NCBI RefSeq assembly: GCF_000744705.1
Contig: NZ_JQML01000001.1
Location: forward strand, 6,396,017-6,460,016
Source: Streptacidiphilus albus JL83
GTDB taxonomy: Bacteria > Actinomycetota > Actinomycetes > Streptomycetales > Streptomycetaceae
Reading direction: 5' to 3'
DNA length: 64,000 bases
The stretch's first letter is position 1; every line of letters starts with the position of its first letter. Shown here piece after piece: positions 1-64,000 of the stretch. A model generated the notes under the pieces. The model was not told where the DNA came from, ran no database searches, and worked only from the letters and a program-made list of their open reading frames with translations. Position numbers and translations under genes: made by a program.

Positions 1-456
1 CAGGTGCTGGCCGCGAGCACGCTGCTGCGCGAACTCCTCGCCCACACCCTGCGCCGGCACACCGCTGCCCGCGTCCCCGACAGCCCGCCGGCCGCCGCCG
101 CCCGGCAGGCCGCCCGACTGGCCCGGGACCTGCTCGCCGCGGACCTCACCGACCCGCCGACCCTGGAGGAGCTCGCGGAGGCCGTGGGCGCCCGGCCGTT
201 CCCGCTGCTCCGCGCCTTCCGCACGGTCTACGGGCTGCCGCCGCACGCCTGGCTGACCCAGCGCCGGGTCAGCACCGCCCGGCTGCTGCTGGACGCCGGG
301 ACCCCGCCCGCCGAGGCCGCGGTCCGGGTCGGCTTCGTCGACCAGGCACATCTCGGCCGGCACTTCCGGCGGATCATGGGCGTTCCACCCGGCGCCTACC
401 GCCGGGCCAACGCCCCGGCCGCCCGCGACGCCCTCGCGGCCCGCGCCGACCTCTGA
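1..456 (+). CDS. AraC-family transcriptional regulator (3' part)
   Basis: The frame is open at the left edge, so the N-terminal sensing domain lies outside the window. The visible part ends with a complete AraC-type DNA-binding domain of two helix-turn-helix units: the first around LEELAEAVGARPFPLLRAF, the second in the stretch ending GVPPGAYRR, which is the usual family signature. It is followed after 100 bp by azlCD on the same strand. This is a common arrangement, so it probably controls amino-acid export, but the effector cannot be read from this fragment. Confidence 0.85.
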   Translation, partial: QVLAASTLLRELLAHTLRRHTAARVPDSPPAAAARQAARLARDLLAADLTDPPTLEELAEAVGARPFPLLRAFRTVYGLPPHAWLTQRRVSTARLLLDAGTPPAEAAVRVGFVDQAHLGRHFRRIMGVPPGAYRRANAPAARDALAARADL

Positions 457-556
457 GCGGATCTCTGCGCCGACCTCTGCGCCGACGGGAGGCAGGGCCG
501 GACCGCCCGCAGGAACGTACAAGAAAGCGGGACCCGGCCGCCGCCACCATGGCGGG

Positions 557-1342
557 ATGACGGCACTACACCAGTCCGACCCGTCCCTGGGCACCGTTTC
601 CGCAGGGAGCGGCGCCGCGCCCCGGCGCTCCGACCGGGCGGTCGTCCGCGACTCGCTCACGGTCGGCCTGACCGTCGGCGTCTCCGGGACCGCTTTCGGC
701 GTCGCCGGGGCCACCGCGCATCTGACGGTCCTGCAGACCTGCGTCCTCAGCCTGCTGGTGTTCACCGGCGCCTCGCAGTTCGCGCTGGTCGGCGCGTTGG
801 CGGCGGGCGCCGCGGTACCGGCCGCCGTCGCCGGGGCGCTCTTTCTCGGCCTCCGCAACGTCTTCTACGGGCTGCGGCTCGGGCCCCGGCTGGAACTGCC
901 GCGGCTGCTGCGGCCGCTGGCGGCCCAGACGGTGATCGACGAGACCGCCGCGGTCACCCTGGTCCAGCCCGACCGGCGCTCCGCCCGGATCGGCTTCGCG
1001 ACCACCGGCATCAGCCTCTACCTGGTGTGGAACCTGGCGACCCTGGCCGGGGCGCTCGGCGCGGGCGCCCTGGGGAACCCGGCGCGCTACGGCCTGGACG
1101 CCGCCGGACCGGCCGTGTTCCTGGCCCTGCTCGGCCCGAGGCTGCGCGAGGGCGGGACCGAACGGCTGGTCGCACTGGTCGGCGTGGTGCTGGCGCTCGC
1201 GGCGGTGCCGGTGCTCCCGGCGGGTCTGCCGGTGCTGCTGGCCCTGGCGGCGGTGCCGCTGGCCCTGCTGGTGGAGCGGAACCGGTCCGAGTCGAAGCCG
1301 GAACCGGAGTCGGAGTCGGAGCCGGAGGAGGATCGGGCATGA
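557..1342 (+). CDS. azlC: AzlC-family branched-chain amino acid exporter, large subunit
   Basis: This 261-residue polytopic membrane protein matches the AzlC family. AzlC is the large subunit of a two-part exporter for branched-chain amino acids and analogues such as azaleucine. Family features include the early glycine-rich segment VGVSGTAFGVAG, the FTGASQFALVGAL stretch and the LRNVFYGLRLG motif. About 30 N-terminal residues are polar and precede the first helix. The C-terminus ends in an acidic Ser/Glu/Pro-rich tail of about 20 residues, which is unusual for the family. The stop overlaps the azlD start as ATGA, so the two are translationally coupled. Confidence 0.9.
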   Translation: MTALHQSDPSLGTVSAGSGAAPRRSDRAVVRDSLTVGLTVGVSGTAFGVAGATAHLTVLQTCVLSLLVFTGASQFALVGALAAGAAVPAAVAGALFLGLRNVFYGLRLGPRLELPRLLRPLAAQTVIDETAAVTLVQPDRRSARIGFATTGISLYLVWNLATLAGALGAGALGNPARYGLDAAGPAVFLALLGPRLREGGTERLVALVGVVLALAAVPVLPAGLPVLLALAAVPLALLVERNRSESKPEPESESEPEEDRA

Positions 1343-1644
1343 GCGTCTGGATCGCGGTGCTGGCCACCGCCGCCGGCTGCTACCTCTGCAAGCTGCTCGG
1401 GCTGTCCGTCCCGGCCGGGCTGCTCGACCGCCCTGCCGTCCGCCGGTTCGCGGCGCTGGCGCCGATCGCGCTGCTGGCGGCACTGACCGCGCTGCAGACC
1501 TTCGGCCGCGGCACCCACGGGCTGACCCTGGACGCCAGGGCGCTCGGGCTGGCCGCCGCCGGCCTCGCACTCTGGCGGCGCGCGCCCTTCCTGGTCGTGG
1601 TGCTGGTCGCGGTGGTGGTGACCGCCCTGGCACGACTGGTCTGA
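1339..1644 (+). CDS. azlD: AzlD-family branched-chain amino acid exporter, small subunit
   Basis: This 101-residue hydrophobic protein starts at the ATG inside the azlC stop overlap; the same frame is open further upstream but there it only shadows azlC. It has three to four predicted helices, an N-terminal AVLATAAGCYLCKLLG segment and a C-terminal hydrophobic stretch VVVLVAVVVTALARL, as in AzlD proteins. AzlD is the obligate small partner of AzlC in the exporter. The order AraC, azlC, azlD suggests one regulated export unit. Confidence 0.88.
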   Translation: MSVWIAVLATAAGCYLCKLLGLSVPAGLLDRPAVRRFAALAPIALLAALTALQTFGRGTHGLTLDARALGLAAAGLALWRRAPFLVVVLVAVVVTALARLV

Positions 1645-1710
1645 GAGCCGGGCCCGCCGCGCCGGGTAGGGTTTCGGTGGCGGCGGACCGCGCGGAAAGA
1701 GAGCTGACAG

Positions 1711-1905
1711 ATGCGCCTGACGGAGTTCTGGACGAAGATGAACGACCACTTCGGTCCGGCCTACGCCGACAGCTTCGCCCGGGACCATGTGATGACGGAG
1801 CTCGGCGGGCGCACCGTGTGGCAGGCCCTGGATGCGGGCTGGGAGGCCAAGGACGTGTGGCGGGCCGTGTGCGCCGCGATGGGCGTGCCCGCGTCACGGC
1901 AGTAG
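1711..1905 (+). CDS. DUF3046 domain protein
   Basis: This 64-residue protein belongs to DUF3046, a short actinobacterial family usually encoded just upstream of recA. The family-typical start MRLTEFWTKM, the FGPAYADSFARDHVM segment and the GRTVWQALDAGWEAKDVWRAVC region are all present. An AGAGAG-type ribosome binding site lies seven to twelve bases before the ATG. The function is unknown. Its small size and fixed position near recA suggest a conserved but uncharacterised role. Confidence 0.88.
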   Translation: MRLTEFWTKMNDHFGPAYADSFARDHVMTELGGRTVWQALDAGWEAKDVWRAVCAAMGVPASRQ

Positions 1906-1970
1906 CCGGGGAGCGGTGGCCTGGGCGGCATATGATGGTCAATCACAGTAAATAGGACAGACTGGGTGCC

Positions 1971-3215
1971 GTGGCAGGCACCGACAGCGACTCCCCGACC
2001 CCGGACTCCCCGACCCCGGACTCCCCGACCCCGGACTCCCCGACTCCCGGCTCTTCGCCCTCCGACTCTCCGCCCCCCGACGCGCCCACCCCCGGCGGCG
2101 GGGCCGCGCGGCTGCCGCGCTGGCTGCCGCGGGCGATGCTGGTGGGCCTGCTGCTGGTCGGCCTGTTCGAGCTGGCCAGCTGGGCCTTCCTGCGGCTGAC
2201 CGACTTCCTGACGACCCTGCTGGTCTCCTTCGTCCTCTCGCTGGCCATGGAGCCCGCGGTGGACCGGATGGCGGCCAGGGGGATGCGCCGGGGGCTGGCG
2301 ACCTTCCTGGTCTTCCTGGTCGCCGGGGTGCTCTGCGCCGGCTTCGTCGCCGCGATGGGGACCCTGCTGGTCGACCAGGTGTCCCAGGTGGTGTCCCGGC
2401 TGCCGCACCTGCTGGACCGGCTGATCGACTGGGTCAACCGGACCTTCCACCAGGACTACTCGGTGGCACAGCTCCAGCGCTCCGTGCTGAGCAACGCCGA
2501 CGACCTGGAGACGTACGCGCAGAAGGCCGCGAACAACATCTGGGGCTTCTCCAGCTCGATCCTCGGCGGGGTCTTCCAGCTGTTCACCATCGCCCTGTTC
2601 ACCTTCTACTTCACCGCGGACGGCCCCCGGCTGCGGCGCGCCCTTTGCTCGGTGCTGCCCCCGGCGCGCCAGACGGAGGTGCTGCGGGCCTGGGAGATCG
2701 GGATCGAGAAGACCGGCGGCTACCTCTACTCCCGGGCGCTGCTCGCGGTCGTCTCGACGGCGGCGCACTTCGCGCTGCTGGCGTTGCTGGGCATCCCGTA
2801 CGCGGCGGCGCTGGCGGTCTGGGTCGGCGCGGTCTCGCAGTTCGTGCCGACGGTCGGCACCTATCTGGCCGGGGCGCTGCCGGTGCTGGTCGCGTTGACC
2901 GGCGACCCGGTCAACGCTCTCTGGATCCTGCTCTTCGTCATCGCCTACCAGCAGGTGGAGAACTACCTGCTGCAGCCGAGGATCACCGCGCGGACGGTGG
3001 AGATCCACCCGGCCGTGGCCTTCGGCGCGGTGATCGCCGGCGCCGCGCTGCTGGGCGCCGTGGGCGCGCTGATCGCCATCCCGGTGGCGGCGACGCTGCA
3101 GGGCTTCGTCGGCAGCTACATCCGCCGCTACGACCTGGTGGAACCGGCCGGTCCGAGCCGCTGGCGGTCGACGCCCGACGGTGCGGACCCGGGGGGACGC
3201 CCGACCTCCGCTTGA
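1971..3215 (+). CDS. AI-2E/PerM-family transporter-like membrane protein
   Basis: This 414-residue protein has about eight hydrophobic segments and the AI-2E transporter (PerM/YdiK/TqsA) family pattern, including FTFYFTADG and the C-terminal block QQVENYLLQPRITARTV followed by glycine-rich helices. Family members export autoinducer-2 or act in Na+/H+ exchange; the substrate here is unknown. The GTG start at 1971 gives a cytoplasmic N-terminus of about 45 residues carrying four near-identical SPTPD repeats. Its TGA stop lies immediately before the recA LexA box, so transcription may run into recA. Confidence 0.85.
   Translation: MAGTDSDSPTPDSPTPDSPTPDSPTPGSSPSDSPPPDAPTPGGGAARLPRWLPRAMLVGLLLVGLFELASWAFLRLTDFLTTLLVSFVLSLAMEPAVDRMAARGMRRGLATFLVFLVAGVLCAGFVAAMGTLLVDQVSQVVSRLPHLLDRLIDWVNRTFHQDYSVAQLQRSVLSNADDLETYAQKAANNIWGFSSSILGGVFQLFTIALFTFYFTADGPRLRRALCSVLPPARQTEVLRAWEIGIEKTGGYLYSRALLAVVSTAAHFALLALLGIPYAAALAVWVGAVSQFVPTVGTYLAGALPVLVALTGDPVNALWILLFVIAYQQVENYLLQPRITARTVEIHPAVAFGAVIAGAALLGAVGALIAIPVAATLQGFVGSYIRRYDLVEPAGPSRWRSTPDGADPGGRPTSA
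1989..2048 (+). repeat. 4 x 15-nt tandem repeat encoding SPTPD units
   Basis: Three exact copies and one variant of a 15-base unit beginning GACTCCCCGACC lie head to tail inside the N-terminal coding region of the AI-2E-type protein. The repeat keeps the frame, so copy-number change by slippage would lengthen or shorten a disordered Pro/Ser/Asp tail without breaking the gene. Confidence 0.9.
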
Positions 3216-3216
3216 A

Positions 3217-3232
3217 TCGAACTAATGTTCCC
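3217..3232 (+). promoter_or_regulatory. LexA (SOS) box of recA
   Basis: The sequence TCGAAC-TAAT-GTTCCC has a perfect left half and a 4/6 right half of the actinobacterial LexA operator TCGAAC-N4-GTTCGA. It lies 119 bp upstream of the recA ATG, directly after the stop of the preceding gene. LexA itself is encoded at 37581-38468. Confidence 0.85.
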
Positions 3233-3283
3233 TATACTGGGACGTGGCGAGTTGTCCACAGGCGCGGACCCGATAGGGGCGGA

Positions 3284-3306
3284 TTGTCAGTGGTGCGCGC
3301 TAGCGT
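3284..3306 (+). promoter_or_regulatory. PafBC-type (RecA-NDp) promoter of recA
   Basis: TTGTCAGTG, eight bases, then TAGCGT matches the LexA-independent damage promoter consensus TTGTCRGTG-N8-TANNNT, which in mycobacteria is activated by PafBC. It lies downstream of the LexA box and 45 bp before the recA start, so recA appears to have two damage-responsive control elements. Confidence 0.85.
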
Positions 3307-3350
3307 CTCTGGTGATGAAGCGCTCAGCACAGACCCCCAGGGTGGAATCA

Positions 3351-4523
3351 ATGGCAGCGAACGACCGCGAGCGGGCTCTCGAGACCGCGCTCGCCCAGAT
3401 TGAACGGCAGTTCGGCAAGGGTTCGGTGATGCGCCTCGGCGACGAGGCCCGGGCCCCGATCGAGGTCATCCCGACCGGATCGATCGCCCTCGACATCGCG
3501 CTCGGCGTCGGCGGGCTCCCGCGCGGACGCGTGGTCGAGGTCTACGGACCGGAGAGCAGCGGCAAGACGACCCTCACCCTGCACGCGGTCGCCAACGCGC
3601 AGAAGGCCGGCGGCATCGTCGCCTTCATCGACGCCGAGCACGCGCTCGACCCCGACTACGCCAAGAAGCTCGGCGTGGACACCGATGCCCTGCTGGTCTC
3701 CCAGCCGGACACCGGCGAGCAGGCCCTGGAGATCACCGACATGCTGATCCGCTCCGGCGCGGTCGACCTGATCGTGATCGACTCGGTGGCCGCGCTGGTC
3801 CCGCGCGCCGAGATCGAGGGCGAGATGGGCGACTCCCACGTCGGCCTCCAGGCCCGGCTGATGAGCCAGGCCCTGCGCAAGATCACCGGTGCCCTCAGCC
3901 AGTCCAAGACCACCGCCATCTTCATCAACCAGCTGCGCGAGAAGGTGGGCGTGATGTTCGGCTCGCCGGAGACCACCACCGGTGGCCGGGCGCTGAAGTT
4001 CTACGCCTCGGTGCGGCTGGACATCCGGCGGATCGAGACCCTGAAGGACGGCACCGAGGCGGTCGGCAACCGCACCCGGGTCAAGGTCGTCAAGAACAAG
4101 GTCGCCAGCCCCTTCAAGCAGGCCGAGTTCGACATCATCTACGGCCAGGGCATCAGCCGCGAGGGCGGCCTGATCGACATGGGCGTGGAGCAGGGCTTCG
4201 TCCGCAAGGCCGGCGCCTGGTACACCTACGAGGGCGACCAGCTCGGACAGGGCAAGGAGAACGCTCGCAACTTCCTCCGGGACAACCCCGATCTGGCCGA
4301 CGAGATCGAGTCCAAGATCAAGGAGAAGCTGGGTGTCGGCCCGCGCAAGCCGGCCGTCGACGCGGACGGCACGCCGACCGTGAAGGAGATCACCCCCGTG
4401 GTGAAGCCCGTCACCACCAAGGCCAGCAAGGCCAAGGCAGCAGCCGCCGCTGCCGCCGCACCCGCTGTTCCGGCCGCCGCGGCCGAGCCGGTGGCTGCGG
4501 AGTCGGCGGCGAGCAAGGGCTGA
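3351..4523 (+). CDS. recA: RecA recombinase
   Basis: This 390-residue protein is RecA, the ATP-dependent strand-exchange protein that also triggers LexA self-cleavage. It has the Walker A motif GPESSGKT at residues 66-73, Walker B VIDSVAAL, the loop region [19 protein letters not shown] and a [14 protein letters not shown] block, all intact. I chose the ATG at 3351 because it begins the conserved [14 protein letters not shown] start; upstream in-frame codons lie in the promoter. The last 50 residues are an Ala/Lys/Val-rich tail longer than in E. coli RecA. recX follows two bases after the stop. Confidence 0.99.
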
Positions 4524-4525
4524 CG

Positions 4526-5245
4526 GTGACGCAGGACGCCTGGGGTCCGCGCGACTGGGCTGCCAATGGAATCGGCGGGGAGTCGTTCACCGACCTCCCC
4601 GCCGACCCGGCGGAGCCCGAGCGGCCGGACTTCGAGGAAGCGGCGTTCGAGGAGCCGGCGTTCGGGAAGCCGGCGTTCGAGAAGTCGGTGTTCGGGCAGT
4701 CGGCGTTCGCGGGGCGGCGCGGGCCCGAGCGGGCGGCGGCGCGGCCGGAGCCGGAGGCCGATCCGGCGGTGCGGGCGCGGAACATCTGCCTGCGGCTGCT
4801 CACCGGCTCGGCGAAGACCAGGGGCCAGCTCGCCGAGGCGCTGCGCAAGCGCGAGATCCCGGCGGAGGTCATCGAGGAGGTGCTCTCCCGCTACGAGGAG
4901 GTGGGGCTGATCGACGACGCCGCCTTCGCCGAGTCCTGGGTGGAGTCCCGGCACCGGGGCCGCGGACTGTCGCGGCGCGCGCTGGCGAACGAGCTGCGCA
5001 CCCGGGGTGTGGACAACGCGGTGGCCGCCGAGGCCGTCGCCCGGCTCGACCCCGAGCAGGAGGCCGCCACCGCGCGCGCCCTGGTGGAGCGCAAGCTCCG
5101 GTCGACGGCCGGTCTCGACCGGCAGGTCCGGATCCGAAGGCTGGCCGGGATGCTCGCGCGTCGCGGTTACCCCGAAGGTTTGGCGCTGCGGGTGGTGCGG
5201 CAGGCTCTGGACGACGAGGAACTCGATGCTGGGGACCAGCCGTGA
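4526..5245 (+). CDS. recX: RecX regulatory protein
   Basis: RecX binds RecA filaments and limits recombinase activity. The conserved RecX part begins about residue 88 (RARNICLRLLTGSAKT), followed by the three-helix repeats containing EVIEEVLSRYEEVGLIDDAAFAESW and RGRGLSRRALANELRTRG (written here as family landmarks). Before it sits an 85-residue extension with five 5-residue units of the form AFEEP/AFGKP/AFEKS, not part of the RecX fold. The GTG start is two bases after recA, indicating co-transcription and coupling. Confidence 0.95.
   Translation: MTQDAWGPRDWAANGIGGESFTDLPADPAEPERPDFEEAAFEEPAFGKPAFEKSVFGQSAFAGRRGPERAAARPEPEADPAVRARNICLRLLTGSAKTRGQLAEALRKREIPAEVIEEVLSRYEEVGLIDDAAFAESWVESRHRGRGLSRRALANELRTRGVDNAVAAEAVARLDPEQEAATARALVERKLRSTAGLDRQVRIRRLAGMLARRGYPEGLALRVVRQALDDEELDAGDQP
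4628..4702 (+). repeat. 5 x 15-nt in-frame repeat in the recX 5' region
   Basis: Five consecutive 15-base units encode DFEEA, AFEEP, AFGKP, AFEKS and VFGQS. The units keep a central phenylalanine every five residues, and the period is exactly in frame, so the array can expand or shrink without frameshift. Confidence 0.85.
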
Positions 5246-5282
5246 GTCCTATGTCAGAAGTCGATCGTATTGGGTCGCTATC

Positions 5283-5311
5283 TTGACCGTTTCGTAACCT
5301 GGACTTAGTCT
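5283..5311 (+). promoter_or_regulatory. HrdB-type promoter before rny
   Basis: TTGACC, a 17-base spacer and TAGTCT form a good principal-sigma promoter about 175 bp upstream of rny. A perfect 14-bp palindrome (GATCGGTACCGATC, 5351-5364) lies just downstream of it in the leader and could be an operator or an RNA hairpin; no function is known. Confidence 0.65.
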
Positions 5312-5484
5312 CACCTGGAGTGAGGGATCACTGTGGGGCGCGGCTGAGCCGATCGGTACCGATCCGGGCGACGACGTCTCTCCTATGGGCGGAGCGTGCC
5401 TTCGGCATGCCCGCAATCCCTCCGTGACGCCGCGGGAACGGCCTTCGCGCGGCTTCGTCGACACGGAGCAGGGGAGGACGTCCG

Positions 5485-6885
5485 ATGGAGATCGTGCTGG
5501 CTGGAGGCGCGGCCGTTCTCCTGGCCGCGGTGCTGATGCTGTGGATGCTGCTGCACAGCGCGCGGGAACGGGTGGGCGAGCACGAGCGGCGTGAGCAGCG
5601 CAGTGCCGAGCGCGAGGCCAGACTCGACGCCGAGCAGCGCCGACTCCACGAACGGGCCGTCGAGGCGGCCGAGGCGCAGGCCGTGCTGGCAAGGCAGCGC
5701 GAGGAGTTGCGCGCGGACCGGGTGCTCGCGGAGACCGAGCGCCGGCTCGAACTGGAGCGGATCGCCGGCTTGACGGCGGTGGCCGCACGGCTGGAGCTGG
5801 TGCACGAGATCGAGGAGCAGGCCAAGCGCGAGGGAGTGCGCAGCGCGCGCGAGATCGAGGCGCGGGCGCACGCCGAGGCGGAGAGCCGGGCCCGGGACAT
5901 CGTCGCCACGGCGGTGCAGCGGGTCGCGGTGGAGCAGACCACGGACGCCGTGGTGTCGGTGGTACGCCTGCCGGGTGACGAGATGAAGGGCCGGATCATC
6001 GGCCGCGAGGGCCGCAACATCCGCGCCTTCGAGGCGGTCACCGGGGTGAACCTGGTGGTCGACGAGACACCGGAGTCGGTGCTGCTCTCCTGCTTCGACC
6101 CGGTCCGCCGGGAGGTCGGCCGGCTGACCCTGGAGTCGCTGGTCTCCGACGGCCGGATCCATCCGCAGCGGATCGAGGAGGCGTACGAGCGCAGCCAGGT
6201 CGAGGTCGAACGGGTCTGCGCCCGGGCCGGCGAGGACGCCCTCGCGGACATCGGGATCACCGACATGCACCCGGAACTGGTGCGGATGCTGGGCCGGTTG
6301 CGCTTCCGCACCTCGTACGGGCAGAACGTGCTGGGGCACCTGCTGGAGTCCGCGCACATCGCCGGGATGATGGCGGCCGAGCTGCGGGTCGATCCGGCGC
6401 TGGTGCGCCGCTGCACCCTGCTGCACGACATAGGCAAGGCGCTGACCCACGAGGTCGAGGGCAGCCATGCGCTGATCGGCGCCGAACTGGCCCGCCGCTA
6501 CGGTGAGTCGGAGGACGTGGTGCATGCGATCGAGGCCCACCACAACGAGGTGGCGCCGAGGACGCTGGAGGCGGTGCTGACCCAGGCCGCGGACGCCTGT
6601 TCCGGCGGCCGTCCGGGCGCCCGCCGTGAGTCGTTGGAGCTGTACGCCCGGCGGTTGGAGCGGCTGGAGGCGATAGCCCAGGCCCACGAGGGGGTGCACA
6701 AGGTCTTCGCCATGCAGGCCGGCCGCGAGGTGCGGGTGATGGTCCTCCCGGAGACCGTGGACGACCTCCAGGCGCAGATCATCGCCAGGGACGTGGCCAA
6801 GCAGGTCGAGGAGGAGCTGACCTACCCCGGCCAGATCCGCATCACCGTCATCCGCGAGAGCCGCGCCACCGAGTTCGCCCGCTGA
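5485..6885 (+). CDS. rny: Ribonuclease Y
   Basis: RNase Y is a membrane-anchored endoribonuclease that starts mRNA decay. This 466-residue protein has an N-terminal membrane helix (about residues 5-22), a Glu/Arg-rich coiled coil to about 150, a KH RNA-binding domain with the GREG loop near residue 173, and an HD phosphodiesterase domain with HDIGKAL near 314. It is shorter than Firmicute RNase Y (about 520) because the coiled coil is shorter. A strong AGGGGAGG ribosome binding site precedes the ATG. The gene sits just after recX, separated by its own promoter. Confidence 0.92.
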   Translation: MEIVLAGGAAVLLAAVLMLWMLLHSARERVGEHERREQRSAEREARLDAEQRRLHERAVEAAEAQAVLARQREELRADRVLAETERRLELERIAGLTAVAARLELVHEIEEQAKREGVRSAREIEARAHAEAESRARDIVATAVQRVAVEQTTDAVVSVVRLPGDEMKGRIIGREGRNIRAFEAVTGVNLVVDETPESVLLSCFDPVRREVGRLTLESLVSDGRIHPQRIEEAYERSQVEVERVCARAGEDALADIGITDMHPELVRMLGRLRFRTSYGQNVLGHLLESAHIAGMMAAELRVDPALVRRCTLLHDIGKALTHEVEGSHALIGAELARRYGESEDVVHAIEAHHNEVAPRTLEAVLTQAADACSGGRPGARRESLELYARRLERLEAIAQAHEGVHKVFAMQAGREVRVMVLPETVDDLQAQIIARDVAKQVEEELTYPGQIRITVIRESRATEFAR

Positions 6886-6934
6886 GCGCCGGGGTAAGGC
6901 TGAGCGCCAGGGTAAGGCTGAGCGCCGGGATACG
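6881..6934. repeat. 3 x 18-nt tandem repeat spanning the rny stop
   Basis: Three copies of an 18-base unit beginning GCTGAGCGCC and ending near GGGTAAG run head to tail. The first copy contains the rny stop codon, so the repeat array grew out of the gene end into the intergenic region. Confidence 0.85.
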
Positions 6935-7022
6935 GCCAACACACCGACGTCCGCCGCGACTTGGGTCGGGCGGACGTGGGCGTGCGGGCGTCGGGGCGCG
7001 GTCGGGCGGCCGCCTCAGCGGA

Positions 7023-7418
7023 TCACCGCGGCGGGGTGACCGGGAGACCGGCCGCCGACCAGGCCTGGAAGCCGCCGACGAGGTCGGTGGCCCGGTGCAG
7101 GCCGAGGGCCTGGAGCGAGCGGGCGGCCAGACTGGAGGCGTAGCCCTCGTTGCAGACCACGACCACCAGGAGGTCGTGGCCGGTCGCCTCGGGCAGCCGG
7201 TGGTCGCCGAACGGGTCGAGCCGCCACTCCAGTTCGTTGCGCTCGACGACCAGCGCACCGGGTATCGTGCCGTCGCGGTCCCGCAGCGCGGCGTAGCGGA
7301 TGTCGACCAGGACCGCACCGTCCGCCGCCACCGCCTCGGTGGCCTGAGCGGCCGTCAGCCGGTCGAGCTGGGCGCGCTCGCGTTCCAGCAGGTCGTCGAT
7401 GCCGATGCGTTCGGTCAT
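7023..7418 (-). CDS. Rhodanese-like sulfurtransferase
   Basis: This 131-residue single-domain rhodanese has the family patterns VDIRYAALRDRDGTIPGA (N-terminal CH2A-like region) and the active-site loop VVVCNEGYASSLAA, where the cysteine of CNEGYAS would carry the persulfide. It probably moves sulfane sulfur in the cytoplasm. The ATG at 7418 is two bases after the stop of the cysteine dioxygenase gene and has GAGGAG eight bases upstream, so I prefer it to the GTG three codons earlier. The pair makes a short sulfur-handling operon. Confidence 0.9.
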   Translation of the reverse strand: MTERIGIDDLLERERAQLDRLTAAQATEAVAADGAVLVDIRYAALRDRDGTIPGALVVERNELEWRLDPFGDHRLPEATGHDLLVVVVCNEGYASSLAARSLQALGLHRATDLVGGFQAWSAAGLPVTPPR

Positions 7419-7420
7419 GG

Positions 7421-8032
7421 TCACCACTCCTCGGGGATCTCGACCAGGGCCAGCCGGAGGGTGTCGCCGTCACGGGCGTAGCGCCGGAGCTTGGGCAGTG
7501 GCGGGTAGTAGCAGTGGACCGAGACCGCGTGCTGCTCCGCGGAGGGGTTGATCACCTGGTGGACGTGGTGCGCCCCGAAGGACCGGCCCTTGCCCTCGGG
7601 CAGGCTGCGCTGTCGGTCGACACCCTCCGCGAGTTCCAGGCTGCGCCAGCCGTCGGTGGGGATCGGCACGCCCAGGGACAGTTCGCTGAGCTCGCCGCTG
7701 GCCGTGACGAAGGCCCCGGCCGAGCCGCCGTGGTCGTGCCAGCCGGTCTCGGAGCCGGGCGGCCAGCCGATCACCCAGGCCTCGGTGCCCTGCGGACCGT
7801 CGAGCCGGATCCAGGTGCGGTCCTCCGGGTGGAGGGCGAGCCGGGCCAGGACCTCCGGGTCGTTGGCGGCGCTGCGGGCGAAGCCGAGCAGGTCGGCGAG
7901 GCTGGGAACCACGGTCTCCGGGCGTCGCGGTGGATCCGCGGACGGTGGGGTGTCCGCTGGATCGCGGACGTCCGGGCTGGTGGCGGTGTCGGTCAAGGGG
8001 TGCCTTCCCTGGGATCGAAGGGTCAGGTACAT
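7421..8032 (-). CDS. Cysteine dioxygenase family protein
   Basis: This cupin-fold protein matches bacterial cysteine dioxygenase, a mononuclear iron enzyme that oxidises L-cysteine to cysteine sulfinate. Iron-ligand histidines are visible in WHDHGGSAGAF and in GAHHVHQVINP, and the C-terminal YYPPLPKLRRYARDGDTL block is typical. The ATG at 8032 lacks a good ribosome binding site. A TTG near 7994 preceded by GGGAAGG would remove 13 residues and may be the true start. It is co-transcribed with the rhodanese and lies downstream of a probable leader peptide at 8353-8448. Confidence 0.9.
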   Translation of the reverse strand: MYLTLRSQGRHPLTDTATSPDVRDPADTPPSADPPRRPETVVPSLADLLGFARSAANDPEVLARLALHPEDRTWIRLDGPQGTEAWVIGWPPGSETGWHDHGGSAGAFVTASGELSELSLGVPIPTDGWRSLELAEGVDRQRSLPEGKGRSFGAHHVHQVINPSAEQHAVSVHCYYPPLPKLRRYARDGDTLRLALVEIPEEW

Positions 8033-8352
8033 GAGGTCGCCGGGGCTGTGCGGGCCCGGCGGGGAGCCTGCTGCGAGGCGGGGTGGGTCGGGGTGGCGCG
8101 GGGGTGCGACGCTGCGCGGGACCTACCGGTGCACGGACGTTCGGGGCTGGGCTGCGCCCGACCGCGCCCGTGGCGTGCTCCGGACTGCGGGCGGTCCCGA
8201 CGGGCGGTGGTCCGCAGGTGTGGGCGGACCGGTGCCCGCCCGGGCGCACGCGTGGACGTGTGCCGGGGTACGGGAGGGGGTGCGCGGCTGTGCCGCGAGA
8301 CGGCCGGAGCCGGAAACTGTGCGGGAGGGGTGGCTGTCGGAGGGCTAGTCGG
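8033..8352. other. Leader region between leader peptide and cysteine dioxygenase
   Basis: This 320-bp non-coding stretch separates the leader ORF from the dioxygenase on the minus strand. A short hairpin GGCTAG-tcgg-CTAGCC (8343-8358) overlaps the leader-peptide stop codon. The rest is GC-rich with several possible stems, but I could not identify a clear terminator/antiterminator pair by eye. Confidence 0.5.
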
Positions 8353-8448
8353 CTAGCCGGCCGTACAGAGCGCGCCCAGGTACCTGACCAGGTCCAGATG
8401 GGCGCGGCGTACCAGCGCGACGCTGGTCAGCCCGGGTGCGGACAGCAT
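8353..8448 (-). CDS. Probable leader peptide (31 aa) upstream of cysteine dioxygenase
   Basis: This tiny ORF encodes 31 residues whose second half, ALVRRAHLDLVRYLGALC, fits the streptomycete putative-leader-peptide pattern (LVxRxHxDLxRxxxxxC close to the C-terminus) that I know from sequences ahead of sulfur-metabolism genes. A single cysteine is the fourth residue from the end, which would suit ribosome stalling when charged tRNA-Cys is scarce. A hairpin overlaps its stop. The ribosome binding site is weak. The frame is open further upstream, but only this part carries the family pattern. Its role as an attenuator is inferred. Confidence 0.65.
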   Translation of the reverse strand: MLSAPGLTSVALVRRAHLDLVRYLGALCTAG

Positions 8449-8587
8449 TCCGACGTCCCGGGGGGCAACGCTCGAGCCCTCCGCGGAAACTCCGAGTGGC
8501 CGATGCCACCTGCACTGCTGCCGCATGGTCGTCAGTGAAGCATGGGGCTGCATGATCGTCAAGGCTGCGCGGGCCGCTGACCGGCTG

Positions 8588-10297
8588 TCATTCCCGGCCC
8601 CGGTCGGCGGCGACCCGGTCGGAGGGAACCCGGTCCGCGGCGACCCGCTCGGCACTGCCGCGGTCCGCCGGTCCCCGGGAGCGGCCGCCACCGGCGGTCC
8701 GGGCCGAGGCCCGCGCCGACGCCCGGGTGGGGGTGGCGGCGCGCGGGGTGGGCAGCTCCGCGTGGCTGCCCCGGGCGCGGTCGGCCAGGGTCCACAGGTC
8801 GTCCGGATGGCAGCCGCGCAGCGCCGCGACCAGGTGCCCGTCCGGGCGGATCAGCAGCACCGTGTGCGGGACCGCCCCCGGGTAGGCCTCGGTGACCAGC
8901 AGTTCCGCCGGTAGCGGCAGGCTCTCGGTGGCCTCGGTGAGCTGCGGCATCAGGCCCGCGCCGAGCCAGTACTCGCTGGACCACACCGCCGTTCCGGGGG
9001 CGACCAGGACCACCAGGAACCCGCGTCCCAGCCGGGCCCGGAGCCGGTCGGCGCTGCCGTCCAGGCCGACCACCGGCACGTCGGTGACCAGTACGCCGGG
9101 ACTGGTGGGGGAGAGCGAGGGGCTGAGCGCGGCCCGCCCGCCGTCCGGGTAGGCCGGGGCCGAGCCGAGCCGGCCGGTGCCGAGGCTGCCGTCCGACAGC
9201 AGGGCCGCGTTGCGGCGCAGCGAGCCGGAGAGCACGCTGCGCCGGGCTTCCAGCAGCGGCGTGCTGGGCTGCAGCAGCGGCCGGGCCTGGTCGACCGAGC
9301 GCAGCCGGGCGATGACCGAGCCGCGCCGCTCCTGCTGGTAGCTGGTGAGCAGTTGCTCGGGGGCGCAGTTGTGCCAGACCAGGGCGAGCTTCCAGGCGAG
9401 GTTGTCGGCGTCGCGCAGCCCCTCGTCCAGGTTCTGCATGCCCAGCGAGCCGAGCAGGTGCGCGGCGTCGCCGGCCAGGAACACCCGCCCGGACTGGAAG
9501 CGCGCGGCCAGCCGCTGCTGGACCAGGTAGTCGGTGCTGGCGATCAGCTCGTAGGGCGGCACCGCGCCGTCGTTCCAGCCGGCCAGGGTCGCCCGCAGGT
9601 GTTCGACCAGCGCGTCCGGGGTGAGCGCCGGCTGCCGGACCGGCAGCCGCCAGTCGAGCCGCCAGACGCCGTCCGGCAGCGGGCGGGCGGTGGCCTCTCG
9701 GCTCCCCGCCGTCTGCGGCGGGTCGCGGTGCAGCCGGGCCTCGCCGGGGAAGGGCAGGTCGGTCCGGACGGTGGCGACCGCGTAGTGGTCGGCGGCGGCG
9801 TGTCCGGGGAAGCGGATCTTCAGCTGCCGGCGCACCGTCGACCGCGGCCCGTCGCAGCCGACCAGCTGGCTGCCGCGCCACCAGGTGCGCTCGGTACGGA
9901 CGTTGACCCCGTCCGGGTCCTGTTCCAGCTCGGCGACGGCGGAGTCGTGGACCAGCTGCACCAGCGGCGAGGCCGAGACGGCGTCCCGCAGTCCGCGCTG
10001 CAGCCGGTGCTGGGAGAGGTGCAGCACCTTGCCCGGGTCGAGCGGCAGGTGCGCCAGTTCGCGGTTGCGGCGCAGCGTGCGCCAGCCGTTCCAGCTGTAG
10101 CCGTCGGCGGCGACCCGCTGGTAGCCGACGCGGGCCAGCAGGTCGATGGTGTCGGCGCGGAGCACGCTGGAACGGACGCCCTCGGGGTGCACGCCGCTGC
10201 CCTCGTCCAGGACCACGGTCGGCACCTGGTGCCGGGCGAGGGCCAGGGCCAGGGTCAGGCCGACCGGACCGGCGCCGGCGATGATCACGGGATCCAC
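8588..10297 (-). CDS. FAD-dependent aromatic hydroxylase (PheA/TfdB family)
   Basis: This 569-residue flavoprotein monooxygenase has the dinucleotide-binding start IIAGAGPVGLTLALALA, the VGCDGPRSTVRRQL (DG) motif, and the VFLAGDAAHLLGSLGMQNL (GD) motif, the pattern of class A NAD(P)H-dependent hydroxylases acting on phenols and polyketide aromatics. A thioredoxin-fold C-terminal domain follows. The last 35 residues are Arg/Ala/Asp repeats (variants of VAADR). The GTG at 10297 has a strong AAGGAGGG six bases upstream; earlier in-frame codons lack one. It stands alone, so the substrate is unknown. Confidence 0.88.
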   Translation of the reverse strand: MDPVIIAGAGPVGLTLALALARHQVPTVVLDEGSGVHPEGVRSSVLRADTIDLLARVGYQRVAADGYSWNGWRTLRRNRELAHLPLDPGKVLHLSQHRLQRGLRDAVSASPLVQLVHDSAVAELEQDPDGVNVRTERTWWRGSQLVGCDGPRSTVRRQLKIRFPGHAAADHYAVATVRTDLPFPGEARLHRDPPQTAGSREATARPLPDGVWRLDWRLPVRQPALTPDALVEHLRATLAGWNDGAVPPYELIASTDYLVQQRLAARFQSGRVFLAGDAAHLLGSLGMQNLDEGLRDADNLAWKLALVWHNCAPEQLLTSYQQERRGSVIARLRSVDQARPLLQPSTPLLEARRSVLSGSLRRNAALLSDGSLGTGRLGSAPAYPDGGRAALSPSLSPTSPGVLVTDVPVVGLDGSADRLRARLGRGFLVVLVAPGTAVWSSEYWLGAGLMPQLTEATESLPLPAELLVTEAYPGAVPHTVLLIRPDGHLVAALRGCHPDDLWTLADRARGSHAELPTPRAATPTRASARASARTAGGGRSRGPADRGSAERVAADRVPSDRVAADRGRE

Positions 10298-10444
10298 GGC
10301 CGTCCCTCCTTGGACGTGCGGGTTCCGCCACGGGCTGCGCCAGTCATAACGAGCACTGCAACAGATCAGCTGGTGCGACGTCAAGCAGCAACGGGTGTAC
10401 GCCGGTTCGTGGCGCGCTCGGACGCGCGCCGCCGCAGGTGCATG

Positions 10445-11182
10445 TCAGCGCAGTCGGGCCCGGGCCAGGTAGTCCTGCGCTCGGGAGGTGCGCGGGGTGG
10501 TGAAGAACTCGTCCGGCGAGGACTGCTCGATGATCCGCCCGCCGTCCATGAAGACCACGCGGTCGGCGGTGGAGCGGGCGAAGCCCAGTTCGTCGGTGGC
10601 GGCCAGCAGGGTCATGCCCGCCGCGGCCAGCTCGCGCGCCAGCTCCGGGGAGAGCACCGGGACCGGCTCGTCGAACAGCAGCAGCTTGGGCTCCCCGGCC
10701 AGCGCCCGCGCGGTCGCCACCCGCCGCTGCTCCTCCTCCGACAGCTCCCAGGGGTACCGGGCCTCGTGCTGGGCGACCTCGAACTGCTCCAGCAGGGCGT
10801 GCGCCCGGCGCTTCGCCCCCGGGGTGGCCGGCTGCCACCAGCGCAGCCGGGCGAGGGCGACGTTCTCCAGCACGGTGCTGTTGGCGGTGAGGTCGAACGG
10901 CGGGACCACCACGCCGATGCCGGCCCGCGCCCGGGCCAGCAGCCGGCCGCGCCGGGGCAGGGCCTGGCCGTCGAAGGTGATCCGGCCCGAGTCGATCCGC
11001 TCCCGGCCGTTGATCGCCCGGCAGAGCAGCGACTTCCCGGAGTCGGCCGGGCCGAGCACCGCGACCACCTCGCCCCGGCCCAGGTCGAGGTCGATGTCGT
11101 TGAGCACCTGCCGCATGCCGACGTGCTTGCTGACACCTCGCAGCTGCAGCAGCGAGCCGGTCTCGGCCGCGTGCTGCGCCAT
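10445..11182 (-). CDS. gluA: GluA-like ABC ATPase with degenerate catalytic motifs
   Basis: The overall sequence aligns well with GluA, the ATPase of the GluABCD glutamate importer, for example DIDLDLGRGEVVAVLGP and TADRVVFMDGGRIIE. Walker A (GPADSGKS) and Walker B (LLLFDEP) are kept. However, the Q-loop reads VVVPPFDL instead of VFQ-FNL, the signature LSGGQ is LSEEE, the D-loop SALD is PVLS, the switch histidine of THEMGFAR is aspartate (TDELGFAR), and about seven residues are missing before it. No gluB, gluC or gluD lies beside it. It probably cannot run a normal ATPase cycle. The frame is otherwise intact. Confidence 0.85.
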   Translation of the reverse strand: MAQHAAETGSLLQLRGVSKHVGMRQVLNDIDLDLGRGEVVAVLGPADSGKSLLCRAINGRERIDSGRITFDGQALPRRGRLLARARAGIGVVVPPFDLTANSTVLENVALARLRWWQPATPGAKRRAHALLEQFEVAQHEARYPWELSEEEQRRVATARALAGEPKLLLFDEPVPVLSPELARELAAAGMTLLAATDELGFARSTADRVVFMDGGRIIEQSSPDEFFTTPRTSRAQDYLARARLR

Positions 11183-11452
11183 CACAGGGCTCCAAGGGGA
11201 TCGGGACGGGAACCGGCGGCGACGGGGGCTCCCACGTCGTCGGTTTCGAAGACCAACGATATGCCCGCTGTGTGCGGTCCTTCCGGTTTCTGAGCTGGAT
11301 TTGAGGATTCTGGCCTGCTGATCGTCGCAGCTGGGTAACGGTCCACCCACCGGACGGCGGCAGCTCTTGACCTCGGGGGGTCCTCCGGGGTGGGGTCTAG
11401 TAGCCGCCGACCGGCCCGACACCCCACAGGACGAAGCAACAGGAGAGACGAC

Positions 11453-12223
11453 ATGCGCCTGCTCCTCGTGGAGGACGACGACCATGTGGCGGCCGCGCTG
11501 GTCACGGTCCTCACCAAGCACGGTTTCGAGGTACGCCACGCCCGCACCGGCAACGAGGCGCTGGACGCCCTCGTCCCCGACGGCCGCGGCCCCTACCGGG
11601 TGGTGCTGCTCGACCTGGGGCTGCCCGACCGGGACGGCTTCGACGTCTGCGGACAGATCCGGCACCGCGGCGGCATTCCGGTGATCATGGTCACCGCCCG
11701 CTCCGACATCAACTCCCGCATCCACGGTCTGAACCTCGGCGCGGACGACTACGTCGTCAAGCCGTACGACATGGGCGAGCTGCTGGCCCGGATCCACGCC
11801 GTCGCCCGGCGCGGGGTCGCTCCGGCCGATCCGGGCGTGCCGCCCGCCGAGCGGGAGACGACGGCCGCGCGGCTGAGCCGGCTCAGCGGCCTGGTGCTGG
11901 ACGCCGACGCCCGCCGGGCCCTGGTCCACGGTCGCCCGGTGGCGCTGACCCGCAAGGAGTACGACCTGCTCGGGCTGCTGGCGCAGAGCCCCGGTGTGGT
12001 CATCCGCCGCGAGCAGATCATCAGCGAGGTCTGGCGCAGCAGCTGGGAGGGGACCGCCCGGACGCTGGAGGTGCACGTCGCCTCGCTGCGGCAGAAGCTG
12101 GCGGTGCCTTCGCTGATCGAGACCGTGCGCGGGATCGGCTACCGGCTGGTGCTGCCGCCGGAGCCGACGGAGCGGGCCGAGCCGGCCGGCCCCGGCCCCG
12201 GCCCCGGCCCCGGCCCCGGCTGA
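11453..12223 (+). CDS. gluR: OmpR-family response regulator (GluR-type)
   Basis: The receiver domain (residues 1-115) has the acidic pair EDDD, the phospho-acceptor aspartate in LLDLGLPDRDGF, and the lysine of DDYVVKPYD. The C-terminal OmpR/PhoB winged helix contains LTRKEYDLLGLLAQSPG and the recognition region RTLEVHVASLRQKL. A run of GP repeats forms the last ten residues. The ATG at 11453 is preceded by AGGAGAG. Position next to a gluA-like gene matches GluR of S. coelicolor, which controls glutamate uptake; assignment of the signal is by synteny. The stop overlaps the kinase start as TGATG. Confidence 0.88.
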   Translation: MRLLLVEDDDHVAAALVTVLTKHGFEVRHARTGNEALDALVPDGRGPYRVVLLDLGLPDRDGFDVCGQIRHRGGIPVIMVTARSDINSRIHGLNLGADDYVVKPYDMGELLARIHAVARRGVAPADPGVPPAERETTAARLSRLSGLVLDADARRALVHGRPVALTRKEYDLLGLLAQSPGVVIRREQIISEVWRSSWEGTARTLEVHVASLRQKLAVPSLIETVRGIGYRLVLPPEPTERAEPAGPGPGPGPGPG

Positions 12224-13650
12224 TGCGCACCCGGCTGCTCGGGATCCTGCTCGCGCTGATGGCCTGCGTGCTGGTCGCGCTCGGCCTGCCGCTGGCCGTC
12301 AGCGAGGCCGCGGCCGGCCAGCAGCAGGTGCTGGTGGACCGGATGGACGACACCGCCCGCTTCGCCGAGCTCGCGCAGAACCCGCTCGGCCAGTCCGGCA
12401 CGGCCACCGCGACCGAGCAGCTCCGCACCCTCGACTCGGAGACCGAGCGCTACTACGACGTCTACGGCAGCCCGGTCGGGGTGTTCGAGCTCGACGGCCA
12501 GCCGCTGACCGCCGACCCGGTCTCGTGGACCGACGCCGACCGGGGCATCAGCGCCCGGGCCTTCAGCGAGGCCCTGGACGGTCGGCGCAGCGCCAACCCG
12601 GCGCAGGTCTGGCCGTGGCAGACCGGCCGGATGCTGGTGGTGGCCTCGCCGGTGGTCTGGGACGGCGACGTGGTCGCGGTGGTGGTGACCGAGGCGCCGA
12701 CCGACGCCCTGCGGGCGCTCGAACTGCGGGAGTGGCTGGTGCTCGCGGGCGGCGAGGCGGCGGCCGTGCTGGTGGCCGTGGCCGCGGCGGCGCTGCTGAC
12801 CGGCTGGGTGCTGCGTCCGGTCCAGGACCTCGACAAGGTGGCCCACGACATCGCCACCGGGCGGCTGGCCTCCCGGGTCGCCCCGGCCGGCGGGCCGCCC
12901 GAACTGCGGCGGCTGGCACGGGCCTTCAACGAGATGGCGGACCATGTCGAGCTGGTCCTGGACCAGCAGCGGGCGTTCGTCGCGGACGCCTCGCACCAGC
13001 TGCGCAATCCGCTGGCCGCGCTGATGCTCCGGGTCGAGCTGATGGGGATGGAGCTGCCGGAGGGCACCGAGGCGGAGCTGGCCGGCGTCCGGGTCGAGGG
13101 ACGGCGGCTGGCCCAGGTGCTGGACGACCTGCTGGGCCTGGCCGTGGCCGAGCACGCGAGCCCGGCCGGCGGGCCGACCGACCTGGTCCGGCTGGCGGTG
13201 GAACGCGCCGACGGCTGGCGCCCGCTCGGGCTGGAGCGAGGGGTGGAGCTGCGCTGCGAGGTCCCGGACCAGCCGCTCCTGGGGCTGGCCGAACCGGTGG
13301 CCTTCGGCAGCGCGCTGGACGCGGTGGTCGACAATGCGCTGAAGTTCACCCCCCGCGGCGGCCGGGTCACGGTGTCGGTGACGGCCGACGCCGACCAGGT
13401 CGCGGTGGCCGTCGCCGACACCGGCCCGGGGATCACCGAGGAGGAGCGCGAGCGGATCGGCGACCGCTTCTGGCGCAGCCCCAGGCAGCAGAACTCGGAG
13501 GGTTCGGGCCTGGGCCTGTCGATCGCCAGGACCCTGCTCGCGGCCTCCGGCGGCACGCTGACCTTCGCCCCGCGCGAGCCGGGCGCCGAGGCCGGTGGGA
13601 CCGGCGGTCCCACCGGGCTGGTCGTCACCCTGGCCGTGCCGAGGGCGTGA
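12223..13650 (+). CDS. gluK: Sensor histidine kinase (GluK-type)
   Basis: This 475-residue membrane kinase has an N-terminal helix, a periplasmic loop of about 140 residues, a second helix near residues 170-195, a HAMP linker (LRPVQDLDKVAHDIATG), an H-box with DASHQLRNPLAAL, an N-box DAVVDNALKF, and G-boxes DTGPGIT and EGSGLGLSIA. All catalytic elements are present. It would autophosphorylate and pass phosphate to the adjacent regulator. Synteny points to GluK, a glutamate sensor, although the transporter it would control is incomplete here. Confidence 0.88.
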   Translation: MRTRLLGILLALMACVLVALGLPLAVSEAAAGQQQVLVDRMDDTARFAELAQNPLGQSGTATATEQLRTLDSETERYYDVYGSPVGVFELDGQPLTADPVSWTDADRGISARAFSEALDGRRSANPAQVWPWQTGRMLVVASPVVWDGDVVAVVVTEAPTDALRALELREWLVLAGGEAAAVLVAVAAAALLTGWVLRPVQDLDKVAHDIATGRLASRVAPAGGPPELRRLARAFNEMADHVELVLDQQRAFVADASHQLRNPLAALMLRVELMGMELPEGTEAELAGVRVEGRRLAQVLDDLLGLAVAEHASPAGGPTDLVRLAVERADGWRPLGLERGVELRCEVPDQPLLGLAEPVAFGSALDAVVDNALKFTPRGGRVTVSVTADADQVAVAVADTGPGITEEERERIGDRFWRSPRQQNSEGSGLGLSIARTLLAASGGTLTFAPREPGAEAGGTGGPTGLVVTLAVPRA

Positions 13651-13680
13651 CCGGGGCACGGCGTCCGGGCGCGGAACCGG

Positions 13681-14490
13681 TCACACCCGGCACAGCACCT
13701 CGCCGTGCGGGATGGTGAACCAGGCGTCCTCGTCGGCGGCCCAGGTCAGCCAGGCCTGCGACAGCCGGGCCAGGTCCTCCGGGGTCGCCAGGCCGCTCTC
13801 GACCGCGCGCTCGGACAGCGGGGCGGTGACGATCCGCTCCGACCACAGCCCGCCCCACCAGGCGCGCTGGACGTCACCGGTGTAGCACCAGGTGGAGGCG
13901 GTGGAGGTGATGTCGGTGAAGCCCGCCTCGCGGGCCCAGGCGCGCATCCGGCGTCCGGCGTCCGGCTCGCCGCCGTTGTCGCGGGCGACGGCGCAGTACA
14001 GCTGCTGCCACTCGGTCAGGTCCGGGATCTCCGGGTACCAGAAGAAGGCGCTGTAGTCCGAGTCGCGGGCGGCGACCACGCCGCCGGGCCGACAGACCCG
14101 GCGCATCTCGCGCAGTGCCTGGACCGGGTCGGCGACGTGCTGCAGCACCTGGTGGGCGTGGACCACGTCGAAGGAGTCGTCGGCGAAGGGCAGCGCGTGC
14201 ACGTCGCCGACCTCGAAGGCCACATTGGTGACGCCCTCCTCGGCCGCGTGCTGGGCGGCCTGCTCCAGGATGCCGGGCGCGTTCTCCAGCCCGGTCACCC
14301 GGCCGGGGGCGACCAGTTTGGCCAGGTCGGCGGTGATGGTGCCGGGTCCGCAGCCCACGTCCAGCAGTTCCTGGCCCGGCTTCAGCTCGGGCAGCAGGTA
14401 GGCGGCCGAGTTCTGCGCGGTGCGCCAGGTGTGGGAGCGCAGCACGGCGGCGTGGTGGCCGTGGGTGTAGGTGGCGTTCTTCGCAGACAT
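13681..14490 (-). CDS. SAM-dependent class I methyltransferase
   Basis: The protein of 269 residues has the UbiE/Methyltransf_11 pattern: motif I LLDVGCGPGTITADLA, motif II around VGDVHALPFADDSFDVVHA, and LREMRRVCRPGGVVAARDSD. The C-terminal third contains conserved Trp/Asp residues seen in streptomycete homologues, but the substrate is unknown. It faces away from the hydrolase at 14686, leaving a 195-bp divergent control region that contains a small inverted repeat TCTCG-N5-CGAGA (14548-14562). Confidence 0.88.
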   Translation of the reverse strand: MSAKNATYTHGHHAAVLRSHTWRTAQNSAAYLLPELKPGQELLDVGCGPGTITADLAKLVAPGRVTGLENAPGILEQAAQHAAEEGVTNVAFEVGDVHALPFADDSFDVVHAHQVLQHVADPVQALREMRRVCRPGGVVAARDSDYSAFFWYPEIPDLTEWQQLYCAVARDNGGEPDAGRRMRAWAREAGFTDITSTASTWCYTGDVQRAWWGGLWSERIVTAPLSERAVESGLATPEDLARLSQAWLTWAADEDAWFTIPHGEVLCRV

Positions 14491-14685
14491 GGCGGTCCTC
14501 CTGGTGGACGGTCAGCAGTGCTCCGTTGCACATCACTTTAGAAGTCGTCTCGTAAGGCGAGAAGATCCGTCTCAGATAATGGATGCATGGGCCGAGGGTC
14601 GACCGGCCCCGGCGCCGTTTCCATTGACCGTGCCAGCAATCACTGACACATTGACGGATGAGAGTGTCGGCAGGGAGGGAGCCCG

Positions 14686-15642
14686 ATGATTCCCGAGGCG
14701 AGGGAGCACCGCGTCACGGCCGGAGACGTCGAACTGGCGGTGGTCGAGGCAGGTGACACCGACCGTCCGACGCTGCTGTTCGTCCACGGGTACCCGGACT
14801 GCAAACAGGTCTGGGAGCCGGTGATGACCAGGCTCGCCGCCTCGTACCACGTCGTCGCCTACGACGTCAGGGGCGCGGGCGCGTCCAGCGCGCCGGTCCC
14901 GCGGGTCGGGAGCTACCGGCTGGAGCGGCTGGAGGACGACCTGCTCGCGGTGCTGGACGCCCTCGCCCCGGCCGGACCGGTCCACCTGATCGGCCACGAC
15001 TGGGGCTCGGTCCAGGGCTGGGAGTTCGCCACCTCGCCCCGGCTGCGCGGCGGTCTCGCCTCGTTCACCAGCATCTCCGGCCCCTGCCTGGACCACTTCG
15101 GGATCTGGCTGGCCGACCGGCTGCACCGGCCGCTCGACCGCCGCCTGCTGGACGCACTCGGCCAGGGGCTGCGCTCCTGGTACGTCTACGCCCTGCACAC
15201 CCCCCGGCTGCCGGAGGCCCTCTGGCGAGGTCCGCTGGGACGCCGCTGGCCGGCCCTCCGCCGCCGGGTCGAGCGGCTGTCCGTGGCCGACGACCGGCCC
15301 TCGGCGACCCTGCCCGAGGACGCCGCCAACGGCGCCTGGCTCTACCGCGCCAACGTCCGCGAGCGGCTGCGGCACCCGCGTCCCGACCGGGTCGCGACCG
15401 TGCCGGTGCAACTGGTGGTCGCCGGGCGCGACCCCTACCTCTCGCCGCGCCTCTACGACGACCTGGACCGCTGGGCCCCGGTGCTGGTCCGCCGCACCGA
15501 GGACGCCGGGCACTGGCTGCCGCTGACCCGGCCGGACCGGTTGGCGCTCTGGATCAGCGAGTTCGTGGACGGCGTGCTGGACGGAACCGTCCCCTCCGTC
15601 TCGCCCGCGCCTGCCCCGGCGGTACGCTCGGTCCCGGACTGA
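14686..15642 (+). CDS. Alpha/beta hydrolase, epoxide-hydrolase type
   Basis: This 318-residue hydrolase has the oxyanion-region motif FVHGYPDCKQVW and the nucleophile elbow LIGHDWGSVQGWEF. The nucleophile is aspartate (G-x-D-x-G) rather than serine, as in epoxide hydrolases and haloalkane dehalogenases. The base histidine is in EDAGHWLPLTRPD. The reaction would open an epoxide or release a halide through an alkyl-enzyme ester; the substrate is unknown. A GGAGGGAG ribosome binding site precedes the ATG. A MerR regulator follows at once and may control it. Confidence 0.83.
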   Translation: MIPEAREHRVTAGDVELAVVEAGDTDRPTLLFVHGYPDCKQVWEPVMTRLAASYHVVAYDVRGAGASSAPVPRVGSYRLERLEDDLLAVLDALAPAGPVHLIGHDWGSVQGWEFATSPRLRGGLASFTSISGPCLDHFGIWLADRLHRPLDRRLLDALGQGLRSWYVYALHTPRLPEALWRGPLGRRWPALRRRVERLSVADDRPSATLPEDAANGAWLYRANVRERLRHPRPDRVATVPVQLVVAGRDPYLSPRLYDDLDRWAPVLVRRTEDAGHWLPLTRPDRLALWISEFVDGVLDGTVPSVSPAPAPAVRSVPD

Positions 15643-15679
15643 CGCACGGGTTCGCCGGGTGGGCGGGGGAGGGGGCGGC

Positions 15680-16510
15680 GTGCCGACAATGCCGCAGCAG
15701 CGCACGGAGTTCCGGATAGACGACCTGGCGCGGGCAGCCGGGACCACGGTGCGGAATGTCCGGGCCTACCAGGACCGGGGCCTGCTGCCGCCGGGGGACC
15801 GGCGCGGGCGCGCCAACGTCTACCACGAGTCCCATCTCGAACGGCTCCACCTGATCGCCCAACTCCTGGACCGGGGCCACACCCTGGCCGGAATCAAGGA
15901 ACTGCTCGACGCCTGGGAGAGCGGACGCGGGCTCGGCGGCGTGCTCGGGCTGGTCGCCGAGGTCACCGCGCCCTGGACCGACGAGGCACCGGAACGGTGC
16001 TCCCGCGAGGCCCTGGTCGCGGCCTTCGACGGAGTGGAGGACGCCCAGGCCATCGCCGCGGCGGTCCGGCTCGGGGTGCTCCAGCCCGAGGGCTCCGACT
16101 TCTTCCTGGTGCCCAATCCGAGCCTGCTGGCGGTGGGCGTGGAACTGCACGCGCTGGGCGTTCCGCTGCCCGCGATCCTGGACCACCTGGAGGAGCTGCG
16201 CGGGGACATCGGCCATCTGGCCCGCCGCTTCGTGGAGTTCAGCGCCGTCCACGTCTTCGTCCGCTATGCGGGACACCATCTCACCGACGCCGAGGCCGCC
16301 GAGGCCGTCGGCACGGTCCGGCGGCTCCGGCCGCTGGCCCAGTCCGCCGTGGACGCCGAACTGGCGCGGGCGATGCGGGCCGAGGCCACCCGGCTGCTCG
16401 AAGCCGCGGTCACCGGGCCGCGCCGCGACCGCCCGGCGGGACCGGGGGCCGGCGCCTCGTCCGCGGTCGGCGCCGGGGCGGCCGTCGGTCAGGGCTTGAC
16501 CGACACGTAG
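15680..16510 (+). CDS. MerR-family transcriptional regulator
   Basis: The N-terminal winged helix is typical of MerR: FRIDDLARAAGTTVRNVRAY, YQDRGLLPP and the second helix region ERLHLIAQLLDRGHTLAGI. The long C-terminal part (about 190 residues) is alpha-helical with no metal-binding cysteine cluster, so it likely binds an organic ligand or serves as a dimer and activation module. I prefer the GTG at 15680, which follows GGAGGGGG; an ATG lies three codons later. The 3' end overlaps the convergent TAXI receptor gene by 22 bp. Confidence 0.85.
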   Translation: MPTMPQQRTEFRIDDLARAAGTTVRNVRAYQDRGLLPPGDRRGRANVYHESHLERLHLIAQLLDRGHTLAGIKELLDAWESGRGLGGVLGLVAEVTAPWTDEAPERCSREALVAAFDGVEDAQAIAAAVRLGVLQPEGSDFFLVPNPSLLAVGVELHALGVPLPAILDHLEELRGDIGHLARRFVEFSAVHVFVRYAGHHLTDAEAAEAVGTVRRLRPLAQSAVDAELARAMRAEATRLLEAAVTGPRRDRPAGPGAGASSAVGAGAAVGQGLTDT

Positions 16511-17508
16511 TAGCGCCGGGCCCCCTCGGCCAGCGGCAGCGGATCCGTGTAGATCGCCGAGCGGATGTCCACCATCTGGGCCGAGTGCACCTGCTTGCCG
16601 ATCGCGTCCCGGCTGTCGATCAGCACGGCCGTCATCCGCTGCACCAGGCCCACCGGCACGTTCGCGCGGGTCACCATCAGGTTGGCGACGGCCAGGGTGG
16701 GCACCGGGTCGTCCGGCTGCATCCGCGGATAGGCGCTGGTGGGCATCGTCGAGCTGCGGTAGATCTGGGTGTTCCGCGCGCCCGGGTCCACCGCCGAGGC
16801 CAGCGCGTCCATCTGGGTCGCCAACTGGCCGAGCGGGATCAGCCGCACCTTCATCTGCTGGGACAGCGTGGTCACCGCCGAACTCGGCAGGCCGCCGGAC
16901 CAGAAGAAGGCGTCGATCCGGCCCTCGCGCAGCTGGGTCGCGCAGTCGTCGATGCCCAGCGGCGCCTCGGTCAGGTCGTTCGCGGTGAGGCCGGAGAGCT
17001 GCAGCACCCGGTCGGCGATCAGCGCCACCCCGGAGTCCGGCTGGCCGGTCCCGACCCGCATGCCGCGCAGGTCCTGGACCGAGCGGATCGGTGAGTCGGT
17101 CGGCACGACCAGTTGGACGTAGTCGTCGTAGAGCCGGCCCAGCGCCCGCAGGCTGCCCGCGCCCGGGCCGGTGAAGTGGGCGACCGCGTCGGCGGTGGCG
17201 ATGCCGAAGTCGTCGCGGCCGTCGACGATCCGCTCCAGGTTGTCCGGGCCGCCCTCGCTCGGGTCGAGCCGCAGGTCCACCCCGGACAGCTCGCGCTGGA
17301 CGATCGGCTTGAGCAGCGTCCCGTACAGGGCGTAGACGCCGCCGGTCGCACCGGTGGCCATGCCGTAGGTGCCCGCCGGGTAGGACACCCCGTCCGGTAC
17401 CGCCAGCCACCAGGCCAGCGCCGCGGCGACCAGCACCACCAGCGCCGTCATGGTGCGCACCAGGCGCGAATGCAGCGCGCGGCGCACGATTCCGGGGGCA
17501 GTCGACAT
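16489..17508 (-). CDS. TAXI-family TRAP transporter solute receptor
   Basis: This 339-residue protein has an uncleaved-looking membrane anchor (about residues 18-38) and then a TAXI binding domain: [34 protein letters not shown], and the C-terminal [21 protein letters not shown] block. TAXI receptors deliver substrates, often organic acids, to TRAP permeases. No DctM/DctQ permease gene is present nearby, so the receptor is an orphan in this window or works in sensing. It converges on the MerR gene. Confidence 0.87.
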
Positions 17509-17607
17509 GCGGGCGATCCTGCCAGCCGGAGTCCCGCAGCGGAACCGTCGACCGGGGGGTCGGCCGTGGACGCGGGCGGCCCCCGCGGTGCCCGTACCCT
17601 TGGGGGC

Positions 17608-19119
17608 GTGAGCGAGGCAGCAGAGATGAGCAGAAGCTACGAGATCCGTACCCACGGATGTCAGATGAACGTCCACGACTCCGAGCGGCTGTCCGGGCTG
17701 CTGGAGGAGGCGGGCTACCGGCGCGCCCCCGAGGGCGGCGGCGCCGACGTCGTGGTGTTCAACACCTGTGCGGTGCGCGAGAAGGCCGACAACCACCTCT
17801 ACGGCAACCTCGGCCAGCTCGCCTCGGTGAAGGCGGTCAGGCCGGGGATGCAGATCGCGGTCGGCGGCTGCCTCGCCCAGAAGGACCGCGAGACCATCGT
17901 GAAGAAGGCCCCCTGGGTCGACGTGGTCTTCGGCACCCACAACATCGGCCACCTGCCGGCGCTGCTGGAGCGCGCCCGGGTCCAGGAGGAGGCCCAGGTC
18001 GAGATCCTGGAGTCGCTGGAGGTCTTCCCCTCCACCCTGCCGACCCGCCGCGAGTCCGCCTACGCGGCCTGGGTGTCGATCTCCGTGGGCTGCAACAACA
18101 CCTGCACCTTCTGCATCGTCCCGGCCCTGCGCGGCAAGGAGAAGGACCGCCGCACTGGCGACATCCTGGCCGAGGTGCAGGCACTGGTGGCCGAGGGCGT
18201 GGTCGAGGTCACCCTGCTCGGCCAGAACGTCAACGCCTACGGCCAGGACATCGGCGACCGCCAGGCGTTCAGCAAGCTGCTGCGCGCCTGCGGCGGGATC
18301 GAGGGCCTGGAGCGGGTCCGGTTCACCTCGCCGCACCCCAAGGACTTCACCGACGACGTCATCGCCGCCATGGCCGAGACCCCGAACGTGATGCACCAGC
18401 TGCACATGCCGCTGCAGTCCGGGTCGGACGCGGTGCTGCGCGCCATGAAGCGCTCCTACCGGCAGGAACGCTACCTCGGCATCATCGAGAAGGTCCGCGC
18501 GGCGATGCCGGACGCGGCGATCTCCACCGACATCATCGTCGGCTTCCCCGGCGAGACCGAGGAGGACTTCCAGCAGACCCTGCACGTGGTCCGCGAGGCC
18601 CGCTTCGCCAACGCCTACACCTTCCAGTACTCCAAGCGGCCCGGGACCCCGGCGGCCGAGATGGAGGGGCAGGTCCCCAAGGCGGTGGTCCAGGAGCGCT
18701 ACCTGCGCCTGGTCGCGCTCCAGGAGGAGATCTCCTGGGAGGAGAACAAGAAGCAGGTCGGCCGCACGGTCGAGGTGCTGGTCGCGGAGGGCGAGGGCCG
18801 CAAGGACCAGCAGCACGCCGACCGGCTCTCCGGCCGGGCCCCCGACAGCCGGCTGGTGCACTTCACCCGGCCCGCCGAGGGCGGCCCGCTGCCCGGGCCC
18901 CGGCCCGGGGACACGGTCACCGTGGAGATCACCTACGCCGCGCCGCACCACCTGCTCGCGGAGGGCGCTCCGCTGGCCGTCCGGCGGACCGCGGCCGGCG
19001 ACGCCTGGGAGCGGCGGCAGGCGGCCGGGGCCGCGAAGCCGGCCGGGGTGATGCTGGGGCTGCCGGGCGTCGGCGTCCCCGCACCGCTGCCGGTGGCGGA
19101 CGCTCCCGGCTGTCGCTGA
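17608..19119 (+). CDS. miaB: tRNA-2-methylthio-N6-dimethylallyladenosine synthase
   Basis: MiaB is a radical-SAM methylthiotransferase that adds the 2-methylthio group to i6A37 of tRNAs. The 503-residue protein has the N-terminal UPF0004 domain with cysteines in [23 protein letters not shown] and [10 protein letters not shown], the radical-SAM CxxxCxxC motif in [11 protein letters not shown], and a C-terminal TRAM domain. The GTG at 17608 lies a few bases after a TACCCT-like -10 box, suggesting a leaderless message; an ATG six codons later is an alternative. miaA, which makes the i6A substrate, is encoded 1.2 kb downstream. Confidence 0.97.
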
Positions 19120-19161
19120 TTCGGAGCAGGGCCGCGCGGCGGGACCGGTAGGGTCGTTCCC

Positions 19162-19860
19162 ATGCTGGTCGCCGCCGCCGTCTGCCCCTGTCCGCCGCTG
19201 CTGGTCCCCGAGGTCGCCTCGGGCGCCGCACCCGAACTGGACGAGTTGCGCGCCGCCTGCGACACCGCGCTCGGCGCGCTGCTCGCGGCCGGGCCCGAGG
19301 TCGTCGCCGTGGTCGGCCCCGGACCGGAGCACGAACGCTACGAGCAGGGCGGCACCGGCAGCCTGCGGCCCTTCGGGGTGGCGCTGGAGACCCGGCTGGG
19401 CAGCGGATCCGAGCCGCTGCCGCCCTCGCTCACCGTCGGCGGCTGGCTGCTGGAGCGGGCCGGCTGGACCGGACGGGTGCGCGCGCTGGCGGTGCCGGAC
19501 TACCTGGAACCCGCGCTCTGCGCGGAGAACGGCCGACAGCTGGCGCTGGCGCCGGAGCGGATCGGCCTGCTGGTCCTCGGCGAGGGCAGCGCCCGGCGCA
19601 CCGTCAAGGCCCCCGGCTACCTGGACGAACGGGCCGAGGGCTTCGACGCCGGCGTCGGCCGCGCCCTGGCCACGGCGGACGCCGAGGGCCTGCTGGCCGA
19701 CCTGGACGACGAGCTGGCCTTCGAGCTGATGGCCTCGGGCCGGGCCCCCTGGCAGGTGCTCACCGGCGCCGCGGGAACCGTGGAGGCCGGGTTCGGCGCC
19801 GAGTTGCTGCACGAGTCGGCGCCGTACGGGGTCGGCTACTTCGTCGCCGCCTGGAGCTGA
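19162..19860 (+). CDS. Class III extradiol dioxygenase-like protein
   Basis: This 232-residue protein resembles the LigB-like (class III extradiol ring-cleavage dioxygenase) fold: the start MLVAAAVCPCPPLLVPEV, VVAVVGPGPEHERYE and a C-terminal block ESAPYGVGYFVAAWS are characteristic of a conserved streptomycete family at this locus between miaB and miaA. The usual iron-ligand histidines are not obvious, and the CPCPPLL motif replaces the family's PHPP-type start, so enzymatic activity is doubtful. Function unknown. Confidence 0.75.
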   Translation: MLVAAAVCPCPPLLVPEVASGAAPELDELRAACDTALGALLAAGPEVVAVVGPGPEHERYEQGGTGSLRPFGVALETRLGSGSEPLPPSLTVGGWLLERAGWTGRVRALAVPDYLEPALCAENGRQLALAPERIGLLVLGEGSARRTVKAPGYLDERAEGFDAGVGRALATADAEGLLADLDDELAFELMASGRAPWQVLTGAAGTVEAGFGAELLHESAPYGVGYFVAAWS

Positions 19861-19872
19861 GGGCTCCGCCGC

Positions 19873-20154
19873 TCAGGAGGCGGGCGGCGGCTCGGGGGCG
19901 TCCCCGGGCTTCGCCGGGTCGACCGTCTCGCCCGGGATCACCGTCTTGTCGGCGGCGAGGTGGTCGAGCTGCTGCTTGGCCTTGTCCCCGGCGGAGTGGA
20001 TCTGGTCGCTGTACTTGCCCTTGGTGGCCTTGTCCGCCATCTCGCCGACCTTGTCCACCCCCGATCCGATGGTCGAGTTGTGCTTGCCGGCGAACTCGGT
20101 GGCCTTGTCCTTGGCCTGCCCGAGCGCGTCCTTCAGGTTGTCCGCGAGGCCCAT
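19873..20154 (-). CDS. MT0933/Rv0909-like antitoxin family protein
   Basis: This 93-residue protein begins MGLADNLKDALGQAKDKATE and continues with amphipathic Lys/Asp/Gly-rich helices including GKYSDQIHSAGDKAKQQLD, the pattern of the actinobacterial MT0933 antitoxin family. I see no toxin gene beside it, and such proteins are often encoded alone in streptomycetes, so the antitoxin label may not reflect function. The C-terminus is a Pro-rich tail. It is divergent from miaA with about 127 bp between. Confidence 0.75.
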   Translation of the reverse strand: MGLADNLKDALGQAKDKATEFAGKHNSTIGSGVDKVGEMADKATKGKYSDQIHSAGDKAKQQLDHLAADKTVIPGETVDPAKPGDAPEPPPAS

Positions 20155-20281
20155 GACGGCTCCTTGGTAGTGGGTCCGGGCATACCCCGTTATCAGGGCA
20201 ATACGCCCGTCATTGGTCATAGCGTACGAGCCCGGGTCCCTCCGTGCATCGGATGAATCGCGAATTTGGGAGACTGCTGAC

Positions 20282-21232
20282 ATGAACATCCCCCGCAATC
20301 CCCGTGACCACGCCCCACGGGTGGTCACCGTCGTCGGCGCGACCGCAGCCGGCAAGTCCGACCTCGGCGTGGCGCTGGCGCGGGAGCTCGGCGGCGAGGT
20401 GGTCAACGCCGACTCGATGCAGCTCTACCGGGGCATGGACATCGGCACGGCCAAGCTCACCCCCGGGGAGCAGGGCGGGATCACCCACCACCTGCTGGAC
20501 GTCTGGGACGTCACGGTGGCGGCCAATGTCGCCGAGTACCAGCGGATGGCGCGCGGGGTCATCGACGGGCTGCTGGCGCAGGGGCGCACGCCGGTCCTGG
20601 TGGGCGGCTCGGGGCTGTACGTCCGCGCCGCCGTCGACGAACTGGAGTTCCCCGGCACCGACCCGGAGGTCCGGGCCCGACTGGAGGCGGAGCTGGCCGA
20701 GCGGGGCTCGGGCGAACTGCACCGGCGGCTGGCCGCGGTGGACCCGTCGGCCGCGCAGGCGATCCTGCCCAGCAACGGCCGCCGGATCGTCCGGGCGCTG
20801 GAGGTCGTGGAGATCACCGGCGCCTCCTTCACCGCGAACCTCCCCGGCCCCGAATCGGTGTACGACACCGTGCAGATCGGGGTCCAGGTCCCGCGTCCCG
20901 AGCTGGACGAGCGGATCGCCCTGCGGGTCGACCGGATGTGGGCCTGCGGGTTGGTGCCGGAGGTCGAGGCGCTGGTCGGCGCCGGTCTGCGGGAGGGCAG
21001 GACGGCCTCGCGGGCGCTCGGCTACCAGCAGGTGCTGGCCCAGCTGGCGGGCGAGTGCAGCGAAACGCAGGCGCGCGAGGAGACGGTGCGCGCCACCCGC
21101 CGGTTCGCCCGCCGGCAGGAGTCCTGGTTCCGTCGCGACACCCGGGTGAACTGGCTCGCCCGCTCCTCCGGCGAGGCCTCCGAGTCGCTGCTGGAGCGGG
21201 CATTGGAACTGGTGCGCGTGCGCGGTCGGTAG
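20282..21232 (+). CDS. miaA: tRNA dimethylallyltransferase
   Basis: MiaA transfers a dimethylallyl group to adenosine 37 of tRNAs reading UNN codons. The P-loop GATAAGKSDLG lies at residues 18-28, followed by NADSMQLYRGMDIGTAK, the DVAEYQR-like region (NVAEYQRMARGVID) and VGGSGLYVRA, with the C-terminal RRFARRQESWFRRD motif. Length (316 residues) is normal. The ATG at 20282 is the first codon giving the conserved start. Its product is the substrate for MiaB. Confidence 0.97.
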   Translation: MNIPRNPRDHAPRVVTVVGATAAGKSDLGVALARELGGEVVNADSMQLYRGMDIGTAKLTPGEQGGITHHLLDVWDVTVAANVAEYQRMARGVIDGLLAQGRTPVLVGGSGLYVRAAVDELEFPGTDPEVRARLEAELAERGSGELHRRLAAVDPSAAQAILPSNGRRIVRALEVVEITGASFTANLPGPESVYDTVQIGVQVPRPELDERIALRVDRMWACGLVPEVEALVGAGLREGRTASRALGYQQVLAQLAGECSETQAREETVRATRRFARRQESWFRRDTRVNWLARSSGEASESLLERALELVRVRGR

Positions 21233-21385
21233 GCAGGGAGTCACAGGCTGATCACGGCATGGCCACGGATCGCCGCCAGCGCCCTCGGGGGCGTCGTCCG
21301 CCTGAGCGTACGTGCCATCATCAAGCTGTCGAGACTCAGCAGACCGGAACGGAAGCGACCGGTCGCCATCGCCCAGGGAGGCCGC

Positions 21386-21838
21386 GTGTCCATGGATACC
21401 GGCCCCGAGATCCATAGACTGCCCGAGAGTTCACTCGGTGTCGACGGTCTGGGACAGGGCCTCGGGCAGGGTCTGGGACAGGCGCTGGACACCGGCCCGG
21501 TGACCGAGCGCGAGCTGCGCCCCGAGGGCCGGCTGAGGGTCTGGCAGATCATCCCGATCCTCGCGGTGGCCACCTTCGGCTCACTGATGTTCGCCTTCCC
21601 GCTGGCCTTCGAGTCCGGCGGCGGCGGCGCCGTGGTCGGCATGCTCGGGCTGCTGCTGACGGCCGCCTCGGCCGGCTGGGGCGCGATGGCAACCCGGCGG
21701 GCCGGCTACACCTGGCCGGGCCTGCCCAGGAGCGGTTCCGGACGGACGGCCGACTGGCGGGTCCTGCTGGTCTACACCGGTGCGGCCGGCTTCCTGCTGG
21801 CACTGGCGCTGCTCCGGGTCGCCCGGATCAGCGGCTGA
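21386..21838 (+). CDS. Small integral membrane protein, unknown function
   Basis: The 150-residue protein has a polar N-terminus of about 50 residues with a GLGQ repeat (three copies), then two hydrophobic segments (about 53-75 and 78-97) and a final one near 128-147. I do not recognise a family with a known role. GGGAGG lies four bases before the GTG at 21386; the ATG two codons later is an equally possible start. It is co-oriented between miaA and dapF. Confidence 0.7.
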   Translation: MSMDTGPEIHRLPESSLGVDGLGQGLGQGLGQALDTGPVTERELRPEGRLRVWQIIPILAVATFGSLMFAFPLAFESGGGGAVVGMLGLLLTAASAGWGAMATRRAGYTWPGLPRSGSGRTADWRVLLVYTGAAGFLLALALLRVARISG

Positions 21839-21877
21839 CCCACCGCCGCCAGCTCCTAGCAGTTCAGGGGCACCCCG

Positions 21878-21891
21878 TAGGATCGGGGTTG
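21878..21891 (+). promoter_or_regulatory. -10 element of dapF
   Basis: TAGGAT lies eight bases before the dapF GTG. This close spacing indicates a message that starts at or very near the start codon (leaderless), as is common in streptomycetes. The -35 element is weak. Confidence 0.55.
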
Positions 21892-22790
21892 TGAGCGACA
21901 TGGTGAAGGGCCTGCGGTTTCTCAAGGGACACGGCACGGAGAACGACTTCGTGATCCTGCCCGACCCGGAGGGCGCGATCGACCTCCCGCCGGAGACCGT
22001 CGCCCGGCTGTGCGACCGGCGGGCCGGACTCGGCGCCGACGGCGTGCTGCGCGTCGTCCGCTCCGCCGCCCACCCCGAGGCCCTGGCCATGGCCGACGAG
22101 GCCGAGTGGTTCATGGACTACCGCAACGGCGACGGCAGCATCGCCGAGATGTGCGGCAACGGCCTCCGGGTCTTCGCCCGCTACCTGGTCCGGGCCGGGC
22201 TCGCCCGGACCGGCGAGTTCGCGGTGGCGACCCGGGCCGGGATCCGCCCGGTGCGGGTCGCGGCGGACGGCCCGGAGGGGCCGGGCGCGGTCACCGTGCG
22301 CATGGGCCGGGCCCAACTGCCGGGACCGGACGGCATCGTGGTGACCGTGGGGGAGCGGCAGTGGCCGGCCCGCAACGTCAACATGGGCAATCCGCACGCG
22401 GTCGCCTTCGTCGAGGACCTGGCCCACGCCGGCGCGCTGCTGGCGCCGCCGCCGGTCACCCCGGCCGAGGCCTACCCGGCCGGAGTCAACGTCGAGTTCG
22501 TGGTCGACCGGGGGCCCCGGCACGTGGCCATGCGGGTGCACGAGCGCGGCTCCGGCGAGACCCGCTCCTGCGGCACCGGCGCCTGTGCGGTCATGGTCGC
22601 CGCCGCCCGTCGGGACGGCGTGGACCCGGCGCTGACCGGACGCCCGGAGAGCTACACCGTGGACCTGCCCGGCGGACGCCTGCTGATCACCGAACTGCCG
22701 GACGGCACGGTCGAGATGACCGGTCCGGCGGTGGTGCTGGCCGAGGGCGAGGTCGACCTCGGACTGCTGACCGCCGCCCCGGTCCGGTAG
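21891..22790 (+). CDS. dapF: Diaminopimelate epimerase
   Basis: DapF interconverts LL- and meso-diaminopimelate for lysine and peptidoglycan synthesis. The two catalytic cysteines are visible in EMCGNGLRVFARYL and RSCGTGACAVMVAA. FLKGHGTENDFV at the start and RNVNMGNPHAVAFV are standard family blocks. The 299-residue length is normal. The GTG at 21891 sits just after the -10 box; an ATG three codons later is the alternative start. Confidence 0.96.
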   Translation: MSDMVKGLRFLKGHGTENDFVILPDPEGAIDLPPETVARLCDRRAGLGADGVLRVVRSAAHPEALAMADEAEWFMDYRNGDGSIAEMCGNGLRVFARYLVRAGLARTGEFAVATRAGIRPVRVAADGPEGPGAVTVRMGRAQLPGPDGIVVTVGERQWPARNVNMGNPHAVAFVEDLAHAGALLAPPPVTPAEAYPAGVNVEFVVDRGPRHVAMRVHERGSGETRSCGTGACAVMVAAARRDGVDPALTGRPESYTVDLPGGRLLITELPDGTVEMTGPAVVLAEGEVDLGLLTAAPVR

Positions 22791-22902
22791 CACTCCGGTC
22801 CGGCAACGCTCCGGTCCGGCAGCACCCGTTGGCCGCAACCTTGAAGCCTTGCCAGATCAGCGGGGTTTCAAATCCCCCGAACGGGTGATCAAAGTGACGT
22901 TG

Positions 22903-22929
22903 GGAACATACGGCGTCGCCCAGCGTGTT
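22903..22929 (+). promoter_or_regulatory. Candidate ECF (SigR-like) promoter of rshA
   Basis: GGGAAC, 19 bases, then GTT resembles the SigR-type promoter GGAAT-N18/19-GTT with one mismatch. It lies about 64 bp before the rshA ATG. A TAGGAT at 22938-22943 could be a separate principal-sigma -10. The ECF assignment is tentative. Confidence 0.4.
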
Positions 22930-22992
22930 GCACTCGGTAGGATGGACCATCGGGGTGCCTGCCCACTCCGGTGATCGCTGCCGGAGGTGCGC

Positions 22993-25371
22993 ATGAACAT
23001 CAATGCCGGTGATCTTCCCGTCATCCCACCCGTCATCCCGCTGGACGGTCGCAGAACCGTCTCGCCACCGACCGCGGACCCGCGCGGCGGCGGCGCGCTG
23101 CGCCGCGCCCGGGCCCGCTCCGGGCTGGGCCGCGCCGGGTTCGCCGCGCTGCTCGCCGGGGGCGCCCGGCCGCAGCTCGCCGACGCCCTGGAGCCGGTGG
23201 TCCGGGCGCACCGCGCCCACCATCCGCGGGCCGACCTGGCCCTGCTCGGCCGCGCCTACCAGGTCGCCGAGGCCTCCCACCGGGGGCAGACCCGCAAGAG
23301 CGGCGAGCCCTACATCACCCACCCGCTCGCGGTCACCATGATCCTGGCCCAGCTCGGGGCGGAGACCACCACCCTGGTCGCCTCGCTGCTCCACGACACG
23401 GTCGAGGACACCGCGGTGACGCTCGATCAGGTCCGCGAGGGCTTCGGCGACGAGGTCGCCTACCTGGTCGACGGCGTCACCAAACTGGAGAAGGTCGACT
23501 TCGGCGCCGCCGCCGAGGCCGAGACCTTCCGCAAGATGCTGCTCGCCACCGGCGAGGACGTCCGGGTGATGGTGATCAAACTCGCCGACCGGCTGCACAA
23601 TATGCGCACCATCCGGCACATGAAGCCGGCCAGCCAGGTCCGGATCGCCAAGGTCACCCGCGACGTGCTGATCCCGCTGGCCGAGCGGCTGGGCATCCAG
23701 GTGGTCAAGACCGAGCTGGAGGACATCGTCCTGGCCACCCTCCACCCCGAGGAGTACGCCCGGACCCGCGATCTGATCGTCGCCCGCGAGGCCGCCGCGG
23801 CCGAGTCGGGGGACCCGCTGGTCGAGTTCGCCGGGCGGCTGCGCCGACAGCTGCGCGAGGCCAGGATCCAGGCCGAGGTGACGGTCCGTCCGCGGCACTG
23901 CGTCTCCATGCACCGGGTGCTGCTGAGCCGGGCCGAGGTGACCCCCTGCGACTTCGGCCGACTGCTGGTCGTGGTCGAGGAGAACGCCGACTGCTACGCG
24001 GTCCTGGGCGAGCTGCACACCTGCTGGACGCCGCTGCCGGGCGAGTTCAAGGACTTCATCGCCGGCCCCAAGTTCAACCTCTACCAGTCGCTGCACACCG
24101 CCGTCACCACCGGTGCGGGCGGGGTGGCCGAGGTCCTGGTCCGCACCGCGCGGATGCACGCCGTGGCCGAGTTCGGCGTGGTGGCGCTGGAGACCCCCGC
24201 CGCCCGCGCGGCCGAGGAGTCGGCCGGCCCGGTCGCCGAGCGCGAGCGGGACGAACTGGACCGCACCGACCCGGCCCGGCCCGGCTGGCTGTCCCGGCTG
24301 CTCGACTGGCAGCGGGAGACCCCGGACGCCGACACCTTCTGGTCGGTGCTCACCGCCGACCTCTCCGGCGACGGCGAGCTCACCGTCGTCACCGAGGGCG
24401 GCCGGACGCTCCAACTCCCGGTCGGGTCGAGCTGCGTGGACGTCGCCTACGCCCTCGGCGAGGAGGTCGGCCACCGATGTATCGGCGCCCGGCTGAACGG
24501 TCGGCTCGCCGCCCTGTCCACCGTGCTGCACGACGGCGACTCGGTCGACATCCTCACCGAGTCCGGCGAGCCGGGCGGCCCGGCCGCCGGCTGGCTGGCC
24601 CACGCCCGCACCCCGGCCGCCCGGATCGCCATCGAGCGCTGGATCGCCGGGCACCCCGAGCCGGAGCCGGAGCCGGAGCGGCTGCCGGCCGGGCCGCTGC
24701 TCGGACCGCCGCGCACGGCCGACCCGGCGCGCCCGGAGCCGCAACGGCCCGGACCGCCGCCGGCGGTCCGGGTGACCGCCGTCGGAATGCCCGACGCCCC
24801 GGCCCGGCTCGCCCGCTGCTGCACCCCCGTCCCGCCGGACCCGGTGATCGGCTTCGCCATCCGGGGCGGCGCCGTGGCCGTGCACCGCAGCGACTGCCGG
24901 ATCGGCGCCGACATGGCCGACCGGGGCAAACCGCCGGTCGAGGTCAGCTGGGCCGGGGACCCGGCCCCGGTCGGCTACCGGGCCACCGTCCAGGCCGACT
25001 CCCTCGGCCGGCCCCGGCTGCTGGCCGACCTCACCGCGGCGATGTCGGCGATCGGCGTCGACATCGTCTCCGCCTCGGTCGAGCCCCCGCAGGAGCTCCG
25101 GGTCCGGCACACCTACACGGTGGAGCTCCCCGACGCCGGGGCGCTGCCCGAGCTGATGCGGGTGATGCTGCGGGTGCCCGGCGTGTACGACGTCTACCGG
25201 GCCGGGCCGCAGGGCGGGCCGGAGCGGCCCGCCGCCCGGGTACCGGAGGGGGACGGCGTACCTGACCCGGAAAATGGGGATGACCTCCTGGGAGCAGCCG
25301 TGCGACCATCGTCCGCGTCGGGAATTCACGGCCGCGCCGCGACGTTCTCGACAGAGAAGACGCATGACTGA
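22993..25371 (+). CDS. rshA: RelA/SpoT homologue (RshA), (p)ppGpp hydrolase/synthetase
   Basis: This long RSH protein (792 residues) has an intact HD hydrolase domain: HRGQTRKSGEPYITHPLA, LLHDTVEDT near residue 134 and KLADRLHNMRTI. The synthetase domain is recognisable (GEFKDFIAGPKFNLYQSLHT) but altered: the GRPKH-YSIY region reads RPRHCVSMH, the D-L-x-G-x-R motif has lost its arginine (CDFGRLLVVV), and EIQIRT is EVLVRT. A TGS domain (about 455-520) and a C-terminal ACT domain follow. Synteny matches S. coelicolor rshA. The ATG at 22993 has GGAGG five bases upstream. Confidence 0.93.
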   Translation: MNINAGDLPVIPPVIPLDGRRTVSPPTADPRGGGALRRARARSGLGRAGFAALLAGGARPQLADALEPVVRAHRAHHPRADLALLGRAYQVAEASHRGQTRKSGEPYITHPLAVTMILAQLGAETTTLVASLLHDTVEDTAVTLDQVREGFGDEVAYLVDGVTKLEKVDFGAAAEAETFRKMLLATGEDVRVMVIKLADRLHNMRTIRHMKPASQVRIAKVTRDVLIPLAERLGIQVVKTELEDIVLATLHPEEYARTRDLIVAREAAAAESGDPLVEFAGRLRRQLREARIQAEVTVRPRHCVSMHRVLLSRAEVTPCDFGRLLVVVEENADCYAVLGELHTCWTPLPGEFKDFIAGPKFNLYQSLHTAVTTGAGGVAEVLVRTARMHAVAEFGVVALETPAARAAEESAGPVAERERDELDRTDPARPGWLSRLLDWQRETPDADTFWSVLTADLSGDGELTVVTEGGRTLQLPVGSSCVDVAYALGEEVGHRCIGARLNGRLAALSTVLHDGDSVDILTESGEPGGPAAGWLAHARTPAARIAIERWIAGHPEPEPEPERLPAGPLLGPPRTADPARPEPQRPGPPPAVRVTAVGMPDAPARLARCCTPVPPDPVIGFAIRGGAVAVHRSDCRIGADMADRGKPPVEVSWAGDPAPVGYRATVQADSLGRPRLLADLTAAMSAIGVDIVSASVEPPQELRVRHTYTVELPDAGALPELMRVMLRVPGVYDVYRAGPQGGPERPAARVPEGDGVPDPENGDDLLGAAVRPSSASGIHGRAATFSTEKTHD

Positions 25372-25421
25372 TCCCGCAGCGACGATTGACCCGCGCCGGG
25401 CGGACCCGACCTAAGGATGCA

Positions 25422-26930
25422 ATGACCTCCACATTCGAACCCCGCGACACTTCTGCGCCCCGTCGGGCGGAAGCACTGATGGACGAGGACCTCGCGGGAA
25501 TCGATGGGGCCCTCGGCGGCGGATACCGCAGCAACGACTACGACGGCGACCAGTACGACCGCACCGACCGTGCGGCGCTGCGCCGGATCTCCGGGCTCTC
25601 CACCGAGCTCCAGGACGTCACCGAGGTCGAGTACCGGCAGCTCCGGCTGGAACGGGTGGTCCTCGTCGGCGTCTGGACCGACGGCACGGCACTGGAGGCG
25701 GAGAACTCCCTCGCGGAGCTCGCCGCCCTGGCCGAGACCGCAGGCTCAGAGGTGCTGGACGGCGTGATCCAGCGCCGCGACAAGCCCGACCCGGCCACCT
25801 ACATCGGCTCCGGCAAGGCCAAGGAGCTCCGCGACATCGTCCTGGAGACCGGCGCCGACACGGTGGTCTGCGACGGGGAGCTCAGCCCCGGCCAGCTGAT
25901 CCACCTGGAGGACGTGGTCAAGGTCAAGGTCGTCGACCGGACGGCGCTGATCCTGGACATCTTCGCCCAACACGCCAAGTCCCGTGAGGGCAAGGCCCAG
26001 GTCTCGCTGGCGCAGATGCAGTACATGCTGCCGCGCCTGCGCGGCTGGGGCGCCTCGCTCTCCCGGCAGATGGGTGGTGGCGGCGGTTCCTCGGCGGGCG
26101 GCGGCGGTGGCATGGCCACCCGCGGCCCCGGTGAGACCAAGATCGAGACCGACCGGCGGCGGATCCGCGAGAAGATGGCGAAGCTCCGCCGGGAGATCGT
26201 CGACATGAAGAAGGGCCGCGACACCAAGCGGCAGGAGCGCCGGCGCAACCAGGTCCCCTCGGTGGCCATCGCCGGCTACACCAACGCCGGCAAGTCCTCG
26301 CTGCTCAACCGGCTCACCGGGGCCGGGGTGCTGGTCGAGAACTCGCTGTTCGCCACGCTGGACCCGACGGTCCGGCGGGCGGAGACGCCCGGCGGCCGGG
26401 TCTACACCCTGGCCGACACCGTCGGCTTCGTCCGGCACCTGCCGCACCACCTGGTCGAGGCCTTCCGCTCGACCATGGAGGAGGTCGGGGACGCCGACCT
26501 GATCCTGCACGTGGTCGACGGCTCGCACCCGGAGCCCGAGGCTCAGCTCGCCGCCGTCCGCGAGGTCATCGTGGAGGTCGACGCGCAGAACGTCCCGGAG
26601 ATCGTGGTGATCAACAAGGCGGACGCGGCGGACCCGGAGGTCCTCCAGCGGCTGCTGCGCCGCGAGCCGCACGCCATCGTCGTCTCCGCCCGCACCGGGC
26701 AGGGCATGGGCGAGCTGCTGCGGCTGATCGAGGACGAGCTGCCCCGGCCCTCGGTCGAGGTGCTGGCCCTGGTCCCGTACACCCAGGGCGCCCTGGTCTC
26801 CCGGGTGCACCAGGACGGCGAGGTGCTGTCCGAGGAGCACACCGGCGAGGGGACGCTGCTCAAGGCCCGGGTCCTGCCGGACCTCGCGGCGGAGCTGGAG
26901 AGCTTCGCGGTGGCGGCGTCGGCGGGCTGA
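25422..26930 (+). CDS. hflX: GTPase HflX
   Basis: HflX is a ribosome-binding GTPase that splits stalled or hibernating ribosomes. The 502-residue protein has the N-terminal HflX domain (QRRDKPDPATYIGSGKAKEL), the Gly-rich loop (GGGGSSAGGGGG), then the G domain with GYTNAGKSSLLNRL (G1), DTVGFVRHLP (G3) and INKAD (G4). The start ATG follows AAGGA by four bases. It has an N-terminal extension of about 60 residues relative to E. coli. A strong terminator follows, so the gene ends a transcription unit beginning at or before rshA. Confidence 0.95.
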   Translation: MTSTFEPRDTSAPRRAEALMDEDLAGIDGALGGGYRSNDYDGDQYDRTDRAALRRISGLSTELQDVTEVEYRQLRLERVVLVGVWTDGTALEAENSLAELAALAETAGSEVLDGVIQRRDKPDPATYIGSGKAKELRDIVLETGADTVVCDGELSPGQLIHLEDVVKVKVVDRTALILDIFAQHAKSREGKAQVSLAQMQYMLPRLRGWGASLSRQMGGGGGSSAGGGGGMATRGPGETKIETDRRRIREKMAKLRREIVDMKKGRDTKRQERRRNQVPSVAIAGYTNAGKSSLLNRLTGAGVLVENSLFATLDPTVRRAETPGGRVYTLADTVGFVRHLPHHLVEAFRSTMEEVGDADLILHVVDGSHPEPEAQLAAVREVIVEVDAQNVPEIVVINKADAADPEVLQRLLRREPHAIVVSARTGQGMGELLRLIEDELPRPSVEVLALVPYTQGALVSRVHQDGEVLSEEHTGEGTLLKARVLPDLAAELESFAVAASAG

Positions 26931-26952
26931 CCCCGGCGTTCGCGCTCGAACC

Positions 26953-27005
26953 GGAACGGCCGGTGGCCGCACCCTCCTGGTGAGGGTGCGGCCACCGGCC
27001 GTTCC
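26953..27005 (+). terminator. Strong hairpin terminator after hflX
   Basis: A perfect 24-bp stem (left arm starting GGAACGGCCGGTGG, right arm ending CCACCGGCCGTTCC) with a five-base CTGGT loop begins 23 bp after the hflX stop. There is no T-run, as usual in actinobacteria. Confidence 0.9.
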
Positions 27006-27021
27006 GCGTGCGTCCGGGCAC

Positions 27022-27064
27022 GCGTCCCGTTCCGGGACGGGCAGTCGGCGTCCCGTTCCGGGAC
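27022..27064. promoter_or_regulatory. Two identical palindromes upstream of the siderophore operon
   Basis: The 17-base sequence GCGTCCCGTTCCGGGAC occurs twice (27022-27038 and 27048-27064), each containing the palindrome GTCCCG-TTC-CGGGAC. The copies are 26 bp apart centre to centre, about 100-140 bp before the first siderophore gene. This looks like a paired operator. It does not resemble the IdeR/DmdR1 iron box. Confidence 0.6.
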
Positions 27065-27097
27065 AGGATTGGGACGCGGGCGGGCGTGATCAACGGG

Positions 27098-27121
27098 CCT
27101 CTTGGTCGTTACACCAAGGGG
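27098..27121. promoter_or_regulatory. Inverted repeat CCTCTTGGT-N6-ACCAAGGGG before the siderophore operon
   Basis: Nine-base arms (one mismatch) flank a six-base spacer, 45 bp before the aminotransferase start, where it could overlap the promoter or sit in the early leader. It is a candidate operator distinct in sequence from the two GTCCCG palindromes upstream. Confidence 0.5.
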
Positions 27122-27165
27122 TGCCGTCTCCGCCGGCACCCGTACAGCGAGGAGGAACCGCCGCC

Positions 27166-28581
27166 GTGACGCTGTCCGCCGAACCGGCCCCGTCCGCCGC
27201 CCCCGAGGCCCTGCTCGGCCGTCAGGCCGCCCGGGAGTCCGCCGCCAGGACCTACGCCCGTTCCCTGCCCGTGGTCCCGGTCCGCGCCCGGGGGATGACG
27301 GTGGAGGGCGCCGACGGCCGGCGCTACCTCGACTGCCTCTCCGGCGCGGGCACGCTGGCCCTGGGCCACAACCACCCGGTGGTGCTCCGGGCCATCCGGG
27401 AGCTGCTGGACTCCGGCGCCCCGCTGCAGGTGCTGGACCTCGCCACCCCGGTCAAGGACGCCTTCACCACCGAGCTGCTGGCGAGCCTCCCGCCGGAGTT
27501 CGCCCGGGACGCCCGGATCCAGTTCTGCGGACCGGCCGGCACGGACGCCGTCGAGGCCGCGCTGAAGCTGGTCCGCACCGCCACCGGGCGCTCCGGGCTG
27601 CTGGCCTTCACCGGGGCCTACCACGGGATGACCGCGGGCGCGCTGGCCGCGGGCGGCGACAACGCGGTGCGGGCGGGCTTAGCGGGAACGGTTCAGCAGC
27701 CGGTCCGGCTGCCCTTCCCCTACGACTACCGCTGCCCCTTCGGCGTCGGCGGCCCGGAGGCGGCCCGGCTCTCCGCCCACTGGACGGCGTCCCTGCTGGA
27801 CGATCCCAAGGCCGGGATCGAACCCGTGGCCGGGATGATCGTCGAGGCGGTGCAGGGCGAGGGCGGGGTGATCCCGGCGCCCGACGACTGGCTGCGCGCC
27901 CTGCGCCGGCTCACCCGGGAGCGGTCCGTCCCGCTGATCGTCGACGAGGTGCAGACCGGGGTCGGCCGGACCGGCGCCTTCTGGGCCGTCCAGCACTCCG
28001 GGATCATTCCGGACGTGATGGTCCTCTCCAAGGCGATCGGCGGCAGCCTGCCGCTCGCCGCCATCGTCTACCGGGGCGAGCTCGACGTCTGGGCGCCGGG
28101 GGCGCACGCCGGGACCTTCCGCGGCAACCAGCTGGCCATGGCCGCCGGGACCGCCACCCTCCGCCATGTCAGGGAACACGGCCTGGCCGCCCGGGCGGCG
28201 CTGCTCGGCGAGTGGCTGGCCGGTCGGCTGCGCGGCCTGATGTCCGAGTTCGCCGCCATCGGCGAGGTCCGCGGGCGAGGTCTGATGCTGGGCGTGGAGC
28301 TGGTCGACGCCCACGCCGAACCGGACCCCCGGGGTACCAGGCCGGCCGCGCCCGCCCTCGCCTCGGCGGTCCGGGCGGAGGCGCTGCGGCGCGGCCTGAT
28401 CGTCGAACTCGGCGGCCGCCACGGCAGCGTGGTCCGGCTGCTGCCCCCGCTCACCATGACCGACGAACAGGCCGACGCCGTCTTCGAGCGGCTGGCGGAA
28501 GCGATCCGGGCGGCGACGGCGGGCGGGCCGGGCCCGGCGGCGGACACCGGCGTACTGCCGCGCCAGGGCGGTGACCGGTGA
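27166..28581 (+). CDS. Diaminobutyrate--2-oxoglutarate aminotransferase
   Basis: This class III PLP aminotransferase (471 residues) has the DABA aminotransferase pattern: FCGPAGTDAVEAALKLVR, YHGMTAGAL, EAVQGEGGVIPAP, the aspartate of LIVDEVQTGVGRTG and the PLP lysine in VLSKAIGGSLPLA. It would convert aspartate-semialdehyde and glutamate into L-2,4-diaminobutyrate, first step toward 1,3-diaminopropane in rhizobactin-type siderophores (RhbA equivalent). The GTG at 27166 follows GGAGGA. Its stop overlaps the next gene as GTGA. Confidence 0.9.
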   Translation: MTLSAEPAPSAAPEALLGRQAARESAARTYARSLPVVPVRARGMTVEGADGRRYLDCLSGAGTLALGHNHPVVLRAIRELLDSGAPLQVLDLATPVKDAFTTELLASLPPEFARDARIQFCGPAGTDAVEAALKLVRTATGRSGLLAFTGAYHGMTAGALAAGGDNAVRAGLAGTVQQPVRLPFPYDYRCPFGVGGPEAARLSAHWTASLLDDPKAGIEPVAGMIVEAVQGEGGVIPAPDDWLRALRRLTRERSVPLIVDEVQTGVGRTGAFWAVQHSGIIPDVMVLSKAIGGSLPLAAIVYRGELDVWAPGAHAGTFRGNQLAMAAGTATLRHVREHGLAARAALLGEWLAGRLRGLMSEFAAIGEVRGRGLMLGVELVDAHAEPDPRGTRPAAPALASAVRAEALRRGLIVELGGRHGSVVRLLPPLTMTDEQADAVFERLAEAIRAATAGGPGPAADTGVLPRQGGDR

Positions 28582-30077
28582 GCGGCGCCGCCGACGGACC
28601 GGAGCGGCCGGTCGCAGCGCTCGCGCCGCTCGCCGGGGGCCGGGCCGGGCCGGACGCGCTCGGACCGCTGCTGGCGGTGGCCCTCGACGCGCTCCGGGCC
28701 GGAGCCGCCCGGCGCGGCGGTCCGCTGCCGTCCGGCGGACCCGCCGAGGTCGCCGCCGGTCTGGCCGAGCTGCTCGACCCGGACACCCTGCTGCCCGAAC
28801 GCGGCGACCCGGACGCCCTGCGGCAGTTGACCGAGGCCCTGGCCGCCACCGCCGCCGACCCGGCGGACCCGGACTGCGCCGCCCACCTCCATGTCCCGCC
28901 GCTGGCCGTGGCCGTCGCCGCCGACCTCGCCGCCTCCGCGCTCAACCCCTCGCTCGACTCCTGGGACCAGGCGCCCGGGGCCACCTCGGTCGAGCGCGCC
29001 GTGATCCACACCCTGGCCGCACTGGTCGGCCACCCGCGCCCGGAGGCCGCTGACGGGGTGTTCACCACCGGCGGCACCGCCTCCAACCTCACCGGGCTGC
29101 TGCTCGCCCGCGACGCGCTGCCCCGCGCCCGGCACCCCGCCGACCGGCTCACCGTCCACTGCTCCGCCGCCGCGCACTTCTCGGTGGCGCGGGCCGCCGC
29201 CGTCCTCGGACTCGCCCCGGACTCCGTGGTGCCGATCGACACCGACACCGGCGGCCGGATGGACCCCCGGGTGCTGGACTGGTCGCTCACCGACGCCCGC
29301 GCCGAGGGCCGGACCCCGATGTGCGTGGTCGCCACCGCCGGGACCACCGACCTCGGCGCGATCGACCCGCTGCGGGCCGTCGCCGCCGTCACCTCCCGCC
29401 ACGGAGTCCGGCTGCACGTGGATGCCGCCTACGGCGGGGGAGCGCTCTTCTCCCGAGGGCTCGCCCCGCTGCTGGACGGCCTCGGCCTCGCCGACAGCAT
29501 CGGCCTGGACCTGCACAAGCTCGGCTGGCAGCCGATCGCCGCCGGGGTGCTGCTGGTGCGCGACAGCTCGCTGCTCGCGCCGCTCGGGCAGCGGGCGGTC
29601 TACCTCAACCCGGTCGACGACGAGGAGGCCGGCTACACCTCGCTGCTCGGCCAATCGCTGCGGACCACCCGGCGACCGGACGCCTTCAAGGTCGCGGTCA
29701 CCCTCCGCAGCCTCGGCCGGGAGGGGCTGGGCGCGCTGGTCGACCGCTGCCACGACCTCGCCCGGTACGCCGCTGCCCGGATCGCCGCCGAACCGCGCCT
29801 CGAACTGGTCGCCGAACCGGTGCTCACCACCGTCCTCTTCCGCTACCTCCCGCCGGAGGCCGGGCAGGCCGGGCAGGCCGACCGGATCAACGCGGGGCTG
29901 CGCCGACGGCTGCTGGCCGCCGGTCGCGCCGTTGTCGGCCGCACCGAACTCGCGGACGGCGGAGTGCGGTTGAAACTCACCCTGCTCAACCCGCACACCA
30001 CCGAAGCCGACCTCGACCGCCTGCTGGGGCTCGTCCTCGCGGCCGGGGCAGAAGAAGAGCAGGAGACCCACCAGTGA
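28578..30077 (+). CDS. PLP-dependent L-2,4-diaminobutyrate decarboxylase
   Basis: This 499-residue group II decarboxylase has FTTGGTASNLTGLLLARD, the HVDAAYGGGALFS aspartate motif and the PLP lysine in LDLHKLGWQPIAAG. The L-H-K-L-G-W-Q form is typical for siderophore diaminobutyrate decarboxylases. The product, 1,3-diaminopropane, would be the siderophore backbone (RhbB equivalent). The start codon overlaps the stop of the aminotransferase and its own stop overlaps the synthetase start, so the first three genes form a tightly coupled operon. Confidence 0.9.
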   Translation: MSGAADGPERPVAALAPLAGGRAGPDALGPLLAVALDALRAGAARRGGPLPSGGPAEVAAGLAELLDPDTLLPERGDPDALRQLTEALAATAADPADPDCAAHLHVPPLAVAVAADLAASALNPSLDSWDQAPGATSVERAVIHTLAALVGHPRPEAADGVFTTGGTASNLTGLLLARDALPRARHPADRLTVHCSAAAHFSVARAAAVLGLAPDSVVPIDTDTGGRMDPRVLDWSLTDARAEGRTPMCVVATAGTTDLGAIDPLRAVAAVTSRHGVRLHVDAAYGGGALFSRGLAPLLDGLGLADSIGLDLHKLGWQPIAAGVLLVRDSSLLAPLGQRAVYLNPVDDEEAGYTSLLGQSLRTTRRPDAFKVAVTLRSLGREGLGALVDRCHDLARYAAARIAAEPRLELVAEPVLTTVLFRYLPPEAGQAGQADRINAGLRRRLLAAGRAVVGRTELADGGVRLKLTLLNPHTTEADLDRLLGLVLAAGAEEEQETHQ

Positions 30078-31939
30078 GCACCGCTGCGACCGGCGGACTG
30101 CCGGCCCAGACCTGTGGCGAGAGCCGGGTCGAACCTGTCGACGAGAGCGGCCCCGAGGACCCGCTGCTGCACCCGGACGCCGTGGTCGCCGCCGACAGCG
30201 CCGCCACCGAGAACCTGCTCCGCTGCTGGATCCGGGAGACCGGCCTCGCCGAGCCGCCCGGCTCCACCCTGCGGATCGCCCTCGGCGAGGAACTGCGGTT
30301 GGTGGTGCCGGTCCGCCACTGGTCGCCGAGCGGCTGGCACCGCTTCGGCCGCGCCCGGTTGAGCGCGGAACCCGGCCCGGGTCATCCGGTCGACGCGGTG
30401 ACCGTGGCCGCCCTGCTGGCCCGCGAGGCCGGTGCGGCCCGCGCGGGCGAAGGGGCGGACGGGGGCGGAGCAGGCGACGACGCCGTCCGCCGGACCGCCG
30501 AACTCGCCGGGCGGGTCGCGGACTCGGTCCGGCGCACCGCCCGGTTCCTCGCCGACCGCCGCGACGCCCCGCTGCCCGCACCCGGCACCGCGCCGTTCCT
30601 GGAGTCCGAGCAGGACCTGCTGCTCGGCCACCCGCTGCATCCCACTCCCAAGAGCCGGGAGGGGCTGGGGGAGGCAGAGACCGCCGCCTACTCGCCCGAA
30701 CTGCGCGGCGCGCACCGGCTGCACTGGTTCGCGGTGGAGAACGCCCTCGCCGCCGGGGACTCGGCGCTGCCGGAGGAGGCCGCCGCGATCACCGCCGCGC
30801 TGGCCCCGCCGCTGCCCTCCGGCACCACCGCCCTGCCGCTGCATCCTTGGCAGGCACGGGAACTGACGCAGCGTCCTGACGTTGCCGGGCTGCTCTCCGC
30901 CGGGCGGCTGCACGACCTCGGCCCGCACGGTCCGTTCTGGTACCCGACCTCCTCGCTGCGCACCGTCTACCGACCCGACGTCCCGTACATGCTCAAGCTC
31001 TCGCTGGGACTGTCGATCACCAACTCCCGCCGGGAGAACCTGCGCAAGGAGCTGCACCGGGGCCTGGAGGTGCACCGGCTGCTGGAGGCCGGTCTCCCGG
31101 CCGGGCTGGGGGCGGAGTGGCGGGCCGCCCACCCAGGCTTCGACATCGTCCGCGACCCCGCCTGGATCGGCGCCGACCTGCCCGGACGCGACCCCGCGCT
31201 GCCCAGCGGCCTGGACACGGTGATCCGGAGCAACCCCTTCGGGCCCCGTGACCGGGTCCGCTGCCTGGCCGGGCTGGTCGCCGGGGCGCCGGTGGCGTCC
31301 CGCCTCGGCGCGCTGGTGGGCGAGCTGGCCGGACGCACCGGCCGGTCCGGGCCGACCGTCGCCGCCGAATGGTTCCTCCGCTACCTGCACGCGGTGGTGC
31401 TGCCGGTGCTCTGGCTGGACGGCCACGCCGGGATCGCGCTGGAGGCCCACCAGCAGAACACCCTGGTGCTGCTCGACGCCCAGGGCTGGCCGGTCGGCGG
31501 CCGCTACCGGGACAACCAGGGCTACTACTTCCGCGAGTCCCGGACGGCCGCACTGCGGGCCCGGCTTCCCGGGCTCGGCGCCGCCAGCGACACCTTCGTG
31601 CCCGACGCCGTCGCCGACGAGCGCTTCGCCTACTACCTGGGCATCAACAACCTGCTCGGCCTGGTCGGCGCGTTCGGCTCGCAGCGGCTCGTCGACGAGC
31701 GGGTGCTGCTCGCGGCGCTGCGCCGGTTCCTGGCCGGCCGGGCCGTCGCCGACTGCCGCTCCTCCCTGCCCGAACTGCTGCTGGACGCCCCGGTGCTGCG
31801 CTGCAAGGCCAACCTGCTCACCCGGCTGCACGGCCTGGACGAGCTGGTCGGACCGGTCGAGACCCAGTCCGTCTACGTCGCCCTCGGCAACCCGCTCGTC
31901 GCCACCCGTTCCCGCGAGACCGCCGGAGTCGCCCCGTGA
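30074..31939 (+). CDS. IucA/IucC-family NRPS-independent siderophore synthetase
   Basis: NIS synthetases adenylate citrate or a citrate monoamide and condense it with an amine. The 621-residue protein has GHPLHPTPKSREGL, ALPLHPWQARELTQ, TSSLRTVYRPD, MLKLSLGLSITNSRRE and ALEAHQQNTLVLLD, all the ATP and substrate-binding blocks of the family, plus the FhuF-like C-terminal part. It occupies the RhbC position. A second synthetase (RhbF/IucC) would normally be needed for a dihydroxamate citrate siderophore but is absent from the window. The GTG start overlaps the decarboxylase stop. Confidence 0.93.
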   Translation: MSTAATGGLPAQTCGESRVEPVDESGPEDPLLHPDAVVAADSAATENLLRCWIRETGLAEPPGSTLRIALGEELRLVVPVRHWSPSGWHRFGRARLSAEPGPGHPVDAVTVAALLAREAGAARAGEGADGGGAGDDAVRRTAELAGRVADSVRRTARFLADRRDAPLPAPGTAPFLESEQDLLLGHPLHPTPKSREGLGEAETAAYSPELRGAHRLHWFAVENALAAGDSALPEEAAAITAALAPPLPSGTTALPLHPWQARELTQRPDVAGLLSAGRLHDLGPHGPFWYPTSSLRTVYRPDVPYMLKLSLGLSITNSRRENLRKELHRGLEVHRLLEAGLPAGLGAEWRAAHPGFDIVRDPAWIGADLPGRDPALPSGLDTVIRSNPFGPRDRVRCLAGLVAGAPVASRLGALVGELAGRTGRSGPTVAAEWFLRYLHAVVLPVLWLDGHAGIALEAHQQNTLVLLDAQGWPVGGRYRDNQGYYFRESRTAALRARLPGLGAASDTFVPDAVADERFAYYLGINNLLGLVGAFGSQRLVDERVLLAALRRFLAGRAVADCRSSLPELLLDAPVLRCKANLLTRLHGLDELVGPVETQSVYVALGNPLVATRSRETAGVAP

Positions 31940-32143
31940 ACCGCCACCTCCCGCCGGACGGCGCGGGCCCGGCCCCGCCCCGCCCACTGCGCCCGCTGCG
32001 TCGGTGCCTGCTCCGTCCGTGCCTGCTCCGGCGGCCGCGCCCGCGTCCGCTCCGGCCGCCCGTCCCGGCCGGGCGGTTCCGGCACAGGGGCCGGCCGGGT
32101 CCGCGCCGCGCTCCGGCTCCACGGCGCGGACCTGCTGGACGGG

Positions 32144-32683
32144 GTGCCGCGCTGGGGAGTGATGGACACCTCGGTCGGACAGTTCCGGCTCCAGCCGGTA
32201 CGGCTGCCGCGCGACCTCGCGCAGGTGGCCGGCTGGATGAACGACCCCGACATCGCCGCCTTCTGGGAGCTGGCCGGCCCCAAGGAGCTGACCGAGCACC
32301 ATATCCGGGTCCAGCTCGACGGCGACGGGCGCAGCGTCCCCTGCCTGGGGCTGCTCGACGGCGTGCCGATGAGCTACTGGGAGGTGTACCGGGCGGACCT
32401 CGACCCGATCGCGCTGCACTACCCGTCGCGTCCGCACGACACCGGGCTGCACCTGCTGCTCGGCCCGGCCGACACCCGGGGCCGGGGGATCGGCAGCGTG
32501 CTGCTGCGGGCCGTGGCCGAACGCGTGCTGCGCGAGCGGCACGACGCCCGCCGGGTGGTCGCCGAGCCGGACATCCGCAACGTCCCGTCCATGCACGCCT
32601 TCCTCAAGGCGGGGTTCCGGCACGACCGGGACCTGCCGCTGCCCGGCAAGCACGCCGCCCTGCTGGTCTACGACCGCCGCTGA
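32144..32683 (+). CDS. GNAT acyltransferase of the siderophore operon (5' end uncertain)
   Basis: This 179-residue acyltransferase resembles RhbD/IucB-type enzymes that acylate the N-hydroxy-diamine: GWMNDPDIAAFWELAG, LHLLLGPADTRGRGIGSVLLRA (acetyl-CoA loop) and NVPSMHAFLKAGF. The start is problematic. A GTG at 31936 overlapping the synthetase stop would be the expected start but is in another frame. The in-frame sequence before 32144 (RLHGADLLDG) already looks like homologous protein with no start codon. One or more frameshifts in the 31940-32110 linker are likely, or the gene starts at 32144 or the ATG at 32162. Confidence 0.75.
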   Translation: MPRWGVMDTSVGQFRLQPVRLPRDLAQVAGWMNDPDIAAFWELAGPKELTEHHIRVQLDGDGRSVPCLGLLDGVPMSYWEVYRADLDPIALHYPSRPHDTGLHLLLGPADTRGRGIGSVLLRAVAERVLRERHDARRVVAEPDIRNVPSMHAFLKAGFRHDRDLPLPGKHAALLVYDRR

Positions 32684-32751
32684 CCCTGTCCGAGGGGCTT
32701 CGGCCCCGCACCTGCAGCCCGCCCGCCTCCCGCTCGAAAGCCGTCGTCACC

Positions 32752-34278
32752 GTGGACCTCACCGCCCCCGACCCTGCCCCCGATCCCGGCTCCCGCGCCC
32801 AGCCGCTCACCCCGCACCGCCTCGTCCCGCGCCGCGCGCGGCACACCGCCGCCGGACCGACCGCCGCCGGACCGACCGCCGCCGGATCCACCGGCACCGG
32901 ACCCGCCGTCGTCCCGTACGACCTGGTCGGCGTCGGCATCGGCCCGTTCAACCTCTCCCTCGCCGCGCTCGCCGACGGGGTGCCCGGACTGCGCAGCCTC
33001 TTCCTCGAGGCCAGGCCCGAGTTCCGCTGGCACCCCGGGCTGCTGCTGGACGGCGCCCGGATGCAGGTGCCGTTCCTGGCCGACCTGGTCAGCCTGGTCG
33101 ACCCCACCAGCCGCTGGTCCTTCCTCGCGTACCTGCGCGCCCACGACCGGCTGTTCCCGTTCTACTTCGCCGAGCAGACCCACCTCTCCCGACGCGAGTA
33201 CGAGCACTACTGCCGCTGGGCCTCGCTCCACCTCCCCAACTGCCGCTTCGGCAGCGCCGTCCGGGCCGTCGGCTGGGACGAGCGGGAACAGCTCTTCCGG
33301 GTCGGCCTGCCCGACGGCAGCACCGTGCCCGCCCGCAACCTCGTCCTCGGCGTCGGCACCGAGCCCGTCGTCCCGCCGGCGCTGGCCTCGCTGCACCGGG
33401 CGGGCCTGGTCCGGCACGCGGAGGACTATCTGAGCTTCCGTCACTCCATGGACGGCGCAGCCGACATCACCGTCCTCGGGTCCGGACAGTCGGGCGCCGA
33501 GGTCTACCTGGACCTGCTCCGCCGTCGCGGCGACCGACCCGCCCCGCACCTGCGCTGGCTCACCCGCAGCCGGGCCATCGCGCCGATGGAGTACTCCAAG
33601 CTCGGCCTGGAGCACTTCACCCCGGACTACACCCGCTACTTCCACGCCCTGCCCCCGGACGTCCGCGACCGGCTGCTGCCGGAGCAGTGGCAGCTCTACA
33701 AGGCCGCCAGCACCGAGACTCTGGCCGCGATCCACGAATCGCTCTACGACCGGACCACCGGCGGGGCCCCGGCCGACGCCGACATCCTGCCCGACACCGA
33801 GGTCACCGCAGCCCGGCCGGGACCCGACGGCGGACTCGTGCTCGACTGCCACCACCGGCAGACGGGCACCGCACACACCCTCCGCACCGACGCGCTGATC
33901 ATGGCCACCGGTTACGCCGCCCGTCGCCCCGCACTGCTCGACCCGCTGTCCGCACTGGTCGACTGGGACGAACAGGGCCGCTTCCGGGTCGACCTGAACC
34001 ACCGGGTCGGCCTCCACCCCCGGGTCACGGCCGGGCTGTACGTCCAGAACGCCGAACTCCACACCCACGGCGTCGGCACCCCGGACCTCGGCCTGGGCGC
34101 GCACCGTGCCGCCACCATCCTCAACGCCGTCGCCGGGCGCCCGGTGCACCGGCTCCCCGCCCGCACCGCCTGGACCACCTTCGGCGTGCCCGCGCCGGAC
34201 ACTGCCCCGGATCCGGCCCCGTACCCGGTCCCGCACCCGGCCGCCGCCGCGCCGCCGCTGCTGCCGACCCCCGGCTGA
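32752..34278 (+). CDS. Lysine/ornithine/diamine N-monooxygenase (siderophore N-hydroxylase)
   Basis: This SidA/IucD/PvdA-family flavoenzyme (508 residues) would N-hydroxylate 1,3-diaminopropane before acylation (RhbE equivalent). It has the FAD motif GVGIGPFNLSLAAL near residue 63, the substrate region FLADLVSLVDPTSRWSFL, the NADPH motif VLGSGQSGAEVYLDLL and the ATGY motif (MATGYAARRPALL). An N-terminal extension of about 55 residues contains three TAAGP repeats, and a Pro-rich tail ends it. The GTG at 32752 lacks a clear ribosome binding site. Confidence 0.9.
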   Translation: MDLTAPDPAPDPGSRAQPLTPHRLVPRRARHTAAGPTAAGPTAAGSTGTGPAVVPYDLVGVGIGPFNLSLAALADGVPGLRSLFLEARPEFRWHPGLLLDGARMQVPFLADLVSLVDPTSRWSFLAYLRAHDRLFPFYFAEQTHLSRREYEHYCRWASLHLPNCRFGSAVRAVGWDEREQLFRVGLPDGSTVPARNLVLGVGTEPVVPPALASLHRAGLVRHAEDYLSFRHSMDGAADITVLGSGQSGAEVYLDLLRRRGDRPAPHLRWLTRSRAIAPMEYSKLGLEHFTPDYTRYFHALPPDVRDRLLPEQWQLYKAASTETLAAIHESLYDRTTGGAPADADILPDTEVTAARPGPDGGLVLDCHHRQTGTAHTLRTDALIMATGYAARRPALLDPLSALVDWDEQGRFRVDLNHRVGLHPRVTAGLYVQNAELHTHGVGTPDLGLGAHRAATILNAVAGRPVHRLPARTAWTTFGVPAPDTAPDPAPYPVPHPAAAAPPLLPTPG

Positions 34279-34330
34279 CCCCCGGCTGACCTCGGCGGTC
34301 GCCCGCGGCCGCGGACTATTCTGATCATCC

Positions 34331-35263
34331 ATGGAGCTCCCCGCCGCACCGTTGACCGTGACCGCTGCCCAGGCCCGGGTCACCGCCCTCGACATACCGG
34401 CCAACGTCGCCATCGCCGCCACCCTCGTCCGCCGGGCCGCCGACCGGGGCACCGACCTGGTGGTCCTGCCCGAACTCTTCCTCACCGGCTACGAACTCCC
34501 CGGTATCACCGCCGATCCGGCGAGCCGGGCGCTGGGTCCGGACGACCCCAGACTCGACCCGCTCGCCGCCGTCTGCGCCGACACCCGCACCGCAGTCGTC
34601 GTCGGCGCGCCGGTGCTGGCTCCGCCGGCCCAGGCCCGACCGGGTCAGGCCCGACCGGGTCAGGACGCCGGCCGCGGCGAGCTGTACATCTCGGCACTGG
34701 TCCTGGACCGGACCGGCGGCCTCGCCGCCCGCTACGACAAGCAGCACGTGACCCCTGGCGAGCGGGCCGCCGGATTCGCGTCCGGACCCGGCGGGTGCAC
34801 CGTCACCCTCGACGGCTGGCGGCTGGGGCTCGGCATCTGCTGGGACTCCGGCTTCCCCGAGCACGCCCGCGCGGCCGCCCTCGACGGGTGCCACGGCTAC
34901 CTCGTCGGCGCGATGTTCGGCGAGGGCCCGGGGGCGCACCAGCGCGCGACCGTCTTCCCGGCGCGCGCCCTCGACAACACCTGTTACGTGGTGCTGGCCA
35001 ACCACAACAGTCCGTCAGGACCGTACCGGGGGTGCGGCGGCAGCGCCGTCTGGGGGCCCGACGGCCACCTGCTCGCGGACGCGGAAACCGCCGATCCGGG
35101 GCTCGCCACCGCCTCGTTCGACCCGGCCGTGCTGGCCTCGGTACGGGCCGGGGAACCGGTGCTGGCCGACCCCTCGCTCACCGCCCCGGTCGGTCCGCGC
35201 CGTGAGGCCGCGCTGGACCGCCCACGGTTGTCAGTGGCTCCGTCTACCCTGGGCAGGCCATGA
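34331..35263 (+). CDS. Carbon-nitrogen hydrolase (nitrilase superfamily)
   Basis: This 310-residue amidase has the Glu-Lys-Cys triad in LVVLPELFLTGYEL, YDKQHVTPGE and LGICWDSGFPE, with the expected spacing for the nitrilase superfamily. It probably hydrolyses an aliphatic amide; the substrate cannot be told. TATTCT lies nine bases before the ATG, suggesting a near-leaderless message. The last 35 bp carry a PafBC-type promoter for the next gene, and its stop overlaps that gene's ATG. Confidence 0.87.
   Translation: MELPAAPLTVTAAQARVTALDIPANVAIAATLVRRAADRGTDLVVLPELFLTGYELPGITADPASRALGPDDPRLDPLAAVCADTRTAVVVGAPVLAPPAQARPGQARPGQDAGRGELYISALVLDRTGGLAARYDKQHVTPGERAAGFASGPGGCTVTLDGWRLGLGICWDSGFPEHARAAALDGCHGYLVGAMFGEGPGAHQRATVFPARALDNTCYVVLANHNSPSGPYRGCGGSAVWGPDGHLLADAETADPGLATASFDPAVLASVRAGEPVLADPSLTAPVGPRREAALDRPRLSVAPSTLGRP
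35228..35250 (+). promoter_or_regulatory. PafBC-type promoter inside the nitrilase gene, driving the DinG-like helicase
   Basis: TTGTCAGTG, eight bases, then TACCCT fits the TTGTCRGTG-N8-TANNNT damage-promoter consensus at every fixed position. It ends ten bases before the helicase ATG, so the transcript would be leaderless or nearly so. The -35 half is identical to that before recA. Confidence 0.82.
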
Positions 35264-37440
35264 CTACAGTGCCTCCCCGGGGGATGAACCCCGCACCCGC
35301 AGACCCCGACGCCGCGGACCCGGCGACCCCGGACCCGGCCGCCACCGCCGAGGCCACCGCCGAAGCCGTAACCGAGGTGGCAGCCGAGGCGGCAGCCGCT
35401 CCCGGGCCGGACTCCGCGCCGCTTCCGTCGAGCCGACTGCGCGAGCTGCTGCACGCCGCCGTCACCGCCGTCGGCGGCGTGGAACGCCCGGGACAGGTCG
35501 CCATGGCCGAGGCCGTGGCCGCCGCCGTCGAGTCCGGCGAGCAGCTGCTGGTCCAGGCCGGCACCGGGACCGGCAAGTCCCTCGCCTACCTGGTTCCCGC
35601 GCTCGCCCACGGCGACCGGGTCGTGGTCGCCACCGCGACCCTCGCGCTCCAGCGCCAGCTGGTCGAACGCGATCTGCCGCGCATGGTCAAGGCACTGCAG
35701 CCGCAGCTGCGCCGCACCCCGCAGTTCGCCATGCTCAAGGGCCGCTCCAACTACCTCTGCCTGCACCGGGTCCACGAGGGCGCCCCGAGCGACGAGGGCG
35801 AGGGCCTGTTCGACCCGGCGGAGGTCCTCGGCGGGCCCAGCAGCAAGCTCGGCCAGGACGTCGTCCGGCTCCGCGACTGGGCCGACGAGACCGAGACCGG
35901 GGACCGGGACGACATGTCGCCCGGCGTCTCGGACCGCGCCTGGGCGCAGATGTCGGTCAGCTCCAAGGAGTGCCTGGGCGCGACCCGCTGCCCATACGGC
36001 GGGGAGTGCTTCGCCGAGGCCGCCCGCGAGCGCGCCAAGCTCGCCGACGTCGTCGTCACCAACCACGCGCTGCTGGCCATCGACGCCCTCGAAGGCGCGC
36101 CGGTGCTGCCCGAGCACGAGCTGCTGATCGTCGACGAGGCCCACGAGCTGGTCTCCCGGGTCACCGGGATCGCCACCGCCGAACTCACCACCGGGGCGGT
36201 CAACCGGGCGGTGAAGCGCGCCGCGAAGCTCGCCAACGAGAAGACGGTGGACGCGCTCCAGGGCGCCGCCGAGAACTTCCACGGGCTGATGGAGATCGCC
36301 CAGCCCGGCCGGGTCGAGGAGCTGCCGGAGAACATCGGCTATGCGGTCGCGGCGATCCGCGACGCCTGCCGCTCGGTCATCACCTCCATCGGCGAGGTGC
36401 GCGACAAGGGCGTCACCGACGAGGACGCGGTTCGCAAGCAGGCGCTGGCCTCGCTGGAGACGATCCACGACACGACCGACCGGATGCTCGAGGGCTCCGT
36501 CTACGACGTGCTCTGGATCGAGAACAACGACCGCTTCGGGGCCGGCACCTCCTCGCTGCGGGTGGCGCCGCTGAGCGTCTCCGGACTGCTCCGGGAGAAC
36601 CTGTACAAGGAACGCTCGGTGGTGCTGACCTCGGCGACGCTGAAGCTCGGCGGGGACTTCAACGGGGTGGCGCTGTCGCTCGGCCTCGGCCCCGAGGGGC
36701 GGCTGCCGGACGGGCTGGCCGCAGCCGCCAAGGAGGCGCCGGAGGGCACTCCGCTGTGGCGGGGGATGGACGTCGGCTCGCCCTTCGACTACCCCCGGCA
36801 GGGCATCCTCTACGTGGCCCGGCACCTGCCGCCGCCGGGGCGCGAGCCCGACCGGCCGGCCATGCTGGACGAGCTGGCCGAGTTGATCCAGGCGGCCGGC
36901 GGACGCACCCTGGGCCTGTTCTCCTCGATGCGGGCCGCGCAGACCGCGGCCGAGGCGCTGCGCGAGCGGGTTCCCGGCGAGATCCTGCTGCAGGGCGAGG
37001 ACACTCTCGGAGAGCTGATCCGCACCTTCGCCGCCGGCGCCGACAGCTGCCTGTTCGGCACGCTGTCGCTGTGGCAGGGCGTGGACGTCCCCGGCTCGGC
37101 CTGTCAGCTGGTGGTGATGGACAGGATCCCGTTCCCGCGGCCCGACGACCCGTTGATGAGCGCCCGGCAGAAGGCGGTCGAGGAGAGCGGCGGCAACGGC
37201 TTCATGGCCGTCGCGGCGACCCACGCGGCGCTGCTGATGGCGCAGGGGGCGGGGCGGCTGATCCGGGCGGCGGACGACCGGGGGGTGGTCGCGGTGCTCG
37301 ACTCCCGGCTGGCCACGGCCCGCTACGGCGGCTTCTTCCGCTCCTCCATGCCGGACTTCTGGTACACCACGGACCGGAACCAGGTGCGGCGCTCGCTGGC
37401 GTCCATCGACGCCTCGGCGCCGCCGCTGCGGGCCCGCTGA
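35260..37440 (+). CDS. DinG-like (XPD/Rad3-type) iron-sulfur DNA helicase
   Basis: This 726-residue superfamily 2 helicase has Walker A QAGTGTGKSLAYLVPAL, the DEAH box LLIVDEAHELV, and C-terminal motifs SVVLTSATLKLGG and LMAQGAGRLIRA. Four cysteines at 167, 238, 244 and 250 are placed to hold the 4Fe-4S cluster typical of DinG/XPD. Such helicases unwind 5'-3' D-loops, R-loops and G4 structures. The first 45 residues are an acidic Pro/Ala-rich extension. The ATG overlaps the upstream stop, but a PafBC-type promoter suggests independent damage induction. It converges on lexA. Confidence 0.93.
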   Translation: MTTVPPRGMNPAPADPDAADPATPDPAATAEATAEAVTEVAAEAAAAPGPDSAPLPSSRLRELLHAAVTAVGGVERPGQVAMAEAVAAAVESGEQLLVQAGTGTGKSLAYLVPALAHGDRVVVATATLALQRQLVERDLPRMVKALQPQLRRTPQFAMLKGRSNYLCLHRVHEGAPSDEGEGLFDPAEVLGGPSSKLGQDVVRLRDWADETETGDRDDMSPGVSDRAWAQMSVSSKECLGATRCPYGGECFAEAARERAKLADVVVTNHALLAIDALEGAPVLPEHELLIVDEAHELVSRVTGIATAELTTGAVNRAVKRAAKLANEKTVDALQGAAENFHGLMEIAQPGRVEELPENIGYAVAAIRDACRSVITSIGEVRDKGVTDEDAVRKQALASLETIHDTTDRMLEGSVYDVLWIENNDRFGAGTSSLRVAPLSVSGLLRENLYKERSVVLTSATLKLGGDFNGVALSLGLGPEGRLPDGLAAAAKEAPEGTPLWRGMDVGSPFDYPRQGILYVARHLPPPGREPDRPAMLDELAELIQAAGGRTLGLFSSMRAAQTAAEALRERVPGEILLQGEDTLGELIRTFAAGADSCLFGTLSLWQGVDVPGSACQLVVMDRIPFPRPDDPLMSARQKAVEESGGNGFMAVAATHAALLMAQGAGRLIRAADDRGVVAVLDSRLATARYGGFFRSSMPDFWYTTDRNQVRRSLASIDASAPPLRAR

Positions 37441-37479
37441 AAGCAGGCTCGCTCAGGGCGGGGCCTGCTGAAAGCAGCC

Positions 37480-37513
37480 GGGCCCCGCCGACCGTCATCG
37501 GTCGGCGGGGCCC
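37480..37513. terminator. Bidirectional terminator between helicase and lexA
   Basis: A perfect 15-bp stem (GGGCCCCGCCGACCG and its complement) with a TCAT loop lies between the convergent helicase and lexA genes, 40 bp after the helicase stop. Confidence 0.85.
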
Positions 37514-37538
37514 ACCCGGCAGGCGTGCGGCGGGGCCT

Positions 37539-37580
37539 CGGAGGCCGGAACCCCGAGGCCGGAACCCCGAGGCCGGAACC
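37539..37580. repeat. 3 x 14-nt tandem repeat abutting the lexA stop
   Basis: Two exact copies of CCGAGGCCGGAACC and one variant sit directly next to the lexA stop codon. It is a simple direct repeat outside the coding region with no evident function. Confidence 0.8.
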
Positions 37581-38468
37581 TCAGAGGCGGCGCAGCACCG
37601 CGACGACCTTGCCCAGGATGGTCGCGTTGTCGCCGGGGATGGGCTCGTAGGCCGCGTTGTGCGGCATCAGCCAGATATGGCCGTCCTCGCGCTTGAGCCG
37701 CTTCACGGTCGCCTCGCCGTCGATCATCGCGGCGACGATGTCGCCGTTCTCGGCGACCGGCTGGCGGCGCACGGTGACCCAGTCGCCGTCGCAGATGGCG
37801 GCCTCGATCATCGAGTCGCCGCTGACTTTGAGCACGAACAGCTCGCCGTCGCCGACCAGTTGGCGCGGCAGCGGGAAGACGTCCTCCACCGACTGTTCGG
37901 CGAGGATCGGTCCGCCGGCTGCGATCCGCCCGATCAGCGGGACATAGGAGGTGGCCGGCCGACCGGTGGTGCTCTCCGGAACCGGGCGGACGACGTCCAT
38001 GCCGCGTACCTCGTAGGCGCGCGGACGGTGCGGGTCGCGGCGGAGAAAGCCCTTTCGCTCCAGCGCCATCAGCTGGTGCGCCACGGACGAGGTGCTGGAC
38101 AGGCCCACGGCCTGGCCGATCTCGCGCATGCTCGGCGGGTAGCCGCGCCGCTGCACGGAATCCCTGATCACCTCGATGACGCGGCGCTGCCGTTCGGTCA
38201 GCCCGGCCTCGTCGGTCCGGATGCCGGGCGGGCGGCCGGGCAGTGAGCGGGTCGGTCCTTCGTCCGCGAGGCCGTCGGCCGCGGGGCTTTCAAGAGTGTC
38301 CAAGGAGTGTCCCGAGGAGTGCGGTGCGGAGGACCCCGAAAGCTGTCCCGGGACGAGCCCCGAGACGGGATTTCTGAGGTCTTCCTGGCTGCCAAGGTGG
38401 GTGCGGTACTGCTGGCCGTTCTGGGAGCGTTCCTGCACCGGGACGGTGCTGTTTTCTGCGCTGGTCAC
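37581..38468 (-). CDS. lexA: LexA SOS repressor
   Basis: LexA represses DNA-damage genes and self-cleaves with RecA filaments. The winged helix is at about 90-155 ([20 protein letters not shown]), the cleavage site Ala184-Gly185 is in [11 protein letters not shown], and the catalytic dyad is Ser219 (GDSMIEAA) and Lys256 (EATVKRLK). At 295 residues it is longer than most LexA proteins owing to an 85-residue disordered N-terminus. The GTG at 38468 has GAGAGGGG five bases upstream and the first residues resemble other streptomycete LexA starts. A LexA box lies upstream. Confidence 0.96.
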
Positions 38469-38534
38469 GGCGGCCCCTCTCGATGGACGTTCTCCCTTGA
38501 ATAGGCCAACGGTAGGTCCTATCGAAAGGTTGCG

Positions 38535-38550
38535 CCAAACACACGTTCGA
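38535..38550 (-). promoter_or_regulatory. LexA box of lexA (autoregulation)
   Basis: On the minus strand TCGAAC-GTGT-GTTTGG gives a perfect left half-site and 4/6 of the right half. It lies 67 bp before the lexA start, where it can control its own promoter. Confidence 0.8.
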
Positions 38551-38859
38551 GTGAATTATTGCCCGATTGCCTGAAATGATCAAGGTTGCAGGTGTACGGG
38601 CGTATCACGCATACGCTTGTTTGTTCGAGTGGCAGGTTCTCATGAATCGCCTCGCGGACGGGGTCGGACCGCCGAATTTCGTCCTCTTCGCGACGGTCCG
38701 GGCGCCCTGTCCCACCCCGGCTGCGCCCTCCGGTGTACTCCTCGGAGTGCTCCGACGCCATCCGAGTGACCTCTTCCCGACCCCTTCCGCGCTGACCTGC
38801 AATGATCGCGGGGTGTGAGTCGGGGGCTACGGACACGCGCTCCGTGAAGCTTGCCACAT

Positions 38860-38907
38860 GCCCCAGATCTAGTGGTTACATTGGTCCGCGAGCCCACAGG
38901 TTGTGTT
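38860..38907 (+). promoter_or_regulatory. Candidate tandem NrdR boxes before nrdR-nrdJ
   Basis: Two partly palindromic 16-bp elements (38860-38875 around AGATCTAGTGG, and 38892-38907 around CACAGGTTGTG) are about 32 bp apart centre to centre, three helical turns. This matches the known geometry of tandem NrdR sites, but the base match is imperfect. A TAGACT -10-like element follows at 38939. Confidence 0.4.
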
Positions 38908-39026
38908 CCCTGGGGTGGGAACCACCTCGGGCATCGCCTAGACTTGCCTCTGCCCCAGCACCCTCACGGGTGTGCCGGAGCAGCGCCCAGCCACATCCCG
39001 AAGCTCGACCAAGGAGGGGAACGGAC

Positions 39027-39527
39027 ATGCACTGCCCCTTCTGCCGACACTCGGACAGCCGCGTCGTCGACTCGCGCACCACCGACGACGGAACGGCGAT
39101 CCGCCGCCGCCGCCAGTGCCCCGACTGCAACCGCCGCTTCACCACGGTGGAGACGGCGGCGCTGATGGTCGTGAAGCGGAGCGGCGTGACCGAGCCGTTC
39201 AGCCGGGACAAGGTGATCAGCGGCGTGCGCAAGGCCTGCCAGGGTCGGCCGGTCACCGAGGACGCGCTGGCCCAGCTGGGCCAGCGGGTGGAGGAGGCGG
39301 TCCGGGCCACCGGCGCCGCCGAGCTCTCCACCCACGATGTGGGCCTGGCCATACTCGGACCGCTCAAGGAGCTGGACGTCGTGGCCTACCTGCGCTTCGC
39401 GTCCGTCTACCGGGCCTACGAATCACTTGAGGACTTCGAGGCCGCCATCGCGGAACTCCGCGTCGAGCGGCCCCCCGCGGTCGAGCCGGGCACCGCGGTG
39501 CCCGCTCCCGCCCCCGCGTCCCAGTAG
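39027..39527 (+). CDS. nrdR: Transcriptional repressor NrdR
   Basis: NrdR represses ribonucleotide reductase genes according to the ATP/dATP ratio. The zinc ribbon uses Cys3, Cys6, Cys31 and Cys34 (MHCPFC and QCPDCNRRF), and an ATP-cone domain covers about residues 46-136 ([20 protein letters not shown]). The ATG follows a very strong AAGGAGGGGA. The last 20 residues are an Ala/Pro tail. It is encoded 176 bp before nrdJ, the usual nrdRJ pair of streptomycetes. Confidence 0.97.
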
Positions 39528-39703
39528 CGTCCGGCTGCGCCGGCAGCCGGACTCGACCGGGACCCCATGGACCAGAACGACTTTCAGTAGGTACGGCGGA
39601 GCGCCCCTCGGGGCTGACGCCTGCAGAGAATTAGTAGTGCGGACACGATGCGTCCCCGGGAAGCAGCGGGGCGCTCAGGGCGTTTGCCCAGGAGGAGGCG
39701 GCA

Positions 39704-42610
39704 ATGACGGACACCACCAGCGGGACACGTGCAGGCAAGGGCGGTGCGGCCAAGGGCGGCAGGAGCGGCGCCAAGGCCGGCGCGACCGGCCAGGGTTCGG
39801 GCCTCCGCGTCGAACGCATCTTCACCACGCCCGGCGTCCACCCGTACGACGCGGTGAACTGGGAGCGCCGCGACGTCATCATGACCAACTGGCGTGACGG
39901 CTCGGTCAACTTCGACCAGCGCGGCGTCGAGTTCCCCGAATTCTGGTCGGTCAACGCCACCAACATCGTCACCAGCAAGTACTTCCGCGGCGCGCTGGGC
40001 ACCCCGCAGCGCGAGTGGAGCCTCAAGCAGATCATCGACCGGGTGGTGCTGACCTACCGCGCCGCCGGCGAGAAGAACGGTTACTTCGCCTCCCCGGCCG
40101 ACGCCGAGATCTTCGAGCACGAGCTGACCCACGCCCTCCTCCACCAGGTGTTCAGCTTCAACTCGCCGGTCTGGTTCAACGTCGGCACCCAGCAGCCGCA
40201 GCAGGTCAGCGCCTGCTTCATCCTGGCCGTGGACGACTCCATGGACTCGATCCTGGACTGGTACAAGGAAGAGGGGATGATCTTCAAGGGCGGCTCCGGC
40301 GCCGGCCTGAACCTCTCCCGGATCCGCTCCTCCAAGGAACTGCTGACCTCCGGCGGCAACGCCTCGGGCCCGGTCTCCTTCATGCGCGGCGCCGACGCCT
40401 CGGCCGGCACCATCAAGTCCGGCGGCGCGACCCGCCGCGCGGCCAAGATGGTGGTCCTGGACGTGGACCACCCCGACATCGAGGCCTTCATCGAGACCAA
40501 GGTCAAGGAGGAGGAGAAGATCCGCGCCCTCCGCGACGCGGGCTTCGACATGGACCTCGGCGGGGACGACATCACCTCCGTCCAGTACCAGAACGCCAAC
40601 AACTCGGTCCGGGTGAACGACGAGTTCATGCAGGCCGTCGAGAACGGCACCGAGTTCGGCCTCCGCGCCCGGCTCACCGGCGAGGTCATGGAGACCGTCG
40701 ACGCCAAGAGCCTGTTCCACAAGATGGCCGAGGCCGCCTGGGCCTGCGCCGACCCGGGCATCCAGTACGACACCACGATCAACCAGTGGCACACCTGCCC
40801 GGAGTCCGGCCGGATCAACGCGTCCAACCCCTGCTCCGAGTACATGCACCTGGACAACTCCAGCTGCAACCTCGCCTCGCTCAACCTGATGAAGTTCCTC
40901 CGCGAGGACGACACCTTCGACGTCGCGGCCTTCGCCCAGGTCGTCGAGCTGGTCATCACCGCGATGGACATCTCCATCTGCTTCGCCGACTTCCCGACCC
41001 AGAAGATCGGCGAGACCACCCGCGCCTACCGCCAGCTCGGCATCGGCTACGCCAACCTCGGCGCGCTGCTGATGGCCACCGGCCACGCCTACGACTCCGA
41101 CGGCGGCCGCGCCCTGGCCGGTGCGATCACCTCGCTGATGACCGGCACCGCCTACCGCCGCGGCGCCGAGCTCGCCGACATCGTCGGCGCCTACGACGGC
41201 TACGCCCGCAACGCCGAGCCGCACCAGCGCGTCATGCGCCAGCACGCCGACGCCAACGCCGTCGCCCCGCGCGGCGACGACCTGGACAACCCGATCTGGG
41301 CGGCGGCCACCGAGACCTGGCAGGACGTGCTGCGGCTCGGCGCGCAGAACGGTTTCCGCAATGCCCAGGCCAGCGTGCTGGCCCCGACCGGCACCATCGG
41401 TCTGATGATGGACTGCGACACCACCGGTGTGGAGCCCGACCTCGCCCTGGTGAAGTTCAAGAAGCTGGTCGGCGGCGGCTCGATGCAGATCGTCAACGGC
41501 ACGGTGCCGCGTGCGCTGAAGCGCCTCGGCTACCAGCCGGAGCAGGTCGAGGCCGTGATCGCCCACATCGCCGAGCACGGCAACGTGGTGGACGCCCCCG
41601 GGCTGAAGGCGGAGCACTACTCGATCTTCGACTGCGCCATGGGCGAGCGGGTCATCTCCGCGATGGGCCACGTCCGGATGATGGCCGCGATCCAGCCCTG
41701 GATCTCCGGCGCCATCTCCAAGACGGTGAACATGCCGGAGACGGCCACCGTCGACGAGGTCGAGGAGATCTACTTCGAGGCGTGGAAGCTCGGCGTCAAG
41801 GCGCTGGCCATCTACCGGGACAACTGCAAGGTCGGCCAGCCGCTCTCGGCGAAGAGCAAGAACGACGGCAAGGCCGAGGCGAAGCCCGCCGCCCCCGCCG
41901 CGGTCGAGAAGGTCGTGGAGTTCCGCCCGGTCCGCAAGCGCCTGCCCAAGGGCCGCCCGGGGATCACCACCTCCTTCACCGTGGGTGGCGCCGAGGGCTA
42001 CATGACCGCCAACTCCTACCCGGACGACGGCCTCGGCGAGGTCTTCCTGAAGATGTCGAAGCAGGGCTCGACCCTGGCCGGGATGATGGACGCCTTCTCC
42101 ATCGCCGTCTCGGTCGGCATGCAGTACGGCGTGCCGCTGGAGACCTATGTCTCGAAGTTCACCAACATGCGCTTCGAGCCGGCCGGTCTGACCGACGACC
42201 CGGACGTGCGGATGGCGCAGTCGATCGTCGACTACATCTTCCGCCGGCTGGCGCTCGACTTCCTGCCCTTCGAGACCCGCTCCGCGCTGGGCATCCACTC
42301 GGTCGAGGAGCGCCAGCGCCACCTGGAGACCGGCTCCTACGAGCCGACGGACGAGGACGACATGGACGTCGAGGGACTGGCCCAGTCGGCCCCCCGCGCC
42401 GTGGCCGCCCCCGCTCCGAAGCCCGCGCCGGCCCCGATCGTCATCCAGACGGCGCCGGTGCCGACCGCGCACAACTCCACCGAGCTGATGGAGATCCAGC
42501 AGGGCATCAACTCCGACGCCCCGCTCTGCTTCTCCTGCGGCACCAAGATGCGCCGCGCCGGCAGCTGCTACCTCTGCGAGGGCTGCGGCTCCACCAGCGG
42601 CTGCAGCTGA
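39704..42610 (+). CDS. nrdJ: Adenosylcobalamin-dependent ribonucleotide reductase (class II)
   Basis: NrdJ makes deoxyribonucleotides without oxygen using coenzyme B12. The 968-residue enzyme contains the active-site region NPCSEYMHLDNSSCNLASLN, the finger-loop glutamate part around ISICFADFPTQKIGET, and a C-terminal zinc-type cysteine set (CFSCGTKM, CYLCEGCGSTSGC) that supplies the reducing thiols. The first 30 residues are Gly/Lys-rich. GGAGGAGG precedes the ATG. A perfect terminator follows. Confidence 0.97.
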   Translation: MTDTTSGTRAGKGGAAKGGRSGAKAGATGQGSGLRVERIFTTPGVHPYDAVNWERRDVIMTNWRDGSVNFDQRGVEFPEFWSVNATNIVTSKYFRGALGTPQREWSLKQIIDRVVLTYRAAGEKNGYFASPADAEIFEHELTHALLHQVFSFNSPVWFNVGTQQPQQVSACFILAVDDSMDSILDWYKEEGMIFKGGSGAGLNLSRIRSSKELLTSGGNASGPVSFMRGADASAGTIKSGGATRRAAKMVVLDVDHPDIEAFIETKVKEEEKIRALRDAGFDMDLGGDDITSVQYQNANNSVRVNDEFMQAVENGTEFGLRARLTGEVMETVDAKSLFHKMAEAAWACADPGIQYDTTINQWHTCPESGRINASNPCSEYMHLDNSSCNLASLNLMKFLREDDTFDVAAFAQVVELVITAMDISICFADFPTQKIGETTRAYRQLGIGYANLGALLMATGHAYDSDGGRALAGAITSLMTGTAYRRGAELADIVGAYDGYARNAEPHQRVMRQHADANAVAPRGDDLDNPIWAAATETWQDVLRLGAQNGFRNAQASVLAPTGTIGLMMDCDTTGVEPDLALVKFKKLVGGGSMQIVNGTVPRALKRLGYQPEQVEAVIAHIAEHGNVVDAPGLKAEHYSIFDCAMGERVISAMGHVRMMAAIQPWISGAISKTVNMPETATVDEVEEIYFEAWKLGVKALAIYRDNCKVGQPLSAKSKNDGKAEAKPAAPAAVEKVVEFRPVRKRLPKGRPGITTSFTVGGAEGYMTANSYPDDGLGEVFLKMSKQGSTLAGMMDAFSIAVSVGMQYGVPLETYVSKFTNMRFEPAGLTDDPDVRMAQSIVDYIFRRLALDFLPFETRSALGIHSVEERQRHLETGSYEPTDEDDMDVEGLAQSAPRAVAAPAPKPAPAPIVIQTAPVPTAHNSTELMEIQQGINSDAPLCFSCGTKMRRAGSCYLCEGCGSTSGCS

Positions 42611-42627
42611 CCGACCGCTGAGTGAGT

Positions 42628-42670
42628 GAACGACTGAGGGGGCCGACGGTGTCGGCCCCCTCAGTCGTTC
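42628..42670 (+). terminator. Terminator after nrdJ
   Basis: A perfect 20-bp stem starting GAACGACTGAGGGGG with a three-base GGT loop begins 18 bp after the nrdJ stop and 24 bp before the end of the convergent MFS gene, so it can serve both strands. Confidence 0.9.
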
Positions 42671-42693
42671 CCCGGTCCGGCCGTTCCTCGGCG

Positions 42694-44193
42694 TCACACG
42701 GTCGGGGCCAGGTCCCGGGTGGTGCTGTCGGCCGGGACCTGGGCGGTGGCGGGGCGGGGGTTGCGGAGCAGGGCGGCGGCGAGCCCGAGAGCGGTCAGCA
42801 GCAGGGCGGTGGCCAGGGTGAAGGCGAGGCTGTAGCCGCCGGCGAGGGCGGCGGTCGCGGTGTCGCCGACGGCCCGGAGGCGGGTGCTGCGGGCGGTGGC
42901 CAGGGTGCCGGTGACGGCGACGCCCAGGGCCGCGCCGACCTGCTGGGTGGTGTTGAGCAGTCCGGAGACCAGGCCGGCGTCGCTGGGGCCGGCGTCGGCC
43001 ATGCCGAGGGTGGTGACGGCGGTGATCGCCAGGCCGAAGCCGCCGGCCAGCAGCACGGTCGGCAGCACGTCGGACAGGTAGTGGCCGTGGGCGGGGAGGC
43101 GGGTGAGCAGGCCCAGGCCGAGGGCGAGCATCAGCAGTCCGGCGAGCAGGACGGCGCGCTCGCCGTACCGGGCGATGAACCGGGCGGCGAGGCCGAGCGA
43201 GAAGGCGGCGATGGACAGGGCGGCGGGGACCATGGCCAGCCCGGTGGCGGCCGGGCCGAGGTCCAGGACATGCTGGAGGTACTGGGCGATCAGCACCTGG
43301 AAGCCGAACAGCGCGGCGACGGTCAGCGCCTGGACCAGGTTGGCGCCGCTGACGTTGCGGGAGCGGAGCAGCCGGGGCGGGAGCAGCGGGTCGGCGGCGG
43401 TGGCCTGGCGGACGGCGAAGCCGAGCAGCAGCAGAGCGGCGAGCCAGGCGTCGTGGCCGTGGTCGACGATGGCGTAGACGCCGAGCATCAGGCCGGAGGT
43501 GACCAGCAGCGCCCCCGGGAGGTCGGCGCCGTGGCGCAGGCCGAGGCCGCGGTCGGCGCGGAGCAGTCGGAGCGCGGGGGCGACGGTGGCCAGGCCGATC
43601 GGCAGGTTGATGAAGAAGATCCAGTGCCAGCTCAGCTCCTGGGTGAGGATCCCGCCGAGCGCGAGTCCGACGGAGGCGCCGGCCGAGCCGGTGAAGCCGT
43701 AGACGGCGAAGGCACGGCGCAGTTCGCGGGGGTCGGGGAAGAGCCGGGTGATCATGCCGAGGCTGACGGCTGCGGTGAGCGCGCCGCCGACGCCCTGCAG
43801 CAGCCGGGCGCCGATCAGGGCGGCGGAGGTGGTGGCGATGCCGCAGAGCAGCGAGGCGGCGGTGAACAGGACCAGGCCGGCGATCAGCACCCGCCGGCGG
43901 CCGACCAGGTCGCCGAGGCGTCCGGCGAGCAGCAGCAGCCCGCCGAAGGGGATCAGGTAGGCGTTCATCACCCAGGCGAGGCCCGGGGCGGTGAGGTGGA
44001 GGTCGTTCTGGATGGTCGGCAGGGCGACGGTGACGATGGTGCCGTCGAGGACGATCATCAGGGTGCCGGTGCAGAGGACGGCCAGGGCGGCCCAGCGGGT
44101 GCGGTGTTCGTCGGGTACGGCGGACCGGGGGGTGTCGTGCCGGGGGGTGTCGGACCGGGGGGTGTCGGACCGGATCGGCTCGGGCTGGGTCAT
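42694..44193 (-). CDS. MFS drug efflux transporter, DHA2 (EmrB/QacA) family
   Basis: This 499-residue protein has about 14 membrane helices and the DHA2 signatures: LDGTIVTVALPTIQNDL (motif D1-like), GRLGDLVGRRRVLIAG (motif A) and GLALGGILTQELSWHWIFFI (motif C). It should export drugs or metabolites with proton exchange. The first 20 residues contain a repeated SDTPR unit. It is divergent from an HxlR regulator with only 79 bp between, which likely represses it. Confidence 0.92.
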   Translation of the reverse strand: MTQPEPIRSDTPRSDTPRHDTPRSAVPDEHRTRWAALAVLCTGTLMIVLDGTIVTVALPTIQNDLHLTAPGLAWVMNAYLIPFGGLLLLAGRLGDLVGRRRVLIAGLVLFTAASLLCGIATTSAALIGARLLQGVGGALTAAVSLGMITRLFPDPRELRRAFAVYGFTGSAGASVGLALGGILTQELSWHWIFFINLPIGLATVAPALRLLRADRGLGLRHGADLPGALLVTSGLMLGVYAIVDHGHDAWLAALLLLGFAVRQATAADPLLPPRLLRSRNVSGANLVQALTVAALFGFQVLIAQYLQHVLDLGPAATGLAMVPAALSIAAFSLGLAARFIARYGERAVLLAGLLMLALGLGLLTRLPAHGHYLSDVLPTVLLAGGFGLAITAVTTLGMADAGPSDAGLVSGLLNTTQQVGAALGVAVTGTLATARSTRLRAVGDTATAALAGGYSLAFTLATALLLTALGLAAALLRNPRPATAQVPADSTTRDLAPTV

Positions 44194-44272
44194 CTCGGCT
44201 CTCCCATGGGGAACTTATTGTTACTGAGGCCATCATGTGTGACCATGTGACCGGCCGTAAGGAGGCACTTTC
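44194..44272. promoter_or_regulatory. Divergent control region, MFS / HxlR
   Basis: This 79-bp AT-richer gap carries back-to-back promoters. A direct repeat CATGTGTGACC/CATGTGACC (around 44233-44252) just upstream of the HxlR ribosome binding site is a candidate HxlR operator. Confidence 0.5.
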
Positions 44273-44671
44273 ATGTCCCAGGGACACACCGGTGTGACCG
44301 TGGAGGCGACGGCGGCGGACCTGGTCGCCGAGAGCTGCCCGATGATCGAGGTGCTGGGCCGGGTCTCCGGGAAGTGGAGCATCCCGATCCTGATGGCCGC
44401 GACCAGGGGGCCGATCCGCTTCACCGAACTGGAGCGGGCCATCCCGGACATCAGCCGGCGGATGCTGACGCTGACGCTCCGGAACCTGGAGCGGGACGGG
44501 CTGCTGACCCGTACCGTCTATCCGACGGTGCCGCCCAGGGTCGAGTACACGGCCACCGCCATGGCGGCCGAACTGCGCGGCACCCTGACCGAGCTGACGG
44601 TCTGGGCGGAACGGCACCGGTCGGGCGTCGACCGCGCCCGGGCCGCCTACGACGCGCAGCAGGCCCGCTGA
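44273..44671 (+). CDS. HxlR-family transcriptional regulator
   Basis: This 132-residue winged-helix protein matches HxlR/MarR-like regulators: the near N-terminal cysteine in [10 protein letters not shown] (redox or electrophile-sensing position in several homologues), [30 protein letters not shown] and the wing [20 protein letters not shown] precedes the ATG. Divergent placement with the DHA2 transporter suggests it represses the pump until a ligand or oxidant releases it. Confidence 0.9.
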
Positions 44672-44710
44672 TGTCCGGCGCGTTCCGGTCACCCGGCTAC
44701 CGTGACCCGC

Positions 44711-45343
44711 ATGGCACGTCCACTGCGCATCGTCCTGGTCAGGCATGGCGAGTCCGAAGGGAACGTCGATGAATCGATCTACGAGCGGGTGCCGGACCAC
44801 GCGCTGAAGCTCACCGGGCGGGGGCGGAAGCAGGCGCTGGCGGCGGGTGCGGAGCTGCGGGAGCTGCTCGGCGACGGGGCGGTCCAGGCGTATGTCTCGC
44901 CGTACCTGCGGACCCGGCAGACCTTCGACCTGATGGGCCTGGACCGGAACCGGCTGCGGGTGATGGAGGAGCCCCGGCTGCGCGAGCAGGACTGGGGCAA
45001 CCTCCAGGACGTCGAGGACATCCACCGCCAGCGCGCGGCCCGTGCCGCCTACGGCCACTTCTTCTACCGCTTCACCCAGGGCGAGTCGGGCGCCGACGTC
45101 TACGACCGGGTCGGGGCCTTCTTCGAGACGCTGCACCGCAACTTCGAGCGGCCCGACTATCCGCCGAACGTGCTGCTGGTGACGCACGGGCTGATGATGC
45201 GGCTCTTCTGCATGCGCTGGTTCCACTGGTCGGTGGACGAGTTCGAGGCGCTGTCCAACCCGGACAACGGCGAGCACCGGACCCTGCTGCTGGGGGCGAA
45301 CGGCAAGTACCGGCTGGACCGGCCCTTCGACCGCTGGATCTGA
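44711..45343 (+). CDS. Histidine phosphatase family protein
   Basis: This phosphoglycerate-mutase-like protein (210 residues) has the RHG motif LVRHGESEGNVDES with the phospho-accepting histidine, the SPYLRTRQTFDLMG arginine block, and the second histidine in LLVTHGLMMRLFCMRW. It dephosphorylates a small molecule; the substrate is unknown. The ATG at 44711 follows a TACCGT -10-like element, implying a leaderless message; a GTG three codons earlier is the alternative. Confidence 0.9.
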   Translation: MARPLRIVLVRHGESEGNVDESIYERVPDHALKLTGRGRKQALAAGAELRELLGDGAVQAYVSPYLRTRQTFDLMGLDRNRLRVMEEPRLREQDWGNLQDVEDIHRQRAARAAYGHFFYRFTQGESGADVYDRVGAFFETLHRNFERPDYPPNVLLVTHGLMMRLFCMRWFHWSVDEFEALSNPDNGEHRTLLLGANGKYRLDRPFDRWI

Positions 45344-45405
45344 GGCATCGGTCTGAGGCATCGGTCCGAGGCATCGGTCTGAGGCATCGGTCCGAGGCAT
45401 CGGTG
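45341..45405. repeat. 5 x 13-nt tandem repeat after the phosphatase gene
   Basis: Five head-to-tail copies of (T/C)GAGGCATCGGTC begin at the phosphatase stop codon and run to 15 bp before the end of the convergent dapA-like gene. There are no spacers, so this is a minisatellite and not a CRISPR. Confidence 0.9.
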
Positions 45406-45419
45406 GGTCCGGGCGGGAC

Positions 45420-46340
45420 TCAGCCGACCGGGGACGGCAGGGCGGCGGCGAGTTCGCCGACGAGTTCCGGGTCGGCGTCCACCAGTGGGAGCCGGACCGG
45501 TCCGGCGGGCAGGCCGAGGAGGCGGAGCAGCGCCTTGGCGGTGACCGTGCCCGGGGCGGCGCCCATCATCGCGTCGATCAGCGGAAGCAGCAGCCGGTGC
45601 TGCCGCAGCGCCTCGGCGTTGTCGCCGGCGGTGTGGGCGTCCAGCACGGCGCGGGTCTGCTCCGGGGCCACGTTGGCGACGGTGCTGACGGCGCCGACGG
45701 CCCCGACGGAGTAGAGCGGGAGGTTGAGCTCGTCGGCGCCGGAGTAGTAGTCCAGGCCGCTGTCGGCGATCACCCGCGCGCTGCCGAGCAGGTCGTAGGC
45801 GGAGTCCTTCACGGCGGCGACCCGGGGGTGCTCGGCCAGCCGCAGCAGGGTCTCCCGGTGCAGCCGGACGCCGGTGCGCGCGGGGATGTCGTAGAGCATG
45901 ACCGGGAGCCCCACCGCCTCGGCGACGGCGGCGACATGCCGGGCGATCCCCTCCTGCGAGGGACGGCTGTAGTAGGGGGTGACCACCAGCAGGCCGTGGG
46001 CGCCGGCGCGCTCGGCGGCCCGGGCCAGTTCGACGGTGTGCCGGGTGTCGTTGCTGCCGACGCCGGCGGTGACCCTGGCCCGGTCGCCGACGGCTTCGAG
46101 GACGGCGCGCAGCAGCCGGTCCTGTTCGGCGTCGGTGGTGGTCGGGGACTCGCCGGTGGTGCCGTTGAGGACGATGCCGTCGCAGCCGCGGTCGACCAGG
46201 TGGGTGGCGAGCGTCTGCGCGCCGAGGGGGTCGAGGCTGCCGTCGGGGTGGAACGGGGTGACCATCGCCGGGGCGATCCGGCCGAAGGGCGGGCGGTGTC
46301 GCTCCGGGGTCGTGCCTGCCGTCCCACTGGTACCTGTCAT
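45420..46340 (-). CDS. dapA: DapA-family aldolase (4-hydroxy-tetrahydrodipicolinate synthase-like)
   Basis: This 306-residue TIM-barrel aldolase has LNGTTGESPTTTDAE (active-site threonines), the tyrosine pair in LLVVTPYYSRPSQEG, the arginine of YDIPARTGV and the Schiff-base lysine in RVAAVKDSAYDLL. DapA condenses pyruvate with aspartate-semialdehyde in lysine synthesis. The key residues suit that reaction, but the gene lies apart from other lysine genes and may be a paralogue with another substrate. The ATG at 46340 follows AGAGGA. Confidence 0.85.
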   Translation of the reverse strand: MTGTSGTAGTTPERHRPPFGRIAPAMVTPFHPDGSLDPLGAQTLATHLVDRGCDGIVLNGTTGESPTTTDAEQDRLLRAVLEAVGDRARVTAGVGSNDTRHTVELARAAERAGAHGLLVVTPYYSRPSQEGIARHVAAVAEAVGLPVMLYDIPARTGVRLHRETLLRLAEHPRVAAVKDSAYDLLGSARVIADSGLDYYSGADELNLPLYSVGAVGAVSTVANVAPEQTRAVLDAHTAGDNAEALRQHRLLLPLIDAMMGAAPGTVTAKALLRLLGLPAGPVRLPLVDADPELVGELAAALPSPVG

Positions 46341-46390
46341 CGCGGTGGTCCTCTCGTGCGGGTGTGCCCCGGGGCCGATCTCCCCGGTCT

Positions 46391-46412
46391 CATCGTCGGC
46401 GAGCCGATGATG
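46391..46412. promoter_or_regulatory. Palindrome between dapA-like and PPOX genes
   Basis: A near-perfect 22-bp inverted repeat, CATCGTCGGC-GA-GCCGATGATG (one mismatch), lies in the 170-bp divergent region and is a candidate shared operator for both genes. Confidence 0.5.
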
Positions 46413-46510
46413 GAGCACCAGCGAATTGTCCTTCGGTCAACCGTGTAGCAGAGCTGAAGGGTTCGGCGGCCGTCCGGCGATTGTCGGACCCGCACGCGAC
46501 GATGGGCGGC

Positions 46511-46990
46511 ATGAGTACCTGGGATGAGACCGAGGCTGCCGCGCCGGAGCTCGCCGCGCTGGTGCGGGGGCGGTTCGAGGCGCACGGAATGGGCCTGCTG
46601 GCCACGCTGCGGCGGGACGGCTCGCCGCGGATCAGCGGGATCGAGCCGCTCTTCGCGCTGGGCGAGCTGTGGCTGGGGATGATGCCGGCCTCGCGCAAGG
46701 GCGAGGACCTGCGGCGCGACCCCCGGATGGCGCTGCACAGCGCCACCACCGACAAGGACGTGCAGGAGGGCGATGCCAAGATCGCGGGTCGGGCGGTGGA
46801 GGTGACCGCCGAGGGCCTGCGGCAGGAGTACCTGGAGGCGCTGAGTGCGGCGACCGGCTTCGAGCCGGAGGACTGCCAGGTGTTCCGGGTCGAGGTCACC
46901 GGGCTGTCGTTCGTCCGGCCCGGCGGCGACCATCTGGACGTCCACGCCTGGCGCGAGGGCGGTGGGCCGAGGCTGGTGCAGCGCAGCTGA
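46511..46990 (+). CDS. Pyridoxamine 5'-phosphate oxidase-family protein
   Basis: This 159-residue split beta-barrel protein belongs to the PPOX/flavin reductase-like fold: GMGLLATLRRDGSPRISGIE, LGMMPASRKGEDLRRDPR and IAGRAVEVTAEGL are typical of streptomycete members that bind FMN or F420. Substrate and cofactor are unknown. The ATG at 46511 is probably leaderless; another ATG is three codons upstream. It is divergent from the DapA-like gene and convergent with an MFS gene. Confidence 0.85.
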   Translation: MSTWDETEAAAPELAALVRGRFEAHGMGLLATLRRDGSPRISGIEPLFALGELWLGMMPASRKGEDLRRDPRMALHSATTDKDVQEGDAKIAGRAVEVTAEGLRQEYLEALSAATGFEPEDCQVFRVEVTGLSFVRPGGDHLDVHAWREGGGPRLVQRS

Positions 46991-47019
46991 CCCCGGCACC
47001 GGTGCGGGGTGCCGGGGTC
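46989..47019. terminator. Bidirectional terminator, PPOX / MFS
   Basis: A 12-bp stem built on CCCCGGCACC and GGTGCCGGGG with a seven-base loop overlaps the PPOX stop and lies 50 bp from the end of the convergent MFS gene. Confidence 0.75.
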
Positions 47020-47069
47020 GGCGGCCGGGGCCGGGCGGTGGCAGGGCTGGGTGGTGGCGCGGCCGCGGG

Positions 47070-48623
47070 TCAGGCGACCATGGGCTGGACATCCTGCAGT
47101 GCGGGTTCGCGGCCGGGCTCGGGCCGCCCGGCCTTCACCGCGAACAGCGCCAGCGCGGCCGCGAGCAGTGCGAAGACCAGTCCCATCTGGAACGCGGTCG
47201 CGATGCCGTGGGCGAGCACCTGGCCGGCGTAGGGGGCGGGCAGTTGGTGGCTGTGGGCGAAGGCCGCGGCCTGCTTCGGGGTGGCGTGCGCCAGGAACCG
47301 CGCCGCCTGCTGCTTGCCGGCGTTGCGGTTGGCCGTGCCGAAGACGGTCACCAGGATGGACAGCCCCAGTGCGCCGCCGACCTGCTGGGTGGTGTTGAGC
47401 AGCCCGGAGGCCGAGCCGGTCTCGTGCGCGGCGACGCCGGAGACGGCGGTCAGCATGATCGGGACGAAGACGCTGCCCATGCCGAAGCCGAACATCAGCG
47501 TCGGGCCGAGGACCCCGTCCACATAGCCGCTGTGCACGGTGATCTGGGTCAGCCAGGCGACGGCGCCGCTGACCAGCAGCGTGCCGCCGACCATGAACGG
47601 CTTCGGGCCGATCCGGGTCTGCATCCGGGCCGAGATCTGCGCCGCGGTGATGATCGCCGCGCTGATCGGCAGGAAGGCGATGCCGGCCCGCAGCGGGCTG
47701 AAGCCCAGGATGTCCTGCACGAACAGGGTGATGAAGAAGAAGATGCTGAACATCGCCGCCGCCAGGCAGAGCATGATGCCGTAGCTGCCCGAGCGGTTGC
47801 GGTTGCGGAACATGTGCAGCGGGGTGATCGGCTGCGCGGTACGGGACTCGATCAGCAGGAACAGTCCGAGCAGCACCACTGAGAGCGCGAAGGAGCCGAG
47901 GGTCAGCCGGTCCGTCCAGCTCGACTCGGAGGCGCGGATGAAGCCGTACACCAGGGAGACCATGCCGAGCGTGCCGGTGAGGGCGCCGGGCAGGTCGAAG
48001 CGGCCGGGTCGGCGGGGGGAGTCGTTGATGTAGAGCGGCGCGAGCACGGCGATGGCGATGCCGATCGGCACGTTGACGAACAGCACCCAGCGCCAGGACA
48101 GCCAGGAGGTGAGCATGCCGCCGGCCAGCAGGCCGATCGCGCCGCCGGCCCCGGCCACGGCGGAGAAGACGCCGAAGGCGCGGTTGCGCTCCGGTCCCTC
48201 GGCGAAGTTGGTGGTGATCAGCGCGAGCGCGGTCGGCGAGGCGACGGCGCCGCCGACGCCCTGCAGCGCCCGGGCGCCGAGCAGCATCCACGGCGCGGTG
48301 GCCAGGCCGCCGAGCAGCGAGGCCAGGCAGAACAGCAGCACGCCGAAGATCAGCGTGGGACGGCGGCCGAGGATGTCGCCTATTCGTCCGCCGAGCAGCA
48401 GCAGCCCGCCGAAGGTGAGCGAGTAGGCGTCGATCACCCAGGACAGGTTGGTGGTGGAGAACTTCAGCGCGCCGGCGATGTGCGGCAGCGCGATGTTCAC
48501 GATGGTGACGTCGAGCACGACCATCAGCTGGGTCGCGGCGATCACGGTGAGCGCGATGCCGGGGTGCTGGCCGCGCCTCGCCTGGGCGGGAGCGGACTGG
48601 TCAACGGTGACTGGTGCAGCCAC
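47070..48623 (-). CDS. MFS drug efflux transporter, DHA2 (EmrB/QacA) family
   Basis: A second 14-helix DHA2 pump (517 residues), with VLDVTIVNIALPHIAGAL, GGRIGDILGRRPTLIFG (motif A) and AIGLLAGGMLTSWLSWRWVL (motif C). The cytoplasmic C-terminus carries a Pro/Glu-rich tail. It is divergent from a TetR regulator; two near-identical palindromes between them indicate direct TetR repression of this gene. Expected role is export of a toxic compound that also acts as inducer. Confidence 0.93.
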   Translation of the reverse strand: MAAPVTVDQSAPAQARRGQHPGIALTVIAATQLMVVLDVTIVNIALPHIAGALKFSTTNLSWVIDAYSLTFGGLLLLGGRIGDILGRRPTLIFGVLLFCLASLLGGLATAPWMLLGARALQGVGGAVASPTALALITTNFAEGPERNRAFGVFSAVAGAGGAIGLLAGGMLTSWLSWRWVLFVNVPIGIAIAVLAPLYINDSPRRPGRFDLPGALTGTLGMVSLVYGFIRASESSWTDRLTLGSFALSVVLLGLFLLIESRTAQPITPLHMFRNRNRSGSYGIMLCLAAAMFSIFFFITLFVQDILGFSPLRAGIAFLPISAAIITAAQISARMQTRIGPKPFMVGGTLLVSGAVAWLTQITVHSGYVDGVLGPTLMFGFGMGSVFVPIMLTAVSGVAAHETGSASGLLNTTQQVGGALGLSILVTVFGTANRNAGKQQAARFLAHATPKQAAAFAHSHQLPAPYAGQVLAHGIATAFQMGLVFALLAAALALFAVKAGRPEPGREPALQDVQPMVA

Positions 48624-48644
48624 GACGATCCCCCTGGACTATGA

Positions 48645-48662
48645 GTGAACGGGCCCGTTCAC
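48645..48662. promoter_or_regulatory. TetR operator 1 (GTGAACG-N4-CGTTCAC)
   Basis: A perfect inverted repeat with seven-base arms and a GGCC centre lies 22 bp before the MFS start. The flanking bases A and T extend the palindrome to 20 bp. Its arms are identical to those of operator 2. Confidence 0.85.
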
Positions 48663-48690
48663 TAGAGTTGACGGTAGCGGCGCGGTCATT

Positions 48691-48708
48691 GTGAACGCAA
48701 CCGTTCAC
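48691..48708. promoter_or_regulatory. TetR operator 2 (GTGAACG-N4-CGTTCAC)
   Basis: The same seven-base arms flank CAAC. The centre is 46 bp from operator 1 and the site lies 30 bp before the tetR ATG, so the regulator probably controls both the pump and itself. Confidence 0.85.
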
Positions 48709-48737
48709 TAAGGCCCGTTTTGGAGAGGTACCCGCCC

Positions 48738-49379
48738 ATGACCACGACCAGCGAGAACACCCGGTCGGCAGCGTCTTCCCCGGGGGCGGCGGAGGCGGGT
48801 CCGTCCCCGGTCCGGCGGCGCGGCAAGGTCCTCGAACATGCGATCTTCGAGGCGGTTCTCGACGAACTGGTCAGCTCCGGCTACGCGATGCTCAGCATGG
48901 AGGCCGTGGCGACCCGGGCGCAGACCGGGAAGGCCTCGCTCTACCGCCGCTGGGGCTCCAGGGAGGCCCTGGTCCTGGACGCCCTCCAGGCCCTGCTGCC
49001 GGAGGCAGGACCCGCGCCCGACACTGGCGAACTGCGGGCGGACCTGCTGGAACTGGTCCGGCGGATGCGGGCGACCATGCTCTCCGTCCCCGGCCGGGCG
49101 GGTCGGGTCATCATGTCGGAGCTGGACCACGAACGGGGTGCGCCCTTCGCCGGGTTGATGCACGAACGGGTGATCCGTCCGGGCAAGGACCTGCTGCGGG
49201 AGCTGCTGGTCCGGGGCGTCGTGCGGGGTGACGTCCGTCCGGGCGCGGTCGGCGCCCCGCTGCTGCTGGACGTGGTGCCGGCGGTGCTGCTGTACCGCGC
49301 CAAGATGGTCGGACCGCCGACCGACGCGGAGATGGTCGTCCTGGTCGACGAGGTGCTGCTGCCCATGGTGCGGGCCTGA
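48738..49379 (+). CDS. TetR-family transcriptional regulator
   Basis: This 213-residue regulator has a TetR DNA-binding domain after a 30-residue linker: ILEHAIFEAVLDELVSSGYAM-type helix 1 region, then MEAVATRAQTGKASLYRRW (HTH) and GSREALVLDAL. The C-terminal ligand domain belongs to the TetR_C_16/AcrR-like type. GGAGAGG lies eight bases before the ATG. The divergent DHA2 pump and paired operators define its likely target. Confidence 0.92.
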   Translation: MTTTSENTRSAASSPGAAEAGPSPVRRRGKVLEHAIFEAVLDELVSSGYAMLSMEAVATRAQTGKASLYRRWGSREALVLDALQALLPEAGPAPDTGELRADLLELVRRMRATMLSVPGRAGRVIMSELDHERGAPFAGLMHERVIRPGKDLLRELLVRGVVRGDVRPGAVGAPLLLDVVPAVLLYRAKMVGPPTDAEMVVLVDEVLLPMVRA

Positions 49380-49493
49380 GGCGCGTCCGCACTCGACTGC
49401 CCCGGCGAACGTCAGTGCCCATCCGTGCCAGGGGCTGTGCGCACCGGGGACTCCCGGCCCGGGGGCCGGGTCGGCGCGCGTAACCTGGACGCC

Positions 49494-50180
49494 ATGCCGA
49501 TCACACCTCCGACCCACACCGTCGAACGCTCGCTCCGCCGGGCCGGGGCCGAGGTGGTGGCCGGGGTGGACGAGGTCGGCCGGGGCGCCTGGGCCGGTCC
49601 GGTCACCGTCTGCGCGGCCGTCACCGGCCTGCGCCGCGCCCCGGAGGGGCTGACCGACTCCAAGCTGCTCACCCCCCGCCGCCGGGCCGAACTGGCGCCG
49701 GTGCTGGCCGAGTGGGCCATCGCGCACGCCCTCGGCCACGCCTCCGCGCAGGAGTGCGACGAACTGGGGATGACGGCCGCGCTCCGGCTCGCCGCCGTGC
49801 GCGCCCTGGATGCGCTCCCGGTGCGTCCGGACGCCGTCATCCTCGACGGGAAGCACGACTACCTGGGCGCGCCCTGGCGGGTGCGGACGGTGATCAAGGG
49901 CGACCAGTCCTGCATCTGCGTCGCCGCGGCCTCGGTGATCGCCAAGGTCCTGCGGGACGACCTGATGGCGGAGATCGGCGCCGGCCATCCCGAGTTCGCC
50001 TTCGACGCCAACGCCGGCTACCCCTCCCCGGTGCACCGCGAGGCCCTGGCGGAACACGGCCCCACCCCGTACCACCGGCTCTCCTGGTCGTACCTGGACG
50101 CGCTTCCGAAGTGGCGGCACCTGAAGACCGTGCGCCGCTCCGAGGAGCAGGACGCCGGGCAGCTGTCGCTGGGCTTCTGA
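49494..50180 (+). CDS. rnhB: Ribonuclease HII
   Basis: RNase HII removes ribonucleotides from DNA and R-loop RNA. The 228-residue enzyme has the catalytic motif [14 protein letters not shown], the aspartate of [10 protein letters not shown], and [29 protein letters not shown] lies close before the ATG, suggesting a leaderless transcript. The C-terminus QLSLGF is common in streptomycete RnhB. Confidence 0.96.
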
Positions 50181-50355
50181 CGGTGCGTCGGCCCGGCTCG
50201 CCGGGGTTGTCCGGCGTTCGGAAAGACGCCGTTGGGCCGGCGTACACCCGCCGTCAACGGGCCGCGTTTCTGCAGGGTGAGACAACGGAGCAGCCCCCTA
50301 CCGGCTGTTCGACCCGGGCGAGTAAGCTCTGGGGCGCTGTGCGACGCCATCCGGT

Positions 50356-50985
50356 GTGCCGCCAGATTCTGCCGAGGAGCTGGAGATCCACAAGACCGCC
50401 CCGGGCCCGCGCGTACCGTCCAACGACGAGACGGAAACGACTGCCCGCACCACGCCTTCCCTGACACCCGCCGCACCCACCCTCAGTTCTTCCCCCGCTT
50501 CCGCTTCCCCCGGCCCGCGTCCGATTCCGCGCCCGGGACCGCCCGCCCGCCGACCCGACTCCGGACCGGCGCGCATCATCCCCAAGCCGGGCCCCGCGCC
50601 GCGCCGTCCGGCTGCCCCCGCCGCTCCTGCCCTCGTGGTCGAACGGGTCGAGGCCGCCCCCGAGGTCGCCCTCGAACGTGCGGACGACGCGCTCGACCGA
50701 CTGCTCGACGCCGGTCGCGCGCCCGGCCAGGTACTGGTTCTGACGACCGGTGAGCCCCACCCGTGGCAGCAGCACGAGGAGTCCTTCGGCGCCGAGCGCT
50801 ACTGGGCGCAGCTCGACGAGGCCCAGGACGTCTTCTACGCCGACGTCAGCGCGTGCCGTCCGGTCACCCGCGAGGTCGTGATCCTGGTCGTGAACGGCGG
50901 ATCGCCGACCGTGGTCGAGGGCGCGCTCGCGCTCGCCCAGGTCCGGGCCACCGCCCTGCTGGTGGTCTGCGGCGCGGCCGGGTAG
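50356..50985 (+). CDS. Conserved streptomycete protein of unknown function
   Basis: The first 90 residues are Pro/Ser/Ala-rich and probably disordered. The conserved C-terminal 110 residues start at VVERVEAAPEVALERADDALDRLL and contain GEPHPWQQHEESFGAERYW and a hydrophobic strand-rich end with VVILVVNGGSPTVVEGALAL. I do not recognise a domain of known function. The GTG at 50356 is the first plausible codon, without a clear ribosome binding site. It lies between rnhB and recQ in the same direction. Confidence 0.75.
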   Translation: MPPDSAEELEIHKTAPGPRVPSNDETETTARTTPSLTPAAPTLSSSPASASPGPRPIPRPGPPARRPDSGPARIIPKPGPAPRRPAAPAAPALVVERVEAAPEVALERADDALDRLLDAGRAPGQVLVLTTGEPHPWQQHEESFGAERYWAQLDEAQDVFYADVSACRPVTREVVILVVNGGSPTVVEGALALAQVRATALLVVCGAAG

Positions 50986-50998
50986 GCCACGCCGGTCG

Positions 50999-51697
50999 TC
51001 ACCGCGCGCGCAGGCTCCCGGTCCGGGCCGACCGGGAGCCGGTCAGCACCGCGCGCACCGGTTCGGCCAGGGCCCGCACCGGCCGGGTCCCGACCGGCAG
51101 GGTGCTGACGGTCCGTACGGTCTCCTGGGCCCAGGAGCCGGCGTTCGGGCAGCGGCCCCGGCGTCCGTCGCCGAGGACCTGCCAGCCGGCGTCGGTCAGC
51201 GTGACGTAGGCGCCGCAGCGCAGCCCGTGCAGTACCGAGGCGTCCTGCAGCGCCCACATCCAGGCGCCGTCCTCGTCGGTCCAGTCCGGCGTGCCGCGGC
51301 GGCAGAGCATCAGTACGGCGGTGCGGGCCGGGCTGGCGCGCCGCAGGTCGTGCGGGACGATCCGGCGCAGCTGGTCGAGCAGGGCGTTGCGGTACAGCCA
51401 GCCGTCGCCGGAGCCGGAGCGGGTGCGCGGGGAGAGCGGGGTGCCGCCGGTCTCGCCGCTGCCGAAGGAGGCTCCGGCGACGATCCGGCCCTCGGGGTCC
51501 AGCACCCCGAGCACGACGGTGCCCGGGCTCGGCCGGTGCACCCGGTGCAGGTCGCCGACCAGCGCCCGGGGGTCGCGCAGCAGCAGCGGCGCGGCCTCGC
51601 GCCAGTCGGCCGGGGCGAGGGATCTGTGCAGGGCGGTCGGGCCCACCGCGGCAGCGCCCACGGCAGCGGGGCCCACGGCAACGGAGTTCAAGCCCAA
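50999..51697 (-). CDS. Conserved protein of unknown function
   Basis: This protein of about 232 residues starts with repeated AVGP/AAVG units (LNSVAVGPAAVGAAAVGP) and then a compact region with LVGDLHRVHRPSPGTVVLGVLDPEGRIVAG, an acidic WTDEDGAWMWALQD segment and LTDAGWQVLGDGRRGRCP. I recognise no functional family. GGGGAAGGAG precedes three close candidate starts: GTG 51703, TTG 51697 and TTG 51691; the TTG at 51697 has the best spacing. It is divergent from recQ. Confidence 0.7.
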   Translation of the reverse strand: MGLNSVAVGPAAVGAAAVGPTALHRSLAPADWREAAPLLLRDPRALVGDLHRVHRPSPGTVVLGVLDPEGRIVAGASFGSGETGGTPLSPRTRSGSGDGWLYRNALLDQLRRIVPHDLRRASPARTAVLMLCRRGTPDWTDEDGAWMWALQDASVLHGLRCGAYVTLTDAGWQVLGDGRRGRCPNAGSWAQETVRTVSTLPVGTRPVRALAEPVRAVLTGSRSARTGSLRAR

Positions 51698-51953
51698 GAC
51701 CACTCCTTCCCCATACCCGCGCAGGGCACCTCGGTGCTGCGGACAGGGACCGGGCCCGCCGTGGCACTGGCCAATTCTCACGTCCTCGGGCCTGATGCGG
51801 CAACGGCAGCCCTGTCGGAAGTGTCACCGATCAGACGCTTTGCCGCTTATATTCCAGCATTGATTACGATCATGCACGGTTAGGCGCTCCCGGGGGAGGC
51901 TGACCAGCCGTCAGTCGAATCGGGGGCCGCCGTTCCGGCTGCGGGTTCGCGCG

Positions 51954-51976
51954 ATGTCGGTGCTGTCCGGTTGCAT
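51954..51976 (+). promoter_or_regulatory. Weak PafBC-like promoter before recQ
   Basis: ATGTCGGTG, eight bases, then TTGCAT resembles TTGTCRGTG-N8-TANNNT with one mismatch in each half. It ends six bases before the recQ ATG. The match is weaker than at recA and the DinG-like gene. Confidence 0.35.
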
Positions 51977-51982
51977 GGGGGC

Positions 51983-54142
51983 ATGAGCGACATGGAACTG
52001 CGTGCCGAGGCCGATGCTGTGCTGGCCCGTCTGGTGGGGGACGGGAGCGGTACGGCGCGTCTGCGTGAGGACCAGTGGCAGGCGATCGAGGCGCTGGTGG
52101 TGGGTCACCGCCGGGCGCTGGTGGTGCAGCGGACCGGGTGGGGGAAGTCGGCGGTGTACTTCGTCGCCACCTCGATGCTGCGCAAGCGCGGCGCCGGTCC
52201 GACGGTGATCATCTCGCCGCTGCTGGCGCTGATGCGGAACCAGGTGGAGTCGGCCGCGCGCGCCGGGATCGCCGCACGGACGATCAACTCGGCCAACCCG
52301 GAGGAGTGGGACGCGGTCCAGGCGGAGGTCGCGGCCGGGACCGTGGACGTGCTGCTGGTCAGCCCGGAGCGGCTGAACTCGCCCGACTTCCGCGAGTCGG
52401 TACTGCCCCGGCTGGCCGCCACCACCGGCCTGCTGGTGGTGGACGAGGCGCACTGCATCTCGGACTGGGGGCACGACTTCCGCCCGGACTACCGGCGGCT
52501 GCGCACCATGCTGGCGGAGCTGCCGGCCGGGGTGCCGGTGCTGGCCACCACGGCGACGGCGAACGCCCGGGTCACCGCCGACGTGGCCGAGCAGCTGGGC
52601 ACCGGCGGGGACGAGGCCCTGGTGCTGCGCGGGCCGCTGGACCGGGAGAGCCTTCGTCTCGGCGTGCTCCGGCTGCCGGACGCGGCGCACCGGCTGGCCT
52701 GGCTGGGGGAGCGGCTGGGCGAGCTGCCGGGCTCGGGAATCATCTACACGCTGACGGTCGCGGCGGCGGAGGAGGTCGCGGCGTTCCTGCGTCAGCGCGG
52801 CTACCCGGTTGCCTCCTACACCGGGCGGACCGAGAACGCGGACCGGCTGCGGGCCGAGGAGGACCTGCTGGCCAACCGGGTGAAGGCGCTGGTGGCGACC
52901 TCGGCGCTGGGGATGGGTTTCGACAAGCCGGACCTCGGCTTCGTGGTCCACCTGGGGTCGCCCTCGTCCCCGATCGCCTACTACCAGCAGGTCGGCCGCG
53001 CCGGGCGCGGGGTGGACCACGCGGACGTGCTGCTGCTGCCGGGGCGCGAGGACGAGGCGATCTGGGCCTACTTCGCCTCGGTGGGCTTCCCGCCCGAGGA
53101 ACAGGTGCGGCGCACCCTGGCCGCGCTGGAGCAGGCCGGCCGGCCGCTGTCGCTGCCGGCCCTGGAGCCGCTGGTGGAGCTCCGGCGCTCGCGACTGGAG
53201 ACGATGCTCAAGGTCCTGGACGTGGACGGCGCGGTCAAACGGGTGAAGGGCGGCTGGACCGCGACCGGACAGCCGTGGACCTACGACGCGGAGCGGTACG
53301 CCTGGGTCGCCCGGCAGCGGGAGGCCGAGCAGCAGGCGATGCGGGACTACGTGTCGACCACCGAGTGCCGGATGGAGTACCTCCAGCGGCAGCTGGACGA
53401 CGAGAAGGCGGCCCCCTGCGGCCGCTGCGACAACTGCGCCGGGCCCTGGCTCGACGCCGCCGTCTCCTCCGGGGCGCTGGCCGGGGCGGCCGACGAGCTG
53501 GACCGCCCCGGGGTCGAGGTCGAGCCGCGCCGGATGTGGCCCTCGGGCATGCCCGCGGTCGGGGTCGACCTCAAGGGCCGGATCCCGGCGGGCCAGCAGG
53601 CGGCCACCGGCCGGGCGCTGGGCCGGCTGTCCGACATCGGCTGGGGCAACCGGCTGCGCCCGCTGCTCGCGGAGCAGGCGGCGGACGGACCGGTGCCGGA
53701 CGACGTGCTGGCCGCCGTGGTGACGGTGGTGGCCGACTGGGCGCGCTCGCCGGGCGGCTGGGCGGCCGGAGTCCCCGACGCGGCGCCGCGGCCGGTGGGC
53801 ATCGTCGCGATGCCCTCGCGCTCCCGCCCGCAGCTGGTGGGCTCGCTGGCCCAGGGGCTGGCCCGGGTCGGCCGGCTGCCGCTGCTGGGCAGCCTGGCGT
53901 ACACCCCGCAGGCGGGAGTCCACCCGGCGCACCGGAGCAACTCCGCCCAGCGGCTGCGCGCCCTGGCCGCCTCCTTCGCCGTCCCCGAGGAACTCGCCGC
54001 GGCCCTGGCCGCCACCCCGGGGCCGGTGCTGCTGGTGGACGACTGGACCGACTCCGGCTGGACCCTGGCGGTGGGCGCCCGGCTGCTGCGCCAGGCCGGC
54101 GCCGAACAGGTCCTGCCGCTGGTCCTGGCCCTGGCCGGCTAG
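51983..54142 (+). CDS. RecQ-family DNA helicase with phosphoribosyltransferase-like C-terminus
   Basis: This 719-residue 3'-5' helicase has Walker A QRTGWGKSAVYF, IISPLLALMRNQ, the box VVDEAHCISDWGHDFRPDY and ATSALGMGFDKPD. A zinc-binding cysteine set follows (ECRMEY then CGRCDNCAGPW near residues 463-491). The C-terminal 200 residues end with a PRPP-type loop LLVDDWTDSGWTLAVGA, as in type I phosphoribosyltransferases. The ATG at 51983 is preferred to an upstream TTG. It is encoded downstream of a weak PafBC-like element. Confidence 0.92.
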   Translation: MSDMELRAEADAVLARLVGDGSGTARLREDQWQAIEALVVGHRRALVVQRTGWGKSAVYFVATSMLRKRGAGPTVIISPLLALMRNQVESAARAGIAARTINSANPEEWDAVQAEVAAGTVDVLLVSPERLNSPDFRESVLPRLAATTGLLVVDEAHCISDWGHDFRPDYRRLRTMLAELPAGVPVLATTATANARVTADVAEQLGTGGDEALVLRGPLDRESLRLGVLRLPDAAHRLAWLGERLGELPGSGIIYTLTVAAAEEVAAFLRQRGYPVASYTGRTENADRLRAEEDLLANRVKALVATSALGMGFDKPDLGFVVHLGSPSSPIAYYQQVGRAGRGVDHADVLLLPGREDEAIWAYFASVGFPPEEQVRRTLAALEQAGRPLSLPALEPLVELRRSRLETMLKVLDVDGAVKRVKGGWTATGQPWTYDAERYAWVARQREAEQQAMRDYVSTTECRMEYLQRQLDDEKAAPCGRCDNCAGPWLDAAVSSGALAGAADELDRPGVEVEPRRMWPSGMPAVGVDLKGRIPAGQQAATGRALGRLSDIGWGNRLRPLLAEQAADGPVPDDVLAAVVTVVADWARSPGGWAAGVPDAAPRPVGIVAMPSRSRPQLVGSLAQGLARVGRLPLLGSLAYTPQAGVHPAHRSNSAQRLRALAASFAVPEELAAALAATPGPVLLVDDWTDSGWTLAVGARLLRQAGAEQVLPLVLALAG

Positions 54143-54238
54143 CCGGGGCGGGGCAGCGGGCTCCGGCGGCCGGCCGGGGCGGGCGGCGCGGCGGGGGTCA
54201 GCGGGGGCCGAGCCGACTCCAGTTCCTGGGCCCACCAG

Positions 54239-54427
54239 GACGTCGCGGTGGGCGGCTTCGACGACTCCAGCATCGCCGCGGCCACCCGCCCGGGGCTGAC
54301 GACGGTCCGTCAGCCCCGGGACCGGATCAGTGCGGAGATGGTCCGGCTGCTGCTGTCGCTGATCGCCGGCGAGCCGCCGGCCTCGGTGATCCTGCCGACG
54401 GAGCTGGTGCGGCGCGGCTCGGCGTGA
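54239..54427 (+). pseudogene. Relic of a LacI-family regulator (C-terminal 62 residues only)
   Basis: An open frame ending TGA at 54427 encodes DVAVGGFDDSSIAAATRPGL followed by TTVRQPRDRISAEMVRLLL and ending in VILPTELVRRGSA, which is the effector-domain end of LacI/GalR repressors. Nothing upstream resembles the rest of a LacI protein and there is no start codon with a ribosome binding site. Homology begins at about 54236. It is the remnant of a deleted or replaced gene next to recQ. Confidence 0.8.
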
Positions 54428-54449
54428 GCGGGACCCCTGCCCGGTTGGC

Positions 54450-54485
54450 CACGGGTGAAGCAGGAACGGTTCTGCTTCACCCGTG
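54450..54485. terminator. Hairpin terminator before the DUF4192 gene
   Basis: A perfect 14-bp stem built on CACGGGTGAAGCAG with an eight-base loop lies 23 bp after the LacI relic and 91 bp before the next gene start. It probably ends transcription from recQ. Confidence 0.75.
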
Positions 54486-54575
54486 CGGGTGGCGGAGTTT
54501 TCCACAGCCGCCGATTCGTCCACAGGTGGCGCCGAACGGACGGGCGGTGTCGGCCGTCGGCCCGAAGCTCGACCC

Positions 54576-55736
54576 ATGAACGAGAACCCGCGCACCCCCG
54601 CCCGCTCCTCCTTCGAGCACCCCGTCGTCCGGATGCGGACCCCCGCCGACATGGTCGACGCCCTGCCCTACCTGCTCGGCTTCTTCCCCAACGACAGCAT
54701 CGTGGCCCTCGGCCTCCAGGGGCCGCGCCGCAGCCAGGGCGGCACGGTCCGGGTCGACATCCCCGAGCCCGGCGCCTGGCCGCGCGCGGCCGAGGAGGTC
54801 GCCCGATTCCTGGTGGCGCTCTCCGAGCACCGCGACCGCCGTCCGGACGCCGTGATCGTCTACCTGTGCCGCGACCCCGCCCCGGGGCAGTCCGGTCAGG
54901 AGACCGCCGAGGGGCTGCGTCCGCTGGCCCTCGCCCTGGCCGAGGCCTTCGCGGCGGTCGGCATCCCGGTCCACGAGTCGCTCTGCGTCGTGGACGGCCA
55001 CTGGTGGTCCTTCAGCTGCGGGGACGCCCGCTGCTGCGATCCCGGCGGTACGCCGGTCGACCGCCCCGGCAGCACACCGCCGGTCGCGGCGGCCGCCGCC
55101 TACGCCGGCATCCAGCTCCGGGGGAGTCTGAAGGCACTGCAGCAGGCCCTCGACCCGGAGGGCGCGCCGACCGCCGAGGCCCAACTGCAGGCCTTCGAGG
55201 AGGCGGTCCCGGCACTGGTCGAGGAACTCCTCCGGAGCGGCGGCCGGGAGGCCGTCCGGCGGCGCACCAACGAACTGGTGGACATTGCCGTCGCCCGGTT
55301 CCGGGCGGGCGCCGAGGACCTTCCGGTCGCCGAGGCGGCCCGGCTGATCCTCGGGCTCCAGGACCGGCTGGCCCGGGACCGGGCCGCGGAATGGCTCGAC
55401 CCGCCCGACGTCGAGCACGCCCAGCGGCTCTGGCGGTTCCTGGCCCGGCGCTGCGCCGTGCCCTTCGACAGCCATGCGGCGGCCCCGCTCGCCCTGCTCG
55501 GCTGGACGGCCTGGGTGACCGGCGACACGGTCACCGCCCGGGTCGCGCTCGGTCGGGCCCTGGTGGCCGACCCGGACTACACCTTCGCCCAACTGCTCTA
55601 CGAGGCGGTCAACACCGGCGCCGAACCGCGCTCGCTGTGCGCGACGCTCAGGGCGGAGCGCCGGGCCCGGCAGCGGCGGGCCAGGCGTCCCGCCGGTCGC
55701 AGACGGGTGCTGCGCGGGCCCCGGGTGCGGAGCTGA
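54576..55736 (+). CDS. DUF4192 domain protein
   Basis: This 386-residue protein matches the actinobacterial DUF4192 family: the start RMRTPADMVDALPYLLGFFPNDSIVAL, a VYLCRD segment, the SLCVVDGHWWSFSCGDARCC block with several cysteines, and the C-terminal helical repeat region GWTAWVTGDTVTARVALGRAL. Function is unknown. The last 35 residues are strongly basic (RRARQRRARRPAGRRR), which could contact nucleic acid. The ATG at 54576 gives the conserved start. Confidence 0.88.
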   Translation: MNENPRTPARSSFEHPVVRMRTPADMVDALPYLLGFFPNDSIVALGLQGPRRSQGGTVRVDIPEPGAWPRAAEEVARFLVALSEHRDRRPDAVIVYLCRDPAPGQSGQETAEGLRPLALALAEAFAAVGIPVHESLCVVDGHWWSFSCGDARCCDPGGTPVDRPGSTPPVAAAAAYAGIQLRGSLKALQQALDPEGAPTAEAQLQAFEEAVPALVEELLRSGGREAVRRRTNELVDIAVARFRAGAEDLPVAEAARLILGLQDRLARDRAAEWLDPPDVEHAQRLWRFLARRCAVPFDSHAAAPLALLGWTAWVTGDTVTARVALGRALVADPDYTFAQLLYEAVNTGAEPRSLCATLRAERRARQRRARRPAGRRRVLRGPRVRS

Positions 55737-55822
55737 GCGTGCCCCGGCGGCGTCCCGGCGGGCCCGCGCCCGGCCGGGGCGGTAGTCCGCTCGGACGGAA
55801 CTCGGACCCGGGGAGCTGTTTA

Positions 55823-55844
55823 TCGTCACAGCGACGACTAGGAT
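55823..55844 (+). promoter_or_regulatory. Promoter of the NUDIX regulator with inverted repeat
   Basis: TAGGAT (55839-55844) lies eight bases before the ATG, giving a leaderless message. TCGTC-N5-GACGA (55823-55837) fills the space just upstream of the -10 and is a candidate operator, possibly for the NUDIX protein itself. Confidence 0.5.
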
Positions 55845-55851
55845 CGACCCC

Positions 55852-56598
55852 ATGTCGCGTTACGATCCGTCGGCCTTCCCCCCATTCGCGGTCACGGTCG
55901 ACCTGGTGGTGTTGACCGTGCGCGATCATGCGCTGTGCGCTCTGATGGTGCGCCGCGGCGAGCCTCCCTACCAGGGCTTCTGGGCCCTGCCGGGCGGATT
56001 CGTGCGCCCGGACGAGGGGCTGATCGAGGCCGCCGCCCGGGAGCTCGCGGAGGAGACCGGGCTGCGCACCCACGGCGCGCCCGGGCAGGGTCCCGGCGTC
56101 GGGGCCCACCTGGAGCAGCTGGCCACCTACGGCGACCCGCAGCGTGACCCGCGGATGCGTGTGGTCAGCGTCGCCCATCTGGCGCTCGCCCCCGACCTGC
56201 CCACCCCCCGCCCCGGCGGGGACGTCCGCAGCGCCCGCTGGGCCCCGGTCGAGGAGCTGCTCGGCAGCGGCAAGGACGACGGGCTGCTGCTGGCCTTCGA
56301 CCACACCCGGATCCTCGCGGACGGGGTGGAGCGGGCCCGCTCCAAGATCGAGTACTCCTCGCTCGCCACCGCGTTCTGCCCGGAGGAGTTCACCGTCGGG
56401 GAGCTGCGCCGGGTCTACGAGTCCGTCTGGGGCGTCGCCCTCGACCCGCGGAACTTCCACCGCAAGGTCACCGGCACCCCCGGCTTCCTGGTCCCGGCCG
56501 GCGGTACGACCACCCGCCAGGGCGGACGTCCGGCCCAGCTGTTCCGCGCCGGGAGCGCGACCGTGCTGAACCCCCCGATGCTCCGCCCGGAGAACTGA
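55852..56598 (+). CDS. NUDIX hydrolase with winged-helix C-terminus (NrtR-like)
   Basis: The N-terminal NUDIX domain has the full box GGFVRPDEGLIEAAARELAEETGL in the GX5EX7REUXEEXGU pattern, so pyrophosphatase residues are intact. The C-terminal part (about 150-248: ATAFCPEEFTVGELRRVYES then NFHRKVTGTPGFL) matches the winged helix of NrtR-type regulators, which sense ADP-ribose or NAD intermediates. It is therefore probably a DNA-binding regulator. The nearest genes downstream are an ABC pair and whiH. Length is 248 residues. Confidence 0.9.
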   Translation: MSRYDPSAFPPFAVTVDLVVLTVRDHALCALMVRRGEPPYQGFWALPGGFVRPDEGLIEAAARELAEETGLRTHGAPGQGPGVGAHLEQLATYGDPQRDPRMRVVSVAHLALAPDLPTPRPGGDVRSARWAPVEELLGSGKDDGLLLAFDHTRILADGVERARSKIEYSSLATAFCPEEFTVGELRRVYESVWGVALDPRNFHRKVTGTPGFLVPAGGTTTRQGGRPAQLFRAGSATVLNPPMLRPEN

Positions 56599-56730
56599 CG
56601 CGGGAGCGGGCTCCCGGCCGACGGTGTCAACGCGCCGTAGACGGCAATACCACGCACGGTGACGGCGCCGGTCTATGGTGCTGGCTACGGGGACGTCCGG
56701 CTCCCCGCCGACGCGGGGGTGATCCTCTCC

Positions 56731-57963
56731 ATGTTCCAGGCGATCGGGCTGACCAAGAGCTACCGCCGGGGCCGTCCTCCGGCGCTGCTCGACCTCTCCT
56801 TCGACGCGCGGCAGGGGCAGGTCACCGCACTGCTGGGCCCGGTGGGCTCGGGCCGGACCACCGCGCTGCTGCTCGCCCTCGGGCTGGAGCGCGGCCGGGG
56901 TGCGGCGCTCTTCGACGGCCGCCCCTACCGCCGGATCCGCTGCCCCGAGCGCGAGGTCGGGGTGGTCCTGTCCGAGCACGACCGTCCGCCGCGCCACCCC
57001 GACCGCCGGGCCCGGGGGCACCTGCGGATGCTCGCGGCGGCGGCCGGGGTCCCGGCCCGGCGGGCCGAGCAGATGCTGGAGCAGACCCGGCTGGTCGGGG
57101 CCGGCGAGCACCGGCTGCGCACCTTCTCGCCCGGGATGAACCGGCGGCTGGCCCTGGCCGAGGCGCTGCTCGGCGATCCGCGCACGCTGCTGCTGGACGA
57201 GCCGACGCAGGACCTCTCGCCCAAGAACTGCGAGTGGTTCCACGCCGTACTCCGGGCTTTCGCCGCCGGGGGCGGCACCGTCCTGGTCACCGTGCGCAGC
57301 CCGCAGGAGGCGGCGGCGCTGGCGGACCGGGTGGTCACCCTGGAGCACGGGCGGCTGCTGGCCGACCAGCCGGTGGCGGAGTTCCTGCGGACCCGGCTGC
57401 ACGACGAGGTGTCGGTGGCCGGTCCCCGGATCGGCCGACTGGCCGACCTGCTCACCCAGTCGGGCGCCCAGGTCCGCCGGGAGGGCGGTGCCCGGATCTC
57501 GGTCGGCGGGGTCAGCCGGACCGAGATCGGCGAGTTGGCCTTCCGGCACGGCATCCTGCTGCACGAGCTCGCGGACCGTCCCGGCACCGTCTCCGCCGAG
57601 CCGACCGCGGTCGCGCCGGCGACGGAGGCGCCGGAGGCGGTCGCGGCTCCGCCCGCCGGGGTCGGGATCCCCGCCGGGCAGCGCGCGGAGCAGCGGCACT
57701 CGCGACTGCAGCCGGTGCGCCAGTCCACCCGGACCTCCGTCGGGCCGCCGGCCCGGCAGCCCGCCGAGACCGCCCAGCCCGTCCAGTCAACCCGGCCCGC
57801 CGAGGAAGTGGCGCAGCTGGCGCAGGTGGTTCCGCAGGCGACCGACAGCGAGACCGGCGAGACCGTGGTCGTGCTGACGCCCGGTGCGGTCGTGTCGGCC
57901 TCGGTCGTCGTCCAGCAGCCCGCCGCCGGACCCCGCACCAGTTCCGCAGGAGACGTCCAGTGA
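56731..57963 (+). CDS. ABC transporter ATPase with substituted Walker A lysine
   Basis: The domain order is that of CcmA-type ATPases, beginning MFQAIGLTKSYRRGRPPALL. Several catalytic positions are altered: Walker A is GPVGSGRTTAL with arginine for lysine, the Q-loop region GVVLSEHDRPPRHP lacks the glutamine, the signature is FSPGMNRR, and the switch histidine is arginine (VTVRSPQEAAAL). Walker B (LLLDEP) is kept. A 100-residue Ala/Pro/Gln-rich tail follows the ATPase domain. The ATG at 56731 gives the family start; the upstream GTG codons at 56659 and 56719 are less likely. The stop overlaps the permease GTG. Confidence 0.85.
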   Translation: MFQAIGLTKSYRRGRPPALLDLSFDARQGQVTALLGPVGSGRTTALLLALGLERGRGAALFDGRPYRRIRCPEREVGVVLSEHDRPPRHPDRRARGHLRMLAAAAGVPARRAEQMLEQTRLVGAGEHRLRTFSPGMNRRLALAEALLGDPRTLLLDEPTQDLSPKNCEWFHAVLRAFAAGGGTVLVTVRSPQEAAALADRVVTLEHGRLLADQPVAEFLRTRLHDEVSVAGPRIGRLADLLTQSGAQVRREGGARISVGGVSRTEIGELAFRHGILLHELADRPGTVSAEPTAVAPATEAPEAVAAPPAGVGIPAGQRAEQRHSRLQPVRQSTRTSVGPPARQPAETAQPVQSTRPAEEVAQLAQVVPQATDSETGETVVVLTPGAVVSASVVVQQPAAGPRTSSAGDVQ

Positions 57964-58742
57964 AGGCCCTGACCTACGAGCGCCGCCGACTCACCGGCGT
58001 CCGCTCCACCTGGTTGATCGTCCTCGCCGTGCTGGTGCTGGATGCCGCGCTGGCCGAGGTGACCGTGCGGCAGGCGGCGCTGGCCGAACCGGTCCGGGTG
58101 CTGACCGCCGGCGTGCCGCTGCTGCCCCTGCCGCTGGCAGCGATCGGCGCGGGTGCGCTCGGCGCGCTCTCCTACGGCCACGAGATCCGCTATCCGGGAC
58201 TGCGCCCGCTGCTGCTCGCCCCCCGGCGCCGGCTCGCCCTGCTGCTCGCCAAGCTCACGGTGATCGGCGTCGTCTCGGCCCTGCTGGCCCTGGCGACGCT
58301 CACCCTCGACGCCGTTCTGCTGCACCTGGCCGGCGATGCCGGGGCCTTCGAACACGCGCTCCTGCACGGCCGCTTCCCGCAGGCGCTGGCCGGCTTCGTC
58401 GCCCTGGTGGTGGCCGGCGGCTGGATCGGCCTGCTGGCGGCCGGGCTGCTGCGCAGCGCCGCCGCCGGGCTGCTGGTCCTGGTCGCGCTCCCACTGCTGG
58501 TCGAACCGGTGCTCAGCCTCCTGCGCGGGGACGCCCTGCTGCCGCCGCGGGGGCTGGGGCTGTCCCGGTTGCACGCCTTCTACCCGGTCGACACCCGGCA
58601 CGCGTGGTTCTACGGCCCGCTCAGCGGTCTGCGCGGCGCCCTGCCGCTGTCCTCGGTCGCCCTGGCCACGCTCGTCGCCGCACCGGTGCTGGTGCTGCTG
58701 ACCGGCTACCTGCTGCTGCTCCCGCGCCGACGCGGCATCTGA
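57960..58742 (+). CDS. ABC transporter permease (partner of the whiH-linked ATPase)
   Basis: This 260-residue membrane protein has about six helices, beginning KALTYERRRLTGVRSTWL, the usual cytoplasmic lead-in of ABC-2-type permeases. GALSYGHEIRYPGLRPLLLAPRRR is the coupling-helix region contacting the ATPase. The GTG overlaps the ATPase stop by four bases. The pair would move an unknown substrate, if the ATPase works. whiH follows in the same direction after 177 bp. Confidence 0.87.
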   Translation: MKALTYERRRLTGVRSTWLIVLAVLVLDAALAEVTVRQAALAEPVRVLTAGVPLLPLPLAAIGAGALGALSYGHEIRYPGLRPLLLAPRRRLALLLAKLTVIGVVSALLALATLTLDAVLLHLAGDAGAFEHALLHGRFPQALAGFVALVVAGGWIGLLAAGLLRSAAAGLLVLVALPLLVEPVLSLLRGDALLPPRGLGLSRLHAFYPVDTRHAWFYGPLSGLRGALPLSSVALATLVAAPVLVLLTGYLLLLPRRRGI

Positions 58743-58858
58743 GCGGAGCCCCGCCGGGTCACCGCGAATGACCCGGTGAACATATGTGCGGGGGCTTGTG
58801 GGGGTCGGGGACGATCCATCCGGATATGACGTCAATTATGTAGAGACGGGCGATCACC

Positions 58859-58881
58859 CTTTCGTGTGCTTTTCACGAAAG
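58859..58881. promoter_or_regulatory. Inverted repeat CTTTCGTG-N7-CACGAAAG upstream of whiH
   Basis: Perfect eight-base arms with a TGCTTTT spacer lie 39 bp before the whiH start. A GntR-family protein bound here could repress its own gene. WhiH autoregulation is reported in S. coelicolor, but the site sequence is not something I can confirm. Confidence 0.55.
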
Positions 58882-58919
58882 TCCTCAAGCTGAGGCGCGC
58901 GAAGGCCGACAAAGGAGAG

Positions 58920-59825
58920 GTGAGTACCGTTGCGCATCCCCCCATGACCACCGCCCGCCTGTCCGAGACGTCCCGCTCCGGACTCGGCGAGCTGGACCGC
59001 TTCCCCGTCGGCGAACGCACTGCCGAGCGGGCCTTCCCCGAGCGCGGCACGCCCGGACCCTCCCCCCGCTGGGACGCTCCCGAACCGGAGCTCGGCCGCG
59101 CCCGCCGCTCCTCGGGCAGCCGGGGCCGAGGGCTGCACGGGCAGCTCGTCCAGCAGCTCGGACAGATGATCGTCTCCGGCGACCTCGGGGCCGACCGCCC
59201 GCTGGTGCCCGAGGAGATCGGCCAGCGCTTCGAGGTGTCCCGCACCGTCGTCCGCGAGTCGCTGCGGGTGCTGGAGGCCAAGGGGTTGGTCAGCGCCCGC
59301 CCCAACGTCGGGACCCGGGTGCGTCCGGTGGCGGACTGGAACCTGCTCGACCCGGACATCATCGAGTGGCGCGCCTACGGGCCGCAGCGCGACGACCAGC
59401 GCCGGGAGCTCTTCGAGCTGCGCTGGGCCATCGAGCCGCTGGCCGCCCGGCTGGCCGCGGGCCACGGCCGGGACGAGATCCACCAGCGGATGGTGGACAT
59501 GACCGAGATCATGAGCCACGCCGCCGAGCAGGCCGACCAGGTCACCTTCAGCCGGGCCGACACCGAGTTCCACACCCTGCTGCTGGAGCTCTCCGGCAAC
59601 CGGATGCTGGAGCACCTGGCCGGGATCGTCGGTTCCGCGCTCAATGTCTCCGGCGGCCCGATCACCTCCTGCGAGCGGCCCTCCGAGCCCTCGGTCGGAC
59701 TCCACACCCGGCTGGTCGACGCGCTGGGGACCGGCGACGGGACCGCCGCCGAGGCGGCGATGCGGGCGCTGCTCACCGTCCACCCCGAGGTCGACCATGT
59801 GGTCCCGGCGCCGCGCGAGCACTGA
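58920..59825 (+). CDS. whiH: Sporulation regulator WhiH (GntR/FadR family)
   Basis: WhiH is needed for septation of aerial hyphae in streptomycetes. The 301-residue protein has a 55-residue N-terminal region, a GntR winged helix (LGQMIVSGDLGADRPLVPEE, then EVSRTVVRESLRVLEAKGL) and an FCD ligand-binding domain containing RWAIEPLAARLAA and histidines in EFHTLLLELSGN and GLHTRLVDAL. Position just before hrdB matches the known whiH locus. AAAGGAGAGG overlaps the GTG at 58920; the other possible starts are a TTG three codons later and an upstream ATG without a site. Confidence 0.92.
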   Translation: MSTVAHPPMTTARLSETSRSGLGELDRFPVGERTAERAFPERGTPGPSPRWDAPEPELGRARRSSGSRGRGLHGQLVQQLGQMIVSGDLGADRPLVPEEIGQRFEVSRTVVRESLRVLEAKGLVSARPNVGTRVRPVADWNLLDPDIIEWRAYGPQRDDQRRELFELRWAIEPLAARLAAGHGRDEIHQRMVDMTEIMSHAAEQADQVTFSRADTEFHTLLLELSGNRMLEHLAGIVGSALNVSGGPITSCERPSEPSVGLHTRLVDALGTGDGTAAEAAMRALLTVHPEVDHVVPAPREH

Positions 59826-60019
59826 GCCGCGACCACCGCACCCGGCGTCCCAGGCCGGGCCCGACCGACCGGGCCCGGAACGCCCGCCGCCGGCCCACCC
59901 CGGTACCGCTGCCCGTTCCTCGCCGCCGCCAGCTCTTCGAACAGATCGAACACCGGGGCCTCCGCCCCACCCGAGACCGTCGTCCCACTCACCGGGCGGC
60001 GGTCTCCGGCGTTCCCGGC

Positions 60020-60150
60020 CCCGACGGCCCGACCGCCCCGACGGCCCGACGGCCCGACCGCCCCGATGGCCCCACCGCCCTGACGGCCCGAGCACGCTGA
60101 CGGCCCGAGCACGCTGACGGTCCGACCGACCCTGGGGGCCCGACCGACCT
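60020..60150. repeat. Irregular GACGGCCCGAC tandem repeats between whiH and hrdB
   Basis: The 668-bp whiH-hrdB gap starts with about 200 bp of unremarkable GC-rich sequence, then this array of related units (for example CTGACGGCCCGAGCACG twice at 60080-60113). No protein-like ORF fits. From 60247 onward the region holds the hrdB promoter and leader. Confidence 0.75.
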
Positions 60151-60246
60151 GCGGTGCGTCAACCTCGCGCCCCGCCGATTGCTCCACTCGGCTTCCGCCC
60201 GCGCCCGCCCTCCCGGGAGCGGGCGTCACTGGATCGGGCGACGGGC

Positions 60247-60272
60247 GGAATGAGATTCCATCGTTCGGCGTT
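60247..60272 (+). promoter_or_regulatory. SigR-type promoter of hrdB
   Basis: GGAAT, exactly 18 bases, then GTT matches the SigR consensus GGAAT-N18/19-GTT. S. coelicolor hrdB has a SigR-dependent second promoter, so thiol-oxidative stress probably raises hrdB expression here too. It lies about 220 bp before the start codon. Confidence 0.8.
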
Positions 60273-60449
60273 GAGGGGGGTACTCCTAGGGCGGAGAGTG
60301 TGACCTGCGCCACGAAAGCGGGGCGTAACACTTCTCCCCGCACAGCGATGTGTACGGAGGTGGCCTTTGGAGGGAAGTCCTTCGGACGTCCCTCTGCACC
60401 ACACAGGTACCACTCCAGCAGTTTGATCCTCAGTTTTCCAGAACCTGCC

Positions 60450-60487
60450 CCTCTCGGGCGGGTTTCTGTCCACTCACGTCCGAGAGG
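60450..60487 (+). promoter_or_regulatory. Leader hairpin covering the hrdB ribosome binding site
   Basis: CCTCTCGG (60450-60457) is perfectly complementary to CCGAGAGG (60480-60487), which contains the GAGAGG ribosome binding site six bases before the hrdB GTG. The 22-nt loop is long, but a folded leader would hide the binding site. Confidence 0.5.
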
Positions 60488-60493
60488 TTGTTC

Positions 60494-62110
<1,617 letters not shown>

Positions 62111-62127
62111 TCCCTCGCGATCACCGA

Positions 62128-62177
62128 CCGAAGGGCCGGGGCCCGGAGCCGAGTGCTCCGGGCCCCCGGCCCTTCGG
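62128..62177 (+). terminator. Terminator after hrdB
   Basis: A stem of about 22 bp with one bulged base, starting CCGAAGGGCCGGGG and ending CCCCGGCCCTTCGG, closes a CCGAGT-type loop 18 bp after the stop codon. Confidence 0.85.
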
Positions 62178-62289
62178 CGTCGCTCACCCTTCGAAGGCGT
62201 GTTCCCACCCGTTCGGCGGCAGGTCGGTCGGACACGCCGGGTGACCGGTCAACTACGCTGTGCCCTTCGGTCGGTGACGGGGCGGAGGG

Positions 62290-63144
62290 GTGGAGCGGGT
62301 GGCGGTCATGGTGGGCGCGAAGAGGTTCGACCGGGTGGCGGGGCGCAGGGCACTGCTGGTCCTGCTCGCGGCGCTGCCGGCGGCGGTGGTGACCGTGCCG
62401 CCGCCCGCCTACGCGATCATCGGCGGCGAGTCGGCCACCATCGCGCAGTATCCGTGGATGGTCGGGCTGGCGAGCCGCTCGGTCTACGGCGGGGTGCGCT
62501 CCGGCCAGTTCTGCGGCGGCGTGCTGGTCTCGCCGACCAAGGTGGTCACCGCCGCGCACTGCCTCTACGACGAGGCCACGATGCAGCCGGCCGACCGCCC
62601 GGACCTGAAGGTGATCGTCGGCCGGACCGACCTCTCCACCGCCGACGGGGAGGAGGTCCCGGTCAGCAGTGTGTGGATCGACCCGGACTACTCGATGCAC
62701 ACCAACACCTGGGACGTGGCGGTGCTCACGCTGGCCGAGCCGCAGTCGGAGCGGGCGGTGCTGCCGATGGTGGGTCAGGGCGAGACCGCCCCCTACCGGG
62801 CCGGGACCATGGCGACCGTCCTCGGCTGGGGGGACATCCGCGGCGACGGCGACTACCCGATGGACCTCCATGCGGTGCAGCTGCCGCTGATCGGTGACGC
62901 CACGTGTGCCCGTGACTACCCGACGGGCGGGGAGAACCTGTTCCAGTCGCGGATGATGGTCTGCGCCGGGGAGCAGACCACCGGCGGGCGCGACGCCTGC
63001 CAGGGGGACAGCGGCGGCCCGCTGGTGGTGGCCGGGCGACTGGTCGGGCTGGTCTCCTGGGGGACGGGCTGCGCCCAGCCGGGCTATCCCGGCGTCTACA
63101 CCCGGCTGGCGGCGATGGCCGACGCGGTGCGTGCCCAACTGTGA
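62290..63144 (+). CDS. Secreted trypsin-like serine protease
   Basis: This chymotrypsin-fold (S1) protease has a signal peptide (basic RRALLVLLAALPAAVVTVP core) cleaved after about PPPAYA, giving a mature start IIGGESATIAQYPWMVGL, which would allow trypsin-type activation. The triad is His (VVTAAHCLY), Asp (NTWDVAVLTL) and Ser (CQGDSGGPLVV), and an Asp at the base of the S1 pocket (GGRDACQ) predicts cleavage after Arg/Lys. Six cysteines can form three disulfides. GTG codons at 62290 and 62299 and the ATG at 62308 are all possible starts. Confidence 0.92.
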   Translation: MERVAVMVGAKRFDRVAGRRALLVLLAALPAAVVTVPPPAYAIIGGESATIAQYPWMVGLASRSVYGGVRSGQFCGGVLVSPTKVVTAAHCLYDEATMQPADRPDLKVIVGRTDLSTADGEEVPVSSVWIDPDYSMHTNTWDVAVLTLAEPQSERAVLPMVGQGETAPYRAGTMATVLGWGDIRGDGDYPMDLHAVQLPLIGDATCARDYPTGGENLFQSRMMVCAGEQTTGGRDACQGDSGGPLVVAGRLVGLVSWGTGCAQPGYPGVYTRLAAMADAVRAQL

Positions 63145-63227
63145 GCCCGGAGTGAGTGCGGGGCGGGCTCGCGGCGGGTGCTGTGACCGGGCTGCGCCGT
63201 CGAGTTGAAGCTGTGTGAGCTGAAACA

Positions 63228-63274
63228 CACTCGGGCCGGGCAGTGAACCCTGGGTTCACTGCCCGGCCCGAGTG
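63228..63274. terminator. Bidirectional terminator, protease / DUF7455
   Basis: A perfect 22-bp stem starting CACTCGGGCCGGGCAG with a three-base CTG loop lies between the convergent genes. Confidence 0.9.
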
Positions 63275-63342
63275 CCTCAGCGGTCAAGCTCCGGTGGTGC
63301 AGCTCGTCGTCGGGGCTGCCTCAGCGGCAGCCGGGGAACGCC

Positions 63343-63576
63343 TCAGCGGTCCTCATCGCTCGCGGAGGTGGAGGCGGCCGTCAACCGGCCGGTCTCGTCC
63401 TGTATGTCAGCTGCGATCTTCTTCAACTCCGGCTCGAACTTGCGGCCGTGGTGAGCGCAGAAGAGCAGCTCGCCGCCGGTTGCCAGCACGACGCGCAGGT
63501 AGGCCTGGGCGCCGCACCGGTCGCAGCGGTCAGCTGCGGTCAGCGGGCTCGCGGGGGTCAGAACTGTAGTCGTCAC
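63343..63576 (-). CDS. DUF7455 family small zinc-ribbon-like protein
   Basis: This 77-residue protein starts MTTTVLTPASPLTAADRCDR and has CDRCGAQAYL followed by LLFCAHHGRKFEPELKKIAA, a CxxC...CxxH arrangement able to bind one zinc. It belongs to a short, strongly conserved actinobacterial family found next to hrdB. Function unknown. The C-terminal 25 residues are polar and helical. Confidence 0.88.
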   Translation of the reverse strand: MTTTVLTPASPLTAADRCDRCGAQAYLRVVLATGGELLFCAHHGRKFEPELKKIAADIQDETGRLTAASTSASDEDR

Positions 63577-64000
63577 GTCGCCTCTTCTCTAGCTCGACGA
63601 GCTGTCGTACCAGGGTCAACATCCAACCAGGCCGAAAACGTTCCCGCTCACGGCTTTTCTTTTTGTGAACTGGAGTGCTTCCGGCGGTTGTGCCGGGGTT
63701 GGGGCGGAGACGGCGGTGTCGCTGCCGCTGTTTGCATTCTCTTGTCAGAGAGGACGTGCCCTGAGTGCCTATGGTTCATGCCTGCCGGAGGCTGTGGCAT
63801 GCGCTTCACTCGAACGCAATATCGAACGCTCGTGCGAAGTGCGCGTAGCATAAGCCCCGCGCAGGTCGAAGCAGAAGCCCCAGCCCGCACACCGGTAGCC
63901 TGCAACCCGGCACCATTGACGCCATGGTGCACCGGCCGCCCGACCGGAAGCCAGGGGAAGGGGCCGTGTTCGCGCTCCGCGTAGCGCCGAGCCGCCCATT
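63577..64000. other. Right-end intergenic region
   Basis: This 424-bp stretch has lower GC in its first part (a TTTTCTTTTTG run near 63655) and no convincing complete gene. LexA-like boxes and a promoter lie at 63810-63851. An ATG at 63924, 23 bases after a TAGCCT element, opens a plus-strand frame that runs off the window after 25 codons; I cannot identify it. Confidence 0.5.
63810..63851 (+). promoter_or_regulatory. Two overlapping LexA-like boxes with a -10 element
   Basis: TCGAAC-GCTC-GTGCGA (63822-63837) matches 11 of 12 fixed bases of the LexA consensus. TCGAAC-GCAA-TATCGA (63810-63825) matches 10 of 12. TAGCAT at 63846-63851 is placed so the better box covers the -35 region. This suggests a damage-inducible gene on the plus strand to the right. 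Confidence 0.55.

Follow-up and report, generated by a model that had tools for sequence, protein, structure and literature searches.

The locus considered here raises the question of whether an ABC transporter ATPase that has kept its full length, with most of its catalytic motifs replaced, is a gene in early decay or a protein with a new role, e.g. as a regulatory partner of the sensor kinase encoded nearby. These were the two possibilities offered in a preliminary description made from the letters alone. The window, i.e. the whole stretch of 64,000 nucleotides that was analysed, comes from the genome of Streptacidiphilus albus JL83 (one contig, 9.9 Mb). We refer to the gene as degenerate gluA (dgluA) and to its product as dGluA; the features around it are the following.

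8588-10297, minus strand: FAD-dependent monooxygenase, downstream of dgluA, with its own conserved promoter (TTGACG, 10379-10384)
10445-11182, minus strand: dgluA, 245 aa, ATG start, GGAG ribosome-binding site just upstream
10460-10585, minus strand: conserved C-terminal block (residues 200-241, GFARSTADRVVFMDGGRIIEQSSPDEFFTTPRTSRAQDYLAR), omega ~0.094
10721-10969, minus strand: eroded Q-loop, helical subdomain and signature (residues 72-154), omega ~0.26
10973-11152, minus strand: conserved N-terminal core (residues 11-70) with the first strands and Walker A (GPADSGKS, residues 44-51), genus-wide omega ~0.085
11256-11261, minus strand: -10-like element of dgluA, TATCGT, separated from the GluR-type box by 27-28 nt in the genomes compared
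11289-11305, no strand assigned: GluR-type direct repeat TCTGAGCTGGATTTGAG, 11-bp period, pattern perfect in 14/14 Streptacidiphilus
11367-11372, plus strand: -35-like element of gluR, TTGACC, in a conserved upstream block
11453-12223, plus strand: gluR, OmpR-type response regulator
12223-13650, plus strand: gluK, sensor histidine kinase (HAMP, HisKA, HATPase_c)

Altered residues of dGluA

Translation of the dgluA frame was uninterrupted over all 245 residues, as had been described, and the GC content by codon position (0.77/0.50/0.98) was of coding type. The protein is a homologue of the ABC nucleotide-binding domain (PF00005, E-value 7e-24, 85 bits). Against the NCBIfam model for GlnQ (NF007027) it scored 181.7 bits, far under the equivalog cut-off of 379 bits; this score alone is weak evidence, as the model was built for GlnQ and not for GluA. 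The solved structure nearest by sequence was 4u00. Together with 2olj and 1b0u, also importer ATPases, it matched dGluA both by sequence and in a Foldseek search, where importer ATPases ranked first; the query there was a low-confidence AlphaFold model (three sequences as input, mean pLDDT 61), too weak for surface analysis. dGluA is nearest to ATPase subunits of the glutamate/glutamine-type importers. A search of plasmids for relatives of dGluA gave one match, at 52%, the level of canonical GluA, and none closer.

Alignment to canonical GluA bore out the replacement of the Q-loop glutamine, the LSGGQ signature, the D-loop and the switch histidine: Gln94 is changed to Pro, residues 147-151 read LSEEE, residues 175-178 read PVLS in place of SALD and His197 is changed to Asp. 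Walker A and Walker B had both been said to remain. This holds for Walker B (LLLFDEP, residues 167-173), which is intact with its catalytic Glu, while Walker A (GPADSGKSL) keeps the loose GxxxxGKS pattern only, with G47D at the inner glycine and T52L after GKS; both sites are invariant in the rest of the genus, where Walker A is intact in the 12 other readable copies. Three further points had escaped the preliminary description: the aromatic residue of the A-loop is gone (KHFG to KHVG, residue 21), a 7-residue deletion follows the D-loop, and gluB, gluC and gluD are absent. Judged from its motifs, dGluA is likely to be catalytically dead. It is known that some ABC proteins function with one degenerate site.

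The locus and its promoter across relatives

In S. coelicolor GluK and GluR sense glutamate and control gluABCD (SCO5774-5777, with GluR-GluK encoded by SCO5778/5779; PMC9739842), and gluA occupies the position orthologous to that of dgluA, divergent from gluR. The two ATPases have ~50% identity and the Walker A/B core in common, and canonical GluABCD relatives have the same promoter architecture with a direct repeat. What sets dGluA apart is the absence of GluB, GluC and GluD, the loss of Q-loop, signature, D-loop, switch His and A-loop aromatic, and the 7-residue deletion.

We compared 14 Streptacidiphilus genomes, 13 of them with a readable gluA copy and including two sister genomes (S. jeojiense NRRL B-24555 and S. 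carbonis NBRC 100919), with 94 loci outside the genus, 88 of which carry gluA. The Streptomyces-type order is FAD monooxygenase<gluD<gluC<gluB<gluA, divergent from gluR>gluK. None of the 14 Streptacidiphilus genomes has gluB, gluC or gluD at the locus, and gluA sits alone between the FAD monooxygenase gene and gluR-gluK; thus, no transporter is left there for the ATPase to drive. The FAD monooxygenase gene is syntenic across the family. A gene for a SAM-methyltransferase (window 13681-14490, minus strand), between gluK and a hydrolase gene, was found in the genus only in G000, G001, G004, G006, G009, G011 and G013.

Outside the genus, 84 of the 94 loci carry all four genes, two have no recognisable gluB, two have gluA alone and six have lost the whole set. 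The loci with gluA, gluC and gluD and no recognisable gluB (L178 and L179) belong to two genomes of one genus. At the six loci with gluABCD wholly lost (L143, L144, L145, L191, L193 and L205) gluR-gluK is kept; the two-component system therefore outlives its transporter. The exact direct repeat is still present at L205, where the loss of gluABCD looks like a recent deletion. The two orphan genes, from G015 and G029 in other genera of the family, resemble dgluA in that gluBCD was lost and gluA kept beside gluR; unlike in dgluA, all their catalytic motifs are intact, and their repeat is weakened, with 1-2 mismatches. The orphan of G029 (L150 9685-10449) is apparently an independent case. Beside the orphan of G015, gluR (L112 8215-9047) appears to be split in two; residues 117-144 are missing and additional sequence separates the parts.

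All seven motifs were present in 88/88 GluA orthologues outside the genus, the two orphans included. In 13/13 readable copies of the genus the A-loop, Q-loop, signature, D-loop and switch-His were absent as scored motifs, while Walker A and most of Walker B were retained; this contrast is not a chance one. G009 and G013 have also lost the catalytic Glu of Walker B. Some copies still show individual motif residues, e.g. GG in G001 or a Gln in G002. The switch histidine flagged as present in G012 was a pattern match elsewhere in the protein; the actual switch reads VVSEEP, and the flag was corrected by eye. Large indels were in frame and fell in the helical region, which is largely deleted in G003 and carries an insertion in G012. 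The degenerate copies grouped as a single clade in a FastTree phylogeny, with a support of 0.977, and their sister, at 0.983, was the canonical orphan from G015. The motif loss is ancestral to Streptacidiphilus and not an event in this genome. Loss of gluBCD first and of catalysis second would be the simplest history, although G015 may have lost gluBCD independently.

The region between dgluA and gluR contains a direct repeat with an 11-bp period, TCTGAGnnnGATTTGAG; direct repeats with this period are typical of OmpR-family regulators. The TAnnnT -10 element of dgluA lies 27-28 nt from the repeat in the genus, and the same spacing was observed at canonical loci. Outside the genus the repeat was found at 83 of the 88 loci with gluA versus one of the six without it (Fisher p 3e-5); since it tracks the presence of gluA, we conclude that the repeat serves gluA. 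From its position and architecture, the repeat at 11289-11305 is a putative GluR site. It is the only zero-mismatch site in the 9.9-Mb genome, in a count where imperfect sites would be missed. A copy with one mismatch near the chromosome end (L140, genome position 9864163) is a possible second target.

Conservation of the promoter could have been owed to gluR rather than to gluA; this is disfavoured, as the repeat is absent at five of the six loci without gluA. An origin of this conservation in the monooxygenase gene is disfavoured as well, as that gene has its own conserved promoter; dgluA thus probably forms a transcription unit by itself. The promoter-like block of the monooxygenase gene (TTGACG ... 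TTGCAGT, window 10354-10384, minus strand) is conserved in the Streptacidiphilus genomes compared. Upstream of gluR, the block TCGCAGCTGGGTAACGGTC (window 11325-11343) is strongly conserved in the genus, with TAACGG present in other genera too. The regulatory link suggested in the preliminary description thus stands at the DNA level only, in the exact repeat and the fixed-spacing -10 element of 14/14 genomes and in the association of the repeat with gluA outside the genus.

Selection on dgluA

Values of omega were obtained with a codon model on the tree of neighbouring genes. The tree-wide value for dgluA was ~0.13, with 0.127 for gluK, 0.093 for the FAD monooxygenase gene and 0.084 for gluR. 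Within dgluA we observed 0.085 for the N-terminal core, 0.26 for the Q-loop/helical/signature region, 0.16 for Walker B and 0.094 for the C-terminal block; omega=1 was rejected in each region, the margin being 60 to 540 log units. The deep branches of the genus had raised values of omega, 0.31-0.34. Sites at least 92% conserved made up 35/61 of the N-terminal core, 22/42 of the C-terminal block and 12/83 of the middle of dGluA; the numbers of sites at least 95% conserved in the same regions of canonical GluA were 43, 28 and 50.

The erosion is concentrated in the helical/signature region, which is used for the ATP sandwich and for permease coupling. It is the Q-loop and helical subdomain of an ABC ATPase that the coupling helices of the permease contact (PMC3150292). 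As the eroded part is the receiver of the coupling helices, the pattern is the one expected when an ATPase loses its permease, not its usefulness.

The window's own copy needs separate consideration. In a single-gene test its branch had an omega of 0.57, which fits better than a common omega (2dlnL 9.3) and is not distinguishable from 1. When four neighbouring genes supplied the neutral branch lengths, the value was 0.19, and neutrality was rejected by 69 log units. The window lineage looks faster in gluK and in the monooxygenase gene also, and synonymous divergence in dgluA is difficult to measure at its high GC3 (0.98). There are six private changes at otherwise invariant sites of the window dGluA, two of them in Walker A; this lineage also has the most private changes in the control genes. 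The copy is intact and probably constrained, and selection on it may have been mildly relaxed. A recent onset of decay in this genome is rejected, the degeneration being genus-wide and constrained.

Readings of dGluA function

We consider it fairly probable that dGluA is a pseudo-ATPase kept under the control of GluR and no longer engaged in transport, and that it probably acts in signalling or as an adaptor. As the comparison of loci shows, gluB, gluC and gluD were lost in an ancestor of Streptacidiphilus, with gluA and its GluR-type promoter kept. Probably once the permease was gone, the A-loop, Q-loop, signature, D-loop and switch His were lost and the helical subdomain eroded, the Walker A/B core and the C-terminal block staying under purifying selection, as the alignments and regional omega show. 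Given the S. coelicolor system and the conserved site, glutamate would be sensed by GluK, and phosphorylated GluR would turn on dgluA via the upstream repeat. With no ATP sandwich for transport, dGluA may still bind nucleotide and could act as a soluble adaptor or feedback regulator binding another protein, the leading candidates being GluK/GluR or another amino-acid importer.

GluK is a natural candidate partner by position only. Rate covariation of dGluA with GluK was no stronger than with unrelated neighbours, and the presence of gluRK without any GluA at six loci counts against a general need of the kinase for GluA. No ABC pseudoenzyme associated with a histidine kinase turned up in a search of the literature. 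Precedent for a regulatory side role is provided by MalK, an importer ATPase that also restrains the regulator MalT; MalK differs in being an active enzyme with an additional regulatory domain. In BceAB-BceS (PMC12189002) an ABC component is, as here, genetically tied to a two-component system; however, BceAB is a full transporter in complex with the kinase, whereas dGluA has no permease and its contact with a kinase is hypothetical.

The survival of GluRK at the six loci without GluA and the lack of specific covariation with GluK would also fit a new role of dGluA unrelated to glutamate signalling, with the old GluR promoter simply kept. We regard this as unlikely: every genome sampled in the genus has the regulatory site in perfect form, so that glutamate-dependent expression itself seems to be selected.

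Unlikely, too, is slow decay, with dGluA as a useless leftover of gluABCD that is not yet disrupted. Such a state could account for the lost catalytic residues, for the raised omega on the deep branches of the genus and for the window branch, where omega taken alone does not differ from 1 and two private changes fall in Walker A. Still, no premature stops were observed in the 13 gluA copies of the 13 well-sequenced genomes of the genus, whereas neutral simulation gave 15-26 expected over the 13 terminal branches alone (P of none at most 3e-7). The sole gluA frame break among the 14 genomes, in G006, was put down to sequencing because recX, the RNase Y gene, gluR and gluK are broken in the same region of that assembly. 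Promoter and repeat are exact in 14/14 genomes, though the repeat usually vanishes where gluA is lost. Intact frames, the genus omega of ~0.13 and an erosion confined mostly to one subdomain argue that this is not ordinary decay, and slow decay is already disfavoured for the genus. Of the two possibilities raised at the outset, the new role thus gains and early decay loses: relatives at this locus turned out to be degenerate as well, at a dN/dS of ~0.13, instead of carrying canonical motifs with selection relaxed here.

ABC exporters in which one site is degenerate are familiar, and the window genome contains further ATPases of the importer type and at least one neighbouring gene for a substrate-binding protein. 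That dGluA still works in transport, as a degenerate subunit that shares a distant amino-acid permease with a canonical paralogue (e.g. the one 49% identical at 9.33 Mb), is nevertheless unlikely, as the permease-contacting Q-loop and helical subdomain (PMC3150292) are its least conserved part, largely deleted in G003, and a close paralogue (E<1e-60) was found only in the window genome and G011 among the 14.

The loss of catalytic motifs from an intact gluA is real, genus-wide and better supported than could be known from the single sequence. We would suggest, tentatively, that in Streptacidiphilus as a whole an importer's former motor now serves as the dedicated output of the two-component system that senses glutamate, a glutamate-induced ABC pseudo-ATPase that regulates and does not transport.

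Few enzymes are as conserved as the ABC ATPases; dead, permease-free ones stably kept by selection across a whole genus are unusual. In this family the stages can be read side by side: the full operon, the orphan canonical GluA, the orphan dead GluA and total loss. They make it possible to test for a regulatory function of an importer ATPase separable from ATP hydrolysis, and to ask what a two-component system does once its transporter is gone.
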